Part shown: positions 1-64,000 of the stretch, piece after piece
Numbering within the stretch: the first letter of the stretch is position 1
Layout: each line of letters starts with the position of its first letter
From: Owenia fusiformis
Taxonomy: Eukaryota; Annelida; Polychaeta; Sabellida; Oweniidae
Assembly: GCA_903813345.2 (NCBI GenBank)
Contig: CAIIXF020000005.1
Coordinates: 22,633,375 to 22,697,374 of the forward strand
Length of the DNA stretch: 64,000 nucleotides
Direction of reading: 5' to 3'
Translations under genes and position numbers: made by a program
Notes under the pieces: model-generated
The model's input: only the letters and a program-made list of their open reading frames with translations
Told to the model about the DNA's origin: nothing
Databases searched by the model: none

Positions 1-17
1 ACATTGGTAATAATGTA

Positions 18-640
18 ATATGTTGAATTGCCATTTCATGCACATTGGTATCATGTTGAATTGCCATTTCATGCACATTGGTATTTTGTTGAATTGCCAT
101 TTCATGCACATTGGTATTATGTTGAATTGCCATTTCATGCACATTGGTATTTTGTTGAATTGCCATTTCATGCACATTGGTATTATATTGACTTGCCATT
201 TCATGCACATTGTAGTATGTTGAATTGCCATTTCATGCACATTGGTAATATGTTGAATTGCCATTTCATGTACATTGGTATTTTGTTGAATTGCCATTTC
301 ATGCACATTGGTAATATGTTGAATTGCCATTTGATGCACATCGGTATTTTGTTGAATTGCCATTTCATAGACAATTGTTATTTTGTTGACTTGCCATTTC
401 ATGCACATTGCTATTATGTTGAATTGCTATTTCATGGACATTGATATTTTGTTGAATTGCTATTTCATGCACATTGGTATTATGTTGAATTGCCATTTCA
501 TAGGCAATTGTTATTTTGTTGACTTGCCATTTCATGCACATTGCTATTATGTTGAATTGTCATTTCATTGACATTGGTATTATGTTGAATTGCCATTTCA
601 TGCACATTGGCATATTTATATTATGTTGTATTGCCATTTC
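18..640. repeat. 33-bp minisatellite, about 19 copies
   Basis: Tandem array whose unit reads like TGTTGAATTGCCATTTCATG followed by CACATTGGTAT plus two variable bases. The unit is 33 bp, a multiple of three, so two frames stay open and translate to 11-residue repeats; this is a by-product and not a gene. Copies diverge by substitutions (for example GCTATT for GCCATT) and decay toward 660. It lies upstream of the exon at 847 and probably sits in that gene's intron. Confidence 0.93.
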
Positions 641-846
641 ATATTATGTTGTATTGCCATTTCATGGACTATTAATTTGGTAGATTTATGAAAAATCTCT
701 CAATATGTATGAAGTTATAAAGAGGTGCATGTGATAAACATACATTAAAATGACAATCTTGCACAGGATTGGTGAATCACCAAACAAGCAATTCACAGGA
801 ACAGTGTTATGATTGATGTAATGTTATAGTACTTGTGTTATTTCAG

Positions 847-975
847 GCTGATGAGTTCCACATAGAAACTGGATGTACATTTCAGTCAATACCTCACATG
901 CTGAGTCATTACTACTCCCATTCTCTTCCCAACTCTGAGGTTACATTGTCTCACCACTACAAGATGTATTCCTAG
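847..975 (+). CDS. Probable last coding exon of an SH2-like protein (partial gene)
   Basis: A good acceptor (TTATTTCAG) precedes an open frame of 42 codons ending in TAG. The peptide contains FHIETGCTFQSIPHMLSHYY, which resembles the C-terminal half of an SH2 domain (the F-x-S-hydrophobic-P-x-hydrophobic-hydrophobic-x-HY pattern of helix B), followed by SLPNSEVTLSHHYKMYS and the stop. The layout recalls adaptors whose SH2 domain ends the protein (SHB/NCK-like), but I cannot assign a family. The conserved SH2 arginine would lie in an earlier exon outside the window. Inference from pattern only; a chance open frame is the alternative. Confidence 0.42.
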   Translation, partial: ADEFHIETGCTFQSIPHMLSHYYSHSLPNSEVTLSHHYKMYS

Positions 976-1513
976 TATCATTATGCCATTAAAAGGAATC
1001 AAACTCAAAAACAAAGACAAATTGCAATCAGCAGGCTATATTTGACTTATATATCACTGGGAAGCTACAGGGTGCAGTCCTAACATTGGTCAGTATAACT
1101 GGGACATAGACATATATCTGATAAAATGTAGGTCATTCACTGTGAGATCTATTTTAAATTCTTGTACTATGATATACAAAGGCCGATCCAGAAGTTCTGA
1201 TAAAAATGCTGTATGTTTTTCATAAGAAGAGGAAATTGAAATTTTTACACAATTCACATAATTCATATGGCTATACAGCACAAATTTTCACAAATTTTAC
1301 CCTGTCCCGCTATAGCTATTGAGGTTACCATAGCAATCACAACTTCAGAAATATTCATTACCAGCATCTAAATTTTTCATATTCTATGAGGGAATAAATT
1401 ACCCAGTTACTCTGAAAATATTGTGGAAAACGGATGATAAACTTTTAAGTTAGAGCATTTTTATCAGAACTTCTGGATCGACTTAGTACTATAGGAAAGC
1501 TGAAAATCATATA
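976..1513. other. Non-coding stretch downstream of the SH2-like exon
   Basis: AT-rich and presumably 3' UTR followed by intergenic DNA. A GAATAAATT polyadenylation-like signal occurs near 1390. The phrase AGAAGTTCTGATAAAAATGCT near 1192-1212 recurs in inverted form near 1453-1476, suggesting another decayed inverted-repeat element. No convincing exon seen. Confidence 0.4.
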
Positions 1514-2337
1514 TCAGGTGTCCCAAAAAAATTGAGCCACTTTTTGACAAGTATTATCTCAGCAACTGATGAACCAATTTCACTGAAAATCTGTACAGAG
1601 TAGCCCAGGAGTATTGGTAGCAAAGTATAAAAATATGAAAAAGATCATGTAAATATTATATGAGAACTAAGAAATTCAAGATAGCATGTCATAATAGCCC
1701 ATACCGGAGCAATGCAATGTGAACTTTATAGCATTTCTACCCGAAAAATGAGAAGCAATTTGACAAGTAATTTCTCAGCAATAGATAGCCAAATTCTTCG
1801 AGAACTTTACCTTAAGCACTTTAGGTTATCCTCTCCTAGTGCTATGAATATGTAAGAGATTGGTCTCATAGTATGTGTGTATTTTAGAATTAAAGACAGT
1901 ATGTCAAAATAACCAATATCAATGTAAAACTCACTTATTAATCCATTTCCAAGTAAAAATACTTTTCCGCATTTTTTCTTACAATATCACCTCCAATGAA
2001 TTTGAGAATGAATTGGATTTTGGATATTTGGGATGAATGAAAAGAATTGATCAGATATCACTCGGCTCCCATCAAACACAATGAAGACTGAGCGTGCGAA
2101 GACGATAGCTGGTACAAACATTTTGAAGTCTCATATCAGAGCTCCGGTATGGGAATTTTTGACATGCTGTTTTGAATTTCTTAGAACTCACAGAATATTT
2201 ACTTGATCTTTTTTATCTTTTTACAACTTGCTAAAGATACTCTTAGACTACCTTGTACAAATTTTCAGTGAATTTGGATCATCAGTTGCCGAGATGATAT
2301 TTGTCAAAAAGTGCCTCATTTTTTTTGGGACACCTGA
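1514..2337. mobile_element. Foldback MITE with TA target duplication
   Basis: Ends are TCAGGTGTCCCAAAAAAA on the left and its inverse at the right, each flanked by TA. The similarity continues inward: the block around 1665-1712 matches the inverse of about 2135-2185, so the element is nearly one long hairpin with arms of roughly 400 bp. No transposase frame is present. TA flanks point to Tc1/mariner-type mobilisation; non-autonomous. Confidence 0.85.
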
Positions 2338-2737
2338 TATATTATTGGAAATGATTTTGACATTATGAGAATAATATGGACTTAGATGGTTTCATATATG
2401 ATTGGAAGGCTATCAAGAATCAGATCAAAATCATTTGTGATGAATGATTTGGCAGCATTAGTAATATATAGGACAGTAATTGTTCAGGAATTCAAAGAAT
2501 TACAGTTTCCTTGAAATCCTGATAATGGATTTATGATTCATGTTGATGTAAAGTTATTTACAGAGGTGTTTTTTGGAAATGTTATTTTCAAGATATCCGT
2601 GTCACTTTGAAACCCTATATTTTATAAGCAAATGCTGGTCATCTGCTAACGAAATAACAAATGTGTAAATTATGCTATGAGCTTGTAATATACACATGTC
2701 GATGTCGATACTGTTAATATTCCACCAAACAAAGTTC

Positions 2738-2900
2738 ATAGGGATATACAGAGAAGCCATTCATCCATCTGTTCCTCCACTGTCCATTCATTATTGTGTT
2801 AGGACAATTACTCAAATACTAGTTGACAGATTTGGTAGACTTGTGCCTTTATGGGTGTAGGACCTCTGCTTGTCAAAGGCGGGATCAAAGGTTTTTTCTA
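2738..2900 (+). repeat. Dispersed repeat shared with 18148-18310
   Basis: The stretch with GATATACAGAGAAGCCAT, a C/T-rich CATCTGTTC block, and AGTTGACAGATTTG then GGACCTCT matches, with divergence, 18148-18310. Short open frames here are not conserved between the copies. Family unknown. Confidence 0.5.
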
Positions 2901-3819
2901 CAAACCCGTTATTATTATGCATATCATATTGTTATGTCCTTCCATATTTGGCATGCAGTGTTTGATGTTGAGTGCAATGATTCATTTCATAAAAATTGTT
3001 CATACTGCTGGCAGTCCTTTGAATATTAGACTTCATGTTTAGCATATACTTACTGTGTATTATATAATAAGCCTTTGTTGAATTTATGAAAGCTGAATCT
3101 TCCAGCTTGTATAATATGAACAATTGCACATTCCTACATATATGCATATTACTTTCTTAAATAATCCAATATCTTTTATTTTATGGAGCTGTCACATTAA
3201 GGCCGTGTGAGCTTACCATTCACCACTGTGTGAATACTTTGGGGTAGGCAGTAGGGCACTGCATGGATACATGTTTTGCAAAACAGCAAGATAAATCCTC
3301 AAAATTTGCCACAGGGTAAAACATGGTGGGGAATGCTAATGAGACAGCTACTTTAATATTGCCATGGGATGTTTTATTTTGCTTGGCCAAGAGCTATAGT
3401 ATTTTGATCAGAACATTCCAACATGCAGGGTTCCAAAAAGTTCAGTTTTAGTAGAAGATGAGGAATTTCTTCAGAAGTGCTGCAGGAACAGGTCCTTGAG
3501 CTCAATATTTAATAATAAACTACTATTACTGTCAACATGCTCAAGTTTTTTTTCAAGGTTATTTTATTTCCATAAACATAGGTCATGTACAATCTTTCAT
3601 ACAAGTAACATGGAAAGATGTACATATTATATCAAGTGTACATATTATACTCAAAAGTTACTACCAGGCACTAGCTTAGCCCTTAGTTGAAATTGAAGCA
3701 ATGCTTTATCATCTTGAGACTCATTAGATTAATATATTATGTTGCAAAAAGCATGTGCTGGCAAAGTAGTTAGCTTGCAGATAATCTTGGCCCTGAAATG
3801 TGGCACTGTCTACTTTTAG
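2901..3819. other. Non-coding, nothing recognised
   Basis: AT-rich sequence with scattered short open frames on both strands that show no domain signature and no phase-compatible splice pair. Likely intron or intergenic. Confidence 0.35.
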
Positions 3820-3979
3820 TAAACCTGGAAACAGGTCAATGGTAGCTCCTGTGTTGTCTGGAAACTTTGAAAGAAAATTTGGAAAAATAGAAAGTGTGAA
3901 ACATCAGAATTTCCTGGAGTTCCCATTGCGACTCCTACCAGATATTCTAAAAGAAGACAATGTAATGATACTTTCCTGA
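3820..3979 (+). CDS. Candidate exon, unidentified protein
   Basis: A polypyrimidine-containing acceptor (CTACTTTTAG) precedes an open frame giving PGNRSMVAPVLSGNFERKFG then KIESVKHQNFLEFPLRLLPD and ILKEDNVMILS, ending at TGA 3977-3979; a possible donor (AAT|GTAATG) occurs at 3962. The segment IES...LEFPLRLLPDILKEDNVMIL faintly resembles the small DUF3006 beta-barrel pattern (PLxLLPxxxKEGDVL), but this is weak. The frame looks more protein-like than its neighbours. No adjoining exon could be joined with confidence. Confidence 0.33.
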
Positions 3980-4127
3980 AAAAAAGCAAGGAAATTGACA
4001 AATGCTGTCATACTTTATTTTGTACCAGAAAATAACATGTGCAGGTATAGCAATTTTCTACCAAAATGTTATTTTCCAGCTGAACCTTAAATTCCCAATT
4101 AGGCTATAACAATATTTACTGAATATG

Positions 4128-4180
4128 AGGGATGATTCAAAAGTTATGGACAACTTTATAGACATAATAGAATTCATCCA
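4128..4180 (+). repeat. Solo mariner-like terminus
   Basis: GAGGGATGATTCAAAAGTTA followed by TGGACAACTTTATAGAC matches the terminal repeat of the mariner-like element at 21097-22182 with a few substitutions. No partner end was found nearby, so this is a relict. Confidence 0.6.
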
Positions 4181-4439
4181 ATAGGTGTGGGATTTAGTTC
4201 ATATTAATATCAACCAATGAGTACTATGTCTTTTAATATGTTTTCTTATCATTTTAAACATTATGTAGTAATAGTATAGACAGTAGACTTGTGTTAACTT
4301 CTGTAATAATTAGAATTCTATAACAAACTATTCAGGGGCTAACCTTTTAATCTACTAGCTAGACAATTTTAAGCATCACCATCCATCTCTTATTTTAAAA
4401 AGAATGTGAAAGAATAGAGTTTCTATAGCTTTCATTCAT

Positions 4440-4860
4440 TAATTCTCATTTTTTCATGAAATTTGCATATTAAACCTCCAGTGATTTACTTTTCCTTCTT
4501 TTTAATAGCATATTTAAATTCAGTGAAACATTTTACACAATATGAATAATAACTTTGATTAATACAGTTATTATGTTATTTTAATCATTTTTCATGACTT
4601 TTTCAACTTTTCTAAAATATGTGGGCCAAATCTCTATTGATGCTATTTTAAAATTCTTCAAAACCTTGGTTTATTCTTCTGACAACCAAATTTTCATGAT
4701 TAATCACAATATTAGTACATTAACAGGGTTATGCATTATATTCAACCAGCTCTTTTTGATAAATCATGAAATAAAGTGACTATAACAAGTTTTTAACATT
4801 GAAGCCTTTGGCAGTCCGGCCCAACCAAAACAAATAAAAACAAGTGGTGACATCTATTAA
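4440..4860 (+). repeat. Dispersed repeat shared with 54540-54810
   Basis: Blocks such as GCATATTTAAATTCAGTGAA, GATAAATCATGAAAT, AAGTTTTTAACATTGAAGCC and CAACCAAAAC occur in the same order and orientation at both places, with indels and substitutions. The ending also recalls 22320-22360 (CCCAACCAAAACAA). Old interspersed repeat, no coding capacity seen. Confidence 0.65.
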
Positions 4861-4920
4861 TTCAACTTTACTCAGCTATATAGTAACTCTCTATCAATAT
4901 ACATGTACATGTAATATATA

Positions 4921-5962
4921 GGCTGTTCAATAAGTAATGACACCAAGGCTCTCATTTTGTCAAATTTTGCTTGTTTTATCTCAAATTTTCACCATATGTT
5001 GAAAATACATTTGTCTATTTATATGCGGAAAATCACCAGATTTAACTAATAATAACCAGTAATTTGGTTGCCATAGCAACATGAGGATACAGCACTTGAC
5101 TTGGATCCAAATCGATAAGAATGATAAGAATGATGGCCCGCCCATCAGTACATGTTTTATACCCCTATCTTTCTTGAGTATAGTGGATTTCGAAGCATAA
5201 TTTTTGTGTTTATGTTTTATGTTTTGTGTTTATGTTTTGTGTGTATGTTGCTATGGTAACTAAATGGTATGACATCACAGTTAATTTCTCAAAAGTAGGG
5301 AATCCAATGAGTCATAATGATCATAGACTCCCTCAAAAAAAGGAAAAGTCCTGAAAACTGCAAAAACATGAGTTTGGCACTACAGCAAAGGGGTTCAATA
5401 AAATCATTTGTATTGCTTTGGAAAAAAGCAAAAGATATAGAGCAGTATATCCTGGAGGCTTATGGTAATGACTCTATGAGTAAGAGATCAAGGGACTTAG
5501 GGGACAGCACTTCGCATCAGAACAGGAACTCTTGACTGAGACAAAGAGAATTCTCAGAAAAGCTGAACAAAGTGGATTTCAAAATGTCTTTGATGAATGG
5601 GTGTTGAGACAGCAACGATGTATAGATGCTAATGGAGACTATTTTGAGTGACTTTGAATTCATATGTGCATGCTTGTTATGATATATTTATACTAAGGGG
5701 TATAAATCATTATAATATTTGTCAATCTTAAAGAATATCAATATTCGTCAATATTTTGTGTTATAATTTTACTTGTGCTTCAGATCTTTCAAGTCAAGTG
5801 GCGTGCCCACTATTTTTTATAAAGGGATAATTGTACTTTATATTTTGTTTTTATTAATAAAATTCATCACACTTATAAAACAGTGTATTTGTGCTAATCT
5901 GACCAAATTTCATGATAATCTCTTAAAATGACAGCCATAATGTCATTACTTATTGAACAGCC
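4921..5962 (+). mobile_element. Internally deleted mariner-like transposon, TA flanks
   Basis: GGCTGTTCAATAAGTAATGA opens the element and its exact inverse closes it, both next to TA. Inside on + is transposase debris: about 5590-5650 reads as LRQQRCIDANGDYFE then stop, matching the typical C-terminal W/R..RCI..NGDYFE ending of mariner transposases. An open frame at 5317-5535 has no obvious catalytic motif. At 1042 bp it is shorter than an intact mariner (about 1.3 kb), and the frame is disrupted. Confidence 0.8.
5590..5651 (+). pseudogene. Mariner transposase C-terminal remnant
   Basis: The reading frame ending in RQQRCIDANGDYFE and a stop corresponds to the last residues of mariner-family transposases. 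The upstream frame is broken and the catalytic DD(34)D region cannot be followed, so it cannot be an active enzyme. Confidence 0.7.
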
Positions 5963-6188
5963 TATACATGTAAATATGTACACAGCATATTTGTATTATT
6001 TGTATGTCTCAGTAAACAGCTGATACAATGAAATTTTATTTCCATGTATCTCTTAACAATTTATTTGTATTTCACACTCATACACTTACTAAAGTGTTCA
6101 GTTTTCATTACTGTACATTGTTGTTTGATTTTGAGAATAAATATTTTTTAAATAAATTAAAAAGAGGTCTTCTTCAAACTTATTACAG

Positions 6189-6231
6189 GACTGCTTCCAA
6201 GCAGTGGGACAACGACAATGACGACGAATAA
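6189..6231 (+). CDS. Candidate short terminal exon
   Basis: CTTATTACAG is a strong acceptor followed by an open frame TASKQWDNDNDDE and TAA; other phases give DCFQAVGQRQ or LLPSSGTTTM endings. An AATAAA signal occurs at about 6564. The acidic tail looks plausible for a protein end, but no upstream exon could be tied to it (the candidate at 3820-3961 ends in a different phase). May be fortuitous. Confidence 0.25.
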
Positions 6232-6682
6232 TATGGTATAATAGGGGTGTGATGATGAGACCCAAGCTTCTTGAGGCTGTTTATCTTTTAAAGCTAGGTT
6301 GCACCTTGGATTTAGAAGACCTCAAAACATCATTATATTATGTCACCACCAAAAAGTGGTGACATATTGTTATGGTCTCCGTTTTTTTGACGGGGTGCAA
6401 TTCAAAATTACATATATTGGATTCATGTTTTATTTATGATGATATTTGTTACATCCTTTTACCAATACTTTAAGTGTTAGAAACAATAGAATAAAATTCA
6501 GAATTGATTCTATTCAATTGTTTTTGGAGAGGTACTATTTGATAATTTTTTGACACTTTTTGTGTTTGAGATAATAAAGAATCAACAACTAATTCATTCC
6601 ACTGTTTTCTGGAAGGAGGGTGCACGTGGTACAATGGTATTCAGTGATTTCTATGCACTTCCAAAGAGTTTGAAAAAATTTA

Positions 6683-7217
6683 AGAGAGGTTAAGCTTTGC
6701 ATATATAATCGAAACTGAACCTGTACGTATCACTCGACCATATACAAATTCATGTAGCCTTCTCATATAAATAGCCGTTCAAATCCAGTGTTTGTTTAGA
6801 CTACACCATAGCGTGTAATGATTCTATAGTATCTCATTGATGCGGTTTTATAGCTGGTTTTCTAATACATATTTTAAACGAGCTCGTTTCGTAAGATTTT
6901 TGGCGCTAAATCATGCATGACATACATCATCGTGTTCAGCAAGAATTCAACTGTACATCGAAATCAAAATTGACAGCATAGTGTTCAATAGACACGAGTA
7001 AAATGGTTCCCGTTGACCCAACGTCAAATATTCAAATCTCCCGTTCTAAACCCGAAACTCTGAAGCTGAAAGAGTATCTGAAGTAGACTAAGCGCGCATA
7101 AAACTATGAGCGCTCGATACATTCCTTTGTTAATTTTTGCACTTTGCGTTCACGGTTACGTTGTGAAAAACATCGTTAGCTTAACCTCTCCTATATATGC
7201 AAAGCTTAACCTCTCCA
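6683..7217. mobile_element. Inverted-repeat element, about 535 bp
   Basis: GAGAGGTTAAGCTTTGCATA followed by TATA at the left is matched in inverse at the right end (7193-7217), where the right copy is itself partly doubled. The interior is GC-richer than its surroundings and has no open frame of note. Target duplication not clear; superfamily unassigned. Confidence 0.6.
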
Positions 7218-7254
7218 ATGCTCAAAATGTTCTCGTGGTCGTCACGTTCTACAA

Positions 7255-7870
7255 TTAGAACGAGTGACAACGTACTAACGACGAGCTGGACTTACTACGA
7301 ACCGAACCGTCGTACTTCAATCCTATTAGGGACTTTTAACAACGAGTTGAACTGTCTGAGGACGTGTTGAGAACGAGGTAGAACTAATTGCAAACGGGTT
7401 TAAACTGATTAAGAACGTATTTAACACTGCTTATGAACGAGTTAGCAAAAATATAGCTATCACACCAAACAAGTTGCCACTGCGTTCTTCAAAACTGGTT
7501 TTAAACTGTGTGCGAACGGAATGAACGTAGCTGCAACTTTCTAAGGTCTATTTACGAACTTTATGAACGTTCTCAGACGGGAATGTGATTTTAGAATTTT
7601 GAATCGATTCAAAATTCGATGGCGACCATACCGTTCTGTAATCAGGTCATGTTGACCTTCTAGACTAAGGGACGCGTTCTACTACGTTGCACACCGACGT
7701 GGTGCGACCTGAACGAACTGCGAACGAGATGGACGTATTGAAGACTGTTTAAAAACGAAGTAGCTAATTATTTCAGACATATTTCCCGACCACAGCCAGA
7801 TTGAGCCCGTTTAACGACGTTTTCGTAGGACTGGCAAGAACGGGTAAGGACTAGTTTGGTGTGATAGGGG
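7255..7870. repeat. AACG-rich quasi-periodic tract with inverted ends
   Basis: In about 600 bp the tetranucleotide AACG occurs roughly 16 times on the + strand, usually inside degenerate versions of GAACGAGTTxAAC, and far less on the other strand. TATCACACCAAAC near 7457 is inverted as GTTTGGTGTGATA near 7855. CpG content is markedly higher than in the flanks. This looks like subterminal repeats of a DNA transposon or a young relic not yet depleted of CpG. No open reading frame. Confidence 0.45.
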
Positions 7871-8244
7871 GGTTAGCTTAAGATCATCTCTCTAATCCAT
7901 ACTCGTTTCCCAGTTTGATTTTCAATCATCATACCTTGGAAATCTAAGATGTCTCTACTCTGCAAATATTAGATCTGTAAAGTTAACTCTTCATTTATTT
8001 GATGCCTGTATAGTATAGCAGGATGAACAGCATTTTTTGTTAAAATGTCAATTTTACTCCAATTCCAGAAATGATTTGTTTTCAAATGTTGCAAATAAAA
8101 TTACAGGCTTTCAGAAATTTTCTGACAATGATAAATTCAATACATTGACATTTTGGTATGATTACTACATAATACAATAATTTAAAATATTTATTAAAGT
8201 TAAGAGTAGATGGTAAATATTACATTGTGACTACAGATTCATAA

Positions 8245-8560
8245 TTAATATAGTGTTCGTTGGGATTCGCTACTCCGTGGAGTTGCCATTTTCTAGTTAT
8301 GTACATTTTAGTGATATTTTATATATGATGTAATTATTTTATATACCTTTTGCATTCGTTTGACTTCACTTCTTAAAGGAGAGCTTCGTCTTGTAGTTTA
8401 ACTAGACTCTGCACGCAGGGTGTATTTTATACTTGTATTTATTATATAGCCCATGACACTTTAATAAAAGGAGCACGTAGGTTATCGCAAACAATTTCAA
8501 ACGATTCTAATTCTTGAATTATGGATATTTTCTGATCATTAACATGGATGTATCTTTTAG
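8245..8560 (+). repeat. Dispersed repeat shared with 62470-62680 and 10027-10074
   Basis: GGGATTCGCTACTCCGTGGA followed later by GGTTATCGCAAACAATTTCA and ATTTTCTGATCATTAACATG is a diverged copy of 62470-62680. The block AAAAGGAGCACGTAGGTTAT is also present in inverse orientation at about 10050-10074, so two oppositely oriented copies bracket the LINE remnant at 9297-9935. Confidence 0.6.
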
Positions 8561-9143
8561 ATCCATTCATTAACTTCAAGAAAAGTATATATAATGATAA
8601 TTTAGTTAATCAGACCTAATAAGTGATATTGAACGGGCAATGGACCAATCAACATACTTTTTCAAAAATGTTGACCTAATTTTCACCAAAAATGCAACCT
8701 TTTATTATAATGTTGATTGCATAATTAGAATGTATTTTGAGACATGTTCGATTTCCTAAAAGGAAACTTGATTGCTCCAAAGACTTCAAAGATACTGAAT
8801 TTGGATGACCAAGATGAACTGAAACCAATGGATAGCATGAGATTTTTCAGTGGAGAAATAACATGGGGAACACTTATCTTAAAGCAATTAAGTATTTCTT
8901 TCACGAACTATTTGATACATCAAAATAAAGAATAGTAATGCATTAAACATTGTAAAAATGATTCCATTTTTGGTGAAAATGAGCTCAACATCTTTGAAGA
9001 AATGTGTTGATTGGTTGATTGCTATCAAACTATCTCTGAGTTTGTTTGACTTTATTATTACTGTATATAATTTTCATTGAGATAATGAATTGATCTAAAA
9101 GATAAACCTGTCTTCATTGTCAGAAAATAGTCATGATCCAAGA
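8515..9143. mobile_element. Long-inverted-repeat (foldback) MITE
   Basis: Left block TATTTTCTGATCATTAACAT ... TATCTTTTAGATC and CCAATCAACAT...TTCACCAAAAATG are repeated in inverse order and orientation on the right (about 8955-9143). The open frame at 8744-8935 lies in the loop and has no recognisable domain. Confidence 0.65.
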
Positions 9144-9296
9144 TATGTATGTATGTATGTATTTATTTATTTAAGTGTCACGCCATAAAATTACATATTA
9201 TTAAAAACTACATAAAATCACTGGCCCTGCCGGTGTCGGCATATGAGACACTATGGTGTACAATAATCACTTTTAAGACCAAAGTTTTTAAATAAG

Positions 9297-9935
9297 TTAA
9301 AATGATCGTCTTTTAATACATAGTTTAATAATTGTCTTTCCCAAACGACGTTGAAGGAGCTCACAGTTCATTATCAAACAATATTTTGCAAGGTTAGATG
9401 TTTCAAAGTCATCGCCAAATATTGTCCTTGCACTATCCATAAGCTCATTCCTCTCGAGCTGGTATAAAGGGCATTCTATCAGAAAATGCAGTTCTGTTTC
9501 GACAGCGTTACCGCAATGACAGAGGCGCTCCTCAAGAGGCATATTGATATAACGGCCCGTTTCTAATTTTAACGGTAAAGTGCCACTTCGTAGTTGAGCG
9601 ATGGCACGTCTTTCATGGCGGGTGAGGTTAGCATTCACATAAGCCTCAGGGCCAATGGCATTGGATTTATGAATTCTGTACATCCTCAATTTATTGCCGT
9701 TAATGTTCCTACCATCATTCCATATTTGTTGGTGCCATATTACATGATCATTTTTCAGTAATGCCTTGTGTAGATCATTCAGTTCCCCCTTTGTATTTAT
9801 AACTTCATCTGGTGTTATAAGCTGGTCAAATCCATGGTTCCTTAATAGTTTAATGGTTTTACTTTCCCAAGATCGGGCTCGTCTTAATGACCAAATGTGT
9901 ATGTTCTTTGTGTTTCTATTGTTCTCCATGTTCAC
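9297..9935 (-). pseudogene. Non-LTR retrotransposon ORF2 C-terminal remnant
   Basis: A 212-codon frame with RLCHCGNAVETELHFLIECP followed by LYQLERNELM is the Cys/His-containing tail found after the reverse transcriptase domain in many LINE ORF2 proteins (C-x-C...E-x-HFL-x-x-C-x-x-Y). The region before it (SWESKTIKLLRNHGFDQL) fits the linker in such elements. The RT catalytic YxDD region and endonuclease are missing, so this is a 5'-truncated copy. It is followed on its 3' side by TATT/GTAT simple repeats (9148-9175), typical of LINE tails. Confidence 0.8.
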
Positions 9936-10317
9936 AGTTCTTTAAACGAAACCATAAACGTGCAACTGCACACTATGTCGCCCTTGGTTGCAACATTAGG
10001 AGCCCTTTGACCAAGCCCTAGAAAGACCTTCTGAAATTGTTTGCGATAACCTACGTGCTCCTTTTACAATACAATACAATAAAACCAATATTACTTTACA
10101 ACTCAGAAATCTAGTGTACGCAGATAAGTGCAAAAATATGTTTGATTTTAACACGGACCTATGCTTACAGATAACCTCCTCTGTGTCTACCGGCGGTATT
10201 ATGACTGTGTAACGGGTCTTATATAATGTATAAGTGTGATCGGCGGTAGGTTCAAACAACGCGGATCCTCAAAGCATGTGCTCATGGTATATTCGTGTTT
10301 TAACACCCGTGTACATG

Positions 10318-10412
10318 TAGGCTCAATAAATATACTCGTGTCTCATCTTCCCAAATATCCTTTGAGTCTACTACCAATAGGGGCTGGATCTGGCTCCGGA
10401 TCTGTGGACTTT
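10318..10412 (+). repeat. Repeat shared in inverse orientation with 49755-49830
   Basis: TACCAATAGGGGCTGGATCT followed by GGCTCCGGATCTGTGG recurs as its inverse complement near 49757-49795, with GGATATTT and the AGGCTCAATAAATAT block also shared. This overlaps the N-terminal part of a LINE-like frame, so part may be retrotransposon sequence. Confidence 0.6.
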
Positions 10413-11110
10413 AAGAAGAAAATTGAAAATATACAAATAAAGTGCTGCAGATGGATTCTTGATGTCAAACACAACTGCAGTAACCTTGCAATACTGAGTG
10501 AGACTGGCAGACTAACAATGTCATATCATATTCATTCGACTGGACGCACATACAGTAAGCATGCTACCAAAGACTTCTCTAACGAGCAAATTACTTTCAC
10601 ACATGAAAAACAAAAAATACAGTCTGTGGTACAATTTCATTGCAAAGTCACTGCATAGTATTGACAATGATATAAATGATGTTAAACTCCCTGATTCATC
10701 CTCAAAAAATACATTCTTAAAATCTTAAAAACTATCATAAATGCAATGATCAGTGGAAGATGAAAATAAGCTCTGGTAGCAAACCAAATAATAATACTCT
10801 AGTAGTAAAATGAGAACCTATGTAAAATTCAAAAATAATATACATCTTGAAGAATATCTCACCACTGAAAATAACTTTGAAAAAAAGAAAGCTAAAATTC
10901 AAATGAACTTTTTTAACATGACTGAGGAAAACAAGTTCCTATACATTATGTCATACAAATCAAATATGGAGGAAGTCCTGCATTTCATTGAAATGTGCTT
11001 TAGAAAAGAAATTTATTGCAGATTAATGTGACTAGGCCTATAAATGTAACTGTATAAATGTATGCCCTGATAGCCTAACACAGTGGCCGTGCCTTAATAA
11101 ATTCTATAAA
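10395..11110 (+). pseudogene. LINE ORF2 3' remnant with internal deletion
   Basis: KKIENIQIKCCRWILDVKHN followed by CSNLAILSETGRL matches the pattern after the RT domain of many LINEs (IE.lq.k.CKriLgVk..TsN.avl.E.GR). After a gap, 10810-11031 reads RTYVKFKNNIHLEEYL and EENKFLYIMSYKSN...VLHFIEMCF, the LRTY.KFK....E.YL and C-terminal tail region. Frames are separated by stops and a deletion. The 3' UTR runs to the TAATAAATTCTATAAACC end near 11110. Inactive. Confidence 0.75.
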
Positions 11111-11127
11111 CCGAAATCGGGGAGAAA

Positions 11128-11200
11128 GTGTGCGTATGTGTGTGTGTGTGTGCGTGCGTGCGTGCGCGCGCGCGTGTGTGTGTCGGGGGGGGGGGTGTTA
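11128..11200. repeat. GT/GC dinucleotide microsatellite and G run
   Basis: Alternating GTGTGT/GCGTGCGC followed by a run of G. Potential Z-DNA; about 500 bp upstream of the CCDC172-like start codon. Confidence 0.9.
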
Positions 11201-11711
11201 TCCCGTGCCAGTTTGGTGTGCATGGCCACCCTCTCCCTATTTTGTTGAGGCGATTCTGAGTTACGGTTTCCCCTGGGACTTATCTCGTTCCAAGACTATC
11301 TCTACTATTCCAAGACTATCTCTATCTCTACGGGATAACCTGGGACTTCTCTCATGGTGTGCTGAGAAAAGATACTCAATTAGGAAATTACATGTGCTCA
11401 ATTTTAAAGCTATGATGATGATTCTTTAAGATTTAGTCACCCCCTCTTCTCCTTTCCCTCTTGGAAAATTCTTGGGACGCCACTCACTGGAAACAATGTG
11501 AACCCGCTCTCAAATCTAGTTCACACATTTCTGATAAGCAACCATTGTAAAGTCATGGGCTCATGGTAAAGTGTTTGCTGCTACTTGCACTCAAAACGAG
11601 GCTGGCTTTCGCGCCATATTTGAAATTATGATAACTAGATTAACACTATGTTATTCTGGTCAAGAATTGAATATATACAACGTATTTAATTGCTAAAACA
11701 GTAATCATATC

Positions 11712-14700
11712 ATGAGTGACAACCTGGATACCCTCTTTGAACAAATTCTGCACTCAGAACAAAGAGCACAAGCCAAAAAAACATTCTTGAACGAAAGTAG
11801 GTAAACTTAGATTTATAGCCTAGGCCTAGCCTAGGCTAGGCTAATCTATTTCACTTTTCAGATTTTTGAAATTATTGACATCAGCAGTTATTGAAGTGAT
11901 AGATTGACATGAGTACTCAGAAATGATTAAACTTAGAGTCTAGTCTGCGCCAAATTAAGATATGTTGCTTATCACGCGTCATGGGCATCCTCGGGGGCCG
12001 GGGGTGCAGAGGTTCACACACCCATTTTGATTCAATTTTAAGGCCTAGATCTTTATGGGCTTTGATGGAGACTGTTTTTTAGATAAAGCTAAGCTTAGAG
12101 GTCTAGTCGACAACTGACCACATCCCCCAAGGTAGATTATATGTTTTACTTCTACATCTGGAATCTCAGCTGAATCCAATCACGTACCTGAAAAGTCTGG
12201 CATAATCCGGGGGCCTAATGCTACTTCTGCAAGTATAGACCCAGATAATAATAAGCAGTGGCGGATCCGGGTTCACACCGGAATAGCCTGACAACAGTAA
12301 AGTCACATACCATTGTCACAAATGGCGGACATAACCATCGCTTCAACTCTTCAATCACTTGGTCCTCATTTCATGGGAATTTATCGTGGCTAATTCTGTG
12401 CTTGTATTAAGCTCTTGTGATGATGTATCATATGAAATCCCAATTTCTATCAAACTGGGTCGTGAATCAGTCCCATAGCCAGAGGGGGGAGCTGGGGGAG
12501 CAGAAGCCCCCCTGGCCAGAAATTCTTTCAAAATCATTCAGTTTTTCACTATTCTGAGAACTTTTCGCATGATTTTTAGCCAATTTTTGTGAAATAGCCC
12601 ACCCCCCAGGAAAAAAGCTCCCCCTCCTGGTATAAGCTGGCTACGGGCAAGTGAATTGCCACAATAACGCCTATACACTCGTAAACAATGCATGAATAAT
12701 TTGCAATATCAGATGGAGAAATCATATGTCATTCAAGTCAATGGTATTAGTATTTTCCCAGGCATTTTAACCAAATAGCCATTCAAAATTGTAATTTAAA
12801 AACACCTTAGCTAAAACACTTTTAAACAGTGCATGTATCCACGATCTCTGAACTTATGGTGTTTTCTATGTGAGTAATTTTTTTCTCACCTTAATATTTG
12901 CACAAAAGAAGGTTTGTATAGGCCTAGTGTTCAGTTGACTCTGTGCGTAACGCTTTCCCATGATTTTTTCATTCTTTTTTTCTTCGTCAGCGCATGTATG
13001 CAGAGCCTCCCTTTTAAAGGGAGTGTAAGTGGTTTGGAGGGTAGGGAGGGTTACTGAATGTTACAGTCCCACACCTCGATAAGAGGGGGATATTTCCTGA
13101 TTACTATTCATATTGAAGAGTATTGGGTTACTCTATAGGCCCTTGTACTAAAATGAAGTTTTGCTCAAAAGCACAGAATGTTAAAATATTTCTTCTGTTG
13201 TATCCACAGCTTCATTTTCAGCTTTAGTTGTGTCTAGTTGTGTAAATGTATACAAACACTAGAATACAAAGAATTATGATGAGACTGTTATTCATTACAA
13301 ATTCCTCAATTTTCAGTTAAACAGAAGATACTGAAATACCAGGATCAAATTGAAGGAACAATAGATGAGAAAACATCACTAAAAGGACACATATCAGTCA
13401 AGGTACCATTCAATCTTTAACTGTTAAAACTAGGCTAAGGATTTTTTCTAGAGTATTTGTGCATATACATGTAGTGTATTTGCCCGGTTCTTTTTCATAC
13501 TTTTTAGTCATAACCATTTCACTGAGAATACTAGTATACAATAGAAACCTGTCTTAGTGAACACCTCTCTCTAGTGAACATCTGTCTCTAGTAGATACCC
13601 CTCCTCCTCCTAATTGACATGAATTTCAGGCACTATCATTCATATTTCGGAATTTATTGACATTTGAATTCTACATCACCACAAACCCTTGAGTTCTCAG
13701 AAAAATACAACAGTTGATGTCACATTTTGTCCATTTGTACACAAATTTTCAACCATAAAAGCAATGTTTTTTATATTAGATTAGTTCACATTTTCCTCGT
13801 ATTCATAAGGCACTTTAATAAAAAAAGTATATAAATTTTGATAGAAACCCCATACGTCAACGGTTGGTTTGGTGAAGGATCATATGACATATTTCTTAAG
13901 AACTGAAAGAAATGTTCCCATTTTCTAGGCAGCATAATTTTGCATATTGACAATGCATTGGTGAATAAGTCACTACGTGGCAGAATTGCACCCAGTTCAC
14001 TTTCTATTAAGACTCATTAGCTCCATATATTTGCCAGATTTTCCTTAGACCTTAAACAAAGATTAGTGGACCATGTCTCTGACATAGACACCCTACCCAG
14101 TTCCTTACCTCGATCGCGTATGTGTGAGATTTTTGGCTTTTAACCAGGTCGCTTTTGAGTATATCGACTGCTTAGTCAACAAGTTAATACATTTTGTGCT
14201 CGTAGTGAGTCAGTATTGTTATTCGCTGAACTTCAACAGTGCAATAGTGAAGTCCATGTTCAAAGTTATATGATGGTTGAAGAAAGAATACAAATAATAT
14301 TGTTTTAAAGTTTTAAATATTTGATATGTCATAGTACAGGGTACAAAGTTTCAAAAGTTGATCAATACAGGGTGCAAGGAATGTAAATTGTTCAATAAGG
14401 TTTTATACAAAAACCAATTCTGAGATAGTCAATAATATACTAGAATCATGTTTTGTACAATAGTGTGATAGTATGTTTTTGAACCACTCAATGTAATTGA
14501 TCTAGTCTTTGTTTTCAGACAAGTACAATAACAACGTACATCATGCCGATCACTATTTCTAATGCGCTTGATATCCTTATCCAGTGGTACATGGAGCTGT
14601 ATTTGAATATAAAAGATATTTGCCTAAAATTAATGTCAGATAGATCCTCAATGTATGAAATTGTTGTATTTATTTTATAAACATAGACACCCTACCCAGT

Positions 14701-17700
14701 TCCTTACCTCGATCGCGTATGTGTGAGATTTTTGGCTTTTAACCAGGTCGCTTTTGAGTATATCGACTGCTTAGTCAACAAGTTAATACATTTTGTGCTC
14801 GTAGTGAGTCAGTATTGTTATTCGCTGAACTTCAACAGTGCAATAGTGAAGTCCATGTTCAAAGTTATATGATGGTTGAAGAAAGAATACAAATAATATT
14901 GTTTTAAAGTTTTAAATATTTGATATGTCATAGTACAGGGTACAAAGTTTCAAAAGTTGATCAATACAGGGTGCAAGGAATGTAAATTGTTCAATAAGGT
15001 TTTATACAAAAACCAATTCTGAGATGGTCAATAATATACTAGAATCATGTTTTGTACAATAGTGTGATAGTATGTGTTTGAACCACTCAATGTAATTGAT
15101 CTAGTCTTTGTTTTCAGACAAGTACAATAACAACATCATGCCGATCACTATTTCTAATGCGCTTGATATCCTTATCCAGTGGTACATGGAGCTGTATTTG
15201 AATATAAAAGATATTTGCCTAAAATTAATGTCAGATAGATCCTCAATGTATGAAATTGTTGTATTTATTTTATAAAAAGTAGCAATGGGATTTTGTTCAC
15301 AGGTGGCCATTAAATTTGCTGTCTGCAACATTTAAATGAAAGAAATGGATGCAGGTGTGAATCTGGGAACCAACATGGGGGGGCCCAAGGTCAGAGAAAA
15401 AACTTCCCCGCTTGTGAGGAAAAAGATTTAGGGCCCCTAAAACCCAAAAGTGGGCCCAAAATTAAAAGGCCTTATTTTATAGGGCCCCCAGCCCCCCAGA
15501 TCTGCTAGTGGGGTGTAAGCATAATATCTTTATGTTATCTTTATTTTAGTTACAACAGTTGAAACAGAGTGAAGTACAGCTACATTGTGTTGAAACAAGA
15601 CAAAAGATTCTTCACCAACAACTGCAAAAACTCAAAGACCAACTACATCATGCTCAAACTGAATTGGTAGGTTTGTGAAATTATTATAGCTATTATACGC
15701 GAGAGGGGTTTTGCGGGACTTTCATTATAAAATGAAACTCTGGCAGGGAACAGCCCCCTTGTCTGAAAGATCAATGAAGTCTGGGCTGGTAACGAACCCC
15801 ACACTCTCAGAAATACTCAGAAATTTTCTCGCATATAAGCCCTGGGTGTATAGCTGAAAGAAGGGGTAATTTTGTCTGTTATTTTACCTCTTATTTTTCG
15901 CACATGGGCGTATAAGTGTACTACTTTCGATTTTTTTGTAAAGGTGAGAAGAGAGTGGGCATCAGCCATCTTTCTCAAAGACTACCGTACCTACTGTTGT
16001 AGTCCTACCGCATGTTTTGTAAGAATTATAAAGGAAATGTCACCTACAACCTTGGACTTAATGTTGAAACAAAGTAACAACAGAACGATCCACCACTGCC
16101 ACTTACGGCAGAGCGTTGAACTTAATGTTAAAACAAAGTAACGACAGAACGATCTGCCAGTGACAAAATACTCTTGAATTTATTAAAAAAAATCAATAAA
16201 TAGTCATTTTTATAGGCCCATGGGCGTATAAGCGTACTACATTCGATTTTTGGCCCATGGGCCTAAATTTAGGGGGGCGTATATGCGAGAAAATCCGGTA
16301 TATGACAATTTTTGCGCAAACAATGAATTGCACTTAAATATTAGCTATTTGATGACGCGCATACTATATTCCATAATTTGATTGATTCATGGAAACAATG
16401 TTGTGTGAACCCCCTCCTTCATTTGGAACCCTCCTCCTTTCGTTATAAAATGAACCTCTGGCTGGGAAAATTGAAACCCCCTTGGTTAAAATAAAACTGT
16501 GCTAAACTTTTCAGTGAATGAAACACAATGAATTGCACTTAAATATTAGCTATTTGATGATGCGCATACTATATTCCATAATTTGATTGATTCATCGAAA
16601 CATTGTTGTGTGAACCCCCTCCTTAGTAATAATAAAACTGTGCTAAACTTTTCAGACTTGGATCTGCACATTTCATTAGAGAATTATACTGAATGGGAAT
16701 CTTTATATGGTACCTTCAGAGAAGAAAGGATATCCACATTCAAAGGTCCATGGGCAGTATGGCAAGTGATTTTAGAGTCATATCTTTCACCATGAGTACA
16801 ATTTATTATAGTAAAATATCAATCCAACTCTCTGAAAAATTATGGATTAGGGCCCCACCTTGGCACTTTAAAAAAAATGTTAGGCTTATTTTCTAAAAAG
16901 AGGATCTTGTTTTTCTCAATTTAAACATATCGAAAGTTTCTTCTACACTATATTAACAATTTCTGAAAAGGGGATGTGTATTGAAAATTTGAAATGTGTT
17001 AAAGTTTAAAACCACATATCCAATGTTATTATTTTCCATAGGGAAAACTCGTGCTATCCATTGTTTTCAGCATCATTTTGGTCATTGAAAATTGATATCT
17101 TCAAAACTAGACTTTCAATACCATTATATTTTTGAAGATGTTTTGACCCCTTGTTGAATAATCTTTTGATGCAATAAAAATCAGAAAAAGGGGATCCTCT
17201 TTTGAGAGAATAGGTTCAATATTTTGAAAAAAATGTTGACTTGGGGTCCCTATTCATAATTTCTTGAATTGTTCGATTGATATTTTTATCATCATGGGTA
17301 TTTCACTTGAAAGAAAACATATTGTTTTAATAAAAACCACTGTATTTATATCCAGAAAATACTCATGGTGAAAGATAAGACCATCTAAAACCACTTGCCA
17401 TACTGCACGCGGTCTTTTTGATTGTTAAAAGTTAGTTAAAGATTGTACCTTCTGTGCCCACCATACTCAAAGTTCATCTCTTTCGTCCAACATATCAGGT
17501 GCTGCCTGTCTGTATTTGGCATAATTTAGAAACCTCTGTTGATAAGATTGGCATATTTTCTAAAATTCAGCAAAACAAGGTCAGCGACGTTGACGCTGAA
17601 CTTGATGCTTTCTGCACATCTGCGGATATCTTCACTCAAGACTTTGACTTAATGGGAGAGGGTAGGAAGAGCCGAGAGAAGGAGGGAAAGCAGTTGTTGG

Positions 17701-20700
17701 AACAGCTACAAGGAGAGCAGACAGCACTAGAGACAGGTGAGAGAATGTGAAATGTTAAGTGAATAAGTCTCCTAAAGTATTCAGATTTTGAGACGCTCAT
17801 TGTTTCCAATTTTACATGAAGTTAAAGATGCCAGGCATTATTCATTTCATTAAATTATATTCTAATATCTTTAGAAGAGGTTTGTAACAAATTGTTACAA
17901 TTAGTAACAACTTGAATAACTTAACAGATGTTGACAAATTGTTCGTTCATGTATTGCAGAGCTCTCAAGTTTTTTGTCACACCAAGCTGCCATAGAAGAA
18001 CTAGAAAAGAACCGAAGTGAAGCCAAGCTCAGATGCAAGAACACACTAGCAGTAGTTAAAAGTAAGAATCACTTTTGTTTTATTCAAGAATGCCATTGTG
18101 GGCTATAGAAAGGCTAAAAAAAGAAAGACTAGCTTCTAAGGTAAATCGAGGGGATATAGAAAAGCCATCTGTCCGTTCTTTTGTTAGTTCATTCATTCAT
18201 TAGTTTGTTTCTCTGTCAGGGCGATAACTTAAATAACAGTTGACAGATTTGATTCAAATTCTAAAGGCTTATGCCTCTAGAAGGACCTCTACTGCAAGAA
18301 GGAATTCAATAAGGAATACAATTCCTCTGCTCAGGAAGAAATTTTCAACATGACTATTGAATTTCAAAATGCCCGCCATTTTTCGTAAAAAACATAATCT
18401 TTGATAACTTAGATGAACAAATTTGGTTCAAATTTTGTATGCTAAAGCCCAGAGATAAAGGAACTCTACTTGAGAAAATTTGGTTCTTGTGCCATGCTCA
18501 CCTACACGGGAATTTTAAAAATGCAAATACAAGTGTATCATTCGTATCACTCACCTACACGGGAATTTTAAAAATGCAAATACAAGTGTATCATTCGTAT
18601 CACCCACACGGGAAATTTGAAATGTAATTTACGAGTGCATTATCCGTAGTTGGCGTAGTCAACATACTATCATGTAGTTAGTTCAATAAAATACCCGTAG
18701 CAGACGTAGATATACATACGGTGGATCCTATGGTGTGTATGTATACCTATAGACTCATGTTTTGATGTAGCAAGCGTAGTAGGCGTAGTAAACATACTAT
18801 GGTGTGGTTATTTTCAATAAAATACCCGTAGCAGACGTACAGATGTACCTAGGGTGGACCCTACAGTGTGTATGTATACCTATAGACTTATGTTTTGATG
18901 TAGCAAGCGTAGTTGGCGTAGTAAACATACTAGCAGACGTAGACATACCTAGGGTGGGCCCTACAGTGTGCATGCATACCTATAGACCCCTGTTTTGGTG
19001 TAGCAAGCGTAGTTGGCGTAGTCAACATACTATCATGTGGTTATTTGCAATAAAATACCCGTAGCCGACGTAGCTATACCTAGGGTGGACCATGACAGTG
19101 TGTATGTATACCTAGAGACCAATGTTTTGGTGTAGCAAGCGTAGTTGGCGTAGTCAACATACTATCATGTGGTTATTTTCAATAAAATACCCGTAGCAGA
19201 CGTAGCTATACCTAGGGTGGACCATGACAGTGTGTATGTATACCTAGAGACCAATGTTTTGGTGTAGCAAGCGTAGTTGGCGTAGTCAACATACTATCAT
19301 GTGGTTATTTTCAATAAAATACCCGTAGCAGACGTAGCTATACCTAGGGTGGACCATGACAGTGTGTATGTATACCTAGAGACCAATGTTTTGGTGTAGC
19401 AAGCGTAGTTGGCGTAGTCAACACACTATTATGTGGTTATTTGCAATTAAATACCCGTAGCAGACGTAGCTATACCTAGGGTGGACCATGCCAGTGTGTA
19501 TGTATACCTATAGACCAATGTTTTGGTGTAGCAAGCGTAGTTGGCGTAGTCAACATACTATCATGTGGTTATTTTCAATAAAATACCCGTAGCAGACGTA
19601 GCTATACCTAGGGTGGACCATCTATTCAACCTGCTTGTAATATACCACATTATTCTTAAAATGTGTTCTCTTAAATTAACAAAGATCAACCCGTCTTTCG
19701 TCTACAATGTTTATCAGAAATGTATTCCAAATTGGTCAACGTGTAGCAATATGATTTGTGATTACGATGCCATCGTTGCAGCTGTGAAAAGATTTAAAAA
19801 GAAAGAGTTTGTGTTTTATAGCCAAACATGTAAAATAATGGCCCGTAGACTGTAACAGGTTTACTCTAATCCATCACAGTATGAACCATGTTTGAGGAAT
19901 ATTATTGTAAATGCTATTTTTGACGAAAGGTGAATGTAAAAGTTTGGAAACAATATTTGTGTTTGCCCGATTATAATAACATGTAAACTGTTTGATAATA
20001 GGTCCAAGATTAAAAATAAAGTACCAATTAAATTACCAAAGAAGAAGTAATTTCAATAATAATGTTCATTATTACATTATTATTGAAATTACTTCTTCTT
20101 TGGTAATGTAAGTAGCACTGATCGAAATCTTGTCTCGTTATAGGCTATATCATATAGATAGAATTTTCTTTATAATGTCAGGACGCACAAGCTAATTTTC
20201 GTCATCAGTGTTCAGAGTTTGCGTCTGTAACAGTGTTAATACTATGTTACATCTAGGAACACCAAAACCATTTGTAATTATTTACAGGTGTGGCTTGTCT
20301 CTCAATTGTCTGCAAACATGCATCACATAATCTATCCATATTGTGTGGTAACAAATTACAATGTATAAAAGCTAAGTTGCGGTAATGTTTGTTTACGATT
20401 GTAATATTATAGGCGTGTGTGTGCTTATGATTTGGAATTGGGCAACTAGGTTACATCTTCGTTCACAAAGGCTCCTGTAGGTCGATGAACGCAGTGAAGA
20501 CCGGAGCATGCGGAGATGACTAGGTTATGAGAAACTTACATTTAGATATGTCAATTCACTGGATTTCAGAAAAGCAAATGGTTAAGAAATGTAGTTTCAT
20601 ATATTATGCTCACAGTGGACGTTTCAGATCGTCCTAATATTGTATATCAAAACTATTAAGTAGATGTTTTATGTAGTAGGTGTTCTATGTAGCAAAAATA

Positions 20701-23700
20701 GTTAGTTTGAAAAATAAATTAATGTAGTAATCAGAACTCATTATATTTCTTTTGTAATTGTGTGAGCCCAGAATGTCGTTGTCTTCACAGATTAACAAAG
20801 TAGGTGTAATTAGGAGAAAAAATATGCTTGGTGTTATGAACAATAGAATTGATCAATGAAATATACATTTTTATACGAATAACTACATATTTTTGCGAGA
20901 AGCCAAATTTCTATTAACGCTATACGCATAAACATAAGTCGTGGTTTCACTTTTGATCTATCTCTCTAGTTGCTATTATTATGTAGAGAACTGATAAAGT
21001 TGCAGGAAAGGAGGTCCTTCATCCTATATATTAACATTTTCATCAATTTTTTAACCTCTTATCTTATAAATTACTGCTTGGACATATGGGGTGATACGAG
21101 GGGTGATTCAAAAGTAATGGACAAAATTTTATAGGCACGCTTACCTTTACCAGATTTGAATGAAACTTTGTACAAATAAAGATTAATCATTTATCTATTA
21201 GATTTTAAAATTTTATTATCTAAATGCAAATACATTTTGAGATAGAGCACTTCTCTTGGATCATGGTGCATACACCCGGAATCCATTTTTAAGGCTATTT
21301 TCATCATAATATCAAATGGATTTTCAATGAAAAGTTTGCTGGTGCAATATATTTTGCAGTGCAAGATGTATATGAAAAGCATGTTGCAGTAAGTTCAATA
21401 ATAATCCATATCATTCCTTATTATTCCTGATGATCATCCATTTGAATTATATTCAATCCTCAATGTATTCTCCTCCAAGTTCAATTACTTTCTTCTGTCG
21501 GCGCACCCATGCAGAGAACACATGCCCAAATCCATCAGCAGCCATGGTGTTCAGCTGTTTTTGTACAGCCATTTCCAGCTCAGCTAATGTCTGAAAGGAT
21601 TGTCCCTTTAATGCCATCTTAAGGGTGGGAAAAAGATAGAAATCACAAGGAGCAGTATCAGGGCTATATGGAGCATGTGGAAGTTGAGGCATGTCCATGA
21701 ATGCTGCAAGAGTATCCTGAACTAGACCTGTGTGCTGGGGCATTGTCCATGTGTAACAAACGATTGTCTCTTGTGTCTTTCCTTTTCTTTTGAAGTGCCT
21801 GTCTTAGAAATATCATTGTGATGTCATAGCACAATTGGTTGCTGAATTTAGAACTCAACAGCAAACACATGGGCATGTGAGTCTTGCTTGACAATTGCAT
21901 TACCATGCTTGTTAGACATATCATGTGTGGTAATTGAGTCATTAAAACGAAATCAAGCAAAAATGACAAAAACATTCAATTATCATTAAAAAACCAATTC
22001 CACCCATGCTTACCCTTGTTACCATGGTTACGCATAGCTGAAACAATTTCAAATGCATTTAAATGAGAATTCGACACAAAGTAGAGAATTGATTGATCTA
22101 TTCACTGTGAAAAAATTAGACTGATTGGGTGAAATTTAGTATGCCTATAAAATTTTGTCCATTACTTTTGAATCACCCCTCGTAGAATAATGTTATGTGT
22201 GAACTTTTGCATGATACACAATATTGTGTGCCATTCGAGTTGTAGACAGATTCACTTGCAACCAATTTAATTACGTTAAATTAAATCATGAAATTTCGTG
22301 ACAATTGCAAGTGTTTAGCATGGAAGTCTATGGCTATGTGGCCCAACCAAAACAATGACCCTAAGATGAATGCTTCTATGAAAGCATTATATTCAATTCT
22401 TAAAGCCTGAAAGCTAATTAAATCAATTAGCTGACTTTTGATAGATGTCTCTGCAATTACAATGGTAATATGGCAAAAATAAAGATGTCACTATATGATT
22501 AAAGTAACACATAGACGATACATCTATAATCTAAAACCCCAAAAAGTAATAGATATGACTATATGTTAGATAAAAAGAGATTTAAAAAACATTGGGGGCC
22601 ATAGATAAATAACTTTGCCACGACCGAGATTTAAACCACCAAATATGGGGTTGGAAGACCATAGCCTTAATCATAATCCACTAGATCAAGTTGAGATGAA
22701 CTGGTAATTTCTAAGCTATCTCACCTTCCGGGCTACGCCAACTACGCTTGCTACACCAAAACATGAGTCTATAGGTATACACACACAGTGCCATGGTTCA
22801 CCCTGGGTATAGCTACGTCTGCTACGGGTATTTTATTGAAACTAACCACATCATAGTATGAACTGTGTTGACTACGCCAACTACGCTTGCTACACCAAAA
22901 TATAAGTGTATAGGTATACACACACACTGCCATGGTTCACTGTGGGTATAGCTAGGTCTGCTACGGGTATTTTATTGGAAATAACCACATCATAGTATGT
23001 TGACTTCGCCAACTACGCTTGCTACACCAAAACATTGGTCTCTAGGTATACATACACACTGTCATGGTCCACCCTAGGTATAGCTACGTCTGCTACGGGT
23101 ATTTTATTGAAAATAACCACATGATAGTATGTTGACTACGCCAACTACGCTTGCTAAACCAAAACATTGGTCTCTAGGTATACATACACACTGTCATGGT
23201 CCACCCTAGGTATAGCTACGTCTGCTACGGGTATTTTATTGAAAATAACCACATGATAGTATGTTGACTACGCCAACTACGCTTGCTACACCAAAACATT
23301 GGTCTATAGGTATACATACACACTGGCATGGTCCACCCTAGGTATAGCTACGTCTGCTACGGGTATTTTATTGAAAATAACCACATGATAGTATGTTGAC
23401 TACGCCAACTACGCTTGCTACACCAAAACATTGGTCTCTAGGTATACATACACACTGTCATGGTCCACCCTAGGTATAGCTACGTCTGCTACGGGTATTT
23501 TATTGAAAATAACCACATGATAGTATGTTGACTACGCCAACTACGCTTGCTACACCAAAACATTGGTCTATAGGCATACATACACACTGTCATGGTCCAC
23601 CCTAGGTATAGCTACGTCTGCTACGGGTATTTTATTGAAAATAACCACATGATAGTATGTTGACTACGCCAACTACGCTTGCTACACCAAAACATTGGTC

Positions 23701-26700
23701 TATAGGTATACATACACACTGTCATGGTCCACCCTAGGTATAGCTACGTCTGCTACGGGTATTTTATTGCAAATAACCACATGATAGTATGTTGACTACG
23801 CCAACTACGCTTGCTACACCAAATCATTGGTCTATAGGTATACATACACACTTGCATGGTCCACCCTAGGTATAGCTACGTCTGCTACGGGTATTTGATT
23901 GAAAATGACCACTTCATAGTATGTTGACTAAGCCAACTACGCTTGCTACACCCAAACATTGGTCTATAGGTATACACACACACTGCCATGGTGTACCCTG
24001 GGTACAGCTACGTCTGCTACGAGTATTTGATTGAAAATGACCACTTCATAGTATGTACTGTGTTGACTACGCTAACTACGCCTGATACACCAAAACATGA
24101 GTCTATAGGTATACATATACTCTGTAGGGTCACCTTATGTACAACTACGTCTGCTACGGGTATTTAATTGAACAAAAACAGTATAGTATGTTTAATACGC
24201 CAACTACGCTTGCTACACCCAAACATGAGTCTATAGGTATACCACACACTGCCATGGTGTACCCTGGGTATAGCTACGTCTGCTACGAGTATCTTATTGA
24301 AAATGACCACTTCATAGTATGTACTGTGTTGACTACGCCAACTACGCCTGCTACACCAAAACATGAGTCTATAGGTATACACATACACTGTAGGGTCACC
24401 CTATGTACAACTTCGTCTGCTACGGGTATTTAATTGAACAAAAACAGTATAGTATGTTTCATACTACGCCAACTACGCTTGCTACACCTAAACATGAGTC
24501 TATAGGTATACACACACACTGCCATGGTGTACCCTGGGTACAGCTACGTCTGCTACGGATATTTTATTGAAAATGACCACTTCATAGTATGTACTGTGTT
24601 GACTTCGCCAACTACGCCTGCTACACCAAAACATGAGTCTACAGGTATACATACACACTGTAGGGTCACCCTTGTGTACTGCTACGTCTGCTACGGGCAT
24701 TTATTTGAAGAAAAACAGTATGGTATGTTTAGTACGCCAGCTACGCTTGCTACACGGAAACATGAGTCTGTAGGTATACTCACACACTGTCATGGTTCAC
24801 CCTAGGCCTACGCCAACTACGCTTGCTACACCAAAACATGATCAGGGTACATTACGCGTGATTTTACATGTTGGTTGCGCTTTCTACACATGTGCAAGCC
24901 TACCAAAGCCACATTTGTCTGCATGTTACAGAAATCATCACGAAATATGTTCACCTATCTATGGGATTGTAACATGGGCATGTTATATTGATACATGTCA
25001 AGTAGGTGATCACCGCACACGTGCCGAAAATTTGGCCACTATTGATCAAAATGGCCTCCATTTGTCATTAAAAATGTTATCTTTGGTAACCCAAATATCA
25101 GTTGATGGATTTAGCAATTGTTAAAACATCCCGCACCGACAGCATCCCTCTTCAAAAAAGCATCCCTCTGTAATGTACCTCTGGGTCTGTATGATCCCAG
25201 GTCTTTATTATGATAAATAAGCCTGATGTAAAGTGAATTAACTTCTTGAACTTCCCACCCCACGGACTTCAGTCAACATTTCTTCCGAAACTTACTTCCT
25301 AATACAATAGATATATACCAGGATTGGTAACAGGCAGCCACTGCTTATAGATTAACTTATTGTCTTAGAAATCTAACATTGTCTAGTCATATTTATTGAG
25401 GCCAGGTTTTTATTATCTATCTTGCTCACATGAAGGGTATCAGTGCGGCAAGATACATTTCATTAAAATATAATTTATTACAACATTAAAATACTTGTAC
25501 ATTAAATTCATTAAAATAGAAGTTAATAATACAACAACAATATACAGTTATACAATATTATACAGAATAGACTTGTCTTCATGGTAATTACGGAAAATGA
25601 AAGAATTTAGTAAAATCTTTATTTTAATAATTCTTTATTGATATCAAGTAAAAATGCTTTTGATAGATTATCAAAAATAGAGCCTTTATCGTGTCCCCAA
25701 TGAACATCTACATCATCCAACGTGTTTTCTTAAAATTGAAAGTTGTAAAACACTGTTAACAATGACATCCGGGCATTCTTATAAACTTCAAAAAACATAC
25801 TCCGTTGTGTTGTTGTGGATGGAGTAAATAAGCCGTGTTCAAGAGTATCTTTTTCTGAGAGAAAAGTATTACAAAACCAATCTGACAATCCCATCCTTTC
25901 AAGATGAGAATTCAAACCCAAACATTTTGGCTCAAGCTCTAAATTTGATTTGCTGAATGTAAAAGTCCATTCTTACCCATTGTTCATTTGAAATATTAAA
26001 ATAAGATGTGTACTATAAGTTATTCAATGATTCGAGTGAAATACAGAATACAATATGTATATTCTTCCCGAGAAGGTCTGTAATTCATGATGCGCTAGCA
26101 GAGGTGAAACAGAAATATGCTATGAGAGTAGCAGAATGACAGTATGGTAAAATAACCATTTTGGAATATCAAATAAGCATGTACTTTTATGTGATAACAG
26201 ACTTATGCTCTCTTTTGAGAGAATCTGAGGAGCAGAAGTGTGATTCTGATTATTGGTTTACTAGTTCAGTAAAATCAATCAAAGCAGATTGAGTACTGTT
26301 ATCTATGGATTTTGCAAAACACTGGCACATGTCTGCCAAAATCTAAGAACTCTCTCTTTCTAAAGGTTTTTATTTGATAATATTTCGTAATTTATTATTT
26401 GAGTTCTATGCGTAACACTTAATTTCCCGTCCCTGAACAATATTAAAGAATACACATTTTTAAGCTTTCCAATGGTGTCGTGCAAGTGGGTAAATGTTTC
26501 AAATCATGACAAAAATCGTATGCCATGTTGTAAGTCTACAAAAACGTTCCGTCATCTTTTTAGATCCATTACATTTAATTCTTAATTCGGAACCTTCTGC
26601 AAGGGAGATTAAAGAAGATAAGATATGGTGTGATGTAGTGCGAAATATGAAAATTTTGCCAAATTAATGAATCATGCATTTTTTATGCATCAAACTTCTA

Positions 26701-29700
26701 TATTAAACCACCAGTGTATGAATCTGTATATTCTGCATGTCATTACAAAGTCCTTGTTGTATTAACCATGGGCTTTCAACTAGAGTTGAAAGCCCATGTA
26801 TTAACTGATGATCTAGTTACTTCATGTAATGACATGCCAAAACTGTCTCACCAAAGCACCTCGTTGCAAGTCACTGAACATGGATGTTATTTTATAAATT
26901 TCACAACTTTTTATTGTAGATATAATGCATATAAAGATTTATATATCATTTCAAAGCCCTGTTTGTTGGCTATCTGATTTTCTAACTTTTTGGGGAGTAT
27001 ATAGTATATAGGACAAAGTACATGTTTGCCATTTCTGTCTGCGTGAAACTTGGTGAAACTTTGTCAAATTGTTCAGTTTTAACGGGAAATATGACTGATA
27101 TAATGTCTATACACCATTTTTAATCTCTGTTTGTCTCATATCTGATATTCTTACTACTTTATGTAATGATATAACAAAACTGACACTGAATATGGATCGT
27201 TATGGAGTAAAATTCACAACCTTTCGTATTGTTCAGTTTTTATTGTAAAGGTGATACATATATTTCAGTTTCACACCCAGGTAGTAGACCCCATGGGTCA
27301 AAGGAGCTCTGTTCAAAGAGAATTATTCAAGATGGCAGCTGTTTTCAAAATGGCCACCATTTTTCGTAAAAAACATAATCTTTGATAACTCAAATACCAG
27401 TGGATGAATTTGGTTAAAATATTATATGTTGTTGATATGTTGTTGATACATTGTACTTACAATGTAAATTAAGACAAAAGAGCTCTGTTTAGTAAGAAAT
27501 TTTCAAGGTGACTGCTATTTATCATCACACTACTCTATGGAGTTGCTGTCTTCTAGTTTAATACAATGTGGTGGCATAATCAGGCATGAAGAGGGGAAGC
27601 AAATAATCCACCAGAAATCTTGAGAATAAATCCACTCACTCAGACTTTTTTTCCAAATGAATCTGTAAAACTGAATTCTTATTTAATTTCTTTTGATAGT
27701 AGTATTTTACTCCCTATATTTGGCTTGCTTTTTAGATTTGCAAAAGGACATTTTTCATTCCTAACTTTGTCCTGGGGAGTGCATTCTTTTGATCATCGTT
27801 TTTTTTATAATACAGTATTTTTGCTTCAGACTGTGATGAACAAATACAGAAAGAGCTTCAAAAGTTTGCTACCCTGGAGGAAGAAAAAGAAAGAGTAAGC
27901 CAAATACCCAAGACAGACCCAGAATTTCTCAAGTGAGCAACATTGTTGTACCATTTATCACTTTCATTCACAGTAAGCAAATGTTGCAGGTTAACAAATG
28001 CTAAATGTTGTCAAATGTTTAAGGTCAATAAATGCTACATGCTGTCAAATGTTTGGGTTATCAAATGGTACATCTTGTCAAATGTTGCAGGTTAACAAAT
28101 GCTAAATGTTGTCAAATGTTTGAGGTCAATAAATGCTACATGCTGTCAAATGTTTGAGGTCAATAAATGCTACATGCTGTCAAATGTTTGGGTTATCAAA
28201 TGCTACATGTTGTCAAATGTTTGGGTTATCAAATGGTACATGTTGTCAAATGTAGTAGGTTAGCAATTGCTAAATGTTGTCAAATGTTTGAGGTCAATAA
28301 ATGCTACATGCTGTCAAATGTTTGGGTTATCAAATGCTACATGTTGTCAAATGTAGTAGGTTAGCAATTGCTAAATGTTGTCAAATGTTTGAGGTCAATA
28401 AATGCTACATGCTGTCAAATGTTTGGGTTATCAAATGCTACATGTTGTCAAATGTTTGGGTTATCAAATGGTACATGTTGTCAAATGTTGTAGGTTATCA
28501 AATGCTACATGTTTGCAAATATTTGGGTTATCAAATGCTACATGTTTTCAAATGTTGCAGGTTATCAAATGCTACATGTTGTCAAATGTTGTAGGTTATG
28601 AAATGCTACATGTTGTCAAATGTTGTAGGATATCAAATGGTACATTTTGTCAAATGTAGGTTATTAAATGCAACATGTAGTCAAATGTTGTAGGTTATCA
28701 AATGCTACATGTTTGCAAATATTTGGGTTATGAAAAATGCTACATGTTTTCAAATGTTGCAGGTTATCAAATGCTACATGTTTGCAAATATTTGGGTTAT
28801 CAAATGCTACATGTTTTCAAATGTAGGTTATCAAATGCTACATATGTTGTCAATTGTTAGAGGTCAACAAATGCTATATGTTGTCAAATGTTTGGGTTAT
28901 CAAATGCTACATGTGGTCAAGTGTAGGTTATCAAATGCTACATGTGGTCAAATAATGTAAGTAAACAAATGCTACACCTTGTCAAATGTTGCAGGTTAAC
29001 AAATGCTACATGTTGTCAAATGTTGCAGGTTATCAAATGTTACATGTTGTCAAATAATACATGTTATTTCATGCAACATGTTGTCAAATGTTGCAGGTTA
29101 TCTGTTGAGCTTGAGATGCTGAAAGATGACAGCTTGGAAGGTTTGTGCCAGGCCCTTAAACAGCAGCTACAGCAGTTAAAGCAACAGCAGTGGCAACAGC
29201 AGCTGCATCAACAGCATAAACAGAGAGTTCTTACACAGGGAAACAAGGTATTTCCAAGCTTTTTGATGCGAAAGGATTTGTAGATAGAAAACATAACTCT
29301 TAATGTCAGGTGATGAAGTTAAGTTACTGACATTTTTTCACACATTGAACACAATATTATTTCAATCTCGTTGTGAAATACCCTTGATGTTCAATAGACA
29401 TATTCTTTTAAATAAGCAAAATCAAACTATTAGAAAGGGTATAATGAGTAATTGACAAAGCTTATCTGAAAATATCTCCATTTGTTGCAGGGTAAGATTC
29501 ACAACTTACAACTCAACATCTTTTATTTGGTTGATTGATGAAAAAATTTTACAGAATAAACAAGACAGGAACAAATTAAGGTGTAAATTAACTCTGATTG
29601 AGAAATCACCCACCACCCCAGAGAACATACCCAATTTTTCATTAAGAATTGAGCTTTTTACAGACAGCGAAAAATTGGAATTTACAATTGTTCACTTCTA

Positions 29701-31073
29701 GGTTCCTAAATTAGTGTCAAGTAGCCAGGCTCCTCATAGTAACACCAAGTCAGTGCGTAACTTCCAGTTTAAAGCCCGGGGGTTGCACAACGTGAAGGTA
29801 CCCCAATGCCAAACACCTATTGAGGATGAGGGACAGCCAGGGTTTGTTCCAGCCTCTGCAGTGTTTACTGAATACCATTCAAGAACACAAGGTGGAAAAT
29901 CACTTATTGTGAGCAGTACTCAAGAAGATCTGAAAGGAGAGGCTGTAAAACGGAACAATGAGTACAGTTCCCAGAATGGATATGGATCTATGGAAAAGAA
30001 AAGGAAACAAGATGGGAATCATGTTGTCAGTACAAATGCTAAACCAAATAATCCTAAACAGCCAAACATTCACAAGTTGTCTGAGCGCATGAAACAGGTT
30101 GGTTCCTTAATTTTAAATGCCTAATGGTGATCTTTATCCCTGATACTGACTTCTTAGAGTGACATTGATTTAGCATGAGCAGACTTTATCCTCCAAGGCT
30201 ATCAGGATAGTCATACTCTTTCACATTAAGGTGACTGTTAGTCTAATTAAGTCTCAGTTAAAATGCTTTGTTACAATGTAACCTTAGAAACTTTAAGCGA
30301 TGTATATGCTTCCAAAAAACAAAGGGATGTCATAAAACTTTAGAATGTTTAATTATTATTTTCAGAAAGGTCTCAATGTTTTCTCAGACTTTGATGAAGT
30401 TAATGATGCAGAGGTGTTGTATTGTGAGTCAGACTCTCCAACAGGTGGCTCTGGTGGATGTTTTGGCTCTTTGTCACCAGTCGTCAGTAATAATGAAAGA
30501 ACTAAAACATGTAAGAATGAAGGGCTCATTTCTAGCACGATTCAACCAGGTATATCCAGGATATCATTTTTTGTAGAAAGTCCATAAATAGGGTTAGGGC
30601 ATTTAGGAATAAGATCAGCTTAGCAAAGGGAGTAATCAAAATATTGATGCGATTCTTTTATGTCAAGCCCACTTTCCTTAGGTCACATCCATGAAAATAT
30701 TAATTCATTTCAAAACTTATGTCATTTCATTGTCCATGTGCTTTTATAAAGAGGCAGGAAGGGTATCATCACAGAAAAATTTGTACAAGAAATCTTTGAC
30801 TATCCCCTTCAACTTACTTAAATCGTTTATATGTAATTTGGCAGGTGATTTACGTATATCTTTACTGATACATGTCCAAAGAGAAAATATCAAAAATGAG
30901 CATAAGAATGAATTATGAATTATCAAAAATATCCAATGTAACAAAAATGATCATATTAATTCCAAAAGGTTTACTGTAATAAATATCTCTTTTGGCTAAT
31001 TACAGGATTTGGGAAAGAGCCTGCCAATGATGACATTGGGGATGGACAGAACCAGAAAAAAAGTCAGATTTAG
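11712..31073 (+). CDS. CCDC172: CCDC172-like coiled-coil protein, complete, 10 exons
   Basis: Exons: 11712-11796, 13317-13402, 15550-15666, 17571-17736, 17960-18061, 27830-27932, 29097-29247, 29702-30097, 30366-30549, 31006-31073; all junctions are GT-AG and phases match, giving 485 codons. The start MSDNLDTLFEQILHSEQRAQ and NEIKQKILKYQDQIEG match the beginning of vertebrate CCDC172 (MSLESLF..I..TEHQAEE; SEI....KI), and DPEFLKLSVELEMLKDDSLE then GLCQALKQQLQQL matches its C-terminal ECLRLKKELELYKEDDMES..EAL. Residues 1-270 are mainly heptad-like coiled coil. CCDC172 binds tektin-2 in sperm flagella, so a ciliary role is inferred. Residues about 271-485 (exons 8-10) are a polar extension absent from the roughly 258-residue vertebrate protein as I recall it. 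Exon 1 uses GAAA|GTAGGT, because the nearby AG|GTAAAC donor would put a stop in exon 2. Introns are repeat-filled. Confidence 0.75.
12275..12340 (-). repeat. Dispersed repeat shared with 62955-63020
   Basis: CCGGAATAGCCTGACAACAG and TTGTCACAAATGGCGGACAT match the inverse of 62955-63020. It follows CAGTGGCGGATCCGGG at 12256-12271, a phrase that resembles hAT-type termini. Boundaries not resolved. Confidence 0.5.
12471..12650. mobile_element. Small MITE-like inverted repeat
   Basis: ATAGCCAGAGGGGGGAGC at the left and the inverse of GCTCCCCCTCCTGG...GCTGGCTACGGG at the right form imperfect termini around a 120-bp interior. Similar TAGCCA.../TGGCTACG phrases recur at 46130, 46415, 47975 and 48225, so a family is likely. 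Confidence 0.45.
14083..15276 (+). repeat. Recent 599-bp tandem duplication
   Basis: 14083-14681 and 14682-15276 are near-identical direct copies (CATAGACACCCTACCCAGTT starts each). The differences I see are a few substitutions and a 4-base gap (CGTA present only in the first copy). It lies in intron 2 of the CCDC172-like gene. Each copy contains an acceptor-like TTGTTTTCAG, without a coding exon after it that fits the gene phase. Confidence 0.93.
15700..16300. other. Intronic stretch with internal direct repeats
   Basis: Contains twice-used phrases ATGGGCGTATAAG.GTACTAC (15903 and 16220) and AACAAAGTAACGACAGAACGAT-like blocks (16066 and 16131). It looks like decayed repeat DNA; the small open frame at 15872-16141 is not supported as an exon. 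Confidence 0.4.
16310..16640 (+). repeat. Direct repeat pair, about 100 bp
   Basis: The block ATTGCACTTAAATATTAGCT to TTGTTGTGTGAACCCCCTCC occurs at about 16326-16423 and again at about 16530-16622, with one or two changes. The TAATAAAACTGTGCTAAACTTTTCAG phrase is also doubled (16490 and 16627). Confidence 0.85.
16754..17406. mobile_element. Inverted-repeat element ending just before exon 4
   Basis: GCAGTATGGCAAGTGATTTT at the left is inverted as AAAACCACTTGCCATACTGC at the right, and the similarity (ATATCTTTCACCATGAGTA, GGGGCCC-like, GAGGATC blocks) continues inward on both sides for over 150 bp. No transposase frame. It ends about 165 bp upstream of exon 4 of the CCDC172-like gene. Confidence 0.7.
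18498..18620 (+). repeat. 53-bp tandem repeat, about 2.3 copies
   Basis: TCACCTACACGGGAATTTTA to TCATTCGTATCAC is repeated directly at 18498 and 18551 and partly at 18603. It sits immediately left of the 132-bp satellite array. Confidence 0.85.
18640..19621 (+). repeat. 132-bp satellite array, left arm (about 7 copies)
   Basis: Units contain GCAAGCGTAGTTGGCGTAGT, CAACATACTATCATGTGGTT, ATTTTCAATAAAATACCCGT, AGCAGACGTAGCTATACCTA and GGGTGGACCATGACAGTG. The central copies are nearly identical; the left edge copies are more diverged. The array ends sharply at GGTGGACCAT before 19622. The same unit in inverse orientation forms the array at 22730-24838. Confidence 0.95.
19622..21096. other. Core between satellite arms, left half
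   Basis: The + open frame that starts in the array continues as INPSFVYNVYQKCIPNWSTC and DYDAIVAAVKRFKKKEFVFY, ending at about 19855. It has no domain I can name but reads less randomly than its neighbours, so it could be a relic of an element-encoded protein. The rest is AT-rich with no further frame, apart from the hairpin at 20032-20107. Confidence 0.35.
20032..20107. repeat. Perfect 33-bp inverted repeat with 10-nt loop
   Basis: ATTACCAAAGAAGAAGTAAT followed by TTCAATAATAATG (20032-20064) is exactly complementary to 20075-20107, separated by TTCATTATTA. Perfect conservation suggests recent formation or selection. No adjacent transposase or terminator context. Confidence 0.95.
21097..22182 (-). 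mobile_element. Mariner-like transposon with decayed transposase, TA flanks
   Basis: Both ends carry CGAGGGGTGATTCAAAAGTA followed by ATGGACAAAATTTTATAGGC in inverted orientation, directly flanked by TA (21095-21096 and 22183-22184). The 1086-bp body holds transposase debris on the minus strand. It lies inside the core between the two satellite arms, so it either belongs to the composite or inserted later. Confidence 0.9.
21453..21975 (-). pseudogene. Mariner transposase, broken by frameshifts
   Basis: The frame at 21453-21743 includes LPHAPYSPDTAPCDFYLFPT then LKMALKGQSFQTLAE, the YSPDLAPxDFxLFP motif holding the third catalytic aspartate, and the WVRRQKKVIELGGEYIE C-terminus. The overlapping frame at 21664-21975 supplies LLHMDNAPAHRS, the HDNAPAHRS motif with the second catalytic aspartate. 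The two frames are shifted relative to each other and the N-terminal DNA-binding part is missing, so it is inactive. Confidence 0.88.
22185..22729. other. Core between satellite arms, right part
   Basis: AT-rich, no open frame of interest. CCCAACCAAAACAATGACC near 22341 recalls the dispersed repeat at 4440-4860. Ends at the right satellite arm. Confidence 0.4.
22730..24838 (-). repeat. 132-bp satellite array, right arm (about 16 copies, inverted)
   Basis: Same unit as at 18640-19621 but on the opposite strand (CTACGCCAACTACGCTTGCT, ACACCAAAACATTGGTCT, CTACGTCTGCTACGGGTATT). Copies from about 23000 to 23900 are nearly identical and match the left arm best. Copies near 24000-24830 are a diverged subfamily (CACTGTAGGGTCACC, GTACAACTACGTCTG) with a longer, roughly 270-bp, higher-order spacing. 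Open frames here are artefacts of the repeat. Confidence 0.95.
24839..25600. other. Intronic sequence, no gene seen
   Basis: A 110-codon frame at 24792-25124 runs out of the satellite array and shows no domain. The remainder is AT-rich. Part of intron 5 of the CCDC172-like gene. Confidence 0.35.
25612..25960 (-). pseudogene. Unidentified protein remnant
   Basis: On the minus strand EPKCLGLNSHLERMGLSDWF, CNTFLSEKDTLEHGLFTPST and FFEVYKNARMSLLTVFYNFQ are followed, after a stop and frame change, by NTLDDVDVHWGHDKGSIFDN and LSKAFLLDINKELLK before TAA. The two pieces read as one protein broken by a small lesion. I do not recognise it; a retrocopy or transposon protein are both possible. Confidence 0.33.
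26735..26838. repeat. Hairpin with perfect 15-bp inner arms
   Basis: CATGGGCTTTCAACT (26767-26781) and its exact inverse (26784-26798) are separated by two bases. The pairing resumes further out with GCATGTCATTACA and its inverse near 26825-26838. Likely a small MITE or its centre. Confidence 0.75.
26839..27829. other. Intronic repeats, no exon until 27830
   Basis: Holds a dispersed repeat around 27290-27560 (GGCAGCTGTTTTCAAAATGG, CATTTTTCGTAAAAAACATAATC) also seen near 18360-18410 and, loosely, near 44940-45110. The 27620-27898 frame merges with true exon 6 only at its end. Confidence 0.45.
27980..29096 (+). repeat. 33/34-bp minisatellite ending on a splice acceptor
   Basis: About 33 copies of a unit such as AAATGCTACATGTTGTCAAA followed by TGTTGCAGGTTATC or TGTTTGGGTTATC. 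Subtypes alternate (TTTGAGGTCAAT, GTAGTAGGTTAGC). The last copy supplies TGTTGCAG, the acceptor of exon 7 of the CCDC172-like gene at 29097, and exon 7 itself starts GTTATC like the repeat. Internal copies at 28993 and 29027 offer equivalent acceptors. Confidence 0.93.
29702..31073 (+). CDS. CCDC172: C-terminal extension exons 8-10 of the CCDC172-like gene
   Basis: Exons 29702-30097 (132 codons), 30366-30549 and 31006-31073 encode a hydrophilic, probably disordered tail. It includes FQFKARGLHNVKVPQCQTP and FVPASAVFTEYHSR, a basic MEKKRKQDG patch, an acidic SDFDEVNDAEVLYCESD segment, and the ending DGQNQKKSQI before TAG. Phases are continuous with exon 7. The basic KKRKQ run could be a nuclear localisation signal. 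No family recognised for the tail. Confidence 0.72.
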
Positions 31074-31432
31074 ATAGACTTGTAACATTTCTGACATTTT
31101 ACAAAAACTAGTCGAAGAGAACTATCCATGAGGCACCAGTATACTGGTATAGAAATATTGAAAATATTCTTTTTACCATATTCGAGAGAATGGAGGAGAT
31201 ATCCACCGGAAGTGGTGTCCATAATCCCAAGAATTAGTTCTGGACACTTATTTGATGTAAAGTTTTGAATGAATTTTGATCTCCAGATGAAGATAGATGG
31301 AAACAACAGACTAGAGCGGATGCTGTCTGGGATCATGCGTATATGGGGAATACATGTTCTTCCTGTACATATCCATGATATCTGTTTGACTAGATATCCA
31401 GTTTTCTCTACATATACATTTCAATGTTAATA

Positions 31433-32762
31433 CCCTCTGTATCAAAAGTCTTTTCCTATTTAGGAAAACCTCAAATAACTTTCGTAAATGGCAAGTAAAC
31501 GTGATAAGACTTTTCATACATAATTTAAGGCATAATACACCTTCTGTGTAAATTTGGAGACAGTTGATTAATTTTTACTCAAAATATCACATTTAGAACA
31601 TAGCATATACCTAGAACACCGATGTGACTTTTTCCAATTTTGTGACGTCAAACTTACCTCGGATCGCCAAACTGACCAAAATCACTTTAAATTAGGTTGC
31701 TCTGTAAAAGTACGCAGACAAAGGTCTTTATATATAAAATGCTAATTATTACTCTGGATGTCCCCATACAGCCCTAGACCATGTTATACTACACTTAACC
31801 CTTTCCTGCCGAAAAATATTTGAAGAATTCATCACAATAAGCACTGCTATCATTAATATGTCAATGTTCGATGCATTATGATTCAGAATTATTGCAATAA
31901 AATGAAAATATGATAGATTCGTTTGAATTAAATACAAAAATTACATCAAGAATATTTAGAAGATAAACCCGTGAGAAAATCAAATTGACACATTAGTCAC
32001 AAATTTATTCTAATTGATGTCATTGGGCAGGAAAGGGGTAAGTATTAAGAAAATACTGCATAACAGTGAACATTGAGGCAACATTGTTGACACAGCAGGT
32101 GTAAGGACTTTTGCATTGTTATTATACAGCTTTCTCATATGACTAACAAAGATACAGCCATCTTTACCCCATGCAAGATATTGCCATCTTTCATCCTAAA
32201 AAGTCACACTTGCAAGATGAGATTTACTTGTGACATCACTGGTCTATAAACATCAACAACATGGCAACGGACCCGCCAAGTCTATATATAGATATTATAG
32301 GCACAAAAGCTTTCGAACCACTCACTCCCTTCGGTCGTTCTGGGTACAGAAAACATTTGTGCCTAGCCCTGCGGGGTGTATTCGACAATATAACCCCTGC
32401 TCTTCGGTCTATATTTCTTAAGTCTATAACATATTCTGATTGCTCATAATTAGCATTTTATATACAAATTATAAATACCTTTGTCCGCTTAGTTTTACAG
32501 AGCAGCCAGACTTTGGTCAGTTTGGCAATCTTGAGTAAGTTTGACATCACAAACTTGGAAAAGTCACATCGTTGTTTTTGGTATGTGCTATGTTCTGTAT
32601 GTAATATTTTGTGTAAAAATTAATCAATTATCTTAAAATTTCCGGATAGTGTGTATTATATGCCTTAAAGTATGTATGAAAAGTTTCATTAGTTTACTTG
32701 CCATTTACAAAAGTTATTTGAGGTTTTCCTTAATAGGAAAATACTTTTTTTGATACAGAGGG
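31433..32762. mobile_element. Long-TIR element with TA flanks, non-autonomous
   Basis: CCCTCTGTATCAAAAGT at the left and its near inverse at the right are each flanked by TA. The inverse similarity runs about 330 bp inward (for example TTACTTGCCATTTAC, AGTTTGACATCAC, GCATTTTATATA). The loop (about 31760-32430) has a GC-richer tract near 32265-32430 with two overlapping short frames and no known domain. It starts about 360 bp after the stop codon of the CCDC172-like gene. Confidence 0.8.
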
Positions 32763-32764
32763 TA

Positions 32765-33830
32765 TGTGTTTATCTATGATTGATAGTTTCATTTGCTAAG
32801 GATGCAAACATTTTATTTATGTTTGTCATATTATCATAAAATAAATAACATACAAAAAATAGTTGTAGTTATTTGCATTTCAAAACATGACCACTGTCAT
32901 GTCTACGGTATATCCATCAGATTCAAAGTCCATCATTTTGTAACAAGGAAGCTTGTCTTGTATCTCAAAAAATCGAAAATAAATAGAATACAAAAAGGGG
33001 AAGTCATCAATGCTGCTCAAGTGTCTCAATTCTATTCATTACATTTTCTTCAAAATAAAATAATAGAAAATAGAAATAAAACATGTATAAATTAGGAATG
33101 GAGAGGCATTAGTTGTGGAAAAGATTGGTATCGATATGGCGAACTGAATTCAACATTGCTTTTCTCTTGAACCAATTATTGAAAACATTCTGTAAAAAAC
33201 AAGGATTGACTGATTGACAATTTAATGCGAAAATTATTTAAAATTATTTAAATATATTTTTTATAACTGTTTTTGTTAACATTTTTTGATTTTTAGTGCA
33301 ATTGTTTTTTGTTCCTTTCTACCAATTCTTGAGAAATTGCACAACATTCAGCAGTTCATTTTTTATCTCAAAATGGTGAGCCTATGAAATAATACATATG
33401 TAGGGTTAAGATTTTATAAATGGAAGTCAGGTTTAATATGTATGGTTTTATTAGTGCAACCAAAAATACATGTACATAATACATGTAATACAGTGTACCT
33501 TTTACAATTCTACCCGTCTCATGAATTTTAAGACACAGAAAGAATACAACAGCTCATTTGAATCAATGCTCATATACATTCTTTGAGGGTCAATATGGGT
33601 AGTCTATGGTATGCCCCTGTTCCATTGTCATTGGTCCCATTTTTTTCCTTTAGGAGAAATCAGTTTTTTCACCATATGAGCCAATCAATTGGTCCCATTT
33701 TTTCAAAATAAAGCATAATGATTAAAACTCAATGATATAAACAATTTTAGATGATTTACATCATAAAATATTCAAAATTCAGTCAAAGTAATCAAGGGGT
33801 CCCAACAACCACCATTTATTTAAATTTTAG
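32765..33830. other. AT-rich intergenic, nothing recognised
   Basis: Short frames only (such as 32793-33095) without domain features. AATAAA-like runs abound near 33050-33080 by composition. Confidence 0.35.
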
Positions 33831-33831
33831 A

Positions 33832-34131
33832 CCTCAGGTGTTTGAAAATCAAGGATTGTGAGACTCATACTGCACCGTTTTTCTTCAAACTTGTTCCATT
33901 CAAAGGAAAACAAAAATGCTATTCATGTTGCTTTATTGTACAGAGTCCCTCGCTTTAGCAGCGTTTGGGTCCTCAGCTGTGAGAAGCGCTTCTCACACCT
34001 AAAAGGAGGGACTCTGTATAAGAGTATAATGTACCAACAGAAAGGCATTTTTGATTTGCTATTAATGGAACAAGTTTGAAGGAAAACAGTGCAGTTTGAG
34101 ACTCACAATCCTTAAATCAAACCAGAGGTCC
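33832..34131. mobile_element. Nested hairpin MITE, about 300 bp
   Basis: Outer arms: GACCTCAGGTGTTTGAAAAT then AAGGATTGTGAGACTC and TTCAAACTTGTTCCATT, inverted at 34060-34131. Inner arms: ACAGAGTCCCTC at about 33940 and GAGGGACTCTGT at about 34005-34017, with a GAGAAGCGCTTCTC palindrome in the loop. This looks like one foldback inserted in, or grown inside, another. Confidence 0.78.
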
Positions 34132-34220
34132 ATGAATACTCCACGCTGAATATACCAAATCATCTAAGATCATCTAGCCTCCCATTTTCTGGATTGTATA
34201 CCAGCTACCAATATACTTAT

Positions 34221-35893
34221 ACACGGGGGATAAGCAAAACGAGGGCGAAGCCACGGACTGCGACTCGCGTAACTTTACACCGCAGCCCAGCGCCAAAATG
34301 GAGGGACATCCGGCAGTGCCTACTGCTTCTTCCGACAAAATAGAGAAATCCAGGAATTTTAAATGCTATCGTATTGTCTAATCGGTGACCAAAATATTAC
34401 TCTGTATCTACTGTTGGTCTGTAGATAAGAAAATAAGCAGTTGTCCAGATCAAGCTAAAACAGTAGCAAAGTTCTGATTTTACCTGTAAAATATGTGCAT
34501 ATTATTTAATTTACTATACACTTGAAAGGAGTTTTAACACGTTTCTGATATCTAAAGGTTAGTTGAGGCTCCGAGTATAATTCGTGAAAATGATTTGATA
34601 ATAGAATGTGTTCATGAGGAGAAAATTAGATTCAAACTGCGCATTCATAGTGGACGCAGTCCAGTAAACAAAGCTATTTCAACAACGCAACACAGCCTCC
34701 ATTGATATTCTAAGCAACGCAGTCCAGCCGCGAACACGAAATAAATAAGAAAGTGTAAACTATATTCCTACGCTATTATTGTTTCAGGAAAAGAAAGTCA
34801 GCATCCAGATTATCATTCAAAGTTACGTTGATTAACATATATCTATTACCTGAATCAATGTCCCAAATTGCTATATTGTATCGTTTAAGACCTAGAAATA
34901 TGGCAATTCAATAGCATATTTGGCAGAACAGTCGAGCGCAAGATGACAACGTAATATGTTTATTACAAACCAATTTGTGGATAGGATTAAATATATAGAT
35001 AATTGGATAGTGGTGAGACTTTTTATAAGAAGTAGAAATGCGAAACAATTAACTTTTTGATGATGCAATAAAAGCTGTTGGGGAAGGGTACATTAACTAT
35101 ATCTAGTATTTAAGATATCAGGAAAATATCAAATAATTGGAGAGTTGGTGAGTTAATGTAATTTTGGATGATCTTTCCAACAGTCCATCAATATTGCTAG
35201 CTACCACAAATTCATGATTTCAGCTGTATTTGACAGCTTGTATATATTTGCAGAATGGATTGAGACACGATGTAAGTCTATTAAAATAGCCCTTTATATT
35301 CAATTTTGTCCAAAGTTGCTCTATTTCGGCCACACCTGTACACACATTGTGCTATCTACCTTTGGCTGTGATTGCGTTCAGCTTCAGATATAAAGCAACA
35401 CTGAGTCGTGGACTGCGTTGGACAGATGGATGGACTGCGACTATCAAAAATTCCAATTGTCTATGTAATTGTACGTTTTCCGCTTACCAAATATCACACG
35501 AAGATGTAATTGTAACAACAGAACATGAATAATTATATTAATTCGATGTCATTTCTGATTCCTTTGTTTAAATCGGTATATTAGGGACAAATATTGACAA
35601 AATTACATTTTTTGTGGCAGATTTCAAATTCATTTGTGATCATGCTAAACTATTGGACAGCCGAGCACCAAGAATGCCATTGCAGGTGGAGTATGAATAT
35701 GTTGATCACCGACTGGAACATACTAGCTATTCTGTAGAATATCCAAACCAATAATCTACCCCAAATCCTAACATGCCTTCCAAATTAAGTTTGGACTTAC
35801 CGCCATTGTTCAGCTATAATGCGTTGTAATCTCGTTTTGAATTACGCGAGTCGCAGTCCGTGGCTTCGCCCTCGTTTTGCTTATCCCCCGTGT
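34221..35893. mobile_element. DNA element with 52-bp perfect terminal inverted repeats
   Basis: ACACGGGGGATAAGCAAAAC followed by GAGGGCGAAGCCACGGACTG and CGACTCGCGTAA (34221-34272) is exactly inverted at 35842-35893. The interior of about 1.57 kb has no transposase. It has scattered CGCAGTCCAG and GGACTGCG motifs (about 34270, 34665, 34727, 35407, 35437) that repeat part of the TIR as subterminal sites. A target duplication could not be settled. Likely recent because the arms are identical. Confidence 0.88.
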
Positions 35894-36027
35894 TATAACT
35901 TATAAAAATATTCATAAAATATTTTTTGACCTATTATACTTTATATAAAAACAGTAAATTTTTGGGGAGGGGGCTTATACTTTATCTCCATTAAGTTCCT
36001 TGAACAAGAACCACTCCCCTCCAAGTA

Positions 36028-37561
36028 CAGGGTGTCCCAAAAAAGTGTACCGAGATGAACATGGAATAATTCTGCGAGTAATACAGAAATTTGAAACATT
36101 TCACTAGGTAAAGCTGTTTAGTTGTAAATAAAGGTTTGTGTTTTGGTACCATGTTGCACTGAGACAAGCAGGGAATAACTCTGTAAGCAAGGAAAAAAGA
36201 AATTCTTGAAATTCACTCATCTGACGGATAATTTAATTATCTGAACGTTTATTTTGGTAACTTTTTTTAAATTTAGATAAACAAAAGCTTGTTTCAGTAT
36301 CATCATTCACTTTTCAATGATTGAAATTGCATTCATTTCTGCATTGATCAAGATGAAGGTAGGGCATGTCATCTAAAATATTAAATTTCTCAAAAATGCA
36401 CAAATTTCTACAAATTTTTAAATGCTTATTGAACAAGGCACAGACGTGAACAATATCGTACCTAAAACACAGCATTGTGGTCTTGTTGACCAAGAAAGCA
36501 AGATGGCGGCAGAAAAGTTAATCAGCTCTAGAACTTATCACTGTGTAACATATGTAAAAATTTGATCGGTTTGGCTGGAAACCTGTAGACAAGTCTTGAA
36601 AGTGAAGATTTTAGGACGGAAAATCCAAAATGGCCACCTTAAAATTTACCCAGAATGCCCAAAAACCAATCAGTTCTTGACGTTGATATGTAGAAACATC
36701 CCTGAAAATTTCAGATGAATCCCTCAACAGGTTGGGCTGAAAATCTGTAGACAAGTCTTGAAGTCTTGAAAGTAAAGATTTAAGGACAGAAAAATCCAAA
36801 ATGGCCACCTTAAAATTTACCCAGAATGCCCAAAAACTAATCAGTTCTTGACGTTGATATGTAGAAACACCCCTGAAAATTTCAGATGAATCCCTCAAAT
36901 GGTTTGGCTGAAAACCTGTAGACAAGTCTTGAAAGTGAAGATTTTAGGACGGAAAATCCAAAATGGCCACCTTAAAATTTACCCAGAATGCCCAGAAACT
37001 AATCAGTTCTTGACGTTGATATGTAGAAACATCCCTGAAAATTTCAGATGAATCCCTCAAATGGTTTGGCTGGAAACCTGTAGACAAGTCTTAAAAGTGA
37101 AGATTTTAGAACGGAAATCCAAAATGGCCACCTTAAGATTTAACCAGAATGCCCAAAAACTAATCAGTTCTTGACGTTGATATGTAGAAACATCCCTGAA
37201 AATTTCAGATGAATCCCTCAAATGGGTTGGCTGGAAACCTATAGACAAGTCTTGAAAGTGAAGATTTTAGGACGGAAAATCCAAAATGGCCACCTTAAGA
37301 TTTACCCAGAATGCCCAAAAACTAATCAGTTCTTGACGTTGATATGTAGAAACATCCCTGAAAATTTCAGATGAATCCCTCAAATGGTTTGGCTGGAAAC
37401 CTGTAGACAACCTGAAAAGTGAGACACCGCCCGCCCGCCGCCCGCCCGCCCGTCAAGCTGACTACAATATCGTACCTTTTGTTAGGTACGATAAAAAAGA
37501 ATGATGAAGGAAAGATGAGTTATTCCCATCTCATTTGGTTATACTTTTATAGGACACCCTG
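36028..37561. mobile_element. TA-flanked element carrying an internal tandem array
   Basis: CAGGGTGTCC at the left and GGACACCCTG at the right with TA on each side; inverse similarity continues (GAGATG, GGAATAA). A second pair, TATCGTACCTAA at 36454 and TTAGGTACGATA ending at 37493, marks a nested unit inside. No transposase frame. Confidence 0.75.
36570..37415. repeat. 162-bp tandem repeat, about 5 copies
   Basis: Units start near GGTTTGGCTGGAAACCTGTA at about 36567, 36730, 36900, 37062, 37223 and 37385; spacing is about 162 bp, with one copy longer by an AAGTCTTG duplication. Units contain ATCCAAAATGGCCACCTTAA and CAGTTCTTGACGTTGATATG. Minus-strand open frames here are repeat artefacts. 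Confidence 0.93.
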
Positions 37562-37563
37562 TA

Positions 37564-38787
37564 AAACACCAAAATGATTGAACAATTTGGTACAAATATA
37601 GCACTTTGTAACATGATTATCAAATATACAAATCTGATAAGAAAATGTTTCAGCATTACTGGAAATGTACAACTGAGAAAGTAGCTATTCTTGTCATGCA
37701 TGTTATATGAATAACACATACATATTTAGGGAACCTCAAATTGAAATATTGCAAGAAGAACTGTTCTTAATTTTTCATCAACTTTGTATGACTCATCAGC
37801 ATTAGAAGTCATTCATTTAATCAGTCATGCTGTGGACAGCTGATACTGATGATTAAGTAGGCTAGTAAAATATGAATTATATCACTCAAAATCATGTGAT
37901 ATATTATGGTACTAAAATTTGGTTATGTACATGTATGTCCCTATACAACAGGATACATATGCAGTGTAACTTGATATGATAGATATGATATGATAGAGTG
38001 CTGTAAATATCAGCAGTACAGAAGTAATAGGTAAATCATAGCATTCATAACTAGAAAGGATTCTACTATGAAAACTGACATAAGGCTGTTATGTATGATG
38101 TCTTTTGCTAGTTAGTAATATTATCATTAATAAGTACAAGTTAGGCCCATTATTACTTATAATGCACATCTCAGGCCATGATGTTTATCTTATTTTAATC
38201 ACTGAGCACATTATCATTGTTACAAGGTTGAATTTACCTGAATCATTTTTGGCAGTCATAACCAGCGATACCTGTTCATGTACACGATGCATATTAGTTT
38301 ATTTTGACATATTTGTGAGAAATTCAAAAATTGAAAAATCCATTTCATATGTATATTGTATAGATGCCCTTTCTGCATGTATGCAATGCATATTCTGGGT
38401 TATCAATTCCTACCCCTACTTTGATAGACACTCATATAACTAGAAACACAATACAAGCATTTATAATAGAGTTTTAAAATACTAAAATATTTTTTTTACA
38501 AACTGAAATCTTTTTTTCACAAATAAAATGAGACCAAGTCTGGTTTTTGAATGGTCAAATATAAAGATATAGGGATGCATGGTGTCCGCATGAATGAAAC
38601 GCTGCGTCGTGCATGCAAAAGTGTTTGAGTTGGACACCGTGGGATGAATAACAAGAAAAACAATCAATCAAGTTATTCCTCTCTAAATCATGTAAATGAT
38701 ACATAGTTGTTCATCCAAAAACATTTCTCGTCTGTCAATATTAGCATAAGCCAAAACCCAGACTTGGAGGAGATTTTACATAAAGAA
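37564..38787. other. Intergenic, 3' side of the DOK gene
   Basis: AT-rich. Lies downstream of the DOK stop codon on the minus strand, so it should include the 3' UTR. A minus-strand AATAAA (TTTATT near 38521-38526 is imperfect) is not decisive. Short frames show no domain. Confidence 0.35.
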
Positions 38788-40211
38788 TTATTTTTCTCCA
38801 GGTAAAAGGTCTATCTCAGAGTAATTCTCTGTGGGCAGATACCGAGAACTTTTCTTTGAGTTCACATCCATTATCTGGCTATACTCAGCATCCTGGTCTA
38901 TGACCTCATCTGGTATCTTACTATCTATATCTGCATATGTGTCACTAACTGCACTGGCTGTTGCATATTCATTTCCAACTGAATATGCACCATCAATTTT
39001 GTTGCCATCAGGGTGTTTATCAAGTTTGTTATAAAGATCAGATGTGGCTGCTGTGATACCCGCGCTATTTATATTGGGTGGCTTGGCTTTTTTGTTTGGT
39101 TTACTTTTGTTGAATGATATACGATCATAAGTGTCTAATTCATCTGGTGGAGTAGCTTTAACTTCATTCAGAGCTTCAATACTACTATCATTGCCTTTAC
39201 TCACATCTTTAATTTCCTTTTTTCCTTTTTTGGTTTTATCCACTAAGGTATAACTAGGCACTTTCACAGTAGGTTTTGGTGAAATTAATGCAGGTTTTGG
39301 TTTGCTCGGTTTAGTATTTTTAGTTTCTTGTACTGACTTCTCAATGTGAATATTGTCTGTCTCCATGGCAAATGTCTTCCAAGCCTCTTGCCGTTCTTCC
39401 AGTTCTGCATACATTTCACCTTGTGGCTCCTCCATGGTTAACATTTTCTCCCCAGAAGGACTCAACAGATGTTTGCCAGCTGCAAGATCGTACACAGCAT
39501 ACTGCGATTCTTTTTCAAGTGTAGAATGTGGACTTCTGAATTTCTCTGTTGTTGGTTCAGCCCCGACCTCTGAAAGTTCATAATTTCCAGACACAATACG
39601 CTCATTACTTCCAGGTTTTATATTTGCTTCAACTTGTGGTTTCACCAAAGTAGGTATAGAAGGACTAGTATTGGTTGAAATTTTGCCTGTAGCTGGGGAT
39701 TTTATTTTTAATTTTGATTCCAGTTCATCTCTGATGATACTTGCTTGTACTTCATTCTCAGATTTTCTTCTTAGACTCCCCAATTTCCCAACTGTTAATG
39801 AAACTTCACTGGTCTCATTATTTACTGCATTCTTGTTTTTATTTGCTCCCTTTGTGTAAGTGGGTAATAGAATAGCTTCAGCTTCCTTATTAGAATCCTT
39901 TTCCTTTTGCTGCCTGTCTTTTATTTCCTTCACCCGTTTGACAATTCCTTCGAATATTTCATTTCCAAAGTCTGTTGAGAGAGAAAATAGTCCTGGACCT
40001 GATGGGCATCGTCGCCCTGCCTCAAAAGTGAAGTTCTGTTCATTGCGACCATAGCGACGGAGATAACGGAATGGCCAGACATATAAGATAATAGATGTTT
40101 TTGGATCGAGGATACAGAAGTTCATAGATGATATGAGAAGGTCGTATTTTCCAGATAGTTGGCAGCGTTTGGAGGCCTCTGTTTCTGTGATAGTCACCTC
40201 AAACTTTGGCC
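38788..40211 (-). CDS. DOK gene exon 3: PTB domain and Tyr-rich tail
   Basis: One 1424-bp exon encodes the complete PTB domain and all of the C-terminal tail, to LLPGEK and stop. The acceptor is ATTATTCAG. Inside the PTB, the two arginines of the RRYGR and GRRC motifs, which bind phosphotyrosine in DOK PTBs, are present. The tail has Lys/Pro-rich stretches ([11 protein letters not shown]) and several Y-x-x-hydrophobic sites but no Y-x-x-P RasGAP-type site that I can see. Confidence 0.9.
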
Positions 40212-43200
40212 CTGAATAATACAATAATACAAAAAACTAAATTTAATAACATGACATAAAATGATCTTATTATATTTTGCTATATATTCAATCTCTTTTA
40301 CGAGGTTCTTCAAACAAAAGTTAGAGACAGCTATGTATGGATAATGCATGATAAAGTATAATGAGACGCCATTGCTCCTATATCTGGAATACTGGGCACC
40401 TTGCAGAAATCAGTATATTGTCTTAACTATATGAATTACAAAAGGTTTAATTGTGTGAAAGTATGCAAGAATGATTGTTCTAAAATATTCAGTTAAAAAG
40501 AAGTATTCCAGGAAATCTTTATTGTCTCATAGAATCAAGAATGCACTCTTTTACCAGAAAGAAAATCCATGATAAATTGGAAAATATTCCAAATAATGAA
40601 CAGTATAGATTTCTATTGCTTTATGTTTTCTCAAAAATAGTTCAGTAAACTGACTTATTCAGTTCTTGGGAATATAAATCATTTGTTTGAATCAAGTATG
40701 CACCTAGTATTTATTGACATTTTCTCAAGTGTTTTGTTTGGAAACTCATCAAGAAACAAGGAAACTACTGACAAAGGACAAAAACAATATAATTTGAAAA
40801 TCTAATATCCAAATATTCAACTTCACATCAAGAGCTTACATGGATTGAAACAAACACTTACAAAATTTAACCAAAAACTTCTGCCAAAAATAATAAAAAA
40901 TTACCTAACAGTATCAAATTTAAGGTGCTATGGAAGTTAACAGGAAATGACAAAACAGGAAGTGACAATTTTTTTGCATTTTTAGATATTTTTTTAACAA
41001 AGATAACAGAGTTCTGGTTTGACCTCCAGTCAATTTAACTATTTCCACATATCATTTACATGACCAGGATCACAATGTGCATGGTCAGAATGACCCTAAA
41101 CATGATGAAATAACCTTTTTAGCCCTTTGAAAGTGTGACTGAAAAAAAGCTAAAAGTAGGAGCGTAGGGATAGTCACTGAACAGAATCTTTTGAATTTTT
41201 CAGAAAATGTGCCCAATATAATGCTCTAACTAGTACAATCTTTGAAATTTTAGAAAATTGTCTTAAACATAAATGGCGGTCATAAAAAGGAAAATAGATC
41301 GCTTTTCAAATCAGTTTTTTCATTTTTTTTTTCTTTTTCTATGAATGATATCAAATTTTCAAAGTTTGTATCATTTAGAGCAATATATTGGGCACATTTT
41401 CTGAAAAATTCAAAAGATTCTGTTCAGTGACCTTCCCTACGCTCCTACTTTTAGCTTTTTTTCAGTCACACTTTCAAAGGGCTAAAAAGGTTATTTCCTC
41501 ATGTTTAGGGTCATTCTGACCATGCACATTGTGATCCTGGTCATGTAAATGATATGTGGAAATAGTTAAATTGACTGGAGGTCAAACCAGAACTCTGTTA
41601 TCTTTATTCAAAAAATATCTAAAAATGCAAAAAAAATTGTCACTTCCTGTTTTGTCATTTCCTGTTAACTTCCATAGCACCTTAAGTGAACATTTTGCCA
41701 AGTTTGAAAATAATGTTGACAATATGAAAAAAAATGAATTAAAACTGATTAAAAATTCTAAAAAGCTTATTTTCAATTTTACAGATTTAAGTTTTAAATC
41801 ATGCGAATTATACCAGAGTATTGCCAATTTGAAGTAAGCAATTTTGAGCCATTATGACATTGCAAAAAATCAACAATATGTATTTTGGCATTTTGACTCT
41901 CATGCCGTGGGGACCAGGGGTTTGAGGGGTTCAACCCTCCATCATAAATCCACAAAATTGCCCCTAGACTACTTCCATAAACTAAATTGGATAAAATTCA
42001 ACATTCTATGGAAGGAAGGAAGGATGGATGGATGGATGGATGGATGGATGGATGGATGGGTGGGTGGGTGTTTGGATGGATGGATGGGTGGGTGGGTGGG
42101 TGGATGGATAATAATCTCCAATTGTACAAAGTGGAGATGAATTTCAAAACAAGAATGGAATATACTTCAAAAACCTTTGAATACAAAAAAATTGTTTTAA
42201 TCAAATCTGTGAACAATCATTGTATGTGTCAGTCTCTGATAAATAAACAGGATATGACAAATCAGAGCAACATACAGGGTATCCTGGTGCACAGATTCAT
42301 AAAGCAAAGAAAACAAATCTTACAACTGAATGTCTTGACATAAAACCTTTTTGTACAATGGCCCATATTCCCCTGATAGAATCATGTTAGACTTCTACAT
42401 TAATGAATATCTGAAAACAATATTCGTTAGAAGTTCAAGATAAATGAGACTGGGATGGAAGCCAATGTAGTCAGCAATCTGAGAGATGGACAGTAGTGGT
42501 TTTGTCAAGTCTTTGAATAATAACTTTTTCATTTTGAAACAATATGTCATGACAGTTGCAGGATAAATTGTTATAATGTCATTCTACAATCTGTATTAAT
42601 TTCATCTCACAACAGGCAAAACTTTTGAAATTAGAGCACTTGTATCTTTACTTTCCGGACACTCTGTACATGAACATGATATTCAGCAGCATGATGGGAA
42701 AAAATTGGATAACTTCACTTTTGTGTCATCTTGACCTGATGTGAACTTTCCAAGATCATGATTTTTTCTAGAATTTTTTCATGATCATGATGACATAAAA
42801 ATAATTACATTGTCTAGATGTAATCATCCGTAGTGAAGATTATAAGTAAAACTGAGAACAACTTGAGTATTTTAAAGACAAGTGTAAAGTCCTCCACAAA
42901 ACAGACTTTCTTCTTTTGTATCTCATATTATTGATTGAATACTTAATTTGTAATTGTAGAGCATGGACATTGGACAATGCTTAAAGCACAGGCACTTACA
43001 CAGTATTATATGTTTTGCTGTATTCTTTGTACAATGAAGGACTTAATAATAAATAAATAAAATAATAATAAATAAATAAAAAAAGGTAAATAAAAAATAG
43101 GAGTCAGAATAGAAGACTAATTGTCATCTGATTTTTTGTGAAGCACAATAAACCCTTGACCATCAAACATTTGCCCTATCATGAACAACTTTTATTTTTG

Positions 43201-46200
43201 ATTTGTTCAAAGTTGGATGATAAGAGAATTAGAAGATTTAATGCTGATCTAATCTGATTACACATAAGTTTTTTATGTACTAATTATAAAATGTAGTCAT
43301 GAAACTTGCATTCAACATGCCAAGATTAAGAGGGAATGTGGCGAAGCTACAATGTACAATACAATACATGCAATATACTAGATATAGTCATACAATTAAC
43401 AATATAATACGATATATGCAATACACAAAGCAGTTGAATGTCAAAATTGAGAACTAAGCCACTTAACCCAAATTAGTATTCATAAATCCCAAGCTTTATC
43501 ATAATATGGTGTTGTGTCTAACCAATAGTCACGATTCAGAATTTATTTTTAAATTCACTTCCTCTTTCCTTTAAAGCTCAAAGAAAGTAGGATGTTAACC
43601 ATTTTTATCGATACAGGGAACTTCAATATATTGATGTCAAATAAATACTCAAGAATATATTTACAGTCCGGTTTCAGACCCCCCCCCCATCCCCAACCTC
43701 TTGAACCAATTTTCTTACAAGTGCAAAATTATCATTATTTACGTATTACTCTACCTTAATTAGTCAACCAATGCCATTACTAAAAATGATGAAAATCATT
43801 TTCTCTAGTATCAAACATTTAATAAAATATTTTACGAGACATATCTTAAATATGTTTGTTATTATTCAAAATAGTCAAATGAAAATTGATCAATCTATCG
43901 TTATTCAAGTGCAAGGGAATTTTTGATATATCTGCCATGTTATCTGACTCAAGTTACTAGTAACTTCTTACTGGCACCTGGATAATTGAAACACATGTAT
44001 AAAAAAAATAAGTCTAAATCATAAGTATCATTAAGTTCCTGAATTGAAAACTGTATGTACATGTATTTAAGCTTCAGTAATTGTCTTAATTCGACCTCAA
44101 ACTACATGATAGTACATGTATGTCATTCTAACACTTTTTTCTGGTGACACTCAAAATCTATATGTTAACACATACTAAGGATCAATGTCACATAATCTCA
44201 AGGTTAACTTTTGAAAAGTAACAAAGGTAAAATATCTTTTCAAGTTTCAACTTGAGTTAGTGATGAGGAAAAAAGATGAACACATGAAAATAATTACCTG
44301 TATTTGCACTTTCATAGAGCACATTCTCATCAAAATCGAGATCTTCGGATGCCATTGAAGCTGGCCTGTTTTCAACACTGTCATCTTCCTTGTTCGGTAA
44401 AGCATTCTGACGCATCATCAGATCTAAGATCAACCCTTGGCCACCAACAGGGGGTGTTGGTGTTAATGAGCTTTCAATTGGCTGAACTGATGTTACATCT
44501 AAATTTTTTATAACCTTTTGAATAACTGCTAGCCAGTCTGTGAAGTTCTGAAATTCATCTATGATGAATTTGACTGATTTATCCTTTGAACTTTTCTCCT
44601 TTGAGGAACTAAAGATAATTTCAAATGATTTCTCCTTGTCTTTATCTGTTGTTAAAGGTTTCACTTCAGTGGCATCCTCTAGGGATATTGTTTTGAGCTT
44701 GTGTGATGGACCCTTCAGGTGCTCTTCTTCTGTGTTGTAGACCTCTATTCTTGGTGAATATTTGTTGATAGTTTGGATGAGTAACACATATCGCCTGTGC
44801 CAGGATCTCTAAAAGCAAACATTCACATCAATGAAACATCTGACAGAATTAATCAAAGGAAGAATCAGATCAAGCAAGCAAGCTAACAAAAAAATTGTTT
44901 CAATTCAATAATAATCTGTCCACTTGTATTTGAGTTATCAAACATTAGGTTTTTTACAAAATATGGCAGCCATTTTGAAATTCAGTGGCCATCTTGAAAA
45001 TGTTTTCTTGAGCAAAGCTTGTTCCTTAGGCATTAGCATATATTTGAACGAAATCCATAAATTAGTATTCAAAGATTACATTTTTTACGAAAAATGAAGG
45101 CCATTTAGTATTGAGCTGCCAAATCGAACGAATGTTTTCATGAATCGAGAATTCATGAATGTTTGTGATCCAAGGAGGATTGACTCCCAGAATGCAACAT
45201 CAGTTAACCTTATTTACTCATGACAGGTTTCAAAATAGTGGAACGGCATTTTGAATGCTGACACGTGCAGTACTGTCAACCCCCAAAGATTTTCTCGCGG
45301 GACAGATTTTATAGACCCAGGGCCCAAAATTCGCGGGATTTTGCGGGACATCTACTAAATTCGCGGGATTTCGCGGGACATTTAAGGGATTTGCGTGATT
45401 GCGCTTATAGGCCAATTTTTTTTTATCAAATTCGCGGGATTTCGCGGGACCATTCGAGGGACAAACACCCTAATTGCGGGACAGTTAACAGGTTTACCAG
45501 CAAAAACTTCATAGAGGGACAGATTTTCTAGAAAAAGTGCCCTAAATTTGCGGGATTTTGCGGGACATCCACCTAAATTTGCAGGATGTCCCGGGACATT
45601 CAAGGGATTTGCGTGATTTGGACTAATGTAAAAGCGTGTAAAAGTACTTAAATCAAACTTTCAGATACTGATTAATCAAATATAATGCACCGTTACATTG
45701 TAACTTAAATAAACGTCAACATAACTTCACAAAATACGCATAGAAATATTATTTCAATTGAAAGCCCATGGTATAGGGTTTCGATTAATCTACATCAAAT
45801 TATAGGGAATGAGGTTACTTTTCTAGATAGGGTTTGTAGAAAAAACCGGGTACCGGGTAGTAAATCCTCAATGCTGAGTTCAAACTTGGTACCCGGTCGA
45901 AAAAACCGGGTACCCAAAAAACGAAATATACGAATATACAACATAATTAGATCATTAGAAAACGTGTAAGATTTGTTTTGAATTTACAAAAATGTATGTA
46001 ACTTCCTTCAAAATTGAGATAGAAGCTTCAAATAAAAAGCATTTTAAGCCTCCTTTCTTCCTCTATCATCATGATCATATTTCCATTGGTAATGAAGGGG
46101 GAGGGGGGGGGGTACGATCGCACCATCACACCCTCACCTGGCTACGCCAATGACATTGTAAGACGATTTGAATAACAAGGCAAATCAATTTTACTCTATT

Positions 46201-49200
46201 TTCAATAGTTCGTATGTTGGTACGTGAATTGTTTTGATTATGATTTAAATCTGTAAATTGCTATCGTTGCTTTAGCAGAGAGGTGACGTGTGTTAATTTA
46301 CATGATGCAATGTGTAAGATTTTGATTATTAATCATAATTTAAGTTATCCCAACTGTCGACAAAATGTCCACTGAATTGTCCACTAAATTGTTATGTCTT
46401 ACAATGTCATAGGCGTAGCCAGGAGAGGGTGCGATGGTGCGATCTCACCCCCCCCCCCATAACCGATGAAAATATGGTCATGACAATAGAGGAAGAAAAG
46501 AGCCTTAAAATATGCTTTTTATTTGAAGCTTCTAGCTCAATTTTGAAGGATTGTACACACATTTTTGTAAATTCAAAACAAATCTTACACGTTTTCTGAT
46601 AATCTAATTATGTTCGTATATTCGTTTTGTTTTTGGGTAAGCTTACCCGTTTTTTGACCGGGTACCGGGTACCAAGTTTGAACCCAGCATGGAGGATTTA
46701 CTACCCGGTACCCGGTTTTTTCTACAAACCCTTTCTAGATATCAGCGTCCATTTATTGTAACTCGCGTTTGCTAACATTTGCTCAGTTCTGAGATGAAGG
46801 CCACACGGATAGTAAAAAGGCCAACGTTGGAACTATTTGACCTACATCCCTATTGTCGTAATTAAAATGAAAGTTGAACCCTTCCTCTTTATTTTGATAC
46901 CAAACAACAGCTTGCTAGGTACTTAAAATTAGGTAAACTTTACTCCTCAAAAGTGCAAAAACTTAGCTTCTTATATAAGATGAGATAATCACAATATAGG
47001 GGATTGCAACAATTTCGGAAATTCGCGGAGGTCGAAAGCCACATTTGCGGGACTTCGCGGGACATTGCGGGACACGCGAATTAGCCTAATTTTGATCGAA
47101 TTCGCGGGATAATCCCGCCATTCGCGGGACACTTGACAGCTCTGCACGTGTCATGATGCATTCTGGGAGCCAATCTTCCTTGCGGCATAATCGGGCTCCA
47201 AAATCACCTCCAGTTGTCGGAACTGGAGCAAATACTCGCTGGGCAGTCTACCCTACCGACAATTGTCGCTACGGGATCCAGTCCGCTTTTTTATAGTGTT
47301 TAGTAACTATTTATGTTCACCTCACATATTTTATGATGTGACTTTGCCCGAAAGAATTTTTTTCAAAAAGCTTTCCACGCTTTCTTTAGGAGGTATTTCT
47401 CCCATATGTGGTTCCACTCCAGACACTTCGAATCGTAAATGCGAGAGTACCGACAATTGTCGGTACTCTAGACTTTGCTGTGTTGACACGCTAGAGGACC
47501 GACAAATAAATTGTCATAACGGGAGACTTTGCTGTGTTGACACGCTAGAGGACCGACAAATAAATTGTCGGCACTTTAGCCCCTCCTAGTAGGAAACGCT
47601 AGAGAACCAAATGTCGACAGTGAAGCCACTCCTAATAGGATCTAATAGAGAACCAACCAAAAGTCTGTGGCTCTGCTAAATGCTGTAAAACATGCTAATT
47701 TCGCAAGCATAGTGATTTCGCCTTTATTTGCCTGATTCAAAATCGCGAATTTAGAACTGTGTATTTTTCTGAGTAATGTGGATGAATTAATAGAACAAAT
47801 GAAGAATAAAATCTACTGGTATACATTATTTCTAGTAATTGTGTTTTGTTTATTTTATGCAAGTGTTATACGCAATTATAAAACAAACGTGAAGAAAACT
47901 TAAAAGTCGGTTATAAACAATAAAACATGTACAATATAAAGTTACTTAAAATAAAATACCACCATCAGGGGAATAGCCAGCTTCCAGTCATGTACGCGTG
48001 TAATCGTCAAAAATTGCCTTTCAGTGGGGAGGGGGGGGGGGTGACATACAGGTAAGCAACCCAACCCAAACAAACTTTTTTATTACAAAAATTGATGCAA
48101 CTTCCTTTAAACACCGGACTTCAAACTTGAGCTAGAAGCTTCAAATAAAAAGCATTTGAAAGGTCTTTTCTTTATCGGATCTATTGTTATTGGTAATGGG
48201 GGTTCAGTCGCATCCCCCTGGCTACGCTTATGGATGATAAAACCAGACATCAAAGTCCACGAGCAGTCTTGCGACCCGACCCTACATATCACCAATCAAC
48301 AGGCAACAATAACTCATGACAAGAAAGTTTGTAAGTTTATATTAATAATTAATCTCTTATACTTTTTATTTTTTAATAACAGGAGGCAATCGTGACTGGA
48401 TAATTAGGAAATAACCCTAATTGACATACAACCAACTAGAAAGATAATGTCATAACAATGTTGCACTCAATATTTTCCGAAACAGGTTTCATTTCTTATC
48501 ACAGTTCAGTGCACTTTTATTAGAGACAATTCATTTTGCAGAATGCATTAAATATTAGTATCCATATATTGTGGTTGTAAATCACAAAAAAACATCAGGA
48601 CATCATGAATTAGTAAGCCAAAATTAGTAAACGTTTAAAACGTTTGAGGGTAAGCCAGATCATTGTAGTAGCGCAATGGCTAAAAATATTTATTGAGCTG
48701 CTACTGATATAAAAAGAAATAAAAAGAACAATTTCAAAGCTGGGTCCGCAAAAGAAGCAAAATGTATATTCTAGACACAGAAAAAATTCGGCTGAAAGAG
48801 GGAATCGAACTCGAACCGCGTGCATAGTAGTCAAGGACGCTAACCACTATACTACCAATGAACAATGTAAAGGGGTGAAACTAGTGTATTTAGTTTTGAA
48901 AATGTCGGTTTTGTATTGAAGCTTGTAAGACAATTTCGATGGAAGATGCATCAATTTTTGTCGAAATAAATTATGGCTCACTATAAGTTAATACGATTCT
49001 ATCGCAAAAGAAGCACTATGCCCCCTCCCCCTCAAAAGAGTCGTGCTCGCTAACCACTAGGCTACCAGTGATGTGGATGTTCGGGAAAGTAAAAGTAGAG
49101 AGTGGATTCATTTTTGAAAATGTCGGCTCTCTAGCAAATCCACGTATGAGCCACTTGCGTACCGACAATTGTCGGTTCTCTATCTGGCCCTACTAGGTTA

Positions 49201-49386
49201 CAATAGAGTGCTGACAATTGTCGGTACCCCAGCAAATATCCACTGGACAGTCTCCAGAACTGATAATTGTCGCTCGGTCCTGGAGCCACTCCGAAAAGAT
49301 TGAAGTGAGATTACCTTTAATGTGACATGATTTCCACGGGTCCAATGCAGAACATAACCTTTCTTCACACATTTCTCCATTGCCAT
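38788..49386 (-). CDS. DOK-family adaptor (PH + PTB), complete, 3 exons
   Basis: Exons on minus: 49386-49315, 44808-44298, 40211-38788; GT-AG junctions with matching phases give 668 codons. Exon 1 ([20 protein letters not shown]...) and the start of exon 2 ([12 protein letters not shown]) form the N-terminal strands of a PH domain (about residues 6-125). Residues about 195-300 form an IRS-type PTB domain: [11 protein letters not shown] and [18 protein letters not shown], then GNEIF, the hallmark of DOK1/2/3. The tail (about 305-668) is polar with YAEL, YDRI, YADI, YSQI and YSEI. DOK proteins are recruited to phosphotyrosine receptors at the membrane and dampen Ras/MAPK signalling. The frame is open upstream of the chosen Met, but the PH domain would start right after it. 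Which vertebrate DOK it matches is not decidable here. Confidence 0.88.
40924..41681. mobile_element. Foldback MITE with TTAA target duplication
   Basis: GGTGCTATGGAAGTTAACAG opens the element and its inverse closes it, with TTAA directly outside on both sides. Arms of about 310-340 bp are nearly perfect, leaving a short loop near 41250-41370. TTAA targeting is typical of piggyBac and Kolobok elements. No coding capacity. It is in intron 2 of the DOK gene. Confidence 0.9.
42009..42112. repeat. GGAT/GGGT tetranucleotide microsatellite
   Basis: Runs of GGAT followed by GGGT and mixed copies over about 100 bp; open frames on both strands here are low-complexity artefacts. Confidence 0.95.
42113..44297. 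other. DOK intron 2, no exon or element resolved
   Basis: AT-rich intronic DNA with an AATA/AAATA microsatellite at about 43045-43090, CAATACA-like short repeats near 43350-43430 and a C run at 43678-43690. No domain-bearing frame on either strand. Confidence 0.45.
44298..44808 (-). CDS. DOK gene exon 2: rest of the PH domain and linker
   Basis: From acceptor [28 protein letters not shown] starts the second PH strand. [20 protein letters not shown] is the C-terminal PH helix with its conserved tryptophan. The rest ([13 protein letters not shown] ... [13 protein letters not shown]) is a linker to the PTB domain. The exon leaves one base (G) to complete the first PTB glycine codon. Confidence 0.88.
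44940..45120. repeat. Dispersed repeat containing GGC(A/C)GCCATTTTG phrases
   Basis: ATGGCAGCCATTTTGAAATT, GTGGCCATCTTGAAAATG and ACGAAAAATGAAGGCCATTT recall 27300-27370, 18360-18400 and the 61.7-62.4 kb tract. Old family, boundaries unclear. Confidence 0.45.
45268..47144. mobile_element. Element A, copy 1, with 6-bp target duplication, interrupted by a hAT-like insert
   Basis: Starts CAGTACTGTCAACCCCCAAA and ends GACACTTGACAGCTCTG, with CACGTG immediately outside on both sides (45262-45267 and 47145-47150). Termini are short inverted repeats (CAGTACTGTCAA versus CAGAGCTGTCAA). Both subterminal regions are crowded with TTCGCGGGA(T/C) and GCGGGACATT motifs in inverted orientation. Without its insert it is about 965 bp. 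No transposase frame. The same ends, with a different 6-bp duplication, occur at 50015-51760. Confidence 0.88.
45829..46732. mobile_element. hAT-like foldback element nested in Element A, 8-bp TSD
   Basis: Begins AGGGTTTGTAGAAAAAACCG and ends with its inverse, flanked by the 8-bp duplication TTCTAGAT at 45821-45828 and 46733-46740. Both ends carry GGGTACCGGGTA repeats. Arms of about 320 bp pair (including AAAAAGCATTTTAAG and GCGTAGCCAGG), leaving a short centre near 46150-46400. The 8-bp duplication fits hAT; there is no transposase. Related fragment at 48085-48240. Confidence 0.88.
47215..47600. repeat. Cluster of CCGACAATTGTCGG palindromes
   Basis: ACCGACAATTGTCGGTAC at 47447-47466 and relatives at 47214, 47256, 47498 and 47552, the last two with AATA inserted in the centre. 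The block AGACTTTGCTGTGTTGACAC then GCTAGAGGACCGACAAATAA is directly repeated at about 47469 and 47523. Similar palindromes return at 49160-49275. Confidence 0.75.
48085..48240. repeat. Fragment related to the hAT-like element at 45829
   Basis: ACTTCCTTTAAACACC, GAGCTAGAAGCTTCAAATAA then AAAGCATTT, and CCCCCTGGCTACGC occur in the same order as in the left arm of the nested element. No termini seen. Confidence 0.6.
48793..48862 (-). repeat. tRNA-like SINE head or tRNA pseudogene
   Basis: On the minus strand GGTAGTATAGTGGTTAGCGT looks like a D-arm/A-box and GGTTCGAGTTCGATTCCCTC like a T-arm/B-box. The spacing is tRNA-like, but the anticodon stem and acceptor stem do not pair, so a functional tRNA is unlikely. 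A second A-box-like copy (GGTAGCCTAGTGGTTAGCGA) is at about 49043-49070, also minus. Confidence 0.5.
49160..49285. repeat. Second cluster of ACCGACAATTGTCGGT palindromes
   Basis: Sites at 49160, 49211 and 49259. The 49231-49285 segment (AGCAAATATCCACTGGACAG ... AATTGTCGCT) is a direct repeat of 47228-47275. It lies about 30 bp beyond the 3' end of DOK exon 1, inside intron 1. Confidence 0.7.
49315..49386 (-). CDS. DOK gene exon 1: start and first PH strand
   Basis: Minus-strand reading gives [20 protein letters not shown] then VTLK and donor AAG|GTAATC. The K-K-G-Y-V-L-x-W pattern is a typical first strand of a PH domain, and the phase (0) and sequence join directly to [10 protein letters not shown] in exon 2. 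Two Met codons, two residues apart, are candidate starts. Confidence 0.8.
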
Positions 49387-49754
49387 GCTTTTAATAATAA
49401 GGCATTCTAGGTTATTGAGTAGATCTCTTGCAAAATATAATATTCTTGGAACACGGAAGTTTTTTTTAACTTTTGGGAGTGAAGCATCGTGGGAAATTGA
49501 AATAAATAAATCATAATATTTGTTGAAATTATTTGTTATCAAAGTTAGAATACGTATAAAAACGTTATTAAGCCTTTGTTAAATTTTTTATGGGCCTTAT
49601 ACTAATAGGCTACCGGGGTAAAAAGATGTTAAACTATCGAAGAATCGAGATTTTACCTTAAGTGGGCGATAATAGAGTGCGATCAAAACAAATGAAATGA
49701 TCCAAACCCCTTCGGTGCACTAGTCTTCATCTTCATACTATTTTAGCTAATATA

Positions 49755-49870
49755 GACACAGATCCGGAGCCAGATCCAGCCCCTATTGGTAGTAGGCTCG
49801 AAGGATATTTATTGAGCCTAGACACAGAGGAGGTAATCTGGCAGAGGTTTCGTGAATAGTCTATAGACAA
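49755..49870 (-). repeat. Repeat shared with 10165-10412 (inverse)
   Basis: ACAGATCCGGAGCCAGATCC then AGCCCCTATTGGTAGTAG, and AGACACAGAGGAGGTAATCT, match the inverse of segments at 10318-10412 and about 10160-10180. Probably retrotransposon or SINE debris. Confidence 0.6.
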
Positions 49871-50014
49871 GTGCGCACATTTTATAATGGCTTCTAAAGA
49901 TCGTAGAAAAAGGGTAAGGAAGATGCATCTGTACTGTAGTCCTTATACTAGTTATAGGCCCTGGACTATAGAATTAAGTGTCTAGGCACCTTTTCACTTC
50001 AGTTTTTTCTTTCA

Positions 50015-51760
50015 CAGTACTGTCAACCCCCAAAGATTTTCTCGCGGGACAGATTTTTTAGACCTAATGCCGAATATTCGAGGGATTTCGCGGGACATCC
50101 ACCTAAATTCGCGGGATTTCGCGGGACATTTAAGGGATTTGCGTGATTGCGCTAATAGGTCAAATTTTGATCAAATTCGCGGGATTTCGCGGGACCGTTC
50201 GAGGGACAAACACGCTAATTGCGGGACAGTTAGCAGGGTTACCACCAAAGACTTCATAGAGATATAGCTTTTTTTAGACAAAGTGCCCTAAATTCGCGGG
50301 ATTTTGCGGGACATCCACCTAAATTTGCGGGATGTCGCAGGACATTCTTGAAAGGGATCTACGTGATTGGGGCTTAATGTAAAAGTTCTCAAATGAAACT
50401 TTCAGATACTGATTTATCAAATATAATGCACTTAACTTAGTAAACGTCAACACAATTCCACACAATACGCATAGAAATATTATTAAACTACGGGGTGGTC
50501 AAAAATATGGAAACCCTAATACCATTTTCCTCATATCTTTGTCATTTTAAAAAATAACTCCCTGATATTTTACACTTAAGTACATCATTCAATTTGCTTC
50601 CAGCCTAACTTATTTCACGACCATCAGATTGATAGTCACAATGTTACAGTACTCTAAAAAACATGCCCAGTGGCCACTATTGGGTTGTGAGGAAACTTGA
50701 CTCATCGTCTAAAATGTCCCTACCTGTGGGGATATGGCAGAGATAGGGTATATGAGAATGACCTCGAGACAATTGCAAACCTCAAAAGTGAGATAATTTG
50801 TGTCATTCAGGCCATACCTGCTGAGGAATGTGTTCGGCTCATTGACAACTGCAATGTCCAAATCTGAAGCATGTTATTTTAAGTGCTGTAAAATTGTGTC
50901 TATCAGTCCGATGGTCATGAAATATAATAGGGTGGTAGAAAATTGAATGATGTACAAATGTGTGAAATATCAGGGAGTAATTTCTTAAAGTGACAAAGAT
51001 ATAAGGAAAGTGCAGGGTTTCCGTTTTTTGACCACCCTGTATCAAAAAACCACGCTTTAGTTGTGAGTACCGTAATCCAACACGAAATTCAAAAATTCTG
51101 AACAATACTTTGCACTTAGGTGTTCGTGACCAACTATGAAACATTTAACCCCATAGTGTTACATATTAAAATGTACCTAGTATTCATATTGGGGTTCGAT
51201 TAATCTACATCAAATTATAGGGAGTCAGGTTTCTTTTCGAGATATCAGTGTTCATTTATTGGAACTCGCGTTTGCTAACATTTGCTCAGTTCTTAGATGA
51301 AGGCCGTGACACGCGTAGTAAAAGGGCCAACGTCTTGGAACTATACGTGACATACATCCCTATTTTCGTAATTAAAATGAAAATTGCACTCTTCCTCTTT
51401 ATTTTGATACCAAATAACGGCATACTAGGGACGCCAACTATGGTGTTATTTCCCATCAGGTTTATAAATGGACTATATGCTCTTTTCAAAAGCAGTCTTC
51501 GATGATTTGATGAACTGGGAGTTTGGCAGCACTTTTCAAATTAGGTAAACTTTACTCCCCAAAGTGCAAAAACTTAGCTTCTTAATCACAAGATAATCAC
51601 AATTATTTAGCCTCGGGGATTGTTACAATTTTGAAAATTCGCGGAGGTCATAGCCGACATTCGCGGAACTTTGCGGGACATTGCGGGACACGCGAATTCG
51701 CCAAATTTTGATCAAATTCCCGGAATATTCCCGCCATTCGCGGGACACTTGACAGCTCTG
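50015..51760. mobile_element. Element A, copy 2, with 6-bp target duplication
   Basis: Same ends as 45268-47144 (CAGTACTGTCAACCCCCAAA and GACACTTGACAGCTCTG), here flanked by CTTTCA at 50009-50014 and 51761-51766. It shares the TTCGCGGGATTTCGCGGGAC blocks and the GATTAATCTACATCAAATTA interior with copy 1. It carries a TA-flanked foldback insert (50491-51039) and about 100 bp absent from copy 1. No transposase. Confidence 0.88.
50491..51039. mobile_element. TA-flanked foldback MITE nested in Element A copy 2
   Basis: CGGGGTGGTCAAAAATATGG at the left and the inverse form CCGTTTTTTGACCACCCTG at the right, each next to TA. Arms of about 120 bp pair (ATATCTTTGTCA, CTCCCTGATATTT, CATCATTCAATTT). 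No coding capacity. Confidence 0.85.
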
Positions 51761-51766
51761 CTTTCA

Positions 51767-53520
51767 TGATGCATTTGGTTCGGGGATGGCTGCTAATATT
51801 TCTCTTGACACCCCATGATATAAATGAGAATAAGCATGATGTAGCGAAAACAGAGCCGATGGAAAGGGGGTTTGTCACGTAATCACGTCAGGTGGTAATA
51901 CGTTTTCACGTCGCATGTTACTAATCAGAATTACTTTCACGTTTCACGTCCTTGATCATCAAAATATTACATTCATGTTTCACGAAGATCAAATATCATT
52001 ACATTAAATTCACGTTTCACTGGCATTAAATAAATCGCTGAACCGTCCAATTGCGAAATTATACTTTTGATGTAGAATGTTTGGATTTCACAGCGGTAAT
52101 GGAAGATGTCAAACTGGCAATTATCAACACTTATGTAAAAACGAAGTTAATTTTGCTTGCAAAGTCCAGATGATGGTCACAAAGTCCAGATATCTCAGTA
52201 TATCAGGTCGATCTTTGTATTCGCCGGATTGGCTTGCTACTGGGTATTGGTTGAATTTCTACTAAGTTGTTATTCTCGACCAATCAAAATAAAATAAATT
52301 AAAATATTAAAATATCCCGATGGTATTACACCTCTCTTATGTTAATCTTTGTCGCGTTTTGTAACTGGTGTTCTGATTGGCTAAAAACAGAAAAGTTTAT
52401 AATTACATTTGAGTTTACAAAGTCAACAAATAAGATGTATCACAAAAGCGAATGTAGGATCAAATGTATTCTCGCCAAATAAAGTTTCATTTATTCTGAC
52501 AACGTAGCACGAAATAACGAGACTGAACGGCGTCACAGAGTTCTCATTATTCAAAATACGATGCACAAGGCAATGTTTATTGACTTCATAATGCACGGGG
52601 TTAACTTCATGAATGTCTGCATGGGCCTGCATGACTTGCATTTCACGTTTCTCATTCAATCAAAATCTACTAAAATGCTGCACGCCCGAAGCCTTTCCAT
52701 AGGCTCAAAACAAAACTCCTTCTGCAAACTGTAGGTAGCATAAATACCCAATGTAATTCATTCTGGACTTGTTTTTGCTACTTATTTAGACTCTTTTAAA
52801 TCATGATTTTCGTTCACAGTATGACTACTTTCATTATGAATCGGTGTATATTAGGATGTATTACATACCTAGCGAAGCATTTGTATGGAAGTCAATGGGA
52901 AAGTTAGCGAGCTATATCCACCGATATTGCCCGATTACCCCGATATAGCCCGCTTACCTCGTTTTGATATTAGATTTCTATAATAACCATGATAATATCA
53001 TGATGTCACGTCATTGATACAAAGTAACCATGGGAACAAAGGCATGTAATACATCAGTTATGTCACTATTCGTTCTTGCCCAAATATAGAGCCTCCCAAG
53101 GTCAGCCTATATTGGGAGAACTCAGGCATATTTCACGTCATAGTGACATAACCTCTAAATATAGTATGGTAAGTTATTTAAATCCAATTTTTTACATAGA
53201 GTCAAGTGAAAGCAATTTCATAACCAAATTTACAAACCTACCTCTACACTTTTCCATAAATCGAGTCCAAATGGCTGTGAAAAACAAGTCCGGAACAATT
53301 TATGTTTGGTAGTATTTGACACCGTGTGTGTGTGATCACATAGAATATTGAGAAATTTCGGCTGCTTATTCATTTTGTAAATAAACATGATTTTTAATTT
53401 AGTTTCAAACCCAGGGTTTCAAATACAAATATGAGGATTTGCTAAACGGAATTCTGTTTCATTTTATTAAATTAAAGCATGAGTAACAATGATTTTAGTC
53501 TCAAGGATCGTAAATTCAGC
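51767..53520. other. Intergenic stretch upstream of DDX41
   Basis: A cluster of CACGTTTCACG-like phrases lies at 51880-52025 (six or so). An inverted pair GTTATGTCACTA (about 53057) and TAGTGACATAAC (about 53138) bounds a small hairpin-like repeat. Open frames at 52077-52265, 52423-52659 and 53076-53312 show no domain. Promoter location is not evident. Confidence 0.35.
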
Positions 53521-54163
53521 CCAAAACACAACAGTGTAACTGTACTGTGGTCGTGGATGATGATTTGCTATCTGGTTCCAAATTGAATGATGGGGAGAAT
53601 AGTACAACCATAAAGATAAAGATGTACCCTAAATGTGGAAATATAGCATTGGCTGATCCAGAAGTAACAAGGCGGGGAGGGGGCAAAATTTTGGGCCCAA
53701 AATGTTTTTTTGAGACCAAAAAGGGGGGGGGGGGGTGGCCCCATGGGATCATCAGCGTATAGTGACAGCCTTTAGACAACTTCCATTGAATTACCCAGCA
53801 AATAAAGAAAAATTTTAGTGTAGATTGCTTCTATAGTGAACAAGCATTTCAATTTCGCAATTTTGATGAAGGATAAAATAGCAAAGATAAACACTTGCAA
53901 TTCTGGCCTTATTTCATGATTAGGCACATGTTAGATCTATATGACATACACATAGGCCTACGAGTGCTGAATTTCATATAGCAAATCCATGTATGAAACT
54001 AAATTATAAAATTTAACGCTTAAAAGTCTGTAGGTATGTGGGAAGGAGGTTTTTTATACAAAACCTGTGAATTTTAATCTTAGTACATCTCTACCCATAT
54101 CAAACTGTATGGGAAAGTTTATGTTACTCTTTTGGTCTTTCATGAATGTTTCATTGGACTTAA

Positions 54164-63793
<9,630 letters not shown>

Positions 63794-64000
63794 TGAAAGG
63801 AAAATATTTTTTAAAAAACAGTTCCATTAACTATGAACATTAATTAAACCAAAACCTTGATTTTGGACTGTCTTATGAGATATTATTAGGCAATAGGCAT
63901 TATTATTATTAACTCTATCAAGTCTTGTAGGGAAGACCATTCAAGTCAGTAATATTTTCATTATTGTAAAGTCTGGTTTCTTCCCAGAACAGGTCATACA

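Follow-up and report, generated by a model that had tools for sequence, protein, structure and literature searches.

A stretch of 64,000 nucleotides from the annelid Owenia fusiformis (the window) was analysed and found to hold one copy of a dispersed family of foldback-type cut-and-paste DNA transposons, an assignment made with high confidence. At least 14 copies complete at both ends were found, dispersed over eight large contigs. All 14 had an inverted pair of tandem-repeat arrays, the minus-strand array on the left and the plus-strand array on the right; an exact 8-bp target duplication was present in 13 of the 14, and empty sites were found for at least three copies by searching with joined flanks. 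Foldback elements are a known kind; this family is apparently recent and appears new, being set apart from known systems by their descriptions. A clean foldback family in an animal genome, whose copies are complete at both ends and come with exact footprints and empty sites, makes two questions testable, namely whether the arms are transposase-binding arrays and how repeats of satellite type arise within transposons. It also illustrates an origin of satellite-looking inverted arrays in introns.

Structure of the window copy

The features of the window copy are listed in Table 1. Tandem Repeats Finder located a 132/133-bp unit at 18645-19621 and 22733-24806, and a unit profile confirmed the oppositely oriented arrays described in the initial annotation. 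The span given there (18640-24838) proved too narrow at both ends, while its core with an open frame, a hairpin and an insertion was recovered. The Rfam scan of 18400-25100 gave no match.

Table 1. Parts of the foldback element and its flanks (positions in the window)
Feature	Position	Strand	Basis
Whole foldback element, 6,544 bp	18482-25025	+	Termini common to 13 other copies
Left target-site duplication GAAAATTT	18474-18481		Same letters as 25026-25033
Left terminal segment GGTTCTTGTGCCATGCTCACCTACACGGG...	18482-18644	+	Comparison with other fetched copies
Left arm, 8 units of the 132-bp repeat (6 near full length)	18645-19621	-	Tandem Repeats Finder and unit profile
Open frame, 96 aa	19565-19855	+	Left edge of core; three-part composition
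Core	19622-22732	+	Stretch separating the two arrays
Inverted repeat (hairpin)	20035-20105		By eye; inverted self-match
Internal sequence in common with the 22.9-kb copy	20587-21096	+	L015:4685-5195, 98.8%
Nested element, presumably mariner-like, with TA duplication	21097-22182		Empty site in L015 at 5194-5195
Internal sequence in common with the 22.9-kb copy	22183-22732	+	98.1% to L015
Right arm, 17 units (15 near full length), outer units an older series	22733-24838	+	Tandem Repeats Finder and unit profile
Right terminal segment ending ...CAAGTAGGTGATCACCGCACACGTGCC	24839-25025	+	Comparison with other copies
Right target-site duplication GAAAATTT	25026-25033		Same letters as 18474-18481

The terminal segments were well conserved. 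On the left, 18550-18640 showed 97.8-100% identity in 11 of 12 other fetched short copies (in L001 the match spanned 76 of the 91 bp only), and a 53-bp stretch was present twice in the window copy (18497-18607). On the right, identity was 93-98% over the terminal segment in 12 other fetched short copies and 94-99% over 24800-25030 in 13 other complete copies.

The window core shared about 1.06 kb with a 22.9-kb copy on contig C12 (L015) at 98-99% identity, and the right part of 22183-22732 also matched L003 and L002 (98%). The 96-aa open frame began as array sequence, which ended at 19621; the next 44 bp (19622-19665) were identical to a 3' portion of a candidate gene on contig C8. For the remainder beyond 19665, as for the core part around the hairpin, searches found no other occurrence. 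The inverted self-match at the hairpin was 87% over 100 bp. Internal deletion probably gave rise to the window copy, and the insertion at 21097-22182, presumed to be mariner-like after the initial annotation, came later.

Alignment of the left arm with the right arm of the window copy gave 90.5% over 1,014 columns; DNA or RNA could therefore form a hairpin of about 1 kb, as claimed earlier. Of 307 units, 83% had their nearest neighbour in a different element but in the corresponding arm, and the arms therefore travel as part of the element. Across 14 elements, right-arm units of ranks 8-11 (counted from the outer end) were 6.5-10% away from left-arm units of other elements, and those of ranks 1-7 were 13.5-20% away, in agreement with an older outer right series. 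The proposal that the inner copies of both arms are most alike held for right ranks 8-11; however, the left units closest to the right arm were the middle ones (ranks 3-8, 9-10% away), and left ranks 9-11 were again 13-15% away. Right-arm units of the same rank differed by 4-13% between elements, and the register is therefore clearly kept in the left arm alone. No homogenisation of left and right arms within an element was seen: for the inner three units, left against right, the value was 0.124 both within and between elements.

Copies, footprints and empty sites

The genome search for the unit gave 242 matches, and the matches listed were grouped by hand into at least 16 loci. Among these matches, 14 of the 16 loci had the unit on both strands, the remaining two (L011 and L012) had both arms once fetched, and no free-standing array was seen. 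The right side of L012 contained partial units only. At another of the 16 loci (C6:32667557-32690873) the arrays were old and rearranged, without defined ends.

The end-pattern search gave 24 matches for the left end and 16 for the right end, against none for reversed-pattern controls of either; 17 of the left and 14 of the right matches were examined, the other two right matches both being on C11. The empty site of L009 was matched over 120/120 bp at 100% (C12:33583754), that of L007 by junction-spanning matches of 97-100%, and that of L012 by full-length matches of 88-92% at sites that looked tRNA-like by eye, though ARAGORN found no tRNA gene in the joined site or the locus. The single copy without a duplication was L008. 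Its empty relatives had 2-8 (mostly 6-7) bases more than the join, as if the left target copy had been lost.

The arrays look satellite-like, and the initial annotation had offered a satellite block inverted locally as the alternative. The same ends and orientation at dispersed sites, the duplications in 13 of 14 copies, the empty sites and the resemblance of units to the same arm at other loci refute both this and an origin as ordinary satellite DNA.

The nested Polinton and the candidate gene on contig C8

The 22.9-kb copy contained pieces of a family-B-like polymerase, an A32-like ATPase and an rve-chromodomain integrase, so that a Polinton was suspected as owner of the arms. A Polinton/Maverick with satellites as terminal repeats was nevertheless rejected. 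These genes sat in a separate nested element with its own TIR of about 300 bp (91%), AG...CT ends and a 6-bp duplication (AACATA), and only this nested element had such ends and duplication around polymerase and integrase; the foldback element has an 8-bp duplication and other ends. The 132-bp unit was also absent from the pieces of two other Polinton-like loci (integrase 97% identical on C9 and 86% on C2), whose ends were not located. The polymerase-like frame had no match in the PDB.

The C8 gene consisted of three frames, DDE-like, then OTU-like, then Cys-rich, and seemed to be broken by frame changes. By sequence comparison it appears tied to the foldback family solely via internal DNA shared on both sides: the left side matched the interior of the C12 foldback copy at 98.8% over 1,538 bp, and the right side was identical to the window core at 44/44 bp. 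About 10 kb to each side of the locus contained no detectable arms or ends. The gene had one close copy in the genome; the DDE-like frame otherwise had remote partial relatives only (32-48%).

The three frames matched no transposase model in Pfam, NCBIfam or PHROGs. They contained no MULE, FLYWCH, SWIM, PHD or THAP/P-type transposase domain (Pfam, E up to 1) and no hAT domain (Pfam), and gave nothing in NCBIfam and nothing useful in PHROGs. The OTU-like frame matched Pfam Peptidase_C65 (E 0.0029) and the Cys-rich frame MSL2-CXC (E 0.00019), both below the curated cut-off. For the DDE-like frame, no relatives were found in viral contigs, in phages, or in bacterial and archaeal genomes (with tools for close relatives only), and the PDB gave nothing useful (best E 0.065, Selenoprotein W). 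The relative search with the OTU-like frame gave weak matches to an unrelated reductase only. The literature search found no joint mention of transposase, OTU domain and CXC domain.

The apparently broken C8 gene is the best candidate for the family's enzyme, with chances about evenly balanced; it points to what may be a transposase beyond the recognition of the libraries searched. Somewhat less probable is that it belonged to an unrelated transposon whose fragments were caught in foldback copies, the true transposase being missing from the assembly or unrecognised. The armless C8 locus favours this reading, as do 400 bp common to C12 and C6 (L015:4286-4686) that stand where the C8 gene would be; against it, the gene is bordered left and right by foldback interior, each side matching a different copy. 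These 400 bp are not accounted for by the proposed order of parts.

Known systems and proposed movement

In foldback elements, including Drosophila FB, tandem repeats make up the long inverted arms, as they did in all 14 copies. Galileo, to which the initial annotation had also likened the element, has 7-bp target duplications, whereas those here were 8 bp, and no P-type transposase was found in the C8 frames; the mobile foldback part of that comparison stood, and membership of Galileo (P superfamily) was unsupported. The likeness to Galileo lies in the arms, since its TIRs are long and internally repetitive and contain transposase-binding sites in several copies (PMC3688188). Tetris has units of about 220 bp, 8-10 bp duplications, no coding copy and free satellite arrays (PMC4079207). 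It shares long inverted arms of tandem repeats with the Owenia family; by description it differs from the 132-bp unit, from outer arm parts that keep different unit types and from the lack of free arrays among the matches listed here. The sole co-mention of foldback transposons and annelids in the literature search concerned Drosophila, judging by its title.

A Mutator-like foldback of the Phantom or Rehavkus type, moved by a MULE transposase that was not found or not recognised, is a plausible alternative, if clearly short of an even chance. Most foldback elements are described as apparently belonging to Mutator (PMC4079207), the 8 bp seen here lie within the MULE range of 8-11 bp, and a mini-satellite precedes the 3' TIR in Rehavkus, which has been reported in insects and annelids (PMC6446971). 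The satellite-type repeat beside the terminus is thus shared with Rehavkus, although satellites stand at both ends here and Rehavkus has a 9-bp duplication and a PHD finger (PMC6446971). The non-autonomous Tm1/Phantom MULE foldbacks are described with repeated motifs and 8-10 bp duplications, most commonly 9 (PMC3169594), unlike the exact 8 bp here. The lack of MULE-type domains in the three C8 frames may speak against a Mutator-like origin.

The ends of the family are GG...CC. hAT elements have 8-bp target duplications and CAGGG-like ends, so a MITE-like family moved by a hAT transposase would fit the duplication but not the ends; with no hAT domain in the C8 frames either, this origin is distinctly improbable.

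Motif conservation was scored on related arrays. Each unit contains a 13-bp motif, CTACG(T/C)(C/T)TGCTAC, which was the most conserved stretch of this length both among 49 old units and among 314 young ones. This conservation suggests that transposase-binding sites stand in rows along the arms, as they do in Galileo; a second motif copy in the old units was only slightly above background (0.913 against 0.897). Each foldback element has a short imperfect inverted repeat at its termini (GG..CC) and unique terminal segments, which enclose the inverted arms of 132-bp repeats. Its insertion duplicates 8 bp of target. The copies seen are probably internal-deletion derivatives that would need movement in trans, most likely by the enzyme of the element whose C8 remnant encodes the DDE-like, OTU-like and Cys-rich frames, at the same even chance. 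The arrays are most likely putative transposase-binding rows around the 13-bp motif, which may bring the element ends together, by analogy with the proposal for Galileo. That an undescribed cut-and-paste transposase (a DDE-like core with an OTU-like protease and a Cys-rich CXC tail) drives the family, with the arms as binding-site rows, the motif under selection and the satellite as a recognition code, is an unlikely but not negligible combination. The 132-bp units of such a code would be arm-specific and, within the left arm, inherited in register.

Coiled-coil-like plus-strand frames were present on both sides of the element (17436-17747, 17935-18105 and 27811-27933). The earlier placement in an intron of a CCDC172-like gene is therefore plausible as to the intron, while the name CCDC172 is presumptive. 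Within such an intron, pairing of the arms might give the pre-mRNA a stem about 1 kb long.

Structure and dispersal of the foldback family

The oppositely oriented arrays of a 132-bp unit described in the initial annotation were recovered in the window, within an element bordered on the left and the right by GAAAATTT as a target duplication. The terminal inverted repeat was imperfect: by eye, 18 of the first 24 positions agreed between one end and the other, and an older right end (C11:16558183) raised the agreement to 20 of 24.

Features of the window element, of the frames on contig C8 and of the frames in the 22.9-kb copy on contig C12
Feature	Position	Length and strand	Remarks
Whole window element	18482-25025	6,544 bp	begins GGTTCTTGTGCC..., ends ...CACGTGCC
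Left array of 132-bp unit	18645-19621		opposite orientation to right array
Right array of 132-bp unit	22733-24838		opposite orientation to left array
Core stretches	20587-21096, 22183-22732		98-99% to subterminal interior of the C12 copy
Mariner-like insertion	21097-22182		exactly between the two core stretches; the C12 copy has the empty site, with TA
Frame 1	C8	288 aa, element's plus strand	DDE-like features
Frame 2	C8	256 aa, element's plus strand	OTU-like
Frame 3	C8	150 aa, element's plus strand	CXC-like
Frame	C12 copy		C2H2 fingers, E 1.7e-13
Frame	C12 copy		polymerase similarity, PHROG DNA polymerase E 1.6e-4
Frame	C12 copy		Pox_A32-like ATPase, E 7.5e-4 (below cut-off)
Frame	C12 copy		rve integrase and chromodomain, E 2.2e-10 and 5.8e-7

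The window occupies C5:22633375-22697374 of a 498-Mb assembly, in which a 401-bp query from the right arm yielded 242 matches. Among the matches listed, at least 16 loci were distinguished (grouped by hand), and 14 of these 16 appeared there as inverted, minus-then-plus pairs of the unit. The pattern of the 28-bp left end (up to three mismatches allowed) was found at 24 places and that of the 27-bp right end at 16, with 0 for both reversed-pattern controls. Fourteen copies with both ends were compared, namely the window copy, 12 further fetched loci and the 22.9-kb C12 copy. In all 14 the arrays were minus-strand on the left and plus-strand on the right, with 6 to 23 near-full-length units on the left and 0 to 17 on the right; the zero came from locus L012, where three partial units remained. 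Copies were 1.7-7.5 kb long, apart from the C12 copy, and exact 8-bp duplications were present at 13 of the 14, the exception being locus L008.

For empty sites, 14 joined flank pairs were used as queries and the best 40 of 1,410 candidates were scored, so that misses show nothing. Uninterrupted DNA was matched for at least three loci: L009 (120/120 bp at 100%, C12:33583754; second match 97%, C12:33677852), L007 (89 bp at 100% spanning the junction, C9:30493050) and L012 (dispersed tRNA-like sites matched over the full length at 88-92%). The L008 flanks gave 89-91% matches with 2-8 (mostly 6-7) bases beyond the join, and these extra bases in the empty relatives would fit the loss of one target copy at L008. 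Inverted arms, duplications and empty sites thus bore out the earlier suggestion of a mobile foldback element, and structurally the family is one. Its duplication length fits either MULE or hAT elements. Against hAT stand the GG...CC ends; the one candidate gene, on C8, showed neither a MULE nor a P domain. We know of no family with this 132-bp unit and none was found in the papers examined; the family is new in that sense only.

Inheritance and possible role of the arms

Among 307 near-full-length units of the 14 elements, 83% had their nearest neighbour in the corresponding arm of a different element and 7% in the non-corresponding arm of a different element; for 8% it lay in the unit's own array and for 1% in the other arm of the unit's own element. 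Units of equal rank were 1-5% apart between elements in the left arm (ranks 0-8) and 4-13% in the right (ranks 2-8), so ranks have slipped in the right arm. Left-versus-right distances were not smaller within one element than between elements, and arm-to-arm conversion was not visible in these units. Since nearest neighbours were mostly in the same arm elsewhere and within-element closeness was lacking, the arms have been dispersed and inherited together with the transposon that contains them, not grown locally.

Conservation was measured in two sets: 314 young-family units, and 49 units taken from four fetched pieces of an old locus (C6:32.67 Mb). CTACGTCTGCTAC, spotted by eye as a sub-repeat before this comparison, was the most conserved 13-bp stretch in both (0.967 old, 0.991 young; medians 0.914 and 0.930), tied in the young set with the stretch one base onward. 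Its near copy elsewhere in the unit, CTACGCTTGCTAC, was only slightly above background in old units. According to PMC3688188, the long TIRs of Galileo contain repeated transposase-binding sites; by analogy, CTACGTCTGCTAC is probably a transposase-binding site and the arms rows of such sites.

Core sequences and the candidate enzyme gene

Window positions 19666-20586 had no match elsewhere in the genome search, except a short dispersed repeat near 20454-20519. Eight copies (L002, L003, L005, L007-L011) had 0.5-0.85 kb in common, at about 96-98%, with L014:6613-7452 of the C12 copy; next to the right arm, L002 and L003 also retained some 0.5 kb of core, and L001 some 0.2 kb, and L004, L006 and L012 were almost without core. 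All the short copies appear to have arisen from longer elements by deletion.

The interior of the C12 copy recurred in a C6 copy (94-99%) and on C8 (1,538 bp at 98.8%), where the candidate gene consists of three successive frames. The first is taken to be DDE-like from the motifs ILDNCC, FHAVQR and GTNRNEALH; no accepted protein family was found for the frames in Pfam, NCBIfam or PHROGs. Because the frames are out of register, at least two frame changes appear to have disrupted this copy of the gene, or introns may separate them. The first 44 bp of the window core recur unchanged in the third frame, followed there by another repeat. With C12 interior on its left and these 44 bp on its right, the gene is bracketed by foldback sequence of two copies. 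Against the link, it fits no accepted family, it has one close copy in the genome, and 400 bp (L015:4286-4686) are common to the C12 and C6 copies only, where C8 has the gene; arms or ends were absent from the roughly 10 kb that flank it on each side. The gene may or may not encode the family's enzyme, with about equal chances. The open frame left unidentified in the initial annotation (96 aa) would then be array sequence joined to this gene's tail, judging by the 44 bp.

Near the candidate gene, a frame at L029:8560-9333 (C8) weakly resembled the DNA-binding domain of Hermes (hAT), with an E of 0.093 that is below cut-off, and was taken as a putative separate nested element.

Nested Polinton and other observations

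A Polinton was considered as owner of the arms and rejected, since the C2H2-finger, polymerase, ATPase and integrase frames of the C12 copy lie in a nested element with its own ends: a TIR of about 300 bp (L013:1806-2107 versus L014:6332-6612, 91%), AG...CT termini and a 6-bp duplication, AACATA, all inside the 22.9-kb copy. The polymerase frame also has polymerase-like motifs. The core common to the short copies begins at L014:6613, just outside the nested element. The integrase had 124 other genome matches, whole and partial, and the 132-bp unit was not found in fetched pieces of two of these other integrase loci, whose ends were not found.

The nested Polinton (C12:32423100-32446300, L013-L014) sits at the inner end of a foldback arm. 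Eleven integrase copies elsewhere, at 86% identity, had identical scores, which suggests a recent burst. At L021:634-1506, close to a Polinton-like locus on C2, 5.4 tandem copies of a 162-bp unit may be another satellite accompanying a mobile element.

A single insertion point with about 60 kb of foreign sequence interrupts the C6 foldback copy (about 22368107-22428064; L025, L028, L035); TTTAAA was seen by eye at both junctions, a possible 6-bp duplication. Few long frames were seen in the four stretches read, one of which presumably holds LINE-like pieces, judged by motifs. At L020 (C7:28399400-28402400), 91 bp of the left end were identical to the left end of the window copy; about 190 bp were additional, and beyond them lay an array built of another unit, 31 bp long. 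In L019, this longer form of the left end preceded the 132-bp unit. Window positions 63602-63793 contained a DEAD-box helicase exon, which we take to be DDX41-like.
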